Assembly: GCA_014534345.1 (NCBI GenBank)
Contig: JACVRR010000002.1
Location: 1 to 48,966, forward strand
Direction of reading: 5' to 3'
Source of the DNA: Thermoleophilia bacterium
GTDB lineage: Bacteria; Actinomycetota; Thermoleophilia; Gaiellales; Gaiellaceae
DNA: 48,966 nt
Below are positions 1-48,966 of this stretch, in pieces (position 1 is the stretch's first letter; each line of letters begins with the position of its first letter). A model generated the notes under the pieces. That model was not told where the DNA came from. It worked only from the letters and a program-made list of their open reading frames with translations, and ran no database searches. Both the position numbers and the translations under genes were made by a program.

Positions 1-1
1 G

Positions 2-1108
2 GTCGAGGTGCTCGATCACCTCGACGGCGGCCGCGGCGTCGAACCCGGCGAGGCGGGCGTCCCGGTAGGTGAGCGCCGTCTGGAAGAGGCGGACGCGCTC
101 ACGCTGCCGCGCCGCCAGCCGCTCGAGCCGGAGCCGCGCCTGCGCCGCCTCGAGCGCGCGGTGCGAGATGTCGACGCCCGCGATCTCGGCGAACTGCGGC
201 TCGCGGAGGAGCGCCTCGACGAGCTTGCCGCTGCCACAGCCCAGGTCGAGCACGCGCGCCGCGCCGGTCGCCTCGAGGACGGCGACGACCGCGCCGAGCC
301 GCCTCTCGCCGAGGCGCAGCGGCTCCTCGACCGCCTCCTCCTCGGCGGCCCGCGCCTCCAGCTCCCGGTCGGGCTCGGGCTCCTCGCCCTCGAGCAGCTT
401 CGCCAGCGCCTCGGCGATCAGCGAGCGGCGGTGGCGCAGGTAGCGCCTCACGATCAGGTCGCGGGCGGGATGCCCGGCCAGCCAGTCCTCGCCGCGGCGA
501 AGCAGCTTCTCGACCTCGTCCTCGCCGACCCAGTAGTGCTTGTCGGCGTCGAGTACGGGCACGAGCACGTACAGGTGCGCGAGCAGGTCGCGCAGCCGCA
601 CCTCGCCCTCCAGCTCGACGGTGAAGTAGCGGCTGTCGCCCCACTCGGGGAACTCCTGGTCGAGCGGGCGGTCGACCGCGTGCACGGCGTAGCCGAGCGG
701 CTGGAACAGGTCCCGGAGCAGCCCCTCGCCGCCGGCACACGGGAGCGCGGCGATCTGCGCGCGAAGTGGGAGCGCGCGCTCCGCCAGGTCGGGACGCTCC
801 CGCGACCGCCCGGCGAGCGCCGTGTTGTAGACGCGCGCGAGCGCGACCGACAGGAAGGAGGAGGCGACGTAGGGCCGGTCGTTGACGTACTGGTCCAGCC
901 GCGGAAAGCGGACGCCGCGGCGGATCAGCCCGACCGGGTCGATCTCGAGCAGCAGCGCCGCCGTGCAGCGCTCCTCGCTCGCCTCCGGGTAGAAGACGTG
1001 CGCCTCGCCGAACGGCAGGGAGAACGTCTGCAGCCGCCCGGGGTGCTTGTGCAGCAGGTCACCGAGGTCGGTCGCCGGCCGGTGGGTGGTGGTGATCGTC
1101 AGCAGCAT
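2..1108 (-). CDS. hen1: Hen1-type 3'-terminal RNA ribose 2'-O-methyltransferase, C-terminus beyond window
   Basis: The reverse strand is open from an ATG at 1108 to the window edge (369 codons, no stop reached), so the ORF track omits it. The N-terminus MLLTITTTHRPATDLGDLL and about 250 following residues match the bacterial Hen1 N-terminal domain. A SAM-binding motif VLDLGCGSGK follows, and the visible part ends in VEVIEHLD. The EVIEH signature (about residues 363-367) carries the Glu-Glu-His metal ligands used by Hen1. The family methylates the 2'-OH of the 3' end of broken RNA so that the nick, once sealed, cannot be recut. It normally works with the kinase-phosphatase-ligase Pnkp, which would be expected just to the left, outside the window. 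The 412-aa plus-strand ORF over it is a shadow. Confidence 0.9.
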   Translation of the reverse strand, partial: MLLTITTTHRPATDLGDLLHKHPGRLQTFSLPFGEAHVFYPEASEERCTAALLLEIDPVGLIRRGVRFPRLDQYVNDRPYVASSFLSVALARVYNTALAGRSRERPDLAERALPLRAQIAALPCAGGEGLLRDLFQPLGYAVHAVDRPLDQEFPEWGDSRYFTVELEGEVRLRDLLAHLYVLVPVLDADKHYWVGEDEVEKLLRRGEDWLAGHPARDLIVRRYLRHRRSLIAEALAKLLEGEEPEPDRELEARAAEEEAVEEPLRLGERRLGAVVAVLEATGAARVLDLGCGSGKLVEALLREPQFAEIAGVDISHRALEAAQARLRLERLAARQRERVRLFQTALTYRDARLAGFDAAAAVEVIEHLD

Positions 1109-1306
1109 CGGAGCAACGAAAAGGGCGACTCGACGGTCGCCCTCGTCCCGTTCGCGTCGCGGGAGGCGAGGGCTACGCCGGCGGCGTCCTCTCGGGGCGG
1201 TTGCGCAGGCGGGCGACGACGCAGTCTTCGAGCATCCCACGGATGATAGGGCGCTCGCTGCGCTCGTCGCGCTCGCCGACCGGCGCGGCGCACTCTCCGT
1301 GCCAGA

Positions 1307-1552
1307 ATGACGCCGATGGTCGATCGACCGGGAGAACCGCCCCGCGAGCCGCGTCGGCTGACAGACGAGGAGCTGGTGGTTCTGGACCTGACCGGCGAGG
1401 TGTACCGACGGTTCGCCGCGCTCCCCGAGTACCACCTCAACGACGTAGGCGACGTGGTGCGCCACATCCACGCGATCCAGAAGATCGTGTCCGCTCGTGT
1501 CGCGTACCGGACCAACCCCGAGCGGTTCCCGGTAAGCCGCCGACCGCAGTAG
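1307..1552 (+). CDS. small hypothetical protein, 81 aa
   Basis: A short acidic/basic soluble protein with no signal peptide or membrane segment. After a proline/arginine-rich first 18 residues it has a probable helical hairpin (TDEELVVLDLTGEVYRRF, then DVGDVVRHIHAIQKIVSAR). The HIHAIQ helix resembles that of short proteins found in actinobacteria and their phages, but I cannot assign a function. ATG 1307 is used; ATG 1316 is an in-frame alternative. It is divergent from hen1 across about 200 nt. Codon use is typical of the window, which favours a real gene. Confidence 0.6.
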   Translation: MTPMVDRPGEPPREPRRLTDEELVVLDLTGEVYRRFAALPEYHLNDVGDVVRHIHAIQKIVSARVAYRTNPERFPVSRRPQ

Positions 1553-1649
1553 GAGGCCCACCGAGCGCCGCGGGCGGCGTCGTCACGTTCGCCGGCGAGC
1601 GCGAGATGGCCGCCTTCGCCGACCGCTACGGGCCCATGGGAAGGTCTAG

Positions 1650-1667
1650 CGTTTCGCTAGCGAAACG
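1650..1667. repeat. perfect 18-bp palindrome
   Basis: CGTTTCGCTAGCGAAACG reads the same on both strands. It contains the TAG that ends the frameshifted minus-strand gene at 1657. It could be an operator for a dimeric regulator or a short hairpin at the gene end. Nothing nearby identifies a binding protein. Confidence 0.6.
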
Positions 1668-1856
1668 TCGCCGTCTCATCGTCTTCGCGGTAGATGGTGA
1701 TCCCGCGTTGGAAGTCCGGGCTACTGACGTGGACGTGCCAGCCCTTTTGGCCGTCCGGAAGTCCCCAAGGGCGTCGATTAGCTCGTCGGCCTCGCTGTCG
1801 GACAACGCAAGGTAGACCGACGAGAGGGGCTTGCCCTCGTCGTCAGCGATTCGCAC
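1657..1856 (-). pseudogene. frameshifted small hypothetical protein (about 66 aa if restored)
   Basis: From ATG 1856 the frame reads MRIADDEGKPLSSVYLALSD and continues through a helix SEADELIDALGDF. It then leaves its natural frame at a run of four A and three G (about 1742-1748). In the next frame the sequence continues as GWHVHVSSPDFQRGITIY and ends at TAG 1657-1659. The joined product resembles a small actinobacterial family whose pattern is a strand, a helix of type EEARELRDAL, then HVSSxDFxxEITV. A single missing base would restore it. This is either an assembly indel or a young pseudogene. The 76-aa ORF in the track reads past the shift into noise. Confidence 0.5.
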
Positions 1857-1865
1857 CCGGCGAGT

Positions 1866-2655
1866 CTACGCCGCGAGCGGAACGGCTCGCGCTCGCGCGA
1901 GAGCCTGAGAAAGCCGCGCGAGGATGCAGAGGTCGGCGTGCAGCGCGACCCGCGCGAGCCCGCGCGTGCGAAGCGGGGAGAGGTTGTAGTCGTGCTTCAA
2001 GCGGCCGAACTCGCGCTCGACGGAGCCGCGCCGCGCGTACAGTCGGCGAAGCGGCGGGTCGAGCGGGGAACGAGCGGGTCCTTGCGCTCGGCCTTGATCC
2101 AGCGCGAGCGCGGCTCGCACTCGCCCGTGGGGCAGCGCCACTTCGCCGCCTTCCGCTTGAAGTCCGCGCCCGCATCGTCCACTCGCCGTGCTCGCAGGCG
2201 AGCGGCTACGGCCGCTCCGTCTCGCCGGGGTTGTGGCAGCGGGCGAGGATCGGAAGCGCCCCGCGCTCCATGCACGCCTCGTGGACGGGGTTGTAGTCGT
2301 AGCCCTTGTCCATGATCGCCGTCTCGGGGCTGAAAGCCGCGCTCGGCCAGCTTGTCGAGCAGCGGCGCGACGGCGTGCAGCTCGGCCTCGCGCGCCGTGC
2401 GAACCTGCCAGGCGACCGGCAGGGTCCCTCCGCGCACGTCGCCGCGTCGATCTTGTACCCGTAGAAGCCACCGCCCCTTGCGCGTGCTGACCGCTCCGGT
2501 GGCCCCACGAGGCGTCCGGGTCGCTGAACCGCTCGCTCGAGCCCGCCCTTGCGGACGAACCGCTGACCGTTGGCGTATGCGCGAACGTCGGAGGCGTGGA
2601 TTGCCACGTCGCGGCCGTACTCGGGAAGCTCGGCGCGAAACTGGCCGGCGAACAT
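1866..2655 (-). pseudogene. degenerate DDE transposase remnant (IS4/IS1182-like)
   Basis: Pieces of one transposase are spread over all three minus frames. In order they include AIHASDVRAYANGQRFVRK, FSDPDASWGHRS, GGGFYGYKIDAATCA, LPVAWQVRTAREAELHAVA, AIMDKGYDYNPVHEACMERG, KRKAAKWRCPTGECEPRSRW and finally VEREFGRLKHDYNLSPLR to a stop at 1866. At least five frame changes are needed to join them, and the N-terminal third is missing. The gene is dead. The DKGYDY and VEREFGRLK segments are typical of DDE transposases whose last Glu lies in a YxxR..VE.. helix. I could not find intact terminal repeats, so the original ends are lost. It lies immediately upstream of the FAD/Rieske gene on the other strand. 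Confidence 0.85.
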
Positions 2656-2774
2656 GCTCGCCGGCCGGGGGTCGCCCCGCCTGGCGAGCAGCGAGGCGCT
2701 CCGCGCCTTCCGCGCGGCCTACCCGCCCTGAGGCACCGGTTTCGCCGGACGGCGCGCGCGAGAGGAAGCGTCCC

Positions 2775-4307
2775 GTGGACGCCCCGCGCTCGCTGTGGAT
2801 CGAGTCGACGCCGGAGACCTCGTACCCGGCGCTCGCCGACGGCCTCGAGGTCGACATCGCCGTCGTCGGCGGCGGGATCGCGGGGATCACCGCGGCGTTC
2901 CTCCTCCAGCGCGAGGGCCGCTCGGTCGCGGTCGTCGACTCGAAGCGGATCCTCCACGGGGCGACGGGCTACACGACGGCGAAGGTCACCGCCGGGCACA
3001 GCGTCAGCTACTCGACGCTCGAGGGCAACTTCGGCCGCGAGGGCGCGCGGACCTACGCCGAGGCGCAGCAGGGTGCCCTCGAGCTGGTCGCCCGGCTGGT
3101 CGAGGAGCTCGCGATCGACTGCGACTTCGAGCGCAAGGCGAACTACGTCTACGCCGAGTCCCCGGACGAGCGCGCGACAATCGAGGAGGAGGTGGAGGCG
3201 GCGCTGCGGGCCGGTCTCGCGGCCGAGCTCGTCGAGGAGACGCCGCTGCCCTACCCCGTCGAGTGCGCGTTCCGGCTCCCCGGGCAGGCGCAGTTCCACC
3301 CGCGCAAGTACCTGCTCCGACTGGCCGAGGCGGTGGCGGGCGACGGTGGCCGGATCTTCGAGCAGACGCGCGCGACCGGCATCGAGGGAAGCGGGCCCTG
3401 CCGCGTCGTCACCGACCGCGGGACGCTGACCGCCCGCGACGTGGTCGTCTCCTCGCACCTCCCGTTCCTCGACCGCGGGTTCTTCTTCGCGAAGGCGCAT
3501 CCCGAGCGCTCCTACGCCGTCGCCTGCCGGATCTCCCGCGAGCAGGATCCGGAGGGGATGTACATCAACCTCTCGCCGCCGACGCGCTCCGTGCGGACCG
3601 CGTACGACGAGGGCGGCCTGCTGCTCCTGCTCGGGGGCGAGGGCCACAAGCCGGGCGCGGAGCCCGACACGCACGCCCGCTACGGCGCGCTCGAGGAGTT
3701 CGGCCGCCGTCACTGGGGCGCCTCCGAGTTCCCCTACCGCTGGTCGACGCAGGACTACAGCCCGCTGGACGGCGTCCCCTACGTCGGGCGCCTGACCCGC
3801 CGCGGCGACCACGTCTACGTCGCGACCGGCTTCAAGAAGTGGGGCATGACGAACGGCACCGCCGCGGCGATGATCCTCGGCGACCTCGTCCTCGGCCGCG
3901 ACAACCCGTGGGCGGGCCTCTTCGACTCGAAGCGGCTGACGCCGCGCGCCTCGGCGCCGAGGTTCGTGAAGGAGAACGCGACCGTCGCGCGCCACTTCGT
4001 CGGCGACCGGCTCGACCGAGGGGAGGCGGCCGAAGTCGAGACGGTCGCGCCCGGTGAGGGTCGCATGCTCCGCGTGCGCGGGCGCAAGACGGCCGTCTAC
4101 CGCGACGAGGGGGGCCGCGTGCACGCCCTGTCGCCTGTCTGCACGCACATGGGCTGCCACGTGGGCTGGAACCCGGCCGAGCGCTCGTGGGACTGCCCCT
4201 GCCACGGGTCCCGCTTCGGCGGGGACGGGACCGTCATCCAGGGGCCGGCGACCCGAGACCTCGCGCGGCGCGACCTCGGGACGGGAAGCGGCGACGGGAC
4301 CCGCTGA
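2775..4307 (+). CDS. FAD-dependent oxidoreductase with C-terminal Rieske [2Fe-2S] domain
   Basis: A 510-aa protein. The N-terminal DAO-type flavin domain starts with the dinucleotide-binding motif GGGIAG (about residues 32-37). HGATGYTTAKVTAGHS and the later GVPYVGRL / ATGFKKWGMTNGTAAA segments are typical of the YurR/glycine-oxidase-like branch of FAD oxidoreductases. The C-terminal about 90 residues are a Rieske domain with CTHMGC and CPCHGSRF, so both Cys-His pairs that bind the cluster are present. The family probably oxidises a small amine or related substrate and passes electrons through the cluster; the substrate is unknown. GTG 2775 follows GAGGAAGCG and gives the natural family N-terminus. 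The track's upstream extension to 2352 is transposase antisense. The gene stands alone, downstream of a dead transposase. Confidence 0.9.
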   Translation: MDAPRSLWIESTPETSYPALADGLEVDIAVVGGGIAGITAAFLLQREGRSVAVVDSKRILHGATGYTTAKVTAGHSVSYSTLEGNFGREGARTYAEAQQGALELVARLVEELAIDCDFERKANYVYAESPDERATIEEEVEAALRAGLAAELVEETPLPYPVECAFRLPGQAQFHPRKYLLRLAEAVAGDGGRIFEQTRATGIEGSGPCRVVTDRGTLTARDVVVSSHLPFLDRGFFFAKAHPERSYAVACRISREQDPEGMYINLSPPTRSVRTAYDEGGLLLLLGGEGHKPGAEPDTHARYGALEEFGRRHWGASEFPYRWSTQDYSPLDGVPYVGRLTRRGDHVYVATGFKKWGMTNGTAAAMILGDLVLGRDNPWAGLFDSKRLTPRASAPRFVKENATVARHFVGDRLDRGEAAEVETVAPGEGRMLRVRGRKTAVYRDEGGRVHALSPVCTHMGCHVGWNPAERSWDCPCHGSRFGGDGTVIQGPATRDLARRDLGTGSGDGTR

Positions 4308-4492
4308 TCCGCTCGCGCCGCGGGGACGGGCGGTGCGGCGGGCGCGGGCTGCCGCAGCGTCAGCTGGTTGACGTTGAAGAGCATGGGCGCCGCGGCAGCC
4401 GGTCGACCAGGCTACGAGACCGGTTCGGCGCGCCCGCCGCTTGCGCAGAGGCGCCCGGAACCCCGGCCGCTCGGCCGGTGTAGTAGGACCGG

Positions 4493-5050
4493 TTGGTGCC
4501 GCCGGCGTCGGAGAGCGAACTCGTGGAGCGCGCCCGACGCGGCGACGTCGGCGCCTACGAGGAGATCGTCCGCATGCATCAGACGTCGGCCTTCCGCCTC
4601 GCCTACGTGCTGCTCGGCGACGCCGCCGAGGCGGAGGACGCGGCGCAGGAGGCGTTCGTCAAGGCCCACCGCGCCCTCGGCCGCTTCCGGCGCGACGCGC
4701 CCTTCCGGCCCTGGCTGCTGCAGATCGCCGCGAACGAGGCCAGGAACCGGCGTCGCCGGAGCGAACGCCAGCGCGCGCTCGCCGTCCGCGGTGCCACTGC
4801 CGAGGTACGCGCCGACGACGCGTCCTCGCCCGAGGCGCAAGCGCTCGCACACGAGAGCCGGGAGGTGCTCCGCGCGGCGCTCGCCCGCCTGCGACGCGAG
4901 GAGTACGAGGTGGTCGCCTGCCGCTACCTGCTCGAGCTCTCGGAGTCCGAGACGGCGGCCGCGCTGACCCTCCCGCCGGGCACCGTCAAGTCGCGGCTGT
5001 CGCGCGCGCTGGAGCGGCTGCGGAACGACCTGGAGCCGGCCCGTGCGTGA
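4493..5050 (+). CDS. ECF-type RNA polymerase sigma factor
   Basis: At 185 aa this is the usual length for ECF sigma factors. Region 2 is visible as ARRGDVGAYEEIVRMHQ...AFRLAYVLLGDAAEAEDAAQEAFVKA, with FRPWLLQIAANEARNRRRR completing it. Region 4 is ALARLRREEYEVVACRYLLELSESETA followed by the HTH recognition helix LPPGTVKSRLSRALERLR. It directs RNA polymerase to a small stress- or envelope-type regulon. The stop overlaps the next gene's GTG by 8 nt, so sigma factor and membrane partner are co-translated. TTG 4493 or GTG 4496 may be the start. The 185 nt upstream contains an inverted repeat CGTCA-6-TGACG (4358-4373) that could belong to an autoregulated promoter, but I cannot assign -35/-10 boxes with confidence. 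Confidence 0.9.
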   Translation: MVPPASESELVERARRGDVGAYEEIVRMHQTSAFRLAYVLLGDAAEAEDAAQEAFVKAHRALGRFRRDAPFRPWLLQIAANEARNRRRRSERQRALAVRGATAEVRADDASSPEAQALAHESREVLRAALARLRREEYEVVACRYLLELSESETAAALTLPPGTVKSRLSRALERLRNDLEPARA

Positions 5051-5816
5051 GCTCGAGCGTGAGCTCCAAGCGCTCGGCCGCGAGCTGGCCTACCCGCCGA
5101 CGCCCGATCTGGCCACCGCCGTCGCCGCCCGGCTTGCGGCGCGCTCCGGGAGGCGGCAGCGGCTCGGGCTCCGCCCCCTCCTCGTCGCCGTCGCCGCCGC
5201 CGTGCTGGCGCTGTCGGCCGCGCTCGCCGTTCCCGCGGGACGAGCAGCGCTCCTGGAGCTGCTGGAGATCGGCGGCCTCCGCGTCGAGCGCACCGAGGAG
5301 CGGCCGCACGCGCCGCCGCTGGACGAGCGGCGTCTCGGCGAGCGCGTCTCGCTGGACGAGGCACGGCGCCGCGTCGGGTACACCGTCCTCGCCCCCCCGC
5401 TCGAGCGCCACGGGCGGCCGCACTACGTGCTCCTCGACGAGTCCCGACCCGGCGGCCAGGTGACGATTCCCTCCTGGGCCTACGCCGACCCGCGCGCTCC
5501 GCTCCGCGGCAGGGTGCTCCTCACGCAGTTCGCGGCGAGCAGCGACCGGGACCTCGCGCAGAAGTTCGCGGGGCCCGAGACGAGGATCGAGTCGCTCACC
5601 GTCGCGGGCGCGCCGGCGCTCTGGTTCGAGGGCGCGCCGCACGTGTTCGCGTTCCGCGACCGCACGGGCGGGCTCCTCGAAGACACCCGCCGACTCGTCG
5701 GCAACGCGCTCGTGTTCGAAGGCGACGGGGTCGTGCTGCGGATCGAAGGGGCACTCTCGCTGGCGCGGGCGCTCCGCATCGCCGAGTCGCTCGAGCCGCT
5801 GCCCCCTCCCCGCTGA
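5043..5816 (+). CDS. membrane-anchored putative anti-sigma factor
   Basis: A 257-aa protein starting at GTG 5043 inside the sigma gene. Residues 1-40 form a short cytoplasmic segment (ELERELQALGRELAYPPTPDLATAVAARLA). One transmembrane helix follows (LLVAVAAAVLALSAALAVPAG, about 42-65), then a 190-aa extracytoplasmic domain. The order of a short N-terminal domain, one TM and a C-terminal sensor is that of anti-sigma factors, and the outer part resembles DUF4367-like sensor domains. There is no recognisable zinc HxxxCxxC anti-sigma motif, so the role is inferred mainly from position. The overlap with the ECF gene makes co-regulation almost certain. Confidence 0.75.
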   Translation: MRELERELQALGRELAYPPTPDLATAVAARLAARSGRRQRLGLRPLLVAVAAAVLALSAALAVPAGRAALLELLEIGGLRVERTEERPHAPPLDERRLGERVSLDEARRRVGYTVLAPPLERHGRPHYVLLDESRPGGQVTIPSWAYADPRAPLRGRVLLTQFAASSDRDLAQKFAGPETRIESLTVAGAPALWFEGAPHVFAFRDRTGGLLEDTRRLVGNALVFEGDGVVLRIEGALSLARALRIAESLEPLPPPR

Positions 5817-5971
5817 TGGCGCCGTCGCGGTGGACCCGCGCGGTCGGCGAGCTCGCTCGGTGCTCGTGCCATACCGGTCGACCGCACCTCCCCGCCCGCC
5901 CGATCGCGCCGGTTGAAACGAATCACGCCCGTCCAGCACGTGCTCTACTCGGCGCCTCGGCAGGAGGCGAG

Positions 5972-6844
5972 GTGCAGTACGTCAGCCGCTATCCGCTCCG
6001 CGGGATCCGCGAGGCGACCACCGACCGGCAGCTCGCGCTGCTGGACACGGCGGCGGCCGTCCTGCGCGACGACGACCGCGTCCTCGCCGCCTGGCTGGCC
6101 GGAAGCCTCGCCGTCGGCCGCGGCGACCCCTTCAGCGACGTCGACGTCCACTGCTGCGTCGAGGACTCGGCGGCCGCCGAGCTGTCCGGCGAAGGGTGGA
6201 AGGAGATCCTCGGTCGCATCACGCCCACGGTGATGGCGGTCGCCTTCCCGCCGCCCAGCATCGGCGGGTACTCGTTGACGCCGGACTGGGTACACGTCGA
6301 CCTCCTGTTCCAGCCGCGAAGCGGGTTCGAGCCGGCGAAGCTCGACGGCTACCGGCGGCTGTTCGACAAGACGGGCGAGCTCGTGCTCCAGGCCGAGAGC
6401 CCGGCGGCCCCGATCGAAGGGGAGCGCTACTTCCCCGCCGCCACGGTCGAGTGGTTCTTCTACATGTTCGGGAAGCTGGTCGCGGTCGTCGGCCGCAACG
6501 AGCCGGTGCTCGGGATGCTCGGAGCCGTGACGATCCGCGACACCTGCCTCGTCCCGCTCTTCTGCGCCGAGCGCGGCGTGCGGCGCGGCGGCGGCGCCAA
6601 GCGGCTTCGCCCGTTCCTCTCCGCCGAGCAGCACGCGCTCCTGGAAGGGCTCCCGCCGTTCGCGCCGACGCTCGACTCGGTGATCGACAGCGAGCTCGCG
6701 CTCGCGCAGATCTTCGTCCCGCGCGGTCGCGCGCTCGCCGCGGCGACCGGCGCGCACTGGCCGGGGGCGCTGGAGACCGCAACCGTTCGCCACGTCGAGC
6801 GGGCGATCGGCGTGCCGGTCGTGATCCCGGAGCACGCGCCGTAG
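5972..6844 (+). CDS. nucleotidyltransferase-fold protein
   Basis: A 290-aa protein. Residues about 35-60 contain AGSLAVGRGDPFSDVDVHC, the GS...DxD signature of the polymerase-beta nucleotidyltransferase superfamily, with both metal-binding aspartates present. A third acidic residue may be in WVHVDLLFQ (about 110). The remainder is alpha-helical. Family members transfer nucleotides to antibiotics, tRNA or proteins, and many stand-alone ones are uncharacterised; no substrate can be given here. I place the start at GTG 5972 because CAGGAGGCGAG precedes it. The track's 5816 start would add 52 residues of unlikely composition. Its stop overlaps the start of the acetyltransferase gene by one base. 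Confidence 0.75.
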   Translation: MQYVSRYPLRGIREATTDRQLALLDTAAAVLRDDDRVLAAWLAGSLAVGRGDPFSDVDVHCCVEDSAAAELSGEGWKEILGRITPTVMAVAFPPPSIGGYSLTPDWVHVDLLFQPRSGFEPAKLDGYRRLFDKTGELVLQAESPAAPIEGERYFPAATVEWFFYMFGKLVAVVGRNEPVLGMLGAVTIRDTCLVPLFCAERGVRRGGGAKRLRPFLSAEQHALLEGLPPFAPTLDSVIDSELALAQIFVPRGRALAAATGAHWPGALETATVRHVERAIGVPVVIPEHAP

Positions 6845-7326
6845 TGGCCGTCCGCGCGGCCGTTCCCGGCGACGCCCCGCGCATGGCGGAGCTCGCGGAG
6901 AGGAAGCGGGAGCAGTACGGGCGCCACGCCCCCGTCTTCCACCGGCCGAGACCGGGGATGCGAGCGAGTCACGCCGCCTTCCTGGCCTCGCTGGTCGAAG
7001 ACGCCGACCGCCACGTCTCGCTCGTGCACGAGGCGGACGACGGCCACGTCGACGGCTTCCTGGTCGCCGCCCTGAGGCCGGCGCCACCCGTCTATGACCC
7101 GGGCGGACTGACCGCGCTCGTCGACGACTTCGTGGTCGAGCACGCCGACCTCTGGGCGTTCGTCGGGCGGCGGCTGCTCGAGCGGGCGATCCACGCGGCG
7201 GCGTCGCGCGGAGCCGTGCAGACCGTCGTCGTCTGCGGGCCGCACGACCAACCGAAGCGAGCGATGCTCCTCGACTCGGGCCACGTGGTCGCCTCCGAGT
7301 GGTTCACGAAGCCGTTCGCCGGCTGA
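6844..7326 (+). CDS. GNAT-family N-acetyltransferase
   Basis: 160 aa from GTG 6844, sharing its first base with the previous stop (TAGTG). The order is that of a GNAT domain. A first strand VAVRAAVPGDAPRMAELAERK is followed by an insertion, then a central strand DGFLVAALRP and the strand LTALVDDFVVEHADLW. The acetyl-CoA helix region FVGRRLLERAIHAAASRGA and the final strand VQTVVVCGPHDQPKRAMLLDSGHVVAS complete the domain. The usual Q/RxxGxG/A loop is weak (VGRRLL). The acceptor is unknown. Overlap with the nucleotidyltransferase suggests the two act in one process. Confidence 0.75.
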   Translation: MAVRAAVPGDAPRMAELAERKREQYGRHAPVFHRPRPGMRASHAAFLASLVEDADRHVSLVHEADDGHVDGFLVAALRPAPPVYDPGGLTALVDDFVVEHADLWAFVGRRLLERAIHAAASRGAVQTVVVCGPHDQPKRAMLLDSGHVVASEWFTKPFAG

Positions 7327-7371
7327 TCGCCGCCGGTCGCCCCTTCGGCTGGACCCGCCTGCGCGACCACC

Positions 7372-8346
7372 TCACCAGGGGCGCCGAGCGGACGGGTCAC
7401 CGCGCCCGGAAGGAGCTCCCGGCGCGAGCAGCTCGACGACGTCGCCGTCGCAGAGCTCGTGCGCGGCGCCGACCCGCTGGCCGTCGAAGCGAGCCGAGGC
7501 GCCCCAGACGCGGGCGCCACGCAGGCGCCGTGCGAGGTCGCCGTGGACGGCGCGGGCCGCGTCGGCGGCCGTCGCCGGCGGTCGCAGCGCGATCGGCTCG
7601 CGATCGATCTCGCCGCCCGAGCGAAGGAAGACACGCACGAGTCCGGTCAGCCGCCAGAGCGCGGCGCGGAACGCCTCGATGCTGGCGTCGTCGAGCACCG
7701 AGACCGGTACGACTTCCAGCTCGAGCGCGGCGCGCAGGCGGTCGACTGCGCCGGCCGGCGCCTCGTCGGCCCGTGTCGCCGCGACGATCGTCCGCAGCGA
7801 GATCGAGGCCGCCGCGAGCTCCGCGCGCACCGTCTCCAGCTCCGCGAAGGGCGCCGAGGCGTCGTGGCAGAGCACCATCGCGTCCGCGCCGCGCAGCACC
7901 GACAGGAGCGCGCGCCCGCCGCCTCGCCCGGCCCTCGCGCCGGCGATCAGGCCGGGGATCTCGACGAGCTGGACGAGCACGCCCTCGACGCGCGTCAGCG
8001 CCGGCGCCGGGCGCGTGGTGGTGAACGCGTAGTCGCCCGTCTTGATCTGCACCTGCGAGAGCGCCTGCAGGAGCGACGACTTGCCGACGTTCGGCGCGCC
8101 GACGAGCGCGATCTGGGCGGCTCCCTCGCGGCGGACGGCGAGCGAGTCGCGGTGGACGACGCGCGCGCGCGTCCGCGTGGCGGCGAGCTCCGCGTTCAGC
8201 CACTTGCGGATGTCCGCGTACGGGCCGCTCTTGTAGTTGGGCAGCTCGGCGAGGATCGCGCGCAGCTCGCGGACGCGCTCGGCGCCATCCTTGCCCACGA
8301 GCCGGCGCTTGATGACCTGCATCTGGGTGCGATGTGGCATCGGCAT
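7372..8346 (-). CDS. DRG/Obg-family GTPase with TGS domain
   Basis: A 324-aa protein. An N-terminal helical arm (residues 1-60, with LPNYKSGPYADIRKWL) leads into a G domain. The G1 loop GAPNVGKSS lies at about 83-91, the switch-I threonines in FTTTRPAP at about 108, and G3 VEIPGLI at about 128-134. The G4 position reads ATRAD (about 190-194) where NKxD is expected. The last 80 residues are a TGS-like domain ending in DGDVVELLAPG. This is the DRG arrangement, which is common in archaea and eukaryotes and sporadic in bacteria, where these proteins associate with ribosomes. ATG 8346 has a good CAGGAG site 7 nt upstream. It faces the GNAT gene convergently. The altered G3 and G4 motifs suggest changed nucleotide specificity. 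Confidence 0.85.
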   Translation of the reverse strand: MPMPHRTQMQVIKRRLVGKDGAERVRELRAILAELPNYKSGPYADIRKWLNAELAATRTRARVVHRDSLAVRREGAAQIALVGAPNVGKSSLLQALSQVQIKTGDYAFTTTRPAPALTRVEGVLVQLVEIPGLIAGARAGRGGGRALLSVLRGADAMVLCHDASAPFAELETVRAELAAASISLRTIVAATRADEAPAGAVDRLRAALELEVVPVSVLDDASIEAFRAALWRLTGLVRVFLRSGGEIDREPIALRPPATAADAARAVHGDLARRLRGARVWGASARFDGQRVGAAHELCDGDVVELLAPGAPSGRGDPSARRPW

Positions 8347-8675
8347 CGCGACACTCCTGTGGCCGTGCGGGAGGGTGCGCGGGCCGGCACCGGGGCGACG
8401 CCCGCGTCCGTGTCCCGCCGCTTCCTCGGACGCGTTGAGAGCGGAAGCGGCGGACTAGCCGGTCTTGTTCGAGATCGTCGAGCGCCAGGCGCACTCGCGA
8501 TCCACTCGCTGCGCGTGTGCCATCGCGGCCGAGCCTACCTCGCCCGCGCCGCGGTTTCCAGGAGAGCGGCCGTGCTCGGCACGGACGCGCGCCGTCACGC
8601 GCGGACGGTCACTCCCTCGCGATTTCCCGGAACGGCCTGCCGCGTGACTGCCGCGACGCGCGTCGGTGGCCTGAC
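8347..8675. other. intergenic, no gene seen
   Basis: About 330 nt between the DRG GTPase start and the dehydrogenase stop, both on the minus strand. The first bases carry the GTPase ribosome site. Short ORFs here have unnatural composition. I see no tRNA, terminator hairpin or repeat I can support. Confidence 0.4.
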
Positions 8676-9923
8676 CTAGGGACCGCGCCGCCGCGGTGTA
8701 CGCGGGGCGACGCCCGACGTGCGCGGTCGCGGCCGCTGCCTCGCCGAGTCGCCCTCGGCGGCCGCGGAGAGGCGCGGACCATGTCGCCGGCGGCTGTCGC
8801 CCGTCGCGAACGCTTGCTCGACGAGCGCCTCGACGCCCGAGCGGCTCAGCTCCAGCTCGTCCAGGATGGTGTACCGCGCCGGACGGGTCTCGCGGGCACG
8901 GATCACCGCCTCCACGACGACGCCGCGATCGAGTCCGAGGTCGCGGGGCGACCTGGGCAGCGACCAGCGATCGTACGCGGCGGCCAGCTCCGGGGTCAGC
9001 GACCCCTGCGCCGTTCCCGCGATCAGGACGCCGAGCGCGACCTGCTCCCCGTGGAGGCGCGCACGGTTGCCGAGCAACCGGTCGAGGCTGTGGCTGATCA
9101 GGTGCTCCGCGCCCGAGCAGGGTCGACTGCTCCGCGCCGCCGCCATCGCGAGCCCGCTGAGGACGAGTCCGCGCGCGAGCGTCTCGAGCGAGCCTCCGGG
9201 GGACGCCGAGCCTGGGCCGAGCAACGAGCGCGCCGCCTCCTCGGCCACGAGCGCCGAGAACCCGTCGTACGTGTCCCGCCCCCGCTCGACGGCCAGCCGC
9301 CAGTCGGCGAGCGCGGTCAGGTTGCTGAGGAGGTCGGCGGCTCCCGCGCGTGACGTGCGCGGGGGAGCGCCCTGCACGACGTCGAGATCGACGACGACGG
9401 CGTCCGGCCCGACCGCGCCGACGCTCGTCCGCCGTCCGTCGGGGCCGACGAGCGAAGCGATCGGGGAGCTGATCCCGTCGTGCGCGAGCGACGTCGGCAG
9501 GCTCACGAGGCGCGTGTCGGTGAGCGAGCAGGCGTGCTTCACCGCGTCGATCACCCGTCCTCCGCCAACCGCGATGCACACCTCGGCACGGCAGCGGCGA
9601 ATCGCCTCGACGAGTCGGCTCACGCCCTCCGCGGTCGGCGCGGCCGCCGGCACGACGGCACATGTCCCCTCACGTCGCAGCTGCCGGACCACCCCCGCCG
9701 CGATCCTCGCCGTCCGCGCCCCGCCCGTCCCGACGACAGTGCGGCCGAGCGGGAAGTCAGCGCCGGCGAGGAGCACGGCGACGTCGGCGATCGCACCGCG
9801 ACGAATCTCGAGCACGCGCGGCACGCAGACGGTCTTGGCGGTCACGGCGCGCGCAGCCCGGCGATCCGCCGCGAGCTCGAACGCTCGCCCGACGTCGGTT
9901 GATTCGTACCGCCGCGATGCCAT
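8676..9923 (-). CDS. sn-glycerol-1-phosphate dehydrogenase-like (iron-containing alcohol dehydrogenase superfamily)
   Basis: A 415-aa protein. The NAD-binding part contains IAVGGGRVIDAVKHA, followed by SLPTSLAHDGISSPIASL, the hallmark of the G1P dehydrogenase/AraM group. The aspartate of HDGISSP and the histidines of SGAEHLISHSLD and RLHGEQVALG are the expected metal ligands, and all are present. The family reduces dihydroxyacetone phosphate to sn-glycerol-1-phosphate, the backbone used in archaeal lipids and in the glycerol ethers made by some bacilli. ATG 9923 is preferred over the 10142 start of the track, whose extra 73 residues are arginine-rich noise. The C-terminal about 35 residues (HGPRLSAAAEGDS...) are a low-complexity tail not usual for the family. 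No geranylgeranylglyceryl phosphate synthase lies nearby. Confidence 0.85.
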   Translation of the reverse strand: MASRRYESTDVGRAFELAADRRAARAVTAKTVCVPRVLEIRRGAIADVAVLLAGADFPLGRTVVGTGGARTARIAAGVVRQLRREGTCAVVPAAAPTAEGVSRLVEAIRRCRAEVCIAVGGGRVIDAVKHACSLTDTRLVSLPTSLAHDGISSPIASLVGPDGRRTSVGAVGPDAVVVDLDVVQGAPPRTSRAGAADLLSNLTALADWRLAVERGRDTYDGFSALVAEEAARSLLGPGSASPGGSLETLARGLVLSGLAMAAARSSRPCSGAEHLISHSLDRLLGNRARLHGEQVALGVLIAGTAQGSLTPELAAAYDRWSLPRSPRDLGLDRGVVVEAVIRARETRPARYTILDELELSRSGVEALVEQAFATGDSRRRHGPRLSAAAEGDSARQRPRPRTSGVAPRTPRRRGP

Positions 9924-10186
9924 CGCGAGCCAGGATCCCGCACCGCCCGCGCGCGGAGGTCCCGATCCGATCCAGAAACCGTGCAGGTTTCTTGAACGAT
10001 GCGGCCGCCGGGACACGGCGATGGCCCCCCCGTGCGGGCCGCCCGGCGGCGTTCGCGGGGCCGCACGCGGGTCGCGTTCCGCGCTGGTCGCTCGGCCGCC
10101 GAGGACTAGCCTACGGAAGGCCGCAGGCACGGTGAGCGCCACGCGGTCGAGACAGGCCGGCAGTTCGGGCGCAGCCGGACCGCCAA

Positions 10187-10211
10187 GAAACGGCCGCGTC
10201 GCGGCCGTTTC
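10187..10211 (-). terminator. strong hairpin, possible terminator of the MEMO-like gene
   Basis: GAAACGGCCGCG and CGCGGCCGTTTC are exact inverted arms separated by one base, giving a stem of about 10 bp with a small loop. It lies about 95 nt after the stop of the minus-strand gene at 10306. No long T-run follows, so it may act only partly as an intrinsic terminator. The same kind of hairpin follows the initiator tRNA at 13205-13233. Confidence 0.5.
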
Positions 10212-10215
10212 GAAA

Positions 10216-10248
10216 GGAGCGGGGGCGGGACTTGAGCCTGCGACCGTG
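10216..10248 (-). other. tRNA 3'-half-like remnant
   Basis: Read on the minus strand, GGTCGCAGGCTCAAGTCCC followed by GCCCCCGCTCC copies the T-arm and acceptor 3' strand of a tRNA. It closely resembles the initiator tRNA at 13237 (GGTCGCAGGTTCAAATCC). No matching 5' acceptor strand or anticodon stem is visible in the 90 nt before it, and the first T-loop base is C instead of T. I read it as a decayed tRNA or an old integration scar beside the hairpin at 10187, not a working tRNA. Confidence 0.4.
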
Positions 10249-10305
10249 ACGCGCTGACGTTCCCGCTGCGCGGGCGCACATCCTGGCTACCGTGTCCGAC
10301 CTCCT

Positions 10306-11238
10306 CTACGGACGTCGCCACTCGACGAGCGGCGCGGCCACCCACGTCGGATCGGGCGCCTCGTACAGCCCGGCGGCGTTCGTGTAGACCATGTCGAGGA
10401 TCGAGCCGCGCAGCTCACCGCGGAGGTAACGGAAGACGACTCCTGCATCGCGTGCGTCGCTCTTCGCCTCGAGGCAATGCGCGTCGTAGCCGGCGTAGTC
10501 GCCCGCCTCGAGAAGCGCGATGCCCTCCTCGATCGTCGTGCGCGCGAGCTCGAGCCCGCCCTCGTCCGGCGCCAACGAACGCTCCGGGGGATCGCCGTAG
10601 CCGATCCCGTGGTGGAACGGGTCGGCCGTCGACACCACCACCGCCTCCTGGGCGAGCGCGGCGAGCTCCTCCATCCCCGGTAGGCGCTCCGGGCGACCCC
10701 CCACGAGATACGGGTACCGCTCGACGACCTCCGGACCGCGGATCCCGCGCCGCGCGGTCTCCGCTGACCAGAAGTGCCGGAAGCTGATCAGCGAGTGGTC
10801 GTCGCGCCACTCTGCGCGACCCTCGATGCCGGGTCCCTGGATGCCCCAGAACGGCCACTGCGAGGGATCCTCCCCGGCCGATACGCGAGTGCGCGCCTCC
10901 TGCATCTCGTCCGTGAACGCGTGGAGGACGCTGATGACGATCACGCGGTCAGCGCCGCTGTCGAGGCAACCCAGGACGGCCGCGGCGGTGTGATGGCCGC
11001 AGTCGAGGACGCCGGCGTGCGGAAACACGACGACTCCTCCCGACGCGAGCGTCGGCGCGAGACTCCACTCGCGCGCCCGTTCGAGGCGCTCGAGCGTCCC
11101 GCGCTCCCCCATCTCCTCGTGCTCGCGGCGATAGAGCGCGTGGATCTGCTTCTTGAGCTGTTGGCGATCGAGGGTCACTCTCGTGCGGGTCGAGTCGTCG
11201 GCGGTGAGGACACTACTGACCGAGCTCGAGACTTCCAC
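10306..11238 (-). CDS. MEMO-like / class III extradiol dioxygenase-fold protein
   Basis: 310 aa from ATG 11238. A long N-terminal helix (RQQLKKQIHALYRREHEEMG) precedes VVVFPHAGVLDCGHHTAAAVLGCL and a strand ADRVIVISVLHAF. This order matches the PHAGYxYSG...VVILGPSH start of MEMO/AmmeMemoRadiSam B proteins. Later VVVSTADPFHHGIGYGD matches their (V)SSDLSHY segment. His in PHAG, His in VLHAF and the HH pair are candidate metal ligands. No radical-SAM or AMMECR1 partner is adjacent. Function is unknown; some members bind metals or redox cofactors. A hairpin and a tRNA-like scar lie downstream. Confidence 0.55.
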   Translation of the reverse strand: MEVSSSVSSVLTADDSTRTRVTLDRQQLKKQIHALYRREHEEMGERGTLERLERAREWSLAPTLASGGVVVFPHAGVLDCGHHTAAAVLGCLDSGADRVIVISVLHAFTDEMQEARTRVSAGEDPSQWPFWGIQGPGIEGRAEWRDDHSLISFRHFWSAETARRGIRGPEVVERYPYLVGGRPERLPGMEELAALAQEAVVVSTADPFHHGIGYGDPPERSLAPDEGGLELARTTIEEGIALLEAGDYAGYDAHCLEAKSDARDAGVVFRYLRGELRGSILDMVYTNAAGLYEAPDPTWVAAPLVEWRRP

Positions 11239-11781
11239 GAACGGCCACGTCCCCTACGCGCTGTACCCGACCAGAACCGCGCACCCGCGCCCGCGTCCGC
11301 TTTCGCTCCTCAGCTCGAGGACCGCCTCGCGCAGGTCTACGGACGCCTCCCGGTCCGCATCGCAGGACGACTACGGTCGGAGCTCGTGTAAACGGCGATT
11401 GGCCTGCAGCGCGAGCCGTTGGTCCCGCCGGCGCGCACCCCCGGCAACGCCGGCGACGCCCCGCTCGGCGCGTCGCCCGAGGCCGGCTGTGACGCGGCCA
11501 CGTGAGCCTCGCCCGCCGCCTGCACGGGTTCAAGCGAACGAGGTCGACCGGTCAATCTCGCGATCGCCGTCGAGCTGCTCTGCGAAGGGTTCGCGGCTGG
11601 CCGACACGTACGGCACGACCCGCGCACACGGCGCACCTCACCAGGCGGCTAGGACAGAGCTGATTGGCGAGGGCGCCTGGTTGGCGGTCGATCCTCATCT
11701 ATACGGCGCCCATCGCCAGCCTGTCGCGACGAGAGCCAACGGAAGAGCAAGAGTGACGCGCCGCTGGCCATCACAGGAAGA
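11239..11781. other. intergenic, no supported gene
   Basis: About 540 nt between the MEMO-like gene and the left target duplication of the insertion sequence. Overlapping ORFs exist on both strands, but none shows a ribosome site, a domain or natural composition. The region becomes less GC-rich toward the insertion sequence. Disturbance by earlier insertions is possible. Confidence 0.4.
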
Positions 11782-11789
11782 CGAAAGGG

Positions 11790-11810
11790 GGTCTGTGACA
11801 TAGAGGTGGG
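11790..11810 (+). repeat. left terminal inverted repeat of the insertion sequence
   Basis: This 21-bp end is identical to the reverse complement of 13184-13204. It is the expected transposase binding and cleavage site. The target duplication CGAAAGGG lies directly outside. Confidence 0.92.
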
Positions 11811-11856
11811 GCCAAAATCTTCCAAATAGCGGAAAAAGGCCCTATGTTGCGGGGCG

Positions 11857-13173
11857 ATGCCCAAGCGGCTCACAGGAACCTCGCCTCGGCCTCCGTGCCC
11901 CAAGCATCCAGGGAGCAAGGTCTGGATGGACGGCTCTTACGGCAAGAGCCGCAAGCGGCAGCGCTACAAGTGCCTGCCGGCTGACGGATCTCGCTCTCAT
12001 CGCTTTACCGAAGCCTTGCCGCGCCATCAGACGCCATCTGGCGAGTGTGATAGCTGCGAGAGGAGCTACCACTCCCACGAAGGGCCGCCGACTCCTCGCG
12101 ACGGTATCTACTCCGTCAGGGAGATCGCCCGATCTCTCGTCCTCGTCGGCCAGGGGCACTCCTACAGGGGTAGTTCCCGGATGATCCGCCGCGAGGCGGG
12201 ACTTCTGCCCGCTGGCTACGGCAAGGGCCGCAGTGGCCATCTCGTCTCTGACTGGGTTGAGCTCTTCGCGCCTTTAGTCGCAGGCCTGCCTTCTTCGGTC
12301 AGGGCGCCGAGCTACCTCATCCTTGACTCGCTTCCCTTCCGTCTGCGCCGCGCCCGCTCCGGCATGGGGGCAAGCGGCCTTGCCTTTACCATCTATGCCG
12401 CCCTCGGCCAAGAGCCCGATGGCTCAAAGCGCCTTCTGGCCCTGGAAGCGTTCCCCGGAATCGCTACGTCGCAGGGGCTCTCCCACTGGCAGTCATTCCT
12501 CAGTAGCCTCCAGGGCCGCCTTAGCGGCGATCCGCTCTCTATCGTCAGCGACCGCGAGACCCCGCTCCTTAAGGCTCTCAGCCAGATCTGGCCAAGCGCG
12601 AAGACGGGTGATCTGCTCCAGGCGATTAGCTCGGGCAATCCCCAGGCCAGCCGGGGCGGCGGGCAGGCGGCCCCAGGGCCGATCCTTTGGTATTGCCATC
12701 ACCATCTCAAGGGCTCGATCCGCAACCTGCTGACGAAGGCCGGGATTCAACTGCCTGATCCGCTCCTTGCCGATCTTGAGCAGGCCTTCTCGACTTCAGC
12801 TGACTGGACGGCCTACAAGGCCCAGATGAGGGCCAGGCGTCCCTACAAGCGCTTCCGCAAGGCAACAGGCTGGCTCTCGCGCCAGGAGAGGATCATCGAC
12901 TGGCAAGTTCAAAACCAGCGCTTCTACCCGGCCTCGGTTGGGGCCCTTGAGGCCTATCTGGCCCGCCTGCGCTCCCACTTCGATGACCGGCGCGGCCGCC
13001 TCCTCAACCGCGAGCGAACCAACCGCCTGCTGCTTCTCATGCTGATGGAAGAAAACGGCGAGGCCGATGAGCGGGCCTACGCCAAGGCCATCCGCCAAGA
13101 GCTGCTCCAAAACGGAGGAAGGGCAAGGCCTTCGCGCCAGATCGAAGACCGCCATGGCCCTAGCCTGCGCTAG
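11857..13173 (+). CDS. transposase with zinc-finger-like N-terminus (IS256/MULE-like DDE)
   Basis: A 438-aa protein starting at ATG 11857. Residues 1-75 contain paired Cys/His sites (CPKHPG...RYKC and CDSCERSYHSH) that look like DNA-binding zinc fingers. An HTH-like stretch follows (YSVREIARSLVLVGQGHSYRGSSRMIRREAG). The catalytic core shows LILDSLPF (Asp about 157), LSIVSDRETPLLKAL (Asp about 232), the C-x-x-H block YCHHHLKGSIRNLL, and LNRERTNRLLLL, whose Glu (about 386) would complete a DDE triad. The C/H block between the second Asp and the Glu, and the 8-bp target duplication, fit the IS256/MULE superfamily. Related proteins occur widely in actinobacteria. The gene is full length with no frameshift. 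Confidence 0.85.
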   Translation: MPKRLTGTSPRPPCPKHPGSKVWMDGSYGKSRKRQRYKCLPADGSRSHRFTEALPRHQTPSGECDSCERSYHSHEGPPTPRDGIYSVREIARSLVLVGQGHSYRGSSRMIRREAGLLPAGYGKGRSGHLVSDWVELFAPLVAGLPSSVRAPSYLILDSLPFRLRRARSGMGASGLAFTIYAALGQEPDGSKRLLALEAFPGIATSQGLSHWQSFLSSLQGRLSGDPLSIVSDRETPLLKALSQIWPSAKTGDLLQAISSGNPQASRGGGQAAPGPILWYCHHHLKGSIRNLLTKAGIQLPDPLLADLEQAFSTSADWTAYKAQMRARRPYKRFRKATGWLSRQERIIDWQVQNQRFYPASVGALEAYLARLRSHFDDRRGRLLNRERTNRLLLLMLMEENGEADERAYAKAIRQELLQNGGRARPSRQIEDRHGPSLR

Positions 13174-13183
13174 CGGCCGTTAT

Positions 13184-13204
13184 CCCACCTCTATGTCACA
13201 GACC
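13184..13204 (-). repeat. right terminal inverted repeat of the insertion sequence
   Basis: Exact reverse complement of the left 21-bp end. It is followed immediately by the second copy of the 8-bp duplication CGAAAGGG, which also forms the base of the tRNA terminator stem. Confidence 0.92.
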
Positions 13205-13233
13205 CGAAAGGGCCGCGTTTGCGGCCCTTTTCG
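13205..13233 (-). terminator. terminator hairpin of the initiator tRNA gene
   Basis: On the minus strand GGGCCGC-AAAC-GCGGCCC is a 7-bp GC stem, extended by A/T pairs to GAAAAGGGCCGC...GCGGCCCTTTC. It begins a few bases after the tRNA 3' end. The insertion sequence has split the downstream flank, so the T-tract is now only TTTCGGG and termination may be weakened. Confidence 0.7.
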
Positions 13234-13236
13234 TAG

Positions 13237-13310
13237 TAGCGGGGGCAGGATTTGAACCTGCGACCTCCGGGTTATGAGCCCGGCGAGCTACCTGACTGCT
13301 CCACCCCGCG
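13237..13310 (-). tRNA. initiator tRNA-fMet (CAU)
   Basis: Minus strand, 74 nt, beginning CGCGGGGTGGAGCAG. The anticodon arm is CCGGG-CTCATAA-CCCGG, so the anticodon is CAU with the three consecutive G:C pairs that mark initiator tRNAs. The first base (C1) faces an unpaired U72 in the acceptor stem, another initiator feature also seen in mycobacteria. The T-arm is GCAGG-TTCAAAT-CCTGC. CCA is not encoded. A terminator hairpin and then the insertion sequence lie directly downstream. Confidence 0.95.
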
Positions 13311-13435
13311 TCGCGTCGAGGAGTATAGCAGCGTCCGATCGGCTTCCTCGGCCGGCGTGGCCGCAGTCCGGGCCGGGCGATTCGGGCTCGAGCGGCGGGG
13401 AAGAACGCTGCCGAGCAAGCGAAGGAGGTGTCACG

Positions 13436-13612
13436 GTGCCCTACGACTCGATTTCGGATCTTCCCGAGGAGCAGGTCGACCAGTACAGCAAGCACGGCAA
13501 GGAGGCCTTCCTGAAGGCCTTCAACAGCGCGCTCGACCAGTACGACGGCGACGAGAGCCGCGCGTTCGCGACGGCCCACGCGGCGGCGAAGAAGGCCGAC
13601 GACAAGGATTGA
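13436..13612 (+). CDS. chaB: ChaB-family protein
   Basis: 58 aa from GTG 13436, preceded by a near-perfect AAGGAGGTG ribosome site. The sequence YDSISDLPEEQVDQYSKHGKEAFLKAFNSALDQY...DESRAFATAHAAAKK is the complete ChaB domain, a small helical protein. In E. coli chaB neighbours the cation transporter ChaA and is regarded as its regulator, but most actinobacterial copies are orphan genes. The track start at 13274 lies inside the tRNA and is wrong. The stop overlaps a possible TTG start of the next gene. Confidence 0.9.
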   Translation: MPYDSISDLPEEQVDQYSKHGKEAFLKAFNSALDQYDGDESRAFATAHAAAKKADDKD

Positions 13613-13980
13613 CCGGCATCGGCCGGCGCGGTCGCCGTCCGGCGGCGGGCTACCATCGCGCCATTCCGCTGACCGCCGTCCCCGCCGTGCTCGCCCTGCT
13701 CGCCGCAGCCGCCGGAGCGGCGTTCGCGGTCACACGCTTCGTGCAGCTGTTGCAGGACATAGGCGCGGCAGGCGGGACGCTCGGCGAATCCCTGGAGCGG
13801 ATCGGCGCCGGTGCCGACCGCGCGGCCGGGCGCGTCGAAGCCCTCGGGCCCGCCGGCGCGCGTCTAGAACGCGCGCTCGCGCGGCTCGCGGTCAGCCGCG
13901 CGCGCCTCGGCGTGCTCCTCGACGCCTACGCCGAGGCGCGAGCGGCGCTCGCCTCGCTCGTGTTCGTGCCGCGGAAGTGA
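13609..13980 (+). CDS. small membrane-anchored hypothetical protein
   Basis: About 123 aa if TTG 13609 (overlapping the chaB stop) is the start; no ATG or GTG start is present. A hydrophobic helix IPLTAVPAVLALLAAAAGAAFAVTRFVQLL (about residues 19-48) is followed by an amphipathic, alanine/arginine-rich coiled stretch (ESLERIGAGADRAAGRVEALGPAGARLERALARL). One TM plus a coiled coil suggests a membrane-tethered structural or regulatory protein. The stop overlaps the Ppx/GppA start by 4 nt (GTGA), which is the best evidence that this frame is translated. No family recognised. Confidence 0.55.
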   Translation: MTGIGRRGRRPAAGYHRAIPLTAVPAVLALLAAAAGAAFAVTRFVQLLQDIGAAGGTLGESLERIGAGADRAAGRVEALGPAGARLERALARLAVSRARLGVLLDAYAEARAALASLVFVPRK

Positions 13981-14942
13981 CGCGCGTCGCCGCGATCGAC
14001 CTGGGGACGAACACGACGCGATTGCTCGTCGCGGACGTGGCCGACGGGCGCGTCGCCGAGATCGAGCGCCGGCAGACGATCACGCGGCTGGGCGAGGGCG
14101 TGGACGCACGCCGCCGCCTGCTCCCGCTGCCGATCGCGCGCGTGCGCAACTGCCTGACCGCGTACCGCCGGCGCGCCGAGGAGCTCGGGGCCGAGCGCGT
14201 GCTCGCGATCGGGACGAGCGCGCTTCGGGACGCGGAGAACGGCGAGGCGTTCCTCGGCGAGATCGAATGGAGCTACGGCTTCGACACGCGGCTCCTGTCG
14301 GGCGACGAGGAGGCGCTGCTCGCCTTTCGCGGCGTCGCCAGCGGGCGCGAGGTGGCCGAGGGGACGCTCGTCGTCGACGTCGGCGGGGGCTCGACGGAGC
14401 TGATCCTCGGCGGCCCACACGGCGTGGAGTACGCAACGAGCCTGGCGATCGGCAGCGTGCGGATGACCGAGCGCTTCCTCACCTCCGACCCGCCACGCCG
14501 CGACGAGCTCACGGCGTGCGCAGGCGCCGTCTCCTGGTTGCTGGCGGAGCACGTTCCAGACGAGGTGCGCCACGCCGTCCGCACGGCGGTCGGCGTCGCC
14601 GCAAGCGTGACGACGCTGGCCGCGCTCGATCTCGGCCTCGAGGAGTACGACCGCGAGCGCGTTCACGGCCACGCCCTCCCGGCCGACGGCGTCGACGACC
14701 AGCTCGCACGCCTGGCGAGCCTGCCGCTCGAGGAGCGCCGCCGCATCCCGGCGCTCGAGCCCGAGCGCGCGCCGGTGATCGTCGCCGGCGCGGGGATCGT
14801 GCGCGAGGTCCTGCGCCACTTCGGCCTGGCCGAGCTCGAGGTGAGCGAGCTCGACATCCTCGACGGCGCCGCGCTCGCCGCGGCCGAGCTGCCCGAGCGC
14901 GAGGAGGGCGCCGCCCCGCCCGGCGCCTACACCTGCTGCTAG
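13977..14942 (+). CDS. exopolyphosphatase / pppGpp phosphohydrolase (Ppx/GppA family)
   Basis: 321 aa from GTG 13977. The ASKHA ATPase fold motifs are clear. Phosphate-1 loop AAIDLGTNTTRLLVADV lies near the start, the LAIGTSALRDAENGEAF segment at about 78-95, and the phosphate-2 loop VVDVGGGSTELIL at about 132-144. AIGSVRMTERFL and the adenosine-site motif IVAGAGIVREVL (about 265) complete the core. The short single-module form is typical of actinobacterial Ppx1/2, which hydrolyse polyphosphate or pppGpp. Polyphosphatase and pppGppase cannot be separated from sequence alone. It is translationally coupled to the small membrane protein upstream. Confidence 0.9.
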   Translation: MTRVAAIDLGTNTTRLLVADVADGRVAEIERRQTITRLGEGVDARRRLLPLPIARVRNCLTAYRRRAEELGAERVLAIGTSALRDAENGEAFLGEIEWSYGFDTRLLSGDEEALLAFRGVASGREVAEGTLVVDVGGGSTELILGGPHGVEYATSLAIGSVRMTERFLTSDPPRRDELTACAGAVSWLLAEHVPDEVRHAVRTAVGVAASVTTLAALDLGLEEYDRERVHGHALPADGVDDQLARLASLPLEERRRIPALEPERAPVIVAGAGIVREVLRHFGLAELEVSELDILDGAALAAAELPEREEGAAPPGAYTCC

Positions 14943-15135
14943 GAGGCGCGCGGAGACTCGTCCGTCACGACGAGGTCCGCGAACGACGACCACGACTTCC
15001 CGAACTCCCACCAGCCAGGAGCGGGATCACTGCGACCTCGTCGCCGACGGCCATCCGGTCGGCCACCACCTTGCGCTCCTCCCGCAACTCCGGCGCCGCT
15101 CGCGACGACTCGCTCACGGGCCCATTGTGAGGGAA

Positions 15136-15549
15136 CTACGGCGCGCTTTCGACCGGCTCGTCCGGCAGCGCGTCCTCGTACAGCCGGCGCTGGACGGCGG
15201 TTCGCGAGAGGACTCCCACGAGGCGGCCCCCCTCGGTCACCGGGACGCGTTCCAGGTCGCGCTCCTCGAGCTCGCGGAAGGCGACGTCGAGTTGCGCCGC
15301 GCCCTCGAGCGTGAAGTGCGGCACCTCGGCGATCTCTCCGAGCGGCGTCGTGCGCGGGTCGCGGCCGGCGGCGACGACCTCGCGTACGAGCGTCTTGCGG
15401 GTGACCACGCCGACGAGCTGCCCGTCGGCGCAGACGAGGATCGCCCGCACGCTCGGTTCGGCCAGCTCGGCGCCCGCCTCCTGCGCGCTCGCCGACGCCT
15501 CCAGCCGGAGCGGATCGGAGACCATCGCATCGCGCACGAGGTCGCCCAC
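15136..15549 (-). CDS. CBS-domain pair protein
   Basis: 137 aa from GTG 15549, whose G is shared with the last base of the dehydrogenase stop (TAGTG). Two CBS motifs are visible. The first is VGDLVRDAMVSDPLRL...AILVCADGQLVGVVTRKTLVREVV. The second is TPLGEIAEVPHFTLEGAAQLDVAFREL...RVPVTEGGRLVGVLSRTAV. CBS pairs bind adenosine nucleotides and sense energy state. Its coupling to the amino-acid dehydrogenase suggests it may regulate that enzyme or its pathway. The 202-aa ORF of the track reads into the upstream gene and is too long. Confidence 0.85.
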   Translation of the reverse strand: MGDLVRDAMVSDPLRLEASASAQEAGAELAEPSVRAILVCADGQLVGVVTRKTLVREVVAAGRDPRTTPLGEIAEVPHFTLEGAAQLDVAFRELEERDLERVPVTEGGRLVGVLSRTAVQRRLYEDALPDEPVESAP

Positions 15550-16838
15550 TAGGGGAACAGCCCCCTCGCCTCGATCGCGCCGGCCACCTCGCGGATGCCG
15601 GTGACGAGCGCCGCCCCGCGGAGCGTGAGCAGGCGATCGTCGGCGAGCTCCCAGACCCGGTCGAACGCGTCGCCGAGCTTCTCCGCCAGGCGCGCCCGCG
15701 TCTCCTCCCGCGTCCAGAAGAAGCGGCCGAGGTCCTGCACCCACTCGAAGTAGGACACCGTGACGCCGCCGGCGTTCGTGAGCACGTCGGGCAGCACGAC
15801 GACGCCGCGCTCGGCGAGGATCGCGTCAGCCTCGATCGAGGTCGGCCCGTTAGCGCCCTCGGCGATCACCCTGGCGGCGATCCGCCCGGCGTTCTCCTCG
15901 GTGATCTGGTCCTCGCGTGCCGCGAGTACCAGGACGTCGCACGGAAGCTCGAGCAGCTCGGCGTTGGTGATCGGGGTCGCGTGCGGATACCCCGCGAGCG
16001 CGCTGTTGACGGCGACCCACTCGCGCACAGATTGCAGGTCGAGGCCGCCAGCGCGGTAGATACCCCCGCTCACGTCCGAGACGGCGGTGACGGCGGCACC
16101 CCGCTCGGCGAGCTCCTGCGCCGCGATCCCGCCGACGTTCCCGAACCCCTGCACGACGCAGCGCGACTCGGACAGGCGAAACCCCAGCTGCCTGCAGGCG
16201 CGGTCGGCGACCATCACCACGCCGGCGCCGGTCGCCTCGTGGCGGAGCACCGAGCCCCCGACCGAGATGGGCTTCCCCGTGACGATCTCCGGCACTGCGT
16301 GCCCGACCTGCATCGAGTACGTGTCCATCATCCACGCCATCGTCTGCTCGTTCGTGGCCATGTCCGGCGCGGGGATGTCCTCCTGGGGGCCGATCACGGA
16401 GACGAGCTCGACGGTGAAGCGCCGCGTCAGGCGCTCGAGCTCGTCCTCGGACAGCTCCTTCGGGTGGCAGCGGATGCCGCCCTTCGCGCCCCCGTACGGG
16501 AGCCGCAGGAGCGCGCACTTCCACGTCATCCAGGTCGCCAGCGCAGCGCACTCGCCGAGCGTGACCTCCGGGTCGTAGCGCATCCCGCCCTTCGTCGGCC
16601 CGAGGACGGTCGAGTGCTGGACGCGGTAGCCGGGGAACACCTCGACCGTGCCGTCGTCGCGGGAGATCGGGATGCTCACCATCACGGCGCGTTCCGGGTG
16701 GCGCAGGCGCGCGGCGACCACCGGCGACACGTCGGCGTGCGGGAGCGCCTGCTCGAACTGCGTGCGGGCGGTACGAAAAAGGGGCGTATCCCACTCCAGC
16801 GGCGTCTCGGTCGCAGCCGGGTGCTCGATCCTCGCCAC
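15549..16838 (-). CDS. Glu/Leu/Phe/Val dehydrogenase (probable glutamate dehydrogenase)
   Basis: A 429-aa protein, full length for the hexameric GDH family. The N-terminal substrate domain contains HSTVLGPTKGGMRYDPEV and LPYGGAKGGIRCHP, which supply the substrate-binding and catalytic lysines. EDIPAPDMATN holds the catalytic aspartate. The Rossmann domain shows VVQGFGNVGGIAAQELAERG, and VIAEGANGPTSIEAD follows. It oxidatively deaminates glutamate (or a related amino acid) with NAD(P), linking carbon and nitrogen metabolism in the cytoplasm. ATG 16838 matches the family N-terminus. It is the first gene of a two-gene unit with the CBS protein, and the promoter lies in the 59 nt before the divergent tRNA-Leu. 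Confidence 0.93.
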   Translation of the reverse strand: MARIEHPAATETPLEWDTPLFRTARTQFEQALPHADVSPVVAARLRHPERAVMVSIPISRDDGTVEVFPGYRVQHSTVLGPTKGGMRYDPEVTLGECAALATWMTWKCALLRLPYGGAKGGIRCHPKELSEDELERLTRRFTVELVSVIGPQEDIPAPDMATNEQTMAWMMDTYSMQVGHAVPEIVTGKPISVGGSVLRHEATGAGVVMVADRACRQLGFRLSESRCVVQGFGNVGGIAAQELAERGAAVTAVSDVSGGIYRAGGLDLQSVREWVAVNSALAGYPHATPITNAELLELPCDVLVLAAREDQITEENAGRIAARVIAEGANGPTSIEADAILAERGVVVLPDVLTNAGGVTVSYFEWVQDLGRFFWTREETRARLAEKLGDAFDRVWELADDRLLTLRGAALVTGIREVAGAIEARGLFP

Positions 16839-16897
16839 AGCGAGAGTCTAGGCGCGGTCGGGCGACCGGTAGCGGCCGCCCTACAATGACCGCGCCC

Positions 16898-16981
16898 GCC
16901 GGGGTGGCGAAATCGGCATACGCGCCCGACTTAAAATCGGGTGTCCGCGAGGACGTGAGGGTTCGATTCCCTCCCCCGGCA
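16898..16981 (+). tRNA. tRNA-Leu (UAA)
   Basis: 84 nt beginning GCCGGGGTGGCGAAATCGG and ending CCCCCGGCA, CCA not encoded. The anticodon stem-loop CCCGA-CTTAAAA-TCGGG gives anticodon UAA. A long class II variable arm (TGTCCGCGAGGACG) follows, and the T-arm is GAGGG-TTCGATT-CCCTC. Its 3' part is the integration site of the following element. The tRNA stays complete because the element carries the same sequence. Confidence 0.97.
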
Positions 16982-16983
16982 TC
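16928..16983 (+). repeat. attL core (tRNA-Leu 3' end)
   Basis: Left copy of the 56-bp repeat, starting GACTTAAAATCGGGTG in the anticodon loop and ending two bases past the tRNA. It differs from the right copy only at 16968 (T here, C at 32917). Flanking bases differ outside the repeat. Confidence 0.95.
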
Positions 16984-17499
16984 TACCCGAAGTAGCCGGA
17001 AACGGGCCGGTTCAAGCGACCGGCTCGTTTTCTGTCTAGGCGCCGAAACGCGCAGGGGGCAACACGGGGGGCAACTGGCGGGCTGAGGTCGGCGCGCGTG
17101 AGCCTCCGCGTCCTGGTCGCCGCCGTCATCCTCGCGGCCTCGCTTGCCGGAGCCGTGCGGCTGTGGGGCTAGGCGACACGATTGCGCCTTCACCCAGCGA
17201 GCGGTCGGTGTGGTCGTTCTACTCCGACCGCGACAAGGAGCCAGAGTGGGCGGATCCCGCAGCAGTCGGACTAGCCGTCTCGGCATCGGAGTGGCCGGCG
17301 CCGATCCTTGCTCCGATGGCCGCGCGGCGCGCTTAGGGGACGGACGGTCATGCGGCCATGTTCAAGAAGAGGGGCGAGAGGGGGTCGACCCGAACGACAC
17401 GCCGGCTGGCCGCTTCCTCTCGGACTCCCGCCCCACCGCGAACGGTAGGGCGAATCGCCGGTTAGCGGTAGTGGCCGTTACGGACGCGTACCTGACGTC
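16984..17499. other. left end of the element, no supported gene
   Basis: About 515 nt between attL and the coiled-coil gene stop. It holds a tandem GGGGGCAAC motif at 17055-17075. A 24-codon hydrophobic ORF (GTG 17098 to TAG 17172) could be a membrane peptide but has no support. The sequence is less GC-biased than the host genes. Integrase and Xis binding sites would be expected here. Confidence 0.5.
17055..17075. repeat. tandem GGGGGCAAC motif, candidate integrase arm site (left)
   Basis: Two copies of GGGGGCAAC start 12 bp apart, about 70 bp inside attL. The same motif occurs as an 11-bp-spaced pair near attR (32738, 32749) and in reverse orientation inside the element (25515, 25526; single at 23451). 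Spacing near one helical turn and placement at both ends fit arm-type integrase sites. Chance in GC-rich DNA cannot be excluded. Confidence 0.4.
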
Positions 17500-20491
<2,992 letters not shown>

Positions 20492-20510
20492 AAGGGAAGT
20501 GGCCCGCTGC

Positions 20511-21614
20511 CTACGCGGCCTCGTCCTCAAAGCGTGCCTCCTCCGAGAACTCTCGTACGACCCCGGGTTGGAGGTACCGGTTGAGTGGCGGCCTCGTTCG
20601 CTCAAGTGCCGCGTCAACGTTCGATGCGGAGAGGTACCGGCAGCGATCCCTCAACGGCGGATCGAACGACTCGAACGTCGGCCGAGTGATCTCGCCGTAC
20701 ACCTTCGATCGGCGCTCATCAGGCGCGACGATGAATAGGTCAATCGAAGTGTTCGGCTGAAGCGCCACGAGGTCACTCATCCGCAGCAGGCCCGAGTAGA
20801 TGCTTGTCGTCGCCTCCACCTCGAACGCCGCCACGATCGTCCGCCCCCGGATCCAGAGAACGTCGATGGAACGGATCACCTCCGCTGATGCCGGGTCGAC
20901 ACCGACCGGCGGGAAGGCCTTCAACACGTGGCCCGCGAAGTCGTGTCCATCGAAGCTCTTGCCTCGCTCATCGGGCGCAACCCAGACGTCACAGCCGAGA
21001 GCCTTGCCGAGTGTGATTAGCTTCCAAACAAGCTCGGTATGCGGAGTCGCACGACCCCGCCGCTCGCTGTCGAGCGCGAGTTCGTCGGCCGGCCGCTCGA
21101 TCGCCGGCGGCGGAATTCGCTTCGGCCTCTTGCGAGGAAGGCGAACTGGAGACGCCTCGCGCGGCTCGGAAAGGAGTTCCATGAGCTTCGCGCCGTCCTC
21201 CGCCGGCATCCGCTTGAGCGAGCGCCGGAACATCCCGCTGTAGCTTCGCGGATCCATGCATCTCAGGACTCCTAGCGTCGCCTGAACGGGCAAACCTTGC
21301 TCGACCGGAAGGGCGATTAGAGGGGAAGTCTCGAACCGCGCAGGGAACAGCGCTCGACCATCGGACCCTGTACCCCAGAGGGCGTCGTCGTAGTCGAGGA
21401 ACATCGGACTCTCGACGCGGAGCATTCCCACCCAGCGCTGAGCCGGCGCCTTGACGTAGCAGGCGAGTACATCGCCGACCTCGACTGCGGCGAAGGTCGA
21501 CGTGAAGTAGCCACCCCGCCCCGGCGTCGGGGGAGGGAAGCCCGACACGCGGAACTCCCGCTGACCGGCCTGGCTCCACGTCTCCACCGTGAAGATGTCA
21601 GTCCAGAACCCCAC
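20511..21614 (-). CDS. EVE-domain protein with C-terminal nuclease-like domain
   Basis: A 367-aa protein, ATG 21614. Residues 1-150 look like an EVE/PUA-like domain: FWTDIFTVETWSQA...GGYFTSTFAAVEVGDVLACYVKAPAQRWVGMLRVES. EVE domains recognise modified bases. After a basic proline-rich linker (RLPRKRPKRIPPP) the C-terminal half contains IDVLWIRGRTIVAAFEVEATTSIYSGLLRMSDL, with the D...E-x-E spacing of a PD-(D/E)xK-type core. VEA replaces the usual ExK. LFIVAPDERRSKVYGEITRPTF follows. It is convergent with the methyltransferase-nuclease gene, with 19 nt between stops. Together they may form a modification-based defence unit. This is an inference from domains and position. Confidence 0.7.
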   Translation of the reverse strand: MGFWTDIFTVETWSQAGQREFRVSGFPPPTPGRGGYFTSTFAAVEVGDVLACYVKAPAQRWVGMLRVESPMFLDYDDALWGTGSDGRALFPARFETSPLIALPVEQGLPVQATLGVLRCMDPRSYSGMFRRSLKRMPAEDGAKLMELLSEPREASPVRLPRKRPKRIPPPAIERPADELALDSERRGRATPHTELVWKLITLGKALGCDVWVAPDERGKSFDGHDFAGHVLKAFPPVGVDPASAEVIRSIDVLWIRGRTIVAAFEVEATTSIYSGLLRMSDLVALQPNTSIDLFIVAPDERRSKVYGEITRPTFESFDPPLRDRCRYLSASNVDAALERTRPPLNRYLQPGVVREFSEEARFEDEAA

Positions 21615-21666
21615 GACGCCTGGCGATCGTCCCAGGTAGCGATGCCGCCTTCAAGTCGGCCCGTAG

Positions 21667-22059
21667 GCTGTCGCCCGGCGGCTCATCGGATTCCGATCGG
21701 CGCCGCCGAGAGAGCTGAATCGCTTGCACGAGTCGATCCGTATGGCCGAAGGCGCGGCAACAACGGCAAGCCGCGACGACACGTCGCTCAAGGACCTGCT
21801 CTCCCCGTACGACACCGACCGAAGCGCGCTGACCGACGCGGGGAAGCTCGCGCATCGGGGGTTCGACTGCCGAACCGCCATCCTCATCTACGGGTTTGAC
21901 TACGCCGACCGCCCGCTCGACCCAGCGATCGAGGCATTCGAGCTATTAGGGAGCCACCGCGTCCAGCTCGGGCGTCGACACGAGGCGCGCCTCGACCACC
22001 TCGTCCACCCTGTACACGCCGCCGGGCGTGTCTTCGGGTGGGAGGTCCGCGCAACGTGA
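21667..22059 (+). pseudogene. N-terminally truncated hypothetical gene
   Basis: The frame is open from 21667, just after an in-frame TAG, and reads AVARRLIGFRSAPPRELNRL, then SLKDLLSPYDTDRSALTDAGKL. It continues as TAILIYGFDYADRPLDPAIEAF and LVHPVHAAGRVFGWEV to the stop. The segment AILIYGFDYxDxPLDPAIEAFE looks like the conserved C-terminal part of a longer uncharacterised protein. No good start exists in the frame: the track uses TTG 21724, and ATG 21742 is possible. Upstream sequence in another frame could be the lost N-terminus. A short functional product cannot be excluded. Confidence 0.5.
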
Positions 22060-22163
22060 CGCGAGGCGATCGCCGGATCCCGTCCACGTCAGCCCGTAGC
22101 TCCCGCCCCGCGGTAGAGGATCGGACGGGGCGCCGCGGCGAGCATCGGCTGATCGTGTGGACG

Positions 22164-22487
22164 CTAATGCCGCGGGCGCCGCGCAGCAGCTGCGAGTAGC
22201 GGATAGGCGTCGCCCCCGTGCCGGCCAGGCAGCGCGGCGAGCGCAGCGACGACGAGCTGGGCCTCGGCGAGCGTCGTGACGGTTCGCTCGCCGAAGTAGC
22301 GAGCGAGCCACCGCAATGCGGCGCGCTCGTAGAGGTCCGGCCGCTTCTCGGCGATCAAGACGACCAGCTCCAGTGCGTCCGCGAGATTCAGCGTCGGCAT
22401 GTCGCGCGCCTCCGCCAGCGCGAGCGTGACGTTGCGCGTCTTGATCGCCCGCTGGAAGGCGGCGTAGGGGGATCCTGCTGCTCCCAC
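22164..22487 (-). CDS. small helical hypothetical protein, 107 aa
   Basis: Soluble and mostly helical: YAAFQRAIKTRNVTLALAEA, MPTLNLADALELVVLIAEKRPDLYERAALRWLARY, then TLAEAQLVVAALAALPG. The pattern of a leading helix, LxxALELVxLIAxKRPxxYxRAALRW and an alanine-rich last helix recurs in short actinobacterial hypothetical proteins that I have seen without function. ATG 22487. It is divergent from the following secreted or anchored protein. Confidence 0.65.
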   Translation of the reverse strand: MGAAGSPYAAFQRAIKTRNVTLALAEARDMPTLNLADALELVVLIAEKRPDLYERAALRWLARYFGERTVTTLAEAQLVVAALAALPGRHGGDAYPLLAAAARRPRH

Positions 22488-22596
22488 CGAACGTGCGTTC
22501 TATCGCAGGCGCGACGCTCGGTGCCAGCTCCCCCGCCCCCCTCCGCGTCCCGGCGGGCTGGAACTCACGCGAACGATGTACTAGCGTCCGCGAGCG

Positions 22597-22911
22597 GTGA
22601 GCCGCTTCCTCGCCGGTGTGGCCGTCGGCGCGACGGCGGTACTCGGAGCAGTCGCCCTCTACGCTCACATGGAGCCGGACGGCCGCCGCGAGCAACCGGA
22701 GGGGTACGAGCGGGCGCGGGGGTACGCGTACGTTCTCGCCGAGACACTTGCCCTGCCGAGGACGACGGAGGGCAGGCACATCGCGGGCGACATCTGGAAG
22801 GCGCGGTTCCTCTACCCAGGTGGCTCGTGTGCGGAGGCCTGGAATATCGACGTACGCCACTTTCGGGCGAACTTGGACGACTTGGACGGCGTAACCGAGT
22901 CGTCGTGCTGA
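22597..22911 (+). CDS. signal-anchored hypothetical protein, 104 aa
   Basis: From GTG 22597 the N-terminus SRFLAGVAVGATAVLGAVALYAHMEP is a signal peptide or single membrane anchor. About 75 polar residues follow with two cysteines (GGSCAEAW and ESSC at the end) that could form a disulfide outside the cell. No recognised family. The last residues SSC form a C-terminal cysteine. It is a single-gene unit in the cargo part of the element. Confidence 0.55.
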   Translation: MSRFLAGVAVGATAVLGAVALYAHMEPDGRREQPEGYERARGYAYVLAETLALPRTTEGRHIAGDIWKARFLYPGGSCAEAWNIDVRHFRANLDDLDGVTESSC

Positions 22912-23132
22912 CGCCCCAAATGGCTTGACGGCCGCTCCAACCTTCGGGCAAAGTTCCGAGTGCATCACGAGCGACGCCGACGAGCGTCCACCAACCGAGC
23001 GAGCAACGGTGGTTCGATGATGCGGCCCCTTCGGGCAAGCATCGGGAGATGCGGCCTCCTTCGGAGGCAAGCTCGCAGAGAAGGGCCTAACGGCCTGGGT
23101 GGTCGCTCCTCCGGCAGAGAGGAGGAGCAGCA

Positions 23133-24020
23133 ATGCCAGAAATGTCAAGAGAGGAGGCCGCTCCCTTGCTGAGGCCCTTCATCGGCTCCGTCATCACCCC
23201 CGCGAGCTTCGGCTGCATGGGGACGAAGGAGGTCGCCGCCGAGCTGGGCGTCACCGAGGAGACGGTCAGGCAGTGGTGGCTCGACGGGAAGCTTCCGCCG
23301 ACCGAGTCCGTGGCCGACTCGTTCCACCGGCCGGTCCCGTACTGGAAGATCGAGACGATCAGGAAGTGGATCGCCGGCTTCCCCGACGACGATCCTCGGA
23401 GCGCGGCGGGGCGGACACGAGCGGCAGGGTTAGAAGACGTGCCGCCCCCAGTTGCCCCCCAGCCCGACGAGAGGCCGCTGGAGGCATCGGATCAGCAGTG
23501 GCGGGGCGTCCGAGTCGGCGACCGCTGGTACGCGCGCCCGCCACGAGGGGCAGTCGAGATCGACGGCAAGTGGAGCGTCCAGCACGCCCTCGACGACACG
23601 CTCGCCTACTTCTCGACCAAGTTCGACCCGGACGAGGAGGAGGCGATCTTCCGGGTCCCGCTGAGCCACCCCGTCCGCCGGGGCGTCGAGAAGCTCGCCA
23701 AGGGGTGGTACGAGTCGATCCGCGAGGTCGAGAGGCTGAAGGGGGAGCTGAAGAAGCCGGGCGCGTCGTGGTCGGCCTACCACCGGGAGAAGCGCGAGGC
23801 GGGGAGGATCGCGCTTCTCGCGCTCGCGGCCGTGCCGATCCTCGCGCTTGTGACCGGCGCGGTCTTGACGACGGTTGTGTATGGCCGCCGAGGCAACGTG
23901 CTGGACGTCCTGCTGATCCTCGCCACGGCGGTCGCGTGGATGCGGGCGGCGGAGCTGTTCGACGCCTACACCGTTCGGCACTGGGACGCGGCCAAGCCGC
24001 TCGACGAGGAGGAGGATTGA
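23133..24020 (+). CDS. HTH (excisionase-like) protein with two transmembrane helices
   Basis: 295 aa from ATG 23133 with an AGAGGAGGAG ribosome site. Residues about 28-75 form a MerR/Xis-type winged HTH: MGTKEVAAELGVTEETVRQWWLDGKLP...HRPVPYWKIETIRKWI. A middle region (about 100-215) has no known domain but includes DDTLAYFSTKFDPDEEEAIF. Two membrane helices follow, IALLALAAVPILALVTGAVLTTVV and VLDVLLILATAVAWMRAAELF, with a short acidic tail. A membrane-tethered DNA-binding protein is unusual, and it could tie element DNA or a promoter to the membrane. Its stop overlaps the next start by one base (TGATG). Confidence 0.7.
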   Translation: MPEMSREEAAPLLRPFIGSVITPASFGCMGTKEVAAELGVTEETVRQWWLDGKLPPTESVADSFHRPVPYWKIETIRKWIAGFPDDDPRSAAGRTRAAGLEDVPPPVAPQPDERPLEASDQQWRGVRVGDRWYARPPRGAVEIDGKWSVQHALDDTLAYFSTKFDPDEEEAIFRVPLSHPVRRGVEKLAKGWYESIREVERLKGELKKPGASWSAYHREKREAGRIALLALAAVPILALVTGAVLTTVVYGRRGNVLDVLLILATAVAWMRAAELFDAYTVRHWDAAKPLDEEED

Positions 24021-24307
24021 TGCCCCGCCACATCCCCAACTTCTGGGTCACGACCAAGATCGACGGCTACTCGTCCGTCCTCACCGGCGGCCCTCAGCAC
24101 ATCGAGGGCGGCTTCGAGCTGACCGTGCAGCAGCGTGACGACGATGGTCTCGTGCCGGCCGTACGCGTCGTCGGGCGTGCGTCGCCCGAAGGCGAGATCT
24201 CGCTGGAGGTGTACGACGGGGTGGGCCGCCTGATCGCCCGCAACGTCACCCGCCGCTGGCGTCCGGTCGACGAGGACCACCGCCAGAGCATTTCTCCGGT
24301 CCGCTGA
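24020..24307 (+). CDS. small hypothetical protein, 95 aa
   Basis: ATG 24020 shares its A with the stop of the HTH-membrane protein, so the two are co-translated. The product (FWVTTKIDGYSSVLTGGPQHIEGGFELTVQQRDDD...SLEVYDGVGRLIARNVTRRW) is predicted to be a small beta-rich protein. Similar short proteins with TKIDGxxxxLxxGP accompany mobile-element genes in actinobacteria. Function unknown. The ORF track merged it with a long false frame starting at 23099. Confidence 0.7.
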   Translation: MPRHIPNFWVTTKIDGYSSVLTGGPQHIEGGFELTVQQRDDDGLVPAVRVVGRASPEGEISLEVYDGVGRLIARNVTRRWRPVDEDHRQSISPVR

Positions 24308-24341
24308 CGGCCTCCGAGTGGTCGGCTGGACCTGTTGCCCT

Positions 24342-24357
24342 CCCCGGCCCTTCGGGG
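24342..24357. terminator. possible bidirectional terminator hairpin
   Basis: CCCCG-GCCCTT-CGGGG lies between the stop of the plus-strand gene at 24307 and the convergent minus-strand frames starting at 24380. No T-run follows, so support is from position and symmetry only. Confidence 0.3.
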
Positions 24358-24379
24358 ACCGGAGAAGCGGTCCTAGCGG

Positions 24380-24562
24380 CTAGATGTAGTCGAGGACGAA
24401 GGCGACCAGCCCGCCGCCGTACAGGAGGGCTGCGTACAGCAGAACGAACCGTTCTGCGCCGAGGGTGGTGGCGAGCGTGGTAGCTCCCGGGGCCGTACCG
24501 GGCCGGGTCGCGCGGGAACGGGTGCGGCGCATCCGCGCCGTCTTGTAGCGCGTCAGCTCCAC
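24380..24562 (-). CDS. possible small single-TM protein, 60 aa
   Basis: From GTG 24562 (GAGGTCGGC upstream) the frame gives a basic N-terminus (ELTRYKTARMRRTRSRATR). A good hydrophobic helix ends the protein (FVLLYAALLYGGGLVAFVLDYI). This basic-then-TM pattern is not expected of a random frame, but there is no homology I can name. The gene could be translated from the same transcript as the membrane protein upstream (24645-25223). The longer track ORF starting at 24700 overlaps that gene. Confidence 0.35.
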   Translation of the reverse strand: MELTRYKTARMRRTRSRATRPGTAPGATTLATTLGAERFVLLYAALLYGGGLVAFVLDYI

Positions 24563-24644
24563 GCCGACCTCATCATGCTTGCGCGGCTCTCGCAGGCTCT
24601 CGTCGCGCCCGCGCTGTTCCGCTCGCGGCGTGAAGACTGTGGAG

Positions 24645-25223
24645 TCAATCGCCTTCCTTGTCGTGGTAGACCTGGACCTTCGCGCTGACTCCCTGTGCAT
24701 ACGAGTCGAGGATCATCTCGTCGTCCGTGAAGCTCTTGACGACGGCGATGGTTCGAAGACGCCATCTCACCCTCTTCGGGAGTGGCGGCTGCACAATCGT
24801 GTGCGTCGGCTCAAGAAACTCCACTGCCCGCGCGGGGCGACCCGTCGGAACACGCTGATTCGGCTGTCCAAGCAGATCGAAGCGCACGACTGAGAAGTCG
24901 GCGCTAGGCGTAATCGCGACGCCGTGGACGGTAAGAGATGCCGTCACGAACGAGGAGCCTTGGGTGACGCCGGGCTTATAGGACTTACCCCACGGGGGCG
25001 GTAACTGCCAGCCGTGAGTCCGCCAGTACCAGAGAGCAGCAGCCAATAGCAACGCTGCGACTCCGTAGGCGAACGTGTAGTTCCAGGGCGGCTCCAACTG
25101 CGTCCAGAAGCCAAGCACCGAAGCGATCACCGCGAGGAATCCCGTCCCGGCGAGGGCATTGATGGTGTGACGGATGATCCAGTCGGCGGCTCGCTTCGCC
25201 ACAGGCTGACGATACTGCGCCAT
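24645..25223 (-). CDS. hypothetical membrane protein with two TM helices, 192 aa
   Basis: From ATG 25223, two membrane helices occupy about residues 20-65 (TINALAGTGFLAVIASVLGF and FAYGVAALLLAAALWYW). A 125-residue soluble domain follows, predicted beta-rich (SSFVTASLTVHGVAITPSADFSVVRFDLLGQ, then RRLRTIAVVKSF-like strands). It resembles small membrane proteins of actinobacterial accessory regions without assigned role. It may form a unit with the small TM frame downstream. Confidence 0.65.
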   Translation of the reverse strand: MAQYRQPVAKRAADWIIRHTINALAGTGFLAVIASVLGFWTQLEPPWNYTFAYGVAALLLAAALWYWRTHGWQLPPPWGKSYKPGVTQGSSFVTASLTVHGVAITPSADFSVVRFDLLGQPNQRVPTGRPARAVEFLEPTHTIVQPPLPKRVRWRLRTIAVVKSFTDDEMILDSYAQGVSAKVQVYHDKEGD

Positions 25224-25347
25224 GATTCGTCGTCACCTTCACCCGCCACCGCGCCAATCTCGCCAAACCTTCCTAGTAGGCCGCCCTCGGCATCGACGTG
25301 CCGAAGGCGTTGTCGGGGTAAGCAACAACAAGGGGAGGAGACGGGTC

Positions 25348-25620
25348 TCAGTTCTGGCGCGGGTCCCCTCCGCCCGCGGGCGCCCGGACGTCGCGCGTGG
25401 GGGAGGGGGTCCGGCGGGAGGGTTCATGCCGCGCGGGGGTGTCGGTGCCGGCGGAGGGGTCGATGTTCGGGGTTGCACGGGTAGGCGACGGTGTCCGCGG
25501 CGCCCGCCCGGCCGGTTGCCCACCTGTTGCCCCCCGCCGCGCAAACCCGCCTCCCTCCACGGCTTCCGTAGGCGGTGCCGGATTTGAAATCAGGTAGCCG
25601 GCGACAGGATCAGACGGCAT
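25348..25620 (-). CDS. possible proline-rich disordered protein, 90 aa
   Basis: ATG 25620 follows a good CTGGAGGGTGTG ribosome site. The product begins PSDPVAGYLISNPAPPTEAV and then becomes proline/arginine/threonine-rich (SPTRATPNIDPSAGTD, SRRTPSPTRD), so it is disordered. The ribosome site argues for translation and the composition argues against. It would be the last gene after the six-gene operon, separated from it by 355 nt. The track's 239-aa version starts too far upstream. Confidence 0.35.
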   Translation of the reverse strand: MPSDPVAGYLISNPAPPTEAVEGGGFARRGATGGQPAGRAPRTPSPTRATPNIDPSAGTDTPARHEPSRRTPSPTRDVRAPAGGGDPRQN

Positions 25621-25975
25621 CACACCCTCCAGCTCGCCCAGTCCGCCCCGGCCCGAAGTCCGATGGCGATTGGCCCTTCGGGCTGGGGCAGCGCGGCTCC
25701 GGGAGGTGGGAGCCGGAGGCGAGTCGCCGCCATCCCTGCGCGGTTGACGGCTGCGGGACGCAGCCGGCCTCGCAGTCGTGGACGGCGGGGGCGTCGAGCG
25801 GGGAGGTCGTCCGCTCGAACCCGATCCTCGCTCGGGGCGGCGGGTGCTTCCCCGGCCGGCTCCCGCGCCGCGGTTGGCCGCTGGGAGAGTGAGACAGCGG
25901 GCCGCGTCGCAGGGCCGGCGGGGAGTCGAGCGGGGAGGTAGACCGCTCGAACTTGCGGCGGGGCAGTTCAGGTTG
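25621..25975. other. intergenic with repeated hairpin motif
   Basis: 355 nt of GC-rich sequence with no convincing gene. It contains two imperfect copies of a roughly 40-bp unit at about 25785-25823 and 25917-25955, described separately. Several overlapping ORFs are arginine/serine-rich noise. Confidence 0.45.
25795..25949. repeat. two copies of a hairpin unit CGAGCGG-9-CCGCTCG
   Basis: CGAGCGG-GGAGGTCGT-CCGCTCG at 25795-25817 and CGAGCGG-GGAGGTAGA-CCGCTCG at 25927-25949 have identical 7-bp arms, equal loops and similar flanks (GTCGAGCGGGGAGGT...CTCGAAC). They lie 132 bp apart downstream of the six-gene operon. They could be operators, recombination sites or RNA structures. Confidence 0.5.
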
Positions 25976-26626
25976 TCAACGTCCTGCGGGGCGGTCGTGG
26001 CGTGCAACTTCGTCGATGGCCGGCGTCCCTCGCGCGTGCGCGCGTAGCGCGCGCGAGGTGCCGGCACCCTCGGCGGCCGGACCGAGGGCCGCTCGCAGCG
26101 CGGTGGTCAGGTCCTCCCGCGCCACCGGCAACCCCGCCGCGACCAGTGTCCCCACCGCCGCGTTGACCATCGTCTCCACCTGGTCGAGCAGCCTCTGAAG
26201 GTCGCCCCCCTCCTGCTCCTTGCGGGTCTGCTCCTCGGCGAGCCGGCCCCACCCCTGCGACAGATACACCTCCACGGCCTTCGCCCTTCCAGCAGCAGCC
26301 GGCACCTGGAACGGCTGACGCTTCCCGCAGCCGGGGCAGCTCGCGTACTGCGTCGTCGTCTCGGCGAGGCAGGCCCGCAGCGACTTCCGCATCAGCTCGA
26401 CGTCCTCGACCGCCCACCGGCCGAGCAGGTCGCGGGGGTTCTTCGTTGGTCGAGTCTGGCTCGGCGGGTCCGCCGCGACCGGCGCGCGAGCAGGCGGATC
26501 GGGGTGGAGGACGTGGTACGAGCAGAAGATCGAGTCCGGCTCCGCGGGGCCGCGGCAGCCAGTCCCGTCGGCCAGCGCGGCCGTACACCGCCGCGCCTCC
26601 GTGATCTTCTTCTTCCGGCCGGCCAT
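25976..26626 (-). CDS. Cys-cluster protein, small-terminase-like features, 216 aa
   Basis: The start MAGRKKKITEARRCTAALADG continues through GCRGPAEPDSIFCSYH, a C-x8-C-x10-C-x2-H arrangement. N-termini of this type (RCTAxxKxGxxCxxxAxxGxxxCxxH) occur in actinophage small terminase-like and other phage DNA-binding proteins. A second zinc pair is CPGCGKRQPF. The stretch RAKAVEVYLSQGWGRLAEEQ resembles the conserved RxKAxExLLxxGYGxP segment of phage terminase small-subunit-like proteins. A helical, alanine-rich tail follows. I propose a DNA-binding, possibly packaging-related role at low certainty. Sixth gene of the operon, 41 nt after the zinc-ribbon peptide. Confidence 0.6.
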   Translation of the reverse strand: MAGRKKKITEARRCTAALADGTGCRGPAEPDSIFCSYHVLHPDPPARAPVAADPPSQTRPTKNPRDLLGRWAVEDVELMRKSLRACLAETTTQYASCPGCGKRQPFQVPAAAGRAKAVEVYLSQGWGRLAEEQTRKEQEGGDLQRLLDQVETMVNAAVGTLVAAGLPVAREDLTTALRAALGPAAEGAGTSRALRAHARGTPAIDEVARHDRPAGR

Positions 26627-26667
26627 CTAGTCGACACCGGCCACGCGCAGCGCGCGCGGCGAGCAGG

Positions 26668-26874
26668 TCATGCCCATCCCTCCCGCGCCATCCGGGCCGC
26701 CTCCCTGTTGCGCTCCCGGTCGCGGGCGAGGCTCGCGGAACGCCGCCGACGGCGAGGGGGGTCGTCGTCGATGCGAACCCCCGGCGGCTCCGGCCGGCCA
26801 TGCTCGGCGAAGCAGGCGGGGCAAGTGAGAAGCCCGCCCACGATGAAGGGCGTCTTGTGGAACGGACAAGGCAT
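26668..26874 (-). CDS. small zinc-ribbon protein, 68 aa
   Basis: ATG 26874 overlaps the stop of the upstream gene by one base (TGATG). The N-terminus MPCPFHKTPF plus LLTCPACFAEHG gives a Cys-x2-His / Cys-x2-Cys zinc-ribbon. The C-terminal half is basic (PPRRRRRSASLARDRERNREAARMAREGW) and probably binds nucleic acid. The track ORF adds 31 false residues from the neighbour. Function unknown. Confidence 0.65.
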   Translation of the reverse strand: MPCPFHKTPFIVGGLLTCPACFAEHGRPEPPGVRIDDDPPRRRRRSASLARDRERNREAARMAREGWA

Positions 26875-27944
26875 CAGTCGAGCGAGGTGGACCAGTCGAT
26901 GCGCTCGCGCCGCTCGTGGATCTGCTTGCGTGCCTCGGCGTCGCGGTCTTCCTGCGTCCGATGCCACTCCTCACGCTCGGCGCTCTCGCGTCCGCGCCGC
27001 TCGATCTCCGCTTGCTCCGCGTCGATCATGCCCTGGAGCGCGCTGCGGATCCCCTCCGCCGTCTCGTGGGCCGGCGGCGGAACCGCAAGCGGCACCGGCG
27101 GCGCCTCGGCCTTCTGCGCGAACAGCTCGGGGTTGTCCTCGGGACAGGACCTGTACCGGATCTCGTCGAGGAACATGTCTTTGAAGACGCGCTGGCGGGC
27201 GGCCCCTTCCTCGTTCCGCGCGTACTCGAACATCAGACGGATGGACTCCGGGTTGTCGTTCAGCCGCTGCGCGAAGCCGGCCGGGTCGTTCTGCTGGTGG
27301 GCGGCGACGAACTGCGTCACCCTCTCGGCGTACCGCTCCTGTAGCTCGGGCGGGACGCGGTCGAGCGCGGCATCCACCCTGCGCTGGAACTCCGCCCCCG
27401 CCGCCTGCTGCTCGGCGAGCTGCTGCTCGACCTGCTGCTGATGCTCCCAGGCGGCGCGCTCCTGGAAGTGCTGGACGGTCTCCGCGTAGTAGCGCTGAGC
27501 GCTCGCGGGATCCTCCTCGAACCACTCCTGGAGCATCGAGGTGAAGCGATCGTCGCTCGGGTCGTCGACGGCCGCGATCAGGCGGTCGAAGGCGTCTTCG
27601 GGATCCTCGCCGGCTGCGAGCTGGGCGCTGATGATTTCGACTGCCGCGTCCGCATCGAGGTCGTCGTACTCCTCGGCCTGGGCCTCCTCGGTCTCCTGGG
27701 CGCGGCGATCGGCTAGGCGGGCCGCGGCCTCGGTGGCGAGCTTCGCCCACGTCTCGGTCTCCGTCAGCTTGGGCTTCGGCGTCTGGGTCTCGATGCCGGT
27801 CGCCTGGGCGAACGCGCGGCGGAAGGCGCTGACCCCTTCCGACTCACCGGCCGGCTCGGGCGCGCCGGAGTCGCTCGTGGCCCCTGCGCCGCGCTCCGCC
27901 AGCGTCCGCGCGACCTCGGCGTGTTCACCGTAGTACTCGGTCAC
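26874..27944 (-). CDS. acidic, glutamine-rich coiled-coil protein, 356 aa
   Basis: GTG 27944 overlaps the preceding 39-aa ORF by 4 nt (GTGA). The protein is highly acidic and helical. DAAVEIISAQLAAGEDPEDAF and SMLQEWFEEDPASAQRYYAE are followed by a Gln-rich coiled coil (AWEHQQQVEQQLAEQQAAG) and a charged C-terminal helix (EREEWHRTQEDRDAEARKQ). Only one cysteine is visible and there is no membrane helix. Acidic, helical, Gln/Ala-rich composition is typical of phage scaffolding or assembly proteins, but also of many others. No homology recognised. It is the largest product of the operon. Confidence 0.65.
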   Translation of the reverse strand: MTEYYGEHAEVARTLAERGAGATSDSGAPEPAGESEGVSAFRRAFAQATGIETQTPKPKLTETETWAKLATEAAARLADRRAQETEEAQAEEYDDLDADAAVEIISAQLAAGEDPEDAFDRLIAAVDDPSDDRFTSMLQEWFEEDPASAQRYYAETVQHFQERAAWEHQQQVEQQLAEQQAAGAEFQRRVDAALDRVPPELQERYAERVTQFVAAHQQNDPAGFAQRLNDNPESIRLMFEYARNEEGAARQRVFKDMFLDEIRYRSCPEDNPELFAQKAEAPPVPLAVPPPAHETAEGIRSALQGMIDAEQAEIERRGRESAEREEWHRTQEDRDAEARKQIHERRERIDWSTSLD

Positions 27945-28060
27945 AGCTCCTCCTCGGGGTCGAGCAGGCCGGCGGCGATCAGGTCACCCCGGATCGCCCG
28001 CTGCTCCACCTCGTCCTGATCCTCGTCCAGCTCGAAGTCGGTGAGGATGAGGTCGCTCAC
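27941..28060 (-). CDS. small acidic peptide, 39 aa
   Basis: This frame is too short for the ORF track. GTG 28060 overlaps the stop of the 106-aa gene by 4 nt, and its own TGA overlaps the GTG of the 356-aa gene by 4 nt. The product SDLILTDFELDEDQDEVEQR then AIRGDLIAAGLLDPEEEL is acidic and helical. The double GTGA coupling on both sides is strong evidence of translation. It may only serve to couple its neighbours. Confidence 0.6.
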   Translation of the reverse strand: MSDLILTDFELDEDQDEVEQRAIRGDLIAAGLLDPEEEL

Positions 28061-28377
28061 GGCTCGCGGGTCACGATCTCGGGCAAGCGGCTCTCGCGGC
28101 CGATCTGCTCCCGCTCGTAGTCCTGGATCTGCTGGCCGAGACGTCCGACGTCATCAGCCTGCAAGCTCACCCGCTGGCCGAGATGCTCGAACCACTTCTC
28201 GGCGAGGAAGTTCGAGGCGAGCTGGTGGACGAGCCAGCCGTTCGGCTCGACCTCTGCGCGCAGGTCGTCGAGCGCGAGCGCGTCCACCTTGCGGCGCAGC
28301 TCCCGCTCCTTGCGCTCCATCTCGCGGCGCGCGACTTCGGCGAGCCGCAACTCCTCCTGGGCGTGCTTCGTGTTCAT
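28057..28377 (-). CDS. coiled-coil hypothetical protein, 106 aa
   Basis: ATG 28377 overlaps the stop of the first operon gene by 4 nt (ATGA). The N-terminal 45 residues are a charged coiled coil (AQEELRLAEVARREMERKERELRRK). NGWLVHQLASNFLAEKWFEHLGQRV and a Gln-rich helix follow. No known domain. It may bind the acidic operon proteins or DNA. Confidence 0.65.
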   Translation of the reverse strand: MNTKHAQEELRLAEVARREMERKERELRRKVDALALDDLRAEVEPNGWLVHQLASNFLAEKWFEHLGQRVSLQADDVGRLGQQIQDYEREQIGRESRLPEIVTREP

Positions 28378-28592
28378 CGCTTCCCCTCGGCCGCGTACGC
28401 GGCCTCGATCTGTTCGGCGACCCGCGGCCGGCGCCGCAGGTTGCGGTTGACGTGGTCGTGGATCGCGAGCCGGATCTCCGCATTCGTGCTGCGCTCGTTG
28501 CGCGCGGCGACCGTTGCGATCGCGCGCCGCAGTTCAGGCGTCAGTTTCAGGTGTAGCCGTTGCGAGAGAGCGGCGGTTTTCCGGGGCATCAT
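28374..28592 (-). CDS. Arc/ribbon-helix-helix-like DNA-binding protein, 72 aa
   Basis: The first gene of the operon. MPRKTAALSQRLHLKLTPELRRAIATVAARNERSTNAEIRLAIHDHVNRNL shows the basic start, a short strand (QRLHLKLTPEL) and two helices of the ribbon-helix-helix fold. The turn RNERSTNAEIRLAI matches Arc/MetJ-type RSxNxEI. These proteins bind short operator repeats as dimers. Direct repeats lie 67-106 nt upstream of its start (28659-28698) and an iteron-like array lies further upstream. I infer it represses its own operon and possibly the replication genes. Confidence 0.75.
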   Translation of the reverse strand: MMPRKTAALSQRLHLKLTPELRRAIATVAARNERSTNAEIRLAIHDHVNRNLRRRPRVAEQIEAAYAAEGKR

Positions 28593-28658
28593 GCATCCGA
28601 GGTTAGCAGGGCCATCGGACGGACTGGTGGTGCATCATGGGTGCCTTCTTGCTTCCGG

Positions 28659-28698
28659 AGATACGGGGACGCATTTCGAAGATACGGGTACGTACTTC
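28659..28698. repeat. two 19-bp direct repeats, candidate operator
   Basis: AGATACGGGGACGCATTTC (28659-28677) and AGATACGGGTACGTACTTC (28680-28698) match at 16 of 19 positions and start exactly 21 bp, two helical turns, apart. They are 67-106 nt upstream of the ribbon-helix-helix gene. A regulator binding both sites on one DNA face is likely. Confidence 0.6.
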
Positions 28699-29010
28699 CA
28701 CGCAACGGGGATTTGGACCCGATCGAACACTCGCCGCTCGACGACGAGGAACGGCGAGCGGGCGGGCAGCCAGGCAGGTCCGCAAGCAGTGGCCCGAGTC
28801 GACGATGGGATCTCAGCAAGCGAGCGAGAAGGCCGCGGAAGTGTGGCCCGCAGACAGTCCACGATCGGCTCCGAGCAAGCAGGCGAGCGGCAGGCAAGGG
28901 GCGCGGGGCCGCGAGGCGCCCCGCGCTCAGGAAGTCAAGAACGCGGCCTGTCTCCGGTGTCGAGCGGAGCGCGCCTCGCGCGCGCAGCGTTGACCCGGCT
29001 CGCTGGTACA

Positions 29011-29117
29011 GGACACCCGACAACACACAGAGGACACCCGACAACCAACCACAAACGTGGAGGACACCCGAACGCCTAACGGGTGTCCTCTTGTCGGGTG
29101 TCCCCTATCGGGTGTCC
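29011..29117. repeat. iteron-like array of GGACACCCGA, three direct and three inverted copies
   Basis: Copies of GGACACCCGA start at 29011, 29032 and 29062. Inverted copies (TCGGGTGTCC) are at 29079 (one mismatch), 29094 and 29108. Copies 3 and 4 form a dyad: GAGGACACCCG, a short centre, CGGGTGTCCTC. A comparatively A-rich stretch (CAACCAACCACAAACG) lies between copies 2 and 3. The arrangement of iterons with a central dyad and inverted flank is typical of Rep/initiator or repressor binding at an origin. Confidence 0.75.
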
Positions 29118-29378
29118 CCGTTGGATCATGCTCTGGATCGGTGGCTGGATTTCCTGCCGGTTCTGCCCGCGATCTTGGCGCGAGTCCGTCATCAACCCGT
29201 GCTACGGTTGGCTCGTCTCGTCGCGTTCGTCGCCACGGGCCAACCGCTGCACCGAGCCGCCTGCGGGCGGCTCGCGTGCGTCTGAGGATCGTGGTCATGG
29301 CGGCCGACCGGTGGTGGTCATGTCGGCCGACGCCCCGGCTAGGGTCTCGCTCATGCGGCTGGCCACGACGCACGCGGC

Positions 29379-29978
29379 ATGGCTCCTCGCACGCTGATCT
29401 CGGTCGACGCCGAGGGGCGGCTGGTGGACGTCCCCTGCCCCGAGGGCTGGCAGCCGAGCGGGCCGACGATCAGCGCGGCCGACTTCGCCATCCCCGAGGG
29501 CTGGCAGGCTGCCCAGCTGACCTCCAGCCAGGGCGCGGGGACGCCTCCCGCACATCTTCCTAACACGCCGTCGCCCGTCGAGCAGCTCCCCGACGATCAG
29601 CGGCCGGCTGACTACTGGGTGAGCCTGGAGCGCGGCTTCGTCGAACACGCGCTCGAACGCGCGGCGTACCTCCGCGACGAAGCCGACGTCGTCGAGTGGT
29701 ACAACGACCTCCTCGGACTTCCCGCCGATCAGGCGCGCGTCCATGCCCGCGCGCTCCGCACGGAGGCGCGGATGTGGGCAGAGGCCGCTCGCCCGCGTCT
29801 CCCGACCACGGTCGGCCTCGGACTCCGCGTCAGCGGCATCGCACCTGTCCGGCGGCTCACGCGCGGCCGGCGGCTTCGGCCCGTCGCTCGCCGGGTCGCC
29901 CGGCGGCCGTCTCGCGGCTCGCCGTCGCGCGGCGACCCCTCACCATCAGAACCTGACCTAGCCCGGAGGGCGGCGTGA
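29379..29978 (+). CDS. hypothetical protein upstream of primase-polymerase, 199 aa
   Basis: ATG 29379. The first 50 residues carry a repeated phrase, CPEGWQPSGPTISAADF and IPEGWQAAQL. A helical middle (DYWVSLERGFVEHALERAAYLRDEADVVEWYNDLL and DQARVHARALRTEARMWAEA) follows. The tail after residue 145 is arginine/serine/proline-rich and disordered, suited to nucleic acid binding. The stop overlaps the primase-polymerase GTG by 4 nt. It may be a replication accessory or initiator binding the iterons just upstream. No family recognised. Confidence 0.65.
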   Translation: MAPRTLISVDAEGRLVDVPCPEGWQPSGPTISAADFAIPEGWQAAQLTSSQGAGTPPAHLPNTPSPVEQLPDDQRPADYWVSLERGFVEHALERAAYLRDEADVVEWYNDLLGLPADQARVHARALRTEARMWAEAARPRLPTTVGLGLRVSGIAPVRRLTRGRRLRPVARRVARRPSRGSPSRGDPSPSEPDLARRAA

Positions 29979-31231
29979 CCGTCGCCGCCCTGTCCTCTCT
30001 CGGCGAGGCTGCGCTCGACGGCGCGCGCGAGGGGCTGCGCGTCCTCGCGCTCGGCGACCTCAGCAAGAAGCCGAGGGCGGAGAGCGGCGGCGTCAACGAC
30101 TCCACGACGGACGAGCAGACGATCCGCGACTGGTGGTCGCGGTCGCCCGACGCGAACGTCGCGATTGCGACGGGCCGCTACGGGGACCGCTGGCTGGTCG
30201 GGATCGACCTCGATGGCGACGAGGGTTTCCACTCGCTTGCCTCGCTCGCGACGGTTGCCGGCATCGGCCGAGAGGAGGTTCGCCGCGCGCTCGCGACCCG
30301 ACGCGTACGGACGCCGCGAGGTGGCGCTCACCTCTACTACTGGTCGGGCGCCGAGATCCGCAACTCGCAGCGCAAGATCGCGCCAGGGATCGACGTCCGC
30401 GGGGTCGGCGGTTACCTCGTCGCACCGCCGAGTCGGCTGCCCGACGGCGAGTACCTCTGGAGCGGGACCAAGGAGATCGCCGAGCTGCCGAAGTGGCTGC
30501 TGGACGCGCTCCTCACGGCCAACGTCCCGGCGCCCATCCGCCGGGACCTCGCGGCGGTACTCCCGCCGGTGGGACGGGCGGACGGCGTCCTGTCGAAGGA
30601 GGAGCTGATCGCCTTCGACCGCGACGAGGCGTGTCTGCGCAGCCTGGTCGGCGTCTGCAACGGCTGCTACGGCGCGTCGCTCTCGCTCGACGGCCCCTTC
30701 GCGGCCCTGCACCGCCCGTCGAACGACCTCTCGGCGGAATTCTGGAAGGACGAGGGCGGCTTCTGGGTCTACCGCGATCGCTCGCCGCGGGCGCTGTTCC
30801 CGAAGCTCGCGCTGCCGCAGTTGTTCGCCGCCGTCGTCGCCGGCAAGTTCGACCGCGACCGGCCTCCGAAGGGCGGCGCCCTCGTCGAGTGGCGCTACCG
30901 CCTGCTCGTGGAGACGGGCTACCGGACCACGCGTCCGGTCGAGCTTCCGCCGACGCCAGACCTGAGCGAGCTGGAGCGGGAGGTGCTGGAGGGCTTCGCC
31001 TACCTGCTCGCGGTCAAGCAGAACCTCAACGACCCGCAGTCCTTCACGGCGCGGAACGCCGCCGAGTGGATCGGCAAGGGCGCGGCCTGGAGGCGGGTCA
31101 GCACCGCGCTCCACTCGCTGACGAAGAAGGGCTACCTCCGGGTCGCCGAGCAGCGGTCGACGCCGTTCAAAAAGCCGAACGGTGAGCCGATCCTCACGCC
31201 GTTCTACGTGCTGCCGGCGGGGTGGGCGTGA
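29975..31231 (+). CDS. bifunctional primase-polymerase (PrimPol, AEP superfamily)
   Basis: 418 aa from GTG 29975. The N-terminal domain has DWWSRSPDANVAIATG (52-67) and LVGIDLDGDEG with metal-binding Asp78 and Asp80. TPRGGAHLYY (113-122) and APGIDVRGVGGYLVAPPS, with the third Asp about 140, complete the set. These are the full catalytic motifs of the plasmid/phage-type primase-polymerase domain. The C-terminal part (about 310-418) is helical with a winged-HTH-like end (FTARNAAEWIGKGAAWRRVSTALHSL). There is no helicase domain. Enzymes of this kind prime and copy mobile-element DNA. GTGA overlaps join it to the genes before and after, giving one rightward operon next to the iterons. Confidence 0.9.
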   Translation: MTVAALSSLGEAALDGAREGLRVLALGDLSKKPRAESGGVNDSTTDEQTIRDWWSRSPDANVAIATGRYGDRWLVGIDLDGDEGFHSLASLATVAGIGREEVRRALATRRVRTPRGGAHLYYWSGAEIRNSQRKIAPGIDVRGVGGYLVAPPSRLPDGEYLWSGTKEIAELPKWLLDALLTANVPAPIRRDLAAVLPPVGRADGVLSKEELIAFDRDEACLRSLVGVCNGCYGASLSLDGPFAALHRPSNDLSAEFWKDEGGFWVYRDRSPRALFPKLALPQLFAAVVAGKFDRDRPPKGGALVEWRYRLLVETGYRTTRPVELPPTPDLSELEREVLEGFAYLLAVKQNLNDPQSFTARNAAEWIGKGAAWRRVSTALHSLTKKGYLRVAEQRSTPFKKPNGEPILTPFYVLPAGWA

Positions 31232-31488
31232 GCGAGTTCGCGCTTGTCGTCCCGCCCGAGCTGTACGAGCGGCTCGTGGCCGACGTCACCGCGCGCATCG
31301 CCGCCGAGCGGGCCGCCGCCGACCGGCCCGAGTTCCTGACCGTTCCGGAGACGGCCGAGCTGCTCCGCTGCTCGCGGCAGCGGGTCGACAACCTGCTTTC
31401 GGCGGGACGGTTGCCCAGGGTGAAGGACGGCGGGCGGACGCTGATCCGGCGGGCCGACCTCGACGCCTACCTTGACAAGGGGTCCTAA
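31228..31488 (+). CDS. excisionase-like helix-turn-helix protein
   Basis: 86 aa from GTG 31228, overlapping the primase-polymerase stop by 4 nt; the track's GTG 31222 is also possible. The N-terminal half is a helix (PPELYERLVADVTARIAAERA). The C-terminal half is the MerR/excisionase HTH: EFLTVPETAELLRCSRQRVDNLLSAGRLPRVKDGGRTLIRRADLDAYL. Such proteins bend DNA at att arms to favour excision or act as small transcription regulators. Location directly before the integrase supports the excision role. Confidence 0.85.
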   Translation: MSEFALVVPPELYERLVADVTARIAAERAAADRPEFLTVPETAELLRCSRQRVDNLLSAGRLPRVKDGGRTLIRRADLDAYLDKGS

Positions 31489-31561
31489 GATGGAGTCGAC
31501 AGACGTAAGCGGGCCGGCGGTGCGCGAACACCCCGGCCCCGGCACGAAAGGAGTGTCTTCC

Positions 31562-32854
31562 GTGCGGAGCGAGACTAGTCGCTCGACGGGTCCGTCGAGC
31601 AGGAAGCTCGAACGGACAGACCATCCGGGGATCTACAAGCGGGGCGGCAGCTACGTCGTCGTCTACCGCGACCCGCAGGGCAGGCAGAAGAAGAAGGCCG
31701 CCCGGACGCTCCGGCAGGCCCTCGACCTGAAGGCGACGCTACGCGCGGACGTCGTGCGGGGCGAGTACCGGGCGGTCAGCCAGACCACCTTCACCGACTA
31801 CGCGAAGGTCTGGATCGACACCTACCGCGGGCGTACCTCGCGCGGGATCAGGGCCAAGACGCTCGCCGACTACCGCCGGCAGCTCGGCCTCGACGTGAAC
31901 GGCGAGCCTCTCGGCGACGGGGCCGTCGCGTTCTTCGGGCGGAAGCGGCTGGCCGAGATCGAGCCGAGCGACGTCAAGCGGTACGCCAAGCAGGTCGCGG
32001 ACAGGGGGGTTAGTCAGAACACCGTGCGGCTTGCACTCGCCCCGGTCAAGGCGTTGCTCGCCGACGCGTTCGAGGAGGGCGTGATTCGGTCCAACCCGGC
32101 GGCGAGGGTGCGAATCGCGCAGCCGGCCCCCCTCGTCGAGGTTGATGACGACGAAGAGCAGCAGGCGAAGGCGTGGACGCGGGAGGAGCTGCGGAAGCTC
32201 CTGGATGAGGTCCCGGCCAACTGGCGGCTGCTGGTCGAGCTGCTCGCCGGCGCTGGCCTTCGCGTCAGCGAGGCGATTCCGCTCCGTTGGAAGGATCTCG
32301 ACCTCGGTAGGCGGCGGGTCAGGGTGCGGCGCTCGATGGTCGACGGCGTGATCGGCAAGCCGAAGACGGAGTACGGTCGTCGCGACGTCCCCCTCTCCCC
32401 CGCCCTCGCCCGCCGGCTGTGGGAGGAGCGGAAGCGGGCCGGCGAGGGGCGGGATGACGCGCTCGTCTTCGCCGACCGGACGGGCAAGGCCGTGGCGTAC
32501 AACGCGCTACGTCGCGCGCTCAAGAAGGCGAGTGAGCGGGCGGGCGTCCCGTGGCTCGGCGTCCATGCACTTCGCCACACCGCCGCCTCGCTCCTGTTCG
32601 CCGAGGGGTGGAACGCGGCCCAGGTGCAGCACTTCCTCGGCCACCACTCGGCCGCCTTCACCCTGGCGACGTACATTCACTTGCTCGACCACGACCTGCC
32701 CGAGCCGCTGGCCGTCGACTCCATCCTCGACCCCGAGGGGGGCAACGCGGGGGCAACGAGAGGGGTTGAGACGGCCGGAGAGACGGCCGGAGACCCGGTC
32801 GAGCAGCAGGACGGCGAAACCCGCTTGGTTCCTCGGATTGCAGCGGAGGCGTGA
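31562..32854 (+). CDS. tyrosine-family site-specific integrase
   Basis: 430 aa from GTG 31562, chosen because AAAGGAG lies 8 nt upstream; ATG 31490 and TTG 31472 are in-frame alternatives. The N-terminal arm-binding domain contains IYKRGGSYVVVYRDPQGRQKKK. The core-binding domain covers about 70-190. The catalytic domain has Arg in GAGLRVSEAIPLRW (about 235), HALRHTAAS (about 335-343), LGHHS, and the nucleophile Tyr in ATYIHLLDHD (about 370). All active residues are present. It recombines the 56-bp tRNA-Leu core. The sequence near its 3' end also forms a tandem GGGGGCAAC motif. The right attachment core starts 22 nt after the stop. Confidence 0.95.
   Translation: MRSETSRSTGPSSRKLERTDHPGIYKRGGSYVVVYRDPQGRQKKKAARTLRQALDLKATLRADVVRGEYRAVSQTTFTDYAKVWIDTYRGRTSRGIRAKTLADYRRQLGLDVNGEPLGDGAVAFFGRKRLAEIEPSDVKRYAKQVADRGVSQNTVRLALAPVKALLADAFEEGVIRSNPAARVRIAQPAPLVEVDDDEEQQAKAWTREELRKLLDEVPANWRLLVELLAGAGLRVSEAIPLRWKDLDLGRRRVRVRRSMVDGVIGKPKTEYGRRDVPLSPALARRLWEERKRAGEGRDDALVFADRTGKAVAYNALRRALKKASERAGVPWLGVHALRHTAASLLFAEGWNAAQVQHFLGHHSAAFTLATYIHLLDHDLPEPLAVDSILDPEGGNAGATRGVETAGETAGDPVEQQDGETRLVPRIAAEA
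32738..32757. repeat. tandem GGGGGCAAC motif, candidate integrase arm site (right)
   Basis: Two copies, 32738-32746 and 32749-32757, lie inside the integrase 3' coding part, where they encode GGNAGAT. The 11-bp spacing matches the inverted pair at 25515-25534 and is close to the 12-bp left pair at 17055. Confidence 0.4.
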
Positions 32855-32876
32855 GCTACCAGGAGACGCCTGGAGG

Positions 32877-32932
32877 GACTTAAAATCGGGTGTCCGCGAG
32901 GACGTGAGGGTTCGATCCCCTCCCCCGGCATC
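32877..32932 (+). repeat. attR core (tRNA-Leu 3' copy)
   Basis: Right copy of the 56-bp core, GACTTAAAATCGGGTG to CCCCCGGCATC, with C instead of T at 32917. The 5' half of a tRNA is absent, so it is not a tRNA gene. Chromosomal genes resume beyond it. Confidence 0.95.
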
Positions 32933-33121
32933 GCGCCGTCGAGTCCGGCGCCGGCGTCTCACGCCGGGCACGTGCGACTCGCCCTTGCGCGGGCGCCATG
33001 ACGACTTGCCGGCGCTGGCATGGCGGCGTCCGCGCGGCGCGGAACGCGCTCACGCACGCGCAGCTGTCGCGAGCGTCGTGCCGGACCTCCGCCGCGGCTC
33101 GCGGGCGGTCGTCCGCAGTGG

Positions 33122-33475
33122 CTAGCGGTCGTCGGCGCGCGGATCCGACTCGGCCGCGACCTCGGCCGCCGGGCCGGTCTTCTCGACGATCCAGTACCCG
33201 TCGTGCTTCTCGACCACCGCCTCGATCTCGGGATCGACGTGCTCCGGCTTGACGAAGAACCGCGTCCGGTGCGAGCGCACTCGCTCGTACTCCGGCGCTG
33301 GCAACGCGATCGCCTCTGTGCAGCCGCTGTCGGCGCACTCGCACACCCACTCGTCCACGGGCTCCGCGACGCTGAACCCCTCGCTGATCTCCCGCACGCG
33401 CTCGTTCACGTCGCGGAACAAGGTCTCCGCCAGCGCGGCGCTCGCCTGACGCTCCTCCTCGCGGCCTGTGCTCAT
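33122..33475 (-). CDS. conserved small hypothetical protein, 117 aa
   Basis: ATG 33475. A helix-rich start (AALAETLFRDVNERVREISEGF) precedes a cysteine pair segment VDEWVCECADSGCTEAIAL. EYERVRSHRTRFFVKPEHVDPEIEAVVEKHDGYWIVEK follows. The C-x-C...C pattern and FRxVNERI...FVVxPGHxxPxxExV are typical of a short protein common in actinobacterial genomes. Metal binding is possible. Function is unknown. It is the first gene to the right of the element. Confidence 0.75.
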   Translation of the reverse strand: MSTGREEERQASAALAETLFRDVNERVREISEGFSVAEPVDEWVCECADSGCTEAIALPAPEYERVRSHRTRFFVKPEHVDPEIEAVVEKHDGYWIVEKTGPAAEVAAESDPRADDR

Positions 33476-33532
33476 CGTCCTCGCTCCTGGGGTCGGGGGC
33501 GACGGTCGGCGCGCTCTGCGCGCCTCGCGTCC

Positions 33533-33754
33533 CTACCTGTCTACCCGAAGAACGTGCCTGAGCGCCAGGAGGTGATGCTTCGGCGGGAGCATCCGGAGCA
33601 GCGCAAGCATCTCGCCGGCCTCCGCGGTCGTCTCGTGGAGGAGCGTGCCCGAGAGTCGTAGCCGTGTTGGAGAGCCGTTCGGCTCGACGGTCGCATCGTC
33701 GTCGTCGTAACCGAGCTCGCGCAGGCGCGCATTCGCTTCGCGGGCGGCATCCAT
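33533..33754 (-). CDS. small protein of a local paralogous pair, 73 aa
   Basis: ATG 33754, MDAAREANARLRELGYDDDDATVEPNG...LLALLRMLPPKHHLLALRHVLRV-like throughout. It aligns over its full length with the frame at 36082-36300 (shared pattern DA..AN.RL.ELGY....A.V...G and L..MLPPK..LL.LRH.L). Helix-strand-helix is likely. The duplication brackets the cluster 33.5-36.3 kb. No family function known. Confidence 0.65.
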   Translation of the reverse strand: MDAAREANARLRELGYDDDDATVEPNGSPTRLRLSGTLLHETTAEAGEMLALLRMLPPKHHLLALRHVLRVDR

Positions 33755-33879
33755 GTCTCTCGGACGGTTATCGACGGATGCGCGCCTGCTCTAACCCGAT
33801 CGACCGTTCGGTCAGCGCAGACCGGGGTTCAGCGCGCCCGGGGCGCGGAATACGGAGAGTGTCGACCGAGGAGGGACGA

Positions 33880-34230
33880 ATGGCCAACGAACAGGAACAG
33901 CGTTCCGGGGGCGAGCGCGGCGGCGACGCGGGCTCCGACGGCAGCGGCGGTACGGTGCGTACGGCGGTCAAGACTGTCGTGGTCGGAGCCGTTGCGGCGA
34001 CCATCGCGTTCGCCGGGCGGAAGGCCCTGGCAGCGCTGCACGAGCGGCGGTCGGCCGCGGGCGGCGACGGCTCCGGAGGCGGCTCACAGCAGGACGAGGA
34101 CGACCTCGCGACCGTGCTGAAGCGGACGGCCCTCGACGTCGCGGTCGCCGCCGCCGCCGCGGCGGCGGACCTGCGGCGTTCCGACGAGCCCGGGGGCGAC
34201 GAGGAGGCGGGAGACGGCGGCAGCGCGTAG
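33880..34230 (+). CDS. small protein with one hydrophobic helix, 116 aa
   Basis: ATG 33880 with GAGGAGGG upstream; the track start at 33664 is too early. Composition is Gly/Asp/Ser-rich. A central helix VRTAVKTVVVGAVAATIAFAGRKALAALHERR (about 24-55) may enter the membrane, and an alanine-rich helix near the C-terminus (ALDVAVAAAAAAADL) follows. Acidic glycine-rich linkers join them. It resembles in style the neighbouring minus-strand proteins at 34277 and 35497, and all three may act together at the membrane. Confidence 0.6.
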   Translation: MANEQEQRSGGERGGDAGSDGSGGTVRTAVKTVVVGAVAATIAFAGRKALAALHERRSAAGGDGSGGGSQQDEDDLATVLKRTALDVAVAAAAAAADLRRSDEPGGDEEAGDGGSA

Positions 34231-34276
34231 ACGCGCCGCCGCCTCCCAACCCCGCCGCGCCGGAGCGCGGCCGCTC

Positions 34277-35446
34277 CTACGAGGGCGTCGCCGCGCGCCG
34301 CTCCTCGCGACGACGCTCGCGCTCCTCGCGCTCCTTCTCCCGCTGCTCGCGCTCTTCGTCCGACATCTCCTCCGTCGCCCCCGCCTGCGGACCGGAGTCG
34401 CCGTCCTCGTCGTCGCCGCCGTCGTCGTCCTTTTCCCCGGCGGCGCGACCGCCAGGCGTGCGCAGCTCCTCGGTCTCCTCGAGCGGCCTACCCTCCTCGA
34501 CGCCCGGGTCCTCGACGACCTCGCCGTCCTCGATCCGGCCGCGCCACGCGCCGGTCGCCTCGCCGTGCGCCTCGATGAACGCCTTGAAGCGGCAGAGATC
34601 GGACTCGGCGGCGCGCTTCACGAAGCGCAGGCCGGAAGCCATCTTCTCGAAGAGGCCCGCCGGGTTGAAGTCGATCGTGACGAGCACGCGCGTCATGTTC
34701 TCGCTCAGGGCGTGGAACGAGACCTGGCCGACGTGGCTGGTGCCGCTGACGGTCTTCCACGCGATCTTGTAGTCGGGGACCTGCTCGGTGATCTCCGCTT
34801 CCCAGTCGCGCTTCCAGAACCAGATCTTCTGCTCCCACTTCAGCTTGGCGCGGTCGTCGTCGTCCTGGTTCACGCTCACCACGCGGTGCATGAACTTCGG
34901 GAACTCCTCGAACTGCGTCCACTGGTTGTACGCCGTCTCCACGGGGACGCCGACGTCGCAGTAGCGCTGGATCGGGTTGCGCCGCCCGTTGCCCCAGCCC
35001 TTGCTCGGCTCCTTCTTGCCTCCGCCGAGGCCGACCTTCGACGCCAGCCCGCCGAGCATTCCGCCACCGTCGCCGCCGCCCCCGTCGCCGCCCTTCTTGA
35101 AGAGCTTGGCGGCTACGCCCGTCACCCCGCCCTTGTCCTCCGCCTTCGCCAGCGCGCTCTCGGCCGTCTCCTCGGCCTGGTCGGCGGCCTTGCTCGAGAG
35201 CGAGTCCTTGACCTTCGGCGCGGCCTTGACGGCCGCGTAGCCGACGGCGGCCGCCGCCGCGACGCCGGCCGGGATCAGCACCTTCCCGCCCACGCCGTTG
35301 CCGTCGCCGCCGTCCAGGACGCCGCGCACGCGGTCTACCACGCCTGCGGTCGTGCCCTGCACGCCGTCGCCGGCGCCGTCGGCCGTCTCGCGGGCGGACT
35401 CCTGCGCGCCGCCGGCGTCCTCGCCTCTCGGGTTGTCCTCGGCCAT
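34277..35446 (-). CDS. SRPBCC (polyketide cyclase/dehydrase-like) protein with TM-like N-terminus
   Basis: A 389-aa protein. A disordered acidic start is followed by a hydrophobic stretch KVLIPAGVAAAAAVGYAAVKAAP (about 54-76) and Gly-rich linkers. The SRPBCC domain covers about 160-295: RYCDVGVPVETAYNQWTQFEEFPKFMHRVVSV...WEAEITEQVPDYKIAWKTVSG...VLVTIDFNPAGLF. The C-terminal 90 residues are very acidic, then a charged REKEREERERRREERR helix. SRPBCC domains hold hydrophobic ligands. Proteins of this pattern occur in actinobacterial clusters of small envelope or gas-vesicle-type genes, but no gvp gene is visible here. ATG 35446. Confidence 0.75.
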   Translation of the reverse strand: MAEDNPRGEDAGGAQESARETADGAGDGVQGTTAGVVDRVRGVLDGGDGNGVGGKVLIPAGVAAAAAVGYAAVKAAPKVKDSLSSKAADQAEETAESALAKAEDKGGVTGVAAKLFKKGGDGGGGDGGGMLGGLASKVGLGGGKKEPSKGWGNGRRNPIQRYCDVGVPVETAYNQWTQFEEFPKFMHRVVSVNQDDDDRAKLKWEQKIWFWKRDWEAEITEQVPDYKIAWKTVSGTSHVGQVSFHALSENMTRVLVTIDFNPAGLFEKMASGLRFVKRAAESDLCRFKAFIEAHGEATGAWRGRIEDGEVVEDPGVEEGRPLEETEELRTPGGRAAGEKDDDGGDDEDGDSGPQAGATEEMSDEEREQREKEREERERRREERRAATPS

Positions 35447-35496
35447 CCCTCGTCTCCTCCCGTCGCTTGCCGTCGTGTCGCCGCCGGACCGGTCGG

Positions 35497-35997
35497 CTAG
35501 TCGCCGTCGCCCGCCTTCTGCTGACCTTCGCCCTTGCCCTTCGCCTCGAGGATGTCCTTCGCGGCGTCGCCGGCCGCGGCGACCGCCTCCTTCAGCGCGC
35601 TCTTCATCATCTCCGCCCGCTTGCCGTTCTCGAGCTTCGTCGGCAGCAGCTCGTTGACGGGCCGAGAGGTGACGACGTTGCCCGCAGCGGCGCCCGCCGC
35701 CGAGGCGATCTCCCGCGCGGCCCCGCCGGCGCTCTTCTTCAGCGCCTCGGTGCGCTCGGGCTGCACGACCTGCGCGACGCGCCAGACGGCCCCCAGCGCC
35801 GCACCGGCGAGCGCGCCGATCCCCATGTCGCGCGCGAGCTCTCCCATGCGCAGCCCGCCGCCGTCCCCGCCGTCGCGCTTGCCCTCCGGGGCCTCCTCGC
35901 GGTCCTGCGCGCTCGGCCGCTCCTCGCGCTTCTGCGCGCTCGACCCCTCGCGCTCGCTCTGCGCACGCTCGTCCTGCTGCCTCGGCTCGTCGGTCAT
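35497..35997 (-). CDS. hypothetical protein with disordered N-terminus, 166 aa
   Basis: ATG 35997. The first 50 residues are charged and disordered (QQDERAQSEREGSSAQKREE). A glycine/alanine-rich, possibly membrane-inserting helix follows (MGIGALAGAALGAVWRVAQVV). Next come TKLENGKRAEMMKSALKEAVAAAGDAAKDILE, amphipathic helices. It lies 50 nt upstream of the SRPBCC gene on the same strand and is probably its operon partner. Function unknown. Confidence 0.6.
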   Translation of the reverse strand: MTDEPRQQDERAQSEREGSSAQKREERPSAQDREEAPEGKRDGGDGGGLRMGELARDMGIGALAGAALGAVWRVAQVVQPERTEALKKSAGGAAREIASAAGAAAGNVVTSRPVNELLPTKLENGKRAEMMKSALKEAVAAAGDAAKDILEAKGKGEGQQKAGDGD

Positions 35998-36081
35998 CGT
36001 TCCTCCTCGCTGTGGCGCTTTCGTCCGTCGCGTACTACCCGGCCGCGCAGTTGTAAACCGGCCGCAGCCCGCGGAGTCGCG

Positions 36082-36300
36082 CTAGTCGCCGTTCAGCCGG
36101 TGACGCAGGAGGAGCAGGTACAGCTTCGGGGGCAGCATCTCCAGCAGCGGGGTCAGGTCGTCGGCAGCGACCTGCACGGTGGCGACGAGCTCGCCGCGCA
36201 CGAGGGCGCGGTCGATGTCTCCGTCGGCGTCGACGTGTGCCTCGTGGCGCGCGTAGCCGAGCTCCACGAGGCGACGGTTGGCACGGTCGTGCGCGTCCAG
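36082..36300 (-). CDS. paralogue of the 73-aa protein, apparent CTG start
   Basis: The frame LDAHDRANRRLVELGYARHEAHVDADG...LLEMLPPKLYLLLLRHRLNGD aligns over its full length with the protein at 33533-33754. At the position of that protein's ATG there is a CTG (36300-36298), preceded by AGGGGGTCCCA. No ATG, GTG or TTG occurs in frame within about 50 codons upstream; the track start at 36513 is not credible. Either CTG is used or the start was lost. Confidence 0.5.
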   Translation of the reverse strand: MDAHDRANRRLVELGYARHEAHVDADGDIDRALVRGELVATVQVAADDLTPLLEMLPPKLYLLLLRHRLNGD

Positions 36301-36362
36301 AGTGGGACCCCCTGCGCAACTCTCTACCCGCTGTCGGCGTGAGCTAACGCGCGCGGCCGCGC

Positions 36363-36518
36363 CTAGCGGACGACCGCCTGCGCCTGGACGACGCGCGCGA
36401 CCTGCGAGCCGGAGTCGTCCACGACGTCGGTCTCGACCACGATGACCGCCCGGCCGGCGCCGAGGGGGCGCGACACCGCCTCCACCAGCCGGCCCGGAAC
36501 GGCATCGCCGCATACCAC
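36363..36518 (-). pseudogene. C-terminal fragment of a hotdog-fold thioesterase (PaaI-like)
   Basis: From GTG 36518 the frame reads VVCGDAVPGRLVEAVSRPLG, AGRAVIVVETDVVDDSG and SQVARVVQAQAVVR to TAG. This is the last half of a PaaI-type domain (strand-turn-strand ending ...GxxVAxxxxxxxV). The catalytic N-terminal half is absent; upstream the frame is low-complexity and closed by TGA near 36605. A truncated, probably nonfunctional gene. Confidence 0.45.
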
Positions 36519-36608
36519 GCCTCCGAATCGCCGAGGGCCGGTCCGGTGCTCACCGGCGGCCGGGGATCCACGACCCGCCCGGGCGGCCGGGGCGAGGCCC
36601 CCTCAGGG

Positions 36609-36671
36609 CTACAGGAGCCAGATCAGCAGGATGACGAGCAGAACGACGACGACGATACCTGGGATGTACAT
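36609..36671 (-). CDS. 20-aa membrane peptide
   Basis: Too short for the ORF track. ATG 36671 is preceded by a perfect AAGGAGG a few bases upstream. The product MYIPGIVVVVLLVILLIWLL is one complete transmembrane helix, ending in TAG 36609-36611. The strong ribosome site and the uninterrupted hydrophobic sequence make translation likely. Tiny single-helix proteins of this type often modulate larger membrane proteins, and the DUF3105 membrane protein is encoded just upstream on the same strand. Confidence 0.65.
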   Translation of the reverse strand: MYIPGIVVVVLLVILLIWLL

Positions 36672-36775
36672 GGTCCTCCTTGCCGGTGGTTGGGTCAGGA
36701 GGTAAACGGCGCTCGCCGGAGCGCGGTTACGGCCGGCGGCGCGGCGCCGGCGGTCGCGACGGGGCGGCGCTCCGT

Positions 36776-37480
36776 CTAGCCGCCGCCGGGCGGCAGCTGA
36801 TCGCGCGTCGCGCCCTCCGGGCCCTGGAAGCCGTACTCGTCGAGGAAGGCGTCGAACGCCTGCTCGTCGAACCGCGGGCACTTCGCGAGCACGCCCTCTT
36901 CGCGCTCCAGGCGATTGTCGGCGCCGAAGTGCGCCCGCCAGGCGCCGAGCGAGATCTGGTCGCCCAGGCGGGGAAGCGGCGCGATCAGCAGCCCGTTCGG
37001 GTCGGCGCGGTACCACTCGACGATCCGCCGCACGTCCGCCTCCGGCACGTCCTCGCCGTACTGGATCACGACCGCGCCGTGCTCCATGTTGTGCACGAGC
37101 CGGAGCTGCTCGACCGGCTCGTCGTACACGTCGAGCGGCGACTGCACATTGTGATGCGGACCGGCGACCGGCGGATCCGTCGGGTACTCGAAGCCTTCGG
37201 GCAGCTCGTCGACGTGCCGTAGCGGGGCCCCGTCCGCGTCCTCGGGGTACTCGACGGGAACGATCTCCAGCGTGCAGCCGGCGCCGCGGATCGACTCGCC
37301 AGCGCTCGCCGACCCGCCGAACGCGAACAGGAAGACGCCCGCCGCGGCGGCGGCGAGCACCGCCGCGCCCACGGCGATCAGGAGCCAGAGCGGCCGCCCC
37401 TCCCGCCCGGCGTCGCGCGAGCGCGCCTGCGGCGCCTGGACGCGGCGCGGCGGCGGGGGAGTCCGCGGTTTCTTCGCCAC
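36776..37480 (-). CDS. DUF3105 membrane-anchored protein
   Basis: 234 aa from GTG 37480. A basic proline-rich cytoplasmic start precedes one TM helix (LWLLIAVGAAVLAAAAAGVFLFAFGG, about 31-56). The DUF3105 domain outside contains PPVAGPHHNVQSPLDVYDEP and LRLVHNMEHGAVVIQYGED. The histidines of HHN and HNMEHG are the conserved candidate ligands. It ends in a glycine/proline tail. Function is unknown for the family, which is widespread in actinobacteria. Divergent from rmuC, with starts about 70 nt apart. Confidence 0.85.
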   Translation of the reverse strand: MAKKPRTPPPPRRVQAPQARSRDAGREGRPLWLLIAVGAAVLAAAAAGVFLFAFGGSASAGESIRGAGCTLEIVPVEYPEDADGAPLRHVDELPEGFEYPTDPPVAGPHHNVQSPLDVYDEPVEQLRLVHNMEHGAVVIQYGEDVPEADVRRIVEWYRADPNGLLIAPLPRLGDQISLGAWRAHFGADNRLEREEGVLAKCPRFDEQAFDAFLDEYGFQGPEGATRDQLPPGGG

Positions 37481-37548
37481 GTCGCGGCGATGCTAGCAAC
37501 GTCCTCCGCGAGCTCCGTCCGACGCCGTCCGTACCGTTTGCCGGTCCA

Positions 37549-38835
37549 ATGCCCGTTCTCACGCTGCTGCTCGGGATCGCTCTCGGCGCCCTCGCCGCCT
37601 GGGCCGCCGTCCGCTGGCGGGCGGCCGCCGAGCGGCAGGCGCTCGAAGCGGCGGTCCGCGTCGAGCGCGAGCGGGCGCAGGAGCGTGCCGTGGCGCTCGA
37701 GGAGGCTCGCGCGGGGCTCGAGAACGCGTTCAAGGCGCTCTGCGCCGACGCGCTGCGCAGCAACAACGAGTCCTTCCTGCAGCTCGCCCGCGCGCAGCTC
37801 GAGCAGTTGCAGCAACGCGGCGCCAGCGACCTCGAGCAGCGCCGGCAGGAGGTCGAGCGCCTCGTCACCCCGATTCGCGAGTCGCTGGAGCGCTTCGACG
37901 GCCAGATTCGCGGTCTCGAGCACGCCAGGCGCGAGGCCTACGGCTCCCTCGCCGAGCAGCTCCGCTCGCTGGCGGAGAGCCAGGACCGCCTGCGCAGCGA
38001 GACGAGCAACCTCGTCACCGCGCTCCGGGCACCGCACGTGCGCGGGCGGTGGGGCGAGCTCCAGCTGAAGCGGGTGGTCGAGATGGCCGGGATGGTGGCG
38101 CACTGCGACTTCGTCGAGCAGTCGCACGCAACCGACGCCGACGGGCGGGGGTTGCGGCCCGATCTCGTCGTGCGGCTGCCCGGCGGCAAGAACGTCGTGG
38201 TCGACGCGAAGGTGCCGCTGAGCGCCTACCTCGACGGAATCGAGGCGGCCGACGACGACGTCCGCCGGCTCCGGCTCGTCGAGCACGCGCGCCAGGTTCG
38301 CGAGCACGTGACCAAGCTCGCCGCGAAGAGCTACTGGCGCCAGTTCGCGCCGGCGCCCGACTTCGTCGTCCTCTTCATGCCCGACGAGGCCTTCTACCGC
38401 GCGGCGCTCGAGCACGACCCGTCGCTCCTCGAGTACGGCGTCGACGCGGGCGTGATCCCGGCGACGCCGACGACGCTGATCGCGCTCCTGCGCGCGATCG
38501 CGTACGGCTGGCAGCAGGAGACGGTGGCGGAGAACGCGCGCGCGATCAGCGAGCTGGGGCGCGAGCTGTACGAGCGGCTGGGGACGCTCGGACGACACTT
38601 CGCGAAGCTCGGCCGCAGCCTCGACTCGGCGGTGGGCGCGTACAACGAGGCGGTCGGGTCGCTCGAGACGCGCGTGCTCGTCAGCGCGAGGCGCTTCGAG
38701 GGGCACGGCGTCAGCGCGCGCGAGGCGATCGCCGACGTGACGCCGCTCGAGCGCCAGGCCCGGCCGCTGCACGCGCTCGAGCTCACGCAGCCAGACGACG
38801 ACGACGACGCGGCGGCCGCGGTCGACGCGGCGTAG
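37549..38835 (+). CDS. rmuC: DNA recombination protein RmuC homologue
   Basis: 428 aa from ATG 37549. A short N-terminal membrane helix (VLTLLLGIALGALAAWAAV) is followed by a coiled coil (about 25-140). The RmuC domain has APHVRGRWGELQLKRVVEMAGMVAHCDF, LPGGKNVVVDAKVPLSAYL and FVVLFMPDEAFYRAAL, then GVIPATPTTLIALLRAIAYGW. All blocks that define the family are present. RmuC limits inversions and other rearrangements at short inverted repeats and has a nuclease-like core. It stands alone, near other repair genes (nth, AddA-like). Confidence 0.93.
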   Translation: MPVLTLLLGIALGALAAWAAVRWRAAAERQALEAAVRVERERAQERAVALEEARAGLENAFKALCADALRSNNESFLQLARAQLEQLQQRGASDLEQRRQEVERLVTPIRESLERFDGQIRGLEHARREAYGSLAEQLRSLAESQDRLRSETSNLVTALRAPHVRGRWGELQLKRVVEMAGMVAHCDFVEQSHATDADGRGLRPDLVVRLPGGKNVVVDAKVPLSAYLDGIEAADDDVRRLRLVEHARQVREHVTKLAAKSYWRQFAPAPDFVVLFMPDEAFYRAALEHDPSLLEYGVDAGVIPATPTTLIALLRAIAYGWQQETVAENARAISELGRELYERLGTLGRHFAKLGRSLDSAVGAYNEAVGSLETRVLVSARRFEGHGVSAREAIADVTPLERQARPLHALELTQPDDDDDAAAAVDAA

Positions 38836-38856
38836 CGACGCCGGCGCCGCTCGCCC

Positions 38857-39999
38857 TCAGTAGCGGAGGATCGCGCCGATCCCGTCGGCCGAGTCGAGTT
38901 CCGCATGGAAGCGGACGGCCCAGACGGTACCGCCGTGCGCGAGCGCCTGGTGAACCGCGAGGTCGATCCCTTCCGCGCGCCGCTCCATCCGCGTCCCGTC
39001 CAGCGGGCAGTTCCCGCTCGCGGCCGCCGCCCGTCCGCACGACGGGCACTGCCAGGCCTCGCGGTCGACGCCCTCGGCGAACAGCAGGCACTCGACCCGC
39101 CCGTCGGACGCTGCCTCGAGCGTGTCGCTCCACCCGGAGGCGGCCCGCCCGTTGCGGCCGGCCTCCTCCTGCCAGCGCTCGAGCAGCTCGCGCTCGCGGC
39201 GCGCCCGCCACTCCTCGAGCACCGGCAGCGCCTGCTCGAGCAGCTCCGCCGGCGTCGCGTGCGCCTCCGCGCTGACCCAGCCCGCCAGCGCCGCGCGCGT
39301 CTCGTGCGCGAGCAGCTCCTCGAACTCCGAGCGGAGCTCCTCGCTCGCCGCGACGACCACGGGCGGGCCGTTCAGGCGCCGCCAGCGGCGGTTGAGCTCG
39401 TCGGCGACGCGGCGCCAGTGCTCGGCCGCCTGCTCGTCGATGTGGCGCTGGAAGCGGGCCTGCGACCAGCCGCCCTGGTCGTGCCGGCCGGGCACCTCGT
39501 CGCTCAGGTCGGCCACCTCGTGCAGGCGCCCAGCGCGCAGCCGGTAGAGGTCGCCCCGCTCCCGGCTGACGAACGCGACGATCGCGCCGCCGCCCTTCGC
39601 GAGGAGCGGAACGAGCGGCGCGACGTAGAACTCGCGTCCGATCTTGATGTCGGTGCCCGCGGCGTCCTCGAGCGGCAGGGTCGACCAGAAGTTGTCCAGC
39701 GGGGCGCTGAAGACTGCGAGGCCGCGCGTCCCGTCACGGTCGAAGTCCTCGTCGAAGTAGCGCCGGATCCGGCCGAAGTCCTCCTTCAGCGCCTGCCGCT
39801 GTTCGTGCGTCAGGTCGCGCCGCCCCGCTTCCGCGAGCCGCTCCGCCTCGTTCAGCAGGGAGTTGATGCGCGTGTCGGCGTCGGCCGCGGTCGGCGTATC
39901 GCGCGGGTCGAGCGCTAGGTAGAGGCTGACCGCCAGCCCCTTCTCGGCGCGGAACCCGGCGAGGTCCCGCAGCGTCTGCCATCCCACGCTCGCAGCCAT
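38857..39999 (-). CDS. bacterial eRF1-domain (baeRF-like) protein
   Basis: 380 aa from ATG 39999, preceded by GGGAGGGAG; the track's 40155 start is too early. The N-terminus VSLYLALDPRDTPTAADADTRINSLLNEAERL is characteristic of the bacterial eRF1-like families (compare Rv2629-type proteins). The middle has GAIVAFVSRERGDLYRLRAGRLHEVADL and WRRLNGPPVVVAASEELRSEFEELL, an eRF1 domain 2/3-like core. The end carries a zinc-ribbon, CPSCGRAAAASGNCPLDGTRM. Such proteins are thought to act on stalled ribosomes or in stress. Proof for this one is absent. Starts of this gene and DUF488 are 37 nt apart, back to back. Confidence 0.8.
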   Translation of the reverse strand: MAASVGWQTLRDLAGFRAEKGLAVSLYLALDPRDTPTAADADTRINSLLNEAERLAEAGRRDLTHEQRQALKEDFGRIRRYFDEDFDRDGTRGLAVFSAPLDNFWSTLPLEDAAGTDIKIGREFYVAPLVPLLAKGGGAIVAFVSRERGDLYRLRAGRLHEVADLSDEVPGRHDQGGWSQARFQRHIDEQAAEHWRRVADELNRRWRRLNGPPVVVAASEELRSEFEELLAHETRAALAGWVSAEAHATPAELLEQALPVLEEWRARRERELLERWQEEAGRNGRAASGWSDTLEAASDGRVECLLFAEGVDREAWQCPSCGRAAAASGNCPLDGTRMERRAEGIDLAVHQALAHGGTVWAVRFHAELDSADGIGAILRY

Positions 40000-40036
40000 G
40001 CTCCCTCCCTTGCCGAGGACGCGAGATTCTATTCGC

Positions 40037-40555
40037 GTGCAGCTGTCGACCATCGGCCACGGCACGCGTCCGCTCGACGAGCTGCTCTCCACGCTGACCG
40101 GCGCCGGCGTCGAGACGCTGGTCGACGTCCGCCGCTTTCCGGGCTCGCGGCGCAACCCGCAGTTCGCCCGAGCATCGCTGGCGCAGGCCGTCGAGGCGGC
40201 CGGAATCGAGTACCGCCACGAGCCCGAGCTGGGCGGGCGGCGAAGCGGCGAGCCGGGCGAGGAGCGGTTCGCCTGTCTGCAGGTGGCCGCCTTCCGCAGC
40301 TACGCCGCGCGGATGGCCCTCGCGGAGTGGCAGGCCGCGCTCGCGCGCACGCTGGCGGCGGCGAGCCCGTGCCTCATGTGCGCCGAGACGGCGTGGTGGC
40401 GCTGCCACCGCCGCCTGATCGCGGAGCTCCTGCACGCGCGCGGGCACGCGGTCGTCCACCTGCTGTCGCCCACTCGGCGGTCGCCGCACCGGCCGTGGGA
40501 CGTGGCCGAGGCGCGCGAGGGACGGCTCTATCTCTGCGGCGAGCTGGTCGCCTGA
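40037..40555 (+). CDS. DUF488 family protein
   Basis: 172 aa from GTG 40037. STIGHGTRPLDELLSTLTGAGVETLVDVRRFPGSRRNPQF is the classic DUF488 start. ACLQVAAFRSYAARM and PCLMCAETAWWRCHRRLIAELLHARGHAVVHL follow, with the two conserved cysteines of the CAE...CHR block. The family has a Rossmann-like fold, sits often beside DNA-repair or stress genes, and has no proven activity. The track start at 39998 overlaps the neighbour's start and is rejected. Confidence 0.9.
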   Translation: MQLSTIGHGTRPLDELLSTLTGAGVETLVDVRRFPGSRRNPQFARASLAQAVEAAGIEYRHEPELGGRRSGEPGEERFACLQVAAFRSYAARMALAEWQAALARTLAAASPCLMCAETAWWRCHRRLIAELLHARGHAVVHLLSPTRRSPHRPWDVAEAREGRLYLCGELVA

Positions 40556-40624
40556 GGAACGACCCGCCGACCGTTTTCGTTTAATACGAGGCGGCCGCAC
40601 TGGCCGACTCGTGTCTCGGGAGCC

Positions 40625-41620
40625 GTGTTGAACGACAGCAAGGTGGAGGACGTGATCATCATCGGCGGCGGACCGGCCGGCTACACCGCGGCGCTCTACG
40701 CCGCGCGCGCGAACCTCCATCCGCTCGTCATCGAGGGGTTCCAGTGGGGCGGCCAGCTGATGATCACGAGCGACGTCGAGAACTACCCGGGCTACGCCGA
40801 CGGCGTCCTCGGGCCGGAGATGATGCAGGATTTCCGGCGCCAGGCCGAGCGCTTCGGCGCCCGGTTCGTCACGGACGACGCGACGCGCGTCGACTTCTCG
40901 GAGCGCCCGTTCCGCGTCTGGGTCGGCGACGACGAGTACCGCGCTCGGGCGGTGATCGTCGCGACCGGAGCGACGGCGCGGCAGCTCGGCCTTCCGTCGG
41001 AGACGGCGTTCCAGGGCCGTGGCGTCTCGTACTGCGCGGTCTGCGACGCGGCGTTCTTCAAGGAGCGGGAGGTCGTCGTCGTCGGCGGCGGCGACTCGGC
41101 GATGGAGGAGGCGACGTTCCTCGCGAAGTTCGCGACGAGGGTGACCGTCGTCCACCGCCGGGAGGAGTTCCGAGCGTCGAAGATCATGCTCGAGCGCGCC
41201 CGCAACAACCCGAAGGTGGGGTTCGTGATGAACGCGGTCGTCGAGGAGGTCCTGGGCGAGGACGGGCGGATGACCGGCGTCCGCGTGCGCGACACGGTCA
41301 CCGGCGAGACGTGGGAGATCCCGGCGCAGGGGCTGTTCGTCGCGATCGGCCACGACCCGAACACGCGGCTCTTCCTCGACTGGCTCGACCACGACGAGGC
41401 CGGTTACCTGGTCACCAAGCCTCGCACGACCGAGACGAACATCCCCGGCGTGTTCGCGGCCGGGGACGTGCAGGACCACGTCTATCGGCAGGCGGTGACG
41501 GCCGCAGCCTCGGGGACGATGGCGGCGCTCGACGCGGAGCGGTTCCTCGCCGCGGAGGAGGGCCACCCGGGCTCGGCGCTGACGGCGCCGCGCCCGGAGG
41601 CGGAGCCGGCGCGCGCGTAG
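40625..41620 (+). CDS. trxB: thioredoxin-disulfide reductase
   Basis: 331 aa from GTG 40625. The FAD motif GGGPAGYTAALYAARA (about 14-29), the redox-active CAVCD (about 137-141) and the NADPH motif VVVGGGDSAMEEATFLAKFA are present. VVHRREEFRASKIM and GVFAAGDVQDHVYRQAVTAAASG complete a full-length low-Mr thioredoxin reductase. It passes electrons from NADPH to thioredoxin. No thioredoxin gene follows, which is unusual for actinobacteria where trxA is often adjacent. A C-terminal extension of about 15 residues is Ala/Pro/Glu-rich. Followed 21 nt later by the zinc-ribbon/PAS gene. Confidence 0.95.
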   Translation: MLNDSKVEDVIIIGGGPAGYTAALYAARANLHPLVIEGFQWGGQLMITSDVENYPGYADGVLGPEMMQDFRRQAERFGARFVTDDATRVDFSERPFRVWVGDDEYRARAVIVATGATARQLGLPSETAFQGRGVSYCAVCDAAFFKEREVVVVGGGDSAMEEATFLAKFATRVTVVHRREEFRASKIMLERARNNPKVGFVMNAVVEEVLGEDGRMTGVRVRDTVTGETWEIPAQGLFVAIGHDPNTRLFLDWLDHDEAGYLVTKPRTTETNIPGVFAAGDVQDHVYRQAVTAAASGTMAALDAERFLAAEEGHPGSALTAPRPEAEPARA

Positions 41621-41641
41621 AGGCATCTACGATCGGTCGCG

Positions 41642-42085
41642 GTGCCCCTGTTCATCTGCCCGAACTGCAAGCAGCGCTCGATCGACGACGACGGCCGGCA
41701 CGGGCTCACCCATCTCCCGGTCGCGTGCGAGCGGTGCGGATTCGGGTTCCTGTTCGAGCTGAAGGACGACTACTACCCGGCGCCGGGCGCCGGGCTCGTC
41801 GTCTGCGACGCCCGCGGACGCGTGCTCGCGCTCGGCCGGGGCGTGTTCGAGCTGACCGGCTTCCGCGAGACCGACGTGCTCGGCCGCGAGTTCGTCGAGG
41901 CGTTCGGCCTGACGGGCTTCGAGCGCAATCCCGCCGAGCTCACGCTCGAGTGGGGCGTGCGGCGTCTCGGCGAGCGTCTCGAGGTCCGCACGCGCGCGGG
42001 ACGGACGAAGCCCGTGACCGCCGACTTCTTCCCCGCGTACGACGACGACGGGGGTCTCCTGGTCGCGCTCGCGCCTCGGGCGTGA
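41642..42085 (+). CDS. zinc-ribbon plus PAS-domain protein
   Basis: 147 aa from GTG 41642. A zinc-ribbon CPNCKQRSID...VACERCGFGF (two CxxC pairs, residues 6-35) is followed by a PAS-like domain: GAGLVVCDARGRVLALGRGVFELTGFRETDVLGREFVEAFGLTG. It lacks any output domain, so it probably senses a small ligand or redox state and acts through a partner. It sits between trxB and a flavin oxidase and overlaps the latter by 4 nt, which suggests a redox theme. Confidence 0.75.
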   Translation: MPLFICPNCKQRSIDDDGRHGLTHLPVACERCGFGFLFELKDDYYPAPGAGLVVCDARGRVLALGRGVFELTGFRETDVLGREFVEAFGLTGFERNPAELTLEWGVRRLGERLEVRTRAGRTKPVTADFFPAYDDDGGLLVALAPRA

Positions 42086-43251
42086 GCGCGCTCCCGGCCC
42101 GCGCGGACGTCGCCGTCGTCGGGGGCGGTGTCATGGGCACGTCGATCGCGTTCCACCTCGCGCGTCGGGGCGCCGACGTCGTCCTGCTGGAGCGCGGCGC
42201 GGTCTGCTCCGGGCCGACGCGCCACTCGACTGCGATCATCCGGCTCCACTACTCGCAGCCCCTGCTCGTCCGCCTGGCCGCCTACGGGCTCCGCGCCTAC
42301 CTCGCGTTCGCCGACGAGGTCGGCGCGGACGCCGGGTTCAGGCGCACCGGGATGGTCTTCGCCGTTCCGGAGGCGGAGGGCGAGCTGCTCGCGGCGAACG
42401 TCGAGCTCGGACGGAGGGAGGGGGCCAACACGCGTGTGCTCGCGGCCGAGGAGGCGCGCGAGCTCGAGCCGCGGCTCGACATGACCGGACTCTCCTCCTG
42501 CTTCGAGCCGGACGCCGGCTACTGCGATCCGTACGCCGTCGCCGCAGGGTACGCGGCCGCCGCCGAGCGCCGGGGGGCGGCGATCACGCCCGGGATCGTG
42601 GTCGAGCGCGTCCGGGAGGACGGCGTCGACACGCGCGCCGGCCGTGTGGAGGCGGGCGCGGTCGTGGTCGCCGCCGGCCCGTGGTCGCCGGCGCTCCTGG
42701 CGCCCCTCGGCTACGCGCTGCCGGTCACGGCGGCACCTGCGGAGGTCGGTCGCTACCGGCTGCCGGCCTCGTTCGGGCCTCCACCGCCCGCGGTCGCGAT
42801 CTTCGCAGGGGAGCAGTTCTACCTCCGCCCGGCGGAGCCGGGGTTCGTCGAGGTGGGATCGCTCGCGCCCGAGCACACGCAGAGCCCGGTCGACCCCGAC
42901 CGTCCGGTCGAGGGGGCTCGCGACGAGACGCTCGCCCGGTACGCGCGGGCGCTCAGCGCACGGCTGCCAACCGCCGCGGGCGGCCACTGGCGCGGCGCCT
43001 GGACGGGCATCTACGACGTCACGCCGGACTGGGAGCCGGTCCTCGGGACCGTGCCGGGGCGCGACCGCGTCGTCGCCGCCGCCGGGTTCTCCGGGCACGG
43101 CTTCAAGCTCGCGCCCGCAGTCGGCGTGGCGGTGGCGGAGCTCGTCCTCGACGGCGCCGCCACCACCTTCGACGTCGATCCGCTCGCGCCCGACCGCTTC
43201 GAGCGCGGAGCGCTGATCGGCGCGCGGTACGGCTACTCCGTCCTCGGGTAG
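42082..43251 (+). CDS. FAD-dependent amine oxidase (DAO / sarcosine oxidase-like)
   Basis: 389 aa from GTG 42082 (GTGA overlap with the previous stop). The FAD motif VAVVGGGVMGTSIAFHLARRGADVVLLERG is followed by CSGPTRHSTAIIRLHYSQ, typical of the sarcosine oxidase/dimethylglycine-oxidase group. VVVAAGPWSPALLAPLGY is the second FAD motif. The C-terminal GIYDVTPDWEPVLGTVPG and AAGFSGHGFKLAPAVGVAVAELVLDG close the flavin fold. It oxidises an N-methyl or secondary amino acid with release of aldehyde or peroxide. The exact substrate cannot be given. Confidence 0.88.
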   Translation: MSALPARADVAVVGGGVMGTSIAFHLARRGADVVLLERGAVCSGPTRHSTAIIRLHYSQPLLVRLAAYGLRAYLAFADEVGADAGFRRTGMVFAVPEAEGELLAANVELGRREGANTRVLAAEEARELEPRLDMTGLSSCFEPDAGYCDPYAVAAGYAAAAERRGAAITPGIVVERVREDGVDTRAGRVEAGAVVVAAGPWSPALLAPLGYALPVTAAPAEVGRYRLPASFGPPPPAVAIFAGEQFYLRPAEPGFVEVGSLAPEHTQSPVDPDRPVEGARDETLARYARALSARLPTAAGGHWRGAWTGIYDVTPDWEPVLGTVPGRDRVVAAAGFSGHGFKLAPAVGVAVAELVLDGAATTFDVDPLAPDRFERGALIGARYGYSVLG

Positions 43252-43374
43252 CGGGACGCCGTCCGGGCTCGCGCGGCGTTCGGCGAGCCGTTCTCACGCC
43301 GGCTCGTGCGCGCCCGCCGACCCATCCCTCCTCCGGGGGAGCGCGCGGCGGCCGCCGGCGGCGATACAGGACTC

Positions 43375-44376
43375 ATGCTGCGCCGCACCCTCGCCCTGAC
43401 CTCGTGCGCCATCGCATCGCTGACCCTCACGGGGTCGCTGGGCGCCGCAGGGGCGGCGAAGCCGACCGTCGGCTTCCGCAGCGCCCCGCAGAGCGCGCTG
43501 CCGGCGGAGCGGGTCCGGGTCGCGGTCGCGGTCCGCCCCTCAGGACGGATGTGCTCGCTCTCGGTGACGTACAGGAACGGCTCGAGGCAGCCCGGTCTCC
43601 GCGCCGTCCGGGCCACGGGCGGCCGCGCCGCCTGGGAGTTCGTCGTGCCCGACTCGGCCCCGGCCGGCCCCGCCACCCTCCGCGCGACGTGTCGCGGCGG
43701 CGGCTCGGCGACCCGCTCGCTCGCAATCGTCGGAGCGATCGTGCCTGCGCGCATCTCGGTCGAGCAGACCGGGTTCTCGCTGCGCCCGGGCAGGATGAGC
43801 GGCGCGTCGATCAGCTACGGCGTCATCCTGAAGAACCAGTCGCCGAACCAGGACGCGATGGACATCACGGTGCTGGTCAACTTCGTCGACGACCAGAACG
43901 TGCTCTGGGGGTCGAAGACGACGCGGGTCTTCGGGATCGCCGCGGGTACGCGCTACGCGCTCGGCGACTCGCTGAACTTCCAGGGCGTTCCCCCCGTTAC
44001 GCGCCTCGAGGTCACCATCCAGATCGGCAGGCGCGCGGCCGCCACGCGGCGGCCGGCACCGCTGGCGAGCATCCCGAGCGTCAGGAACGTCCGCATCGTG
44101 CCCGCGTTCCACGAGCCGCAGTGGGTCGGCCAGGTGGACGGCGACGTCTACAACGACGACCCGCGGCTGATCTTGGAGCGAACGTCCTTCTCGGCGGTCG
44201 TGTTCGACGCGAGCGGCAGCATCATCGGCGGCGGGAACGGCCGGTCGATGATCTCGCTGCCGCCCAGCGCTCGCTCGGTGTTCGTCCTCTCGTCCGGGTT
44301 CAACGCGATCGAGACGATCCGCGCGGCCTCGACGATGATCTCCGTCGAGCCGACGTACCGCCTGCCCGGCTCGTAG
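43375..44376 (+). CDS. secreted hypothetical protein, 333 aa
   Basis: ATG 43375 begins a clear signal peptide (LRRTLALTSCAIASLTLTGSLGAAGAA, cleavage likely after AGAA). The mature part is beta-rich with Ig-like character. An N-terminal segment has two cysteines (RMCSLSVTYRNG, LRATCRGG). A second domain shows NQSPNQDAMDITVLVNFVDDQNVLWGSKTTRVFGIAAGTRYALG, and the last repeats that style (VVFDASGSIIGGGNGRSMISLPPSARSVFVLSSGF). FxxE-type late-embryogenesis-like or FxLYD domains are possible. The track start at 43306 is too early. The 3' end overlaps nth by 77 nt on the opposite strand. Confidence 0.7.
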   Translation: MLRRTLALTSCAIASLTLTGSLGAAGAAKPTVGFRSAPQSALPAERVRVAVAVRPSGRMCSLSVTYRNGSRQPGLRAVRATGGRAAWEFVVPDSAPAGPATLRATCRGGGSATRSLAIVGAIVPARISVEQTGFSLRPGRMSGASISYGVILKNQSPNQDAMDITVLVNFVDDQNVLWGSKTTRVFGIAAGTRYALGDSLNFQGVPPVTRLEVTIQIGRRAAATRRPAPLASIPSVRNVRIVPAFHEPQWVGQVDGDVYNDDPRLILERTSFSAVVFDASGSIIGGGNGRSMISLPPSARSVFVLSSGFNAIETIRAASTMISVEPTYRLPGS

Positions 44377-45049
44377 CGCCCGCGGCGCGGCTCGCGGGAC
44401 ACAGCTCGCTGAGGACGCACTCGTCGCAGCGGGGCGCGCGCGCGACGCAGACGCGCCGGCCGTGCCAGATCAGGAGGTGGGGAAACAGCCCCCACTCGGA
44501 GCGCGGCACGATCCGCATCAGGTCGCGCTCCACCTGGTCGGGCGCGTCGTGCCGCGTCAGCCCGAGCCGCTGGGAGAGCCGGCGGACGTGGGTGTCCACC
44601 ACGATGCCCTGCGGCTCGCCGAGCTCGGCGGCGACGACGTTCGCCGTCTTGCGGCCGACGCCCGGCAGCCGGACGAGCTCGTCCACTCGGCGGGGCACGC
44701 GACCGTCGAACTCCTCGAGCAGCGTCTGCATCGTCGCCCGGATCCCGCGCGTCTTCTGGCGGAAGAAGCCGGTCGCGTAGACGTCGCGCTCGAGCTCGTC
44801 GGCGGGAACCGCGAGGTAGTCCTCCGGCCGCCGGTACTTCGCGAAGAGCCGCTCGGTGACCCGGTTGACGTTGACGTCGGTGGTCTGCGCCGAGAGCATC
44901 ACGGCCACCAGCAGCTCCAGGTCCGAGCGGAAGCGCAGCGCGATCGCCGCGCCGGGATGCGCGGCCTTCAGCCGCTCGACGATCGGGCCGATACGCGCCC
45001 GCCGCGAGCCGACCCGGCGCCGGGCCTCGTGGAGGTAGCTCGGCGGCAC
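44300..45049 (-). CDS. nth: endonuclease III (DNA glycosylase/AP lyase)
   Basis: 249 aa from GTG 45049. SAQTTDVNVNRVTERLF is followed by the helix-hairpin-helix LPGVGRKTANVVAAELG with catalytic Lys134. Asp152 is in GIVVDTHVRRL. The Fe-S ligands Cys201, 208, 211 and 217 (C-6-C-2-C-5-C) are all present. It removes oxidised pyrimidines and cuts the abasic site. The last about 30 residues (SRAAGATSRAGG... RGSSRSR) lie beyond the family end and overlap the convergent secreted-protein gene. It begins 10 nt after the helicase stop, so the three minus genes form one unit. Confidence 0.95.
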   Translation of the reverse strand: MPPSYLHEARRRVGSRRARIGPIVERLKAAHPGAAIALRFRSDLELLVAVMLSAQTTDVNVNRVTERLFAKYRRPEDYLAVPADELERDVYATGFFRQKTRGIRATMQTLLEEFDGRVPRRVDELVRLPGVGRKTANVVAAELGEPQGIVVDTHVRRLSQRLGLTRHDAPDQVERDLMRIVPRSEWGLFPHLLIWHGRRVCVARAPRCDECVLSELCPASRAAGATSRAGGTSARRRSSSRPRGSSRSR

Positions 45050-45059
45050 GCCGCGGACG

Positions 45060-48000
45060 CTACTGCGCGGCCGCGACTGCGTGGGCGCGCTGCGCGCTGC
45101 GGAGCTTCGGACCCGCGCAGACGACGTCGAGCGCTGGGCAGCCGGCGCACGCCAGCTCGCTCGGCGTCGGGCGGAACTCGGCCGCGCGGATGCGCGCGAT
45201 CGCCGCGGACAGATCACGCTCGAGCGCAGGAACGTCCGCGTGTGCGAACACCGCCGTCACCGGCGCCTCGGGCTGCTCGAGGAAGTGGTAGACGACCTCG
45301 ACCTCGTCGGCGCCGGCGCGGAGGCAGACGAGCGCGTACACGAGCCGCTGGAGCCGGTACTCCCGCTCGACGAGCTCGGCCGGCTCCTCGTCGGCGAGAG
45401 CGTTCGTCTTGTAGTCGAGCACCAGCGCGTCGCGGCCGTCGCGATGCAGCACGTCGAGCCGGCCGTGCAGCAGGACCCCGTCGTGCTCGAACGCGAAGGC
45501 CCGCTCGATCTCGACGCCCGGCAGGGCGGCCACGCGCCGCGCCAGCTCCGAGTCGCAGTAGGCCGCGACGAGCGCCCGGATGCGACTCAGCTCGTCGTCC
45601 GTGACCGCCGGATACCACGTTCGCACGGGCGCCAGATCGGGCACGGCGGGCGCGCCGACGTCGACGCTCTCGAGCAGCCGGTGCACGGCGTCGCCGAGCT
45701 CGGTCGCCGCGAGTCCCCGCTCGCCGGGGATCCGCCCGGAGGCGTCGGCGGGCCGCATCCCGGCCACGCGCTCGGCGAAGTACCGGTACGAGCAGCGCTC
45801 GAAAAGGGCCAGCGCGCTGTAGGACAGGCGCCGGACGGCGTGCAGCGGCGGCGTGGAGACGGGAGCGAGCGGGGGCAGCGGCGCCTCGACCCGGACCGGC
45901 GCGCGCCCGTCGCCCGCAAACAGCGCGAGCTGCTCCTGCTCGCCGGGAGCGAGGTCGTCGGCCGGCGCGCCGGCCGGCGCGGTGAAGCGGTCGACCCGGA
46001 GCACGAACCGCGCGTCACCGCGCTCGAGCTCGAGCACGTCCCCGGCGGCTGTCAGCTCGGGCGCACGGAGCCGCTCGAGCACCCAGCCGATCGGCGTGCG
46101 CTCGTCCGGGCGCTTCGACGCGTCGACCGACCCGGCCACGATCAGCCGGTCGATCGCGCGCGTCATCGCGACGTAGTACAGACGCCGTCGCTCGGCCTCG
46201 GCCTCGCGCTCTTCCGCCTCCCGCACGGCGTCCCACGCGAACGCGCCCCGGCGCCGCCCCGACACGGGGTCCGCGACGCGGAAGCCGAAGCGGCCGTCAG
46301 GAAGCGCGAGGATGTCGGCGGTCGAGGGAGCGCGGTCGCGGCCGGCGTCCGCCACCACGACAACCTTGAACTCCAGCCCCTTGGCCGCGTGGATCGTGAG
46401 CAGCCGAACGGCGTCGCCGCCCTCCTCCTCGGCCGCCGCCTCGAGCTCCTTCGCCCCCGCGCCCTCCTGCTCGCGGACGAAACGGACGAACGCCTCGACG
46501 TCGGGCCCGCGCAGCTCCTGGTACGCGCGCGCGAGTCGGGCGAGCTTGCGGAGGTTCGCGTAGCGGCGGCGCCCGTCCCACTGCGCGAGCACGGCCAGGT
46601 CGTAGTCGTGCTCGGCGACCACCTGCTCGCACAAACGCTCGAGCGACAGGGACGGCGCCTGCGCGACGAGCCGGTGGTACCGCTGCAGGAAGGCGCGGCA
46701 GAGGCGCGCGTCGTCCACGTCCAGCGCCTCGGGAAGGCCGCGCTCGAGCGCCGTGAACAGGGGCCGCTTCGGCGCGGCGCGGCGGATCAGCACCAGCGCG
46801 TCGTTGGAGACGCCGACGAGCGGCGAGGCGAGCACCGAGACGAGGGCCTCGTCGTCGTAGCGGTTCCAGAGCAGCCGCAGGTACGCGAGCAGGTCGGCCA
46901 CCTGCTGCTGCCCGAAGTAGCCGCGGCCGGTGGCGCGGTAGGTCGGCAGGCCGAGCTGCCGCAGCTCCTCCTCGTACCACTCGGCGTCGGTGCCTGCCGC
47001 GAACAGCAGGACGATCTCGCCCGGTGCGGCCGCGCCGGTGTCGACCAGCTCGCGCACGCGCCGAGCGACGTGCCGCGCCTCGGCGCGGCGCCAGTGCGTC
47101 TCCGTGTCCGCGTAGGTGGACTTGTCGGTGACGAGCAGCTCCACCGGCGGCCCGAACACGGGGTCGGGGAACTCCGCCGAAGCCGCGAGCGGCTGGAACT
47201 CGTCGCCGAACTCCTCGCCGAAGAGCTCGTTCACGGCGGCGAGCACCTCGGGCCGCGAGCGGTAGTTGCGCGTCAGCGCCAGCGGGCCGCCGACCTGCGC
47301 GCGCCGCTCGCGGAAGACGCCGACGTCCGCGTGCCGGAAGCCGTAGATCGACTGGAACTCGTCGCCGACGAAGAAGCGGTCGCTGCCGTCCGCCGCGATC
47401 AGGTCGACGAGCTCGCACTGCAGCCGGTTCGTGTCCTGGAACTCGTCCACCATGACGACGCGGAAGCGCCACGCCTCTCGCTCGCGGATTGCGGCGTGCT
47501 GCCGGAGGAGGTCACGCGCGCGCAGCTGCAGGTCCTCGAAGTCGAGCGCGGACTCCCGCTCCTTCGCCTCGGCGTACGCGGCCGCGAAGCCGTCGAGCAG
47601 CTCCTGCAGCAGCTCGCGGTCGCGCGAGGCGACCTCGTCCAGGGCGGCCTGCTCGACCGCCCGGCGGGCCTCCTCGTACGTCGCGGCGCGCTCGCCGCGG
47701 GCACGCAGGTCGCTCAGGTCGAGCAGCAGCTCCGGGTCTCGGCGCCGGTCGAGCAGGTCGAGGATGCGCGCCGCCTGGCCGCGCGCGTGCTCGCTCGCAC
47801 CCGCGTCCCCGGCGAGGCAGCGGGCGGCGTCGCGCAACTCCTCGAGCCGCCGCTCGAGACCGGGCGCGTCGCCGAGCTCGAGCACCAGCGGCCGCCCGGC
47901 CGCGCGCAGCGTCTCGTAGATGCCGGTCAGCATCCGGCGGAGGCCCGCCGCGCCGTACGTGGCGAGCAGGGCAACGCGGTCGTCGCCGCGGCCCGAGAAG

Positions 48001-48404
48001 TCCTCCAGCGCCCGCCCGAACGCCTCCGTCCGGATCACCGCCGCGTGGTTCTCGTCGAGCACCCGGAAGCGGGGGTCCAGCCCCGCCGCGAACGGGTGCG
48101 CCTTCAGCAGGCGGTGGCAGAACCCGTGGATCGTCGAGATCCAGGCGCCGTCGAGCTCGTACGCGAGCTCCGGGCGGGCGAGCTCGACCAGGCGTGCGCG
48201 GATCCGCGAGCGCAGCTCGGCGGCCGCCCGCTCGGTGTACGTGAGGACGAGGATCGCGTCGACGCCGAGGCCGCGCTCGCAGACCGCACGCGCGAAGCGC
48301 TCCACGATCACGCTCGTCTTCCCGGTGCCCGCCCCCGCCGAGACGAAGACCGTGCCCTCGGCTTCGATCGCGGCGTGCTGCTCGCGGTTCGCTGTCCTGT
48401 TCAC
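45060..48404 (-). CDS. UvrD/AddA-like helicase with C-terminal RecB/Cas4-type Fe-S nuclease
   Basis: 1,114 aa from GTG 48404. Helicase motifs: Q-motif REQHAAIEA, Walker A AGAGTGKTSV (24-30), ISTIHGFCHRLLKAHP, Walker B VMVDEFQDTNRLQ, FVGDEFQSIYGFRHAD, LTRNYRS, LLTIHAAKGLEFKVVVVAD and RLYYVAMTRA. The C-terminal 280 residues are a nuclease, with GRLDVLHRDGRDALVLDYKTN giving the D...DYK core and ERCSYRYFAERV then CAGCPALDVVC giving four Cys for a 4Fe-4S staple as in AddB and Cas4. AddA itself lacks such cysteines, so this single chain combines AddA-like motor and AddB-like nuclease features. It processes DNA ends for recombination. The track's 48947 start is false. Confidence 0.9.
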   Translation of the reverse strand: MNRTANREQHAAIEAEGTVFVSAGAGTGKTSVIVERFARAVCERGLGVDAILVLTYTERAAAELRSRIRARLVELARPELAYELDGAWISTIHGFCHRLLKAHPFAAGLDPRFRVLDENHAAVIRTEAFGRALEDFSGRGDDRVALLATYGAAGLRRMLTGIYETLRAAGRPLVLELGDAPGLERRLEELRDAARCLAGDAGASEHARGQAARILDLLDRRRDPELLLDLSDLRARGERAATYEEARRAVEQAALDEVASRDRELLQELLDGFAAAYAEAKERESALDFEDLQLRARDLLRQHAAIREREAWRFRVVMVDEFQDTNRLQCELVDLIAADGSDRFFVGDEFQSIYGFRHADVGVFRERRAQVGGPLALTRNYRSRPEVLAAVNELFGEEFGDEFQPLAASAEFPDPVFGPPVELLVTDKSTYADTETHWRRAEARHVARRVRELVDTGAAAPGEIVLLFAAGTDAEWYEEELRQLGLPTYRATGRGYFGQQQVADLLAYLRLLWNRYDDEALVSVLASPLVGVSNDALVLIRRAAPKRPLFTALERGLPEALDVDDARLCRAFLQRYHRLVAQAPSLSLERLCEQVVAEHDYDLAVLAQWDGRRRYANLRKLARLARAYQELRGPDVEAFVRFVREQEGAGAKELEAAAEEEGGDAVRLLTIHAAKGLEFKVVVVADAGRDRAPSTADILALPDGRFGFRVADPVSGRRRGAFAWDAVREAEEREAEAERRRLYYVAMTRAIDRLIVAGSVDASKRPDERTPIGWVLERLRAPELTAAGDVLELERGDARFVLRVDRFTAPAGAPADDLAPGEQEQLALFAGDGRAPVRVEAPLPPLAPVSTPPLHAVRRLSYSALALFERCSYRYFAERVAGMRPADASGRIPGERGLAATELGDAVHRLLESVDVGAPAVPDLAPVRTWYPAVTDDELSRIRALVAAYCDSELARRVAALPGVEIERAFAFEHDGVLLHGRLDVLHRDGRDALVLDYKTNALADEEPAELVEREYRLQRLVYALVCLRAGADEVEVVYHFLEQPEAPVTAVFAHADVPALERDLSAAIARIRAAEFRPTPSELACAGCPALDVVCAGPKLRSAQRAHAVAAAQ

Positions 48405-48883
48405 GGCCGGCGCCGCTCCTCGAGCTCGCCGTAGCGGGCAAGGAACTCGCTCCGCGCGCGCGCCGGCTCCCACGGATGGATCGCGTACGCGAGCGGGGCG
48501 ACCCCCCGGAGCTCCGGCCACTCCCATGCCTCGCCGACCAGCGAGCGCCGCTCGGTCGCGAGCAGCCGCCGGTCGAGCTCCTTCACGAGCGGCGGCGGCT
48601 GCGGAGGCAAGCGGAAGCGCTCGGCCACCGCCGCCTGGAGGCGTGCCTCCACGTCGCGGTACTCCTCGCCCAGGCGCGACCGGTGCTTGAGCGGGTGCGG
48701 CAGGTCGCCGAGGTACGCCTCGGGCGCGTCGTGCAGCAGCCCCCAGAGCGCGTCGTCGGGCGACCCCCCGGCCTCGCCGACGAGGTCGGCGACCGCGCCC
48801 GAGTGCTGCGCGACCGTGTAGAGGACGCGGCAGTGGCCGCCGAAGCGGCACTGGTGGGCCAGCGCGTGCGCGCCGTCGCGCAC
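48401..48883 (-). CDS. HD-domain hydrolase (YfbR/5'-nucleotidase-like)
   Basis: 160 aa in the annotated frame. RFGGHCRVLYTVAQHSGAVADLV and ALWGLLHDAPEAYLGDLPHPLK provide the H...HD...D metal set of HD phosphohydrolases of the YfbR type, which act on deoxynucleoside monophosphates. The stop overlaps the helicase GTG by 4 nt. GTG 48883 is the first possible start, but homology seems to continue upstream (GAEDLDVRDGAHALA) to a TGA near the window edge. The true start may thus be non-standard or affected by a base error at the contig end. Confidence 0.8.
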   Translation of the reverse strand: MRDGAHALAHQCRFGGHCRVLYTVAQHSGAVADLVGEAGGSPDDALWGLLHDAPEAYLGDLPHPLKHRSRLGEEYRDVEARLQAAVAERFRLPPQPPPLVKELDRRLLATERRSLVGEAWEWPELRGVAPLAYAIHPWEPARARSEFLARYGELEERRRP

Positions 48884-48966
48884 GTCGAGGTCCTCCGCCC
48901 CGGGCGCCCGCGGGGCGCCCCGCCGGCCGCCGGGCTCGTTTACACATCAGACGCTGGCGACGAAAA

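Follow-up and report, generated by a model that had tools for sequence, protein, structure and literature searches.

What purpose does a tight cluster of short repeats serve in front of a replication and recombination operon? In the window analyzed here (the whole stretch of 48,966 nucleotides), a 107-bp array at 29011-29117 consists of six copies of the 10-mer GGACACCCGA in the order +++---. The original prediction took this array for the best candidate origin or copy-control operator of the element that carries it. It had reported six near-identical 10-mers, a number beyond chance, and an inverted pair with 11-bp arms formed by the third and fourth copies. All three observations hold. Five of the six copies are exact and the sixth matches GGACACCCGA at 9 of 10 positions. 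The layout is as follows.

29011-29020, 29032-29041 and 29062-29071, + strand: array copies 1-3 of GGACACCCGA
29079-29088, 29094-29103 and 29108-29117, - strand: array copies 4-6 of GGACACCCGA, with one mismatch in copy 4 (GGACACCCGT)
29062-29088: central dyad GGACACCCGA-ACGCCTA-ACGGGTGTCC with a 7-bp spacer, read from the sequence and the alignment

The arms of the inverted pair are GAGGACACCCG (29060-29070) and CGGGTGTCCTC (29080-29090), and this central pair is flanked on either side by two more copies (1 and 2 to the left, 5 and 6 to the right). In copies 1, 2 and 5 the repeat is 13 bp long (GGACACCCGACAA). Start-to-start spacing of the copies is irregular (21, 30, 17, 15 and 14). The maximum number of equal 9-mers per 107 bp is six in the real window and never exceeds three when the whole window is dinucleotide-shuffled 200 times. 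The array strand can fold into nested hairpins (z = -5.9 as DNA and -6.9 as RNA). Its AT fraction is about 0.42, against about 0.25-0.35 across most of the surrounding non-coding gap, so that the array belongs to the stretches with locally lower GC content. No intrinsic terminator was found at the array, and the search for known RNA elements gave only a sub-threshold match located outside it. A dispersed genomic repeat is ruled out. The 2.43-Mb genome holds nine exact copies of the 10-mer, five of them in the array, two in the attachment (att) sites described below, and two elsewhere, each of these last standing singly.

The gap that holds the array separates a leftward gene for a ribbon-helix-helix (RHH) protein from a rightward operon that encodes a 199-aa protein, a primase-polymerase (PrimPol), an excisionase-like protein and a tyrosine integrase. 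The array had been placed about 260 nt before the first two of these genes. We measured 262 bp to the start of the 199-aa gene at 29379, with the PrimPol gene next.

28374-28592, - strand (leftward): RHH protein, 72 aa, weak Pfam and PHROG RHH matches
28593-29378: non-coding control region holding the array, about 786 bp, without an open reading frame of coding composition
29379-29978, + strand: 199-aa protein, first gene of the operon, no family match, coding composition
29975-31231, + strand: PrimPol, 418 aa, Pfam Prim-Pol (E = 2.1e-34)
31222-31488, + strand: excisionase-like protein, 88 aa, Pfam HTH_17 (E = 1.4e-14) and NCBIfam excise (E = 1.1e-11)
31472-32854, + strand: tyrosine integrase, 460 aa, Pfam Phage_integrase (E = 6.5e-27) and PHROG integrase (E = 1.3e-66)

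Integrase residues R264, H365, R368, H391 and Y401 are invariant (alignment A1). Searches of genomes, plasmids, phages and viral contigs for relatives of the PrimPol yielded only distant N-terminal matches and none over the full length. The control region also contains two other repeat pairs. Two 21-bp direct repeats, 81% alike, lie before the RHH gene (28653-28694) and are a possible RHH operator. Just before the 199-aa gene, at 29291-29331, are two 18-bp direct repeats, GTGGTCATG(G/T)CGGCCGAC, 23 bp apart.

The operon ends at the right attachment site (attR) of a 15,949-bp (15.95-kb) element in tRNA-Leu(UAA). The bounds of the element follow from a 55-bp repeat that links the 3′ part of the tRNA gene to 32877-32931. 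The two copies differ by one mismatch in 55 bp (98% identity).

16898-16981, + strand: tRNA-Leu(UAA), the integration target, whose 3′ part belongs to attL
16928-16982, + strand: attL core repeat, 55 bp, with TCGGGTGTCC at 16937-16946
32877-32931, + strand: attR core repeat, 55 bp, 22 bp behind the integrase gene, with TCGGGTGTCC at 32886-32895
32739-32757, + strand: candidate left arm-type sites, two GGGGCAAC 11 bp apart (starts 32739 and 32750), inside the 3′ end of the integrase gene
17056-17075, + strand: candidate right arm-type sites, two GGGGCAAC 12 bp apart (starts 17056 and 17068)

Within the att repeat lies the anticodon stem-loop, CCCGA-CTTAAAA-TCGGG, with its 7-bp loop. Att sites centered on the anticodon are one recognized class (PMC4383910), and the 7-bp anticodon loop and its palindromic stem match the overlap and the core at which such integrases act (reviewed in PMC8371274). 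In one sister element with a related integrase (L036) the att copies agree without gaps over a stretch of only 21 bp whose center is the anticodon stem-loop. For this integrase group the crossover is thereby assigned to that stem-loop. On each side of the joined att site is a tandem GGGGCAAC pair, and these pairs are most simply read as the arm-type sites of a lambda-like integrase. The layout is shared by L036 and L040, both with GGGGCAAC, and in diverged form by L039 (GGTCAAAC) and L266 (GTGGCAAC). L254, L258 and L273 have partial variants of the paired sites. Arm pairs of the NNGGCAAC type, at similar distances on either side of att, span an integrase family with different tRNA targets. The right end of another tRNA-Leu(UAA) element, also with a GGGGCAAC arm pair, was seen in genome G087 (L107:10263-10698; about 380 bp on the contig).

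The array and the att sites share a motif, a link that the original prediction had missed. The right half-site of the att core and the array 10-mer are identical. In both att copies the 10-mer is read as its reverse complement, TCGGGTGTCC, and begins immediately after the anticodon loop (16937 and 32886; offset 9 within the core). When the six array copies are aligned with attL and attR, nine columns are invariant (GGACACCCG). The chance of finding the 10-mer in att is about 4e-5 from the genome count and 1.7e-4 under a Markov model, both optimistic figures, the match having been noticed after the fact. The spacing is also equal, with 7 bp between the two copies of the central array pair and a 7-bp overlap in the anticodon loop of att. 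The letters of the two differ, ACGCCTA in the array spacer and CTTAAAA in the att overlap. The left core half-sites of attP (CCTGGAGGGA) and attB are far less like the array unit than the right half-site is. The tRNA-Leu(UAA) of some relatives reads TCGGGTGTCCCC, in agreement with copies 5 and 6 over 12 bp. We considered whether the array, which is 3.8 kb away from att, represents arm-type integrase sites, and this was ruled out, the arm motif being the paired GGGGCAAC. No GGGGCAAC was found near the array; the nearest are at 25526 and 32739. The likely arm-type motif differs from the array unit and thus the array repeats the core motif specifically.

The shared half-site suggests that the integrase, or a protein of the same specificity, also acts inside the element. 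We favor, with a probability slightly short of even, the reading in which the array serves the element's own tyrosine integrase as an internal site and consists of copies of the att core-type half-site. Each copy has at least GGACACCCG in common with the right half of the att core, where this stretch abuts the 7-bp overlap, and copies 3 and 4 are opposed across a 7-bp spacer, as in a complete core site. In content, the array would fit integrase binding at least as well as it would fit Rep iterons. Integrase molecules would occupy the flanking copies as well as the central pair, and the bound integrase may repress or tune the operon for the 199-aa protein, PrimPol, Xis and Int that starts downstream. 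The array may also resolve multimers formed when the excised circle replicates. It would then recombine with another copy of the array in the multimer and not with att, because its spacer differs from the att overlap.

Several points speak against an internal integrase site, among them the poor likeness of the left att half-sites to the array unit. Lambda-type integrases hold isolated core sites weakly, and this integrase appears to be arm-binding, yet its arm motif is missing from the neighborhood of the array. Copies 1, 2 and 5 also have 3 bp (CAA) in common past the att match, so that the recognized unit may differ from the att half-site. A broader proposal is that an att half-site was turned into an internal array before a replication-recombination operon, so that one integrase would sense and couple integration state, operon expression and multimer resolution. 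We regard this as possible and put it forward tentatively. If the integrase does bind the array, a single recombinase would control all three steps in a small replicating island. Such a link is known from a few transposons, and a limited literature search found none for tRNA-integrating elements.

The nearest known layout is the internal recombination site (irs) of the transposons Tn4430 and Tn5401, at which the tyrosine recombinase TnpI acts (PMC7157771). In Tn4430, irs comprises an inverted core pair, IR1-IR2, plus the direct repeats DR1 and DR2, upstream of tnpI (PMC7157771). When TnpI binds in Tn5401, expression of tnpI and tnpA is modulated, and this transposon has a DR2 copy close to each of its ends (PMC7157771). 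The array likewise combines an inverted core pair, with an overlap-sized spacer (29062-29088), and further motif copies (1, 2, 5 and 6) upstream of a recombinase gene. Unlike irs, it has two extra copies on each side and a 7-bp core spacer. The element also differs from these transposons in its site-specific integration into a tRNA gene and in its integrase, which appears bivalent. No transposase was found among the called element genes scanned, whereas att sites in a tRNA gene are present. As far as examined the element is no Tn3-family transposon, and recombinase binding and resolution at the array are putative, so we compare the array with irs and do not file it as one. Integrase autoregulation in a tRNA prophage is established for intS of KplE1, where the control site is attL itself (PMC2951348). 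Here too, putative integrase sites accompany an integrase-encoding gene, but the array is separate from att. The irs-like layout together with the known autoregulation in KplE1 is the reason that we prefer the internal integrase site.

The element as a whole resembles actinomycete ICEs (AICEs) in its Prim-Pol replication gene, tyrosine integrase, tRNA att site and excisionase-like gene beside int. The survey that defines AICEs requires an FtsK/TraB-type transfer gene (PMC3218068), and none was recognized among the called genes of this element. There was likewise no match to an FtsK/SpoIIIE-type Tra protein among the element proteins scanned, several frames at 20.5-25.9 kb being uncertain, and for this reason we do not file the element as an AICE. 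Its genes include one at 18809-20491 for an N6/N4 DNA methyltransferase with a C-terminal Mrr-like nuclease domain, a possible restriction-modification cargo. Among the sister elements, L036 has a C5 methylase with Vsr and L040 a XamI-like enzyme.

The main rival to the integrase reading is the originally predicted origin or copy-control site. It is plausible and could coexist with a role for the integrase; as the explanation of the array we consider it possible, if on the unlikely side. The initiator that binds the 10-mers and opens the origin would be either the 199-aa protein or the PrimPol through its C-terminal part, the inverted half would limit firing, and the att match would be due to chance or secondary. 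The part of the prediction that stands is a cis-acting control-region feature beside replication genes. The array lies upstream of the PrimPol operon in a non-coding gap. With plasmid iteron origins it has in common a cluster of short repeats beside a replication gene. Its lower GC content relative to most of the gap and its strong nested hairpins also suit an origin, and the four GGTCCGAAC repeats within a gene of L039 are compatible with an origin located elsewhere in this group. The content of the array points in another direction, because an origin leaves unexplained why the repeats match the att half-site exactly and keep the register of the 7-bp overlap. Both the motif common to att and the symmetric +++--- order, with its irregular start-to-start spacing, are unlike plasmid iteron origins.

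We rate two other explanations as improbable, each to about the same degree. The array may be an operator or partition site of an element regulator, RHH or other, which also sits on the att core and steers recombination and operon expression. The shared motif would then be explained without direct binding by the integrase. Binding to arrays of short repeats is known for RHH proteins such as omega and ParG, and the RHH gene is 420 bp from the array. The naming of the RHH protein as the array ligand found no support, however, and the repeat pair at 28653-28694 before the RHH gene would be its more natural operator. The att motif is also present in the tRNA-Leu genes of relatives and is therefore fixed by the tRNA, not by a regulator. 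Alternatively, the att match may be coincidental, and the array may be either a relic or a structural dyad (a hairpin or cruciform that might, e.g., give the PrimPol a single-stranded site for initiation). The nested three-fold dyad is in keeping with this, as are the reliance on a single element and the noticing of the match after the fact. Coincidence is disfavored by the low odds of an att match, about 4e-5 to 2e-4 without correction for choice.

Relatives of the integrase were gathered with its sequence and its profile. Among nine delimited sister elements with related integrases we found no convincing cluster of an element's own att half-site, the maximum being one or two per 150 bp, compared to six att-core 10-mer copies, five of them exact, in the window element. 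An att-derived array is thus not a general feature of these integrases. L272 has four inexact matches to its own att 10-mer, but that 10-mer is GC-only and the att borders are uncertain. In L042, L123 and L137, 9-mers are common to the region behind int and to three-copy clusters, which we took as chance. The PrimPol of the window element is in none of the nine sister elements or other loci checked. Searches with the array dyad, allowing three mismatches or fewer in 129 genomes of the order and one or fewer in 399 genomes of the class, gave no comparable array, nor did a search with the array direct pair in 397 genomes of the phylum or a search of viral contigs. With a single element known to carry the array, conservation speaks neither for nor against either reading. 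In L039, the four direct GGTCCGAAC repeats (L039:11345-11501) lie in a gene for a 233-aa protein without a family match and are a candidate in-gene iteron array. The L039 element measures 8.2 kb, sits in tRNA-Lys, falls within the same integrase group and carries a phage capsid gene (L039:7858-9030), which suggests a phage satellite.
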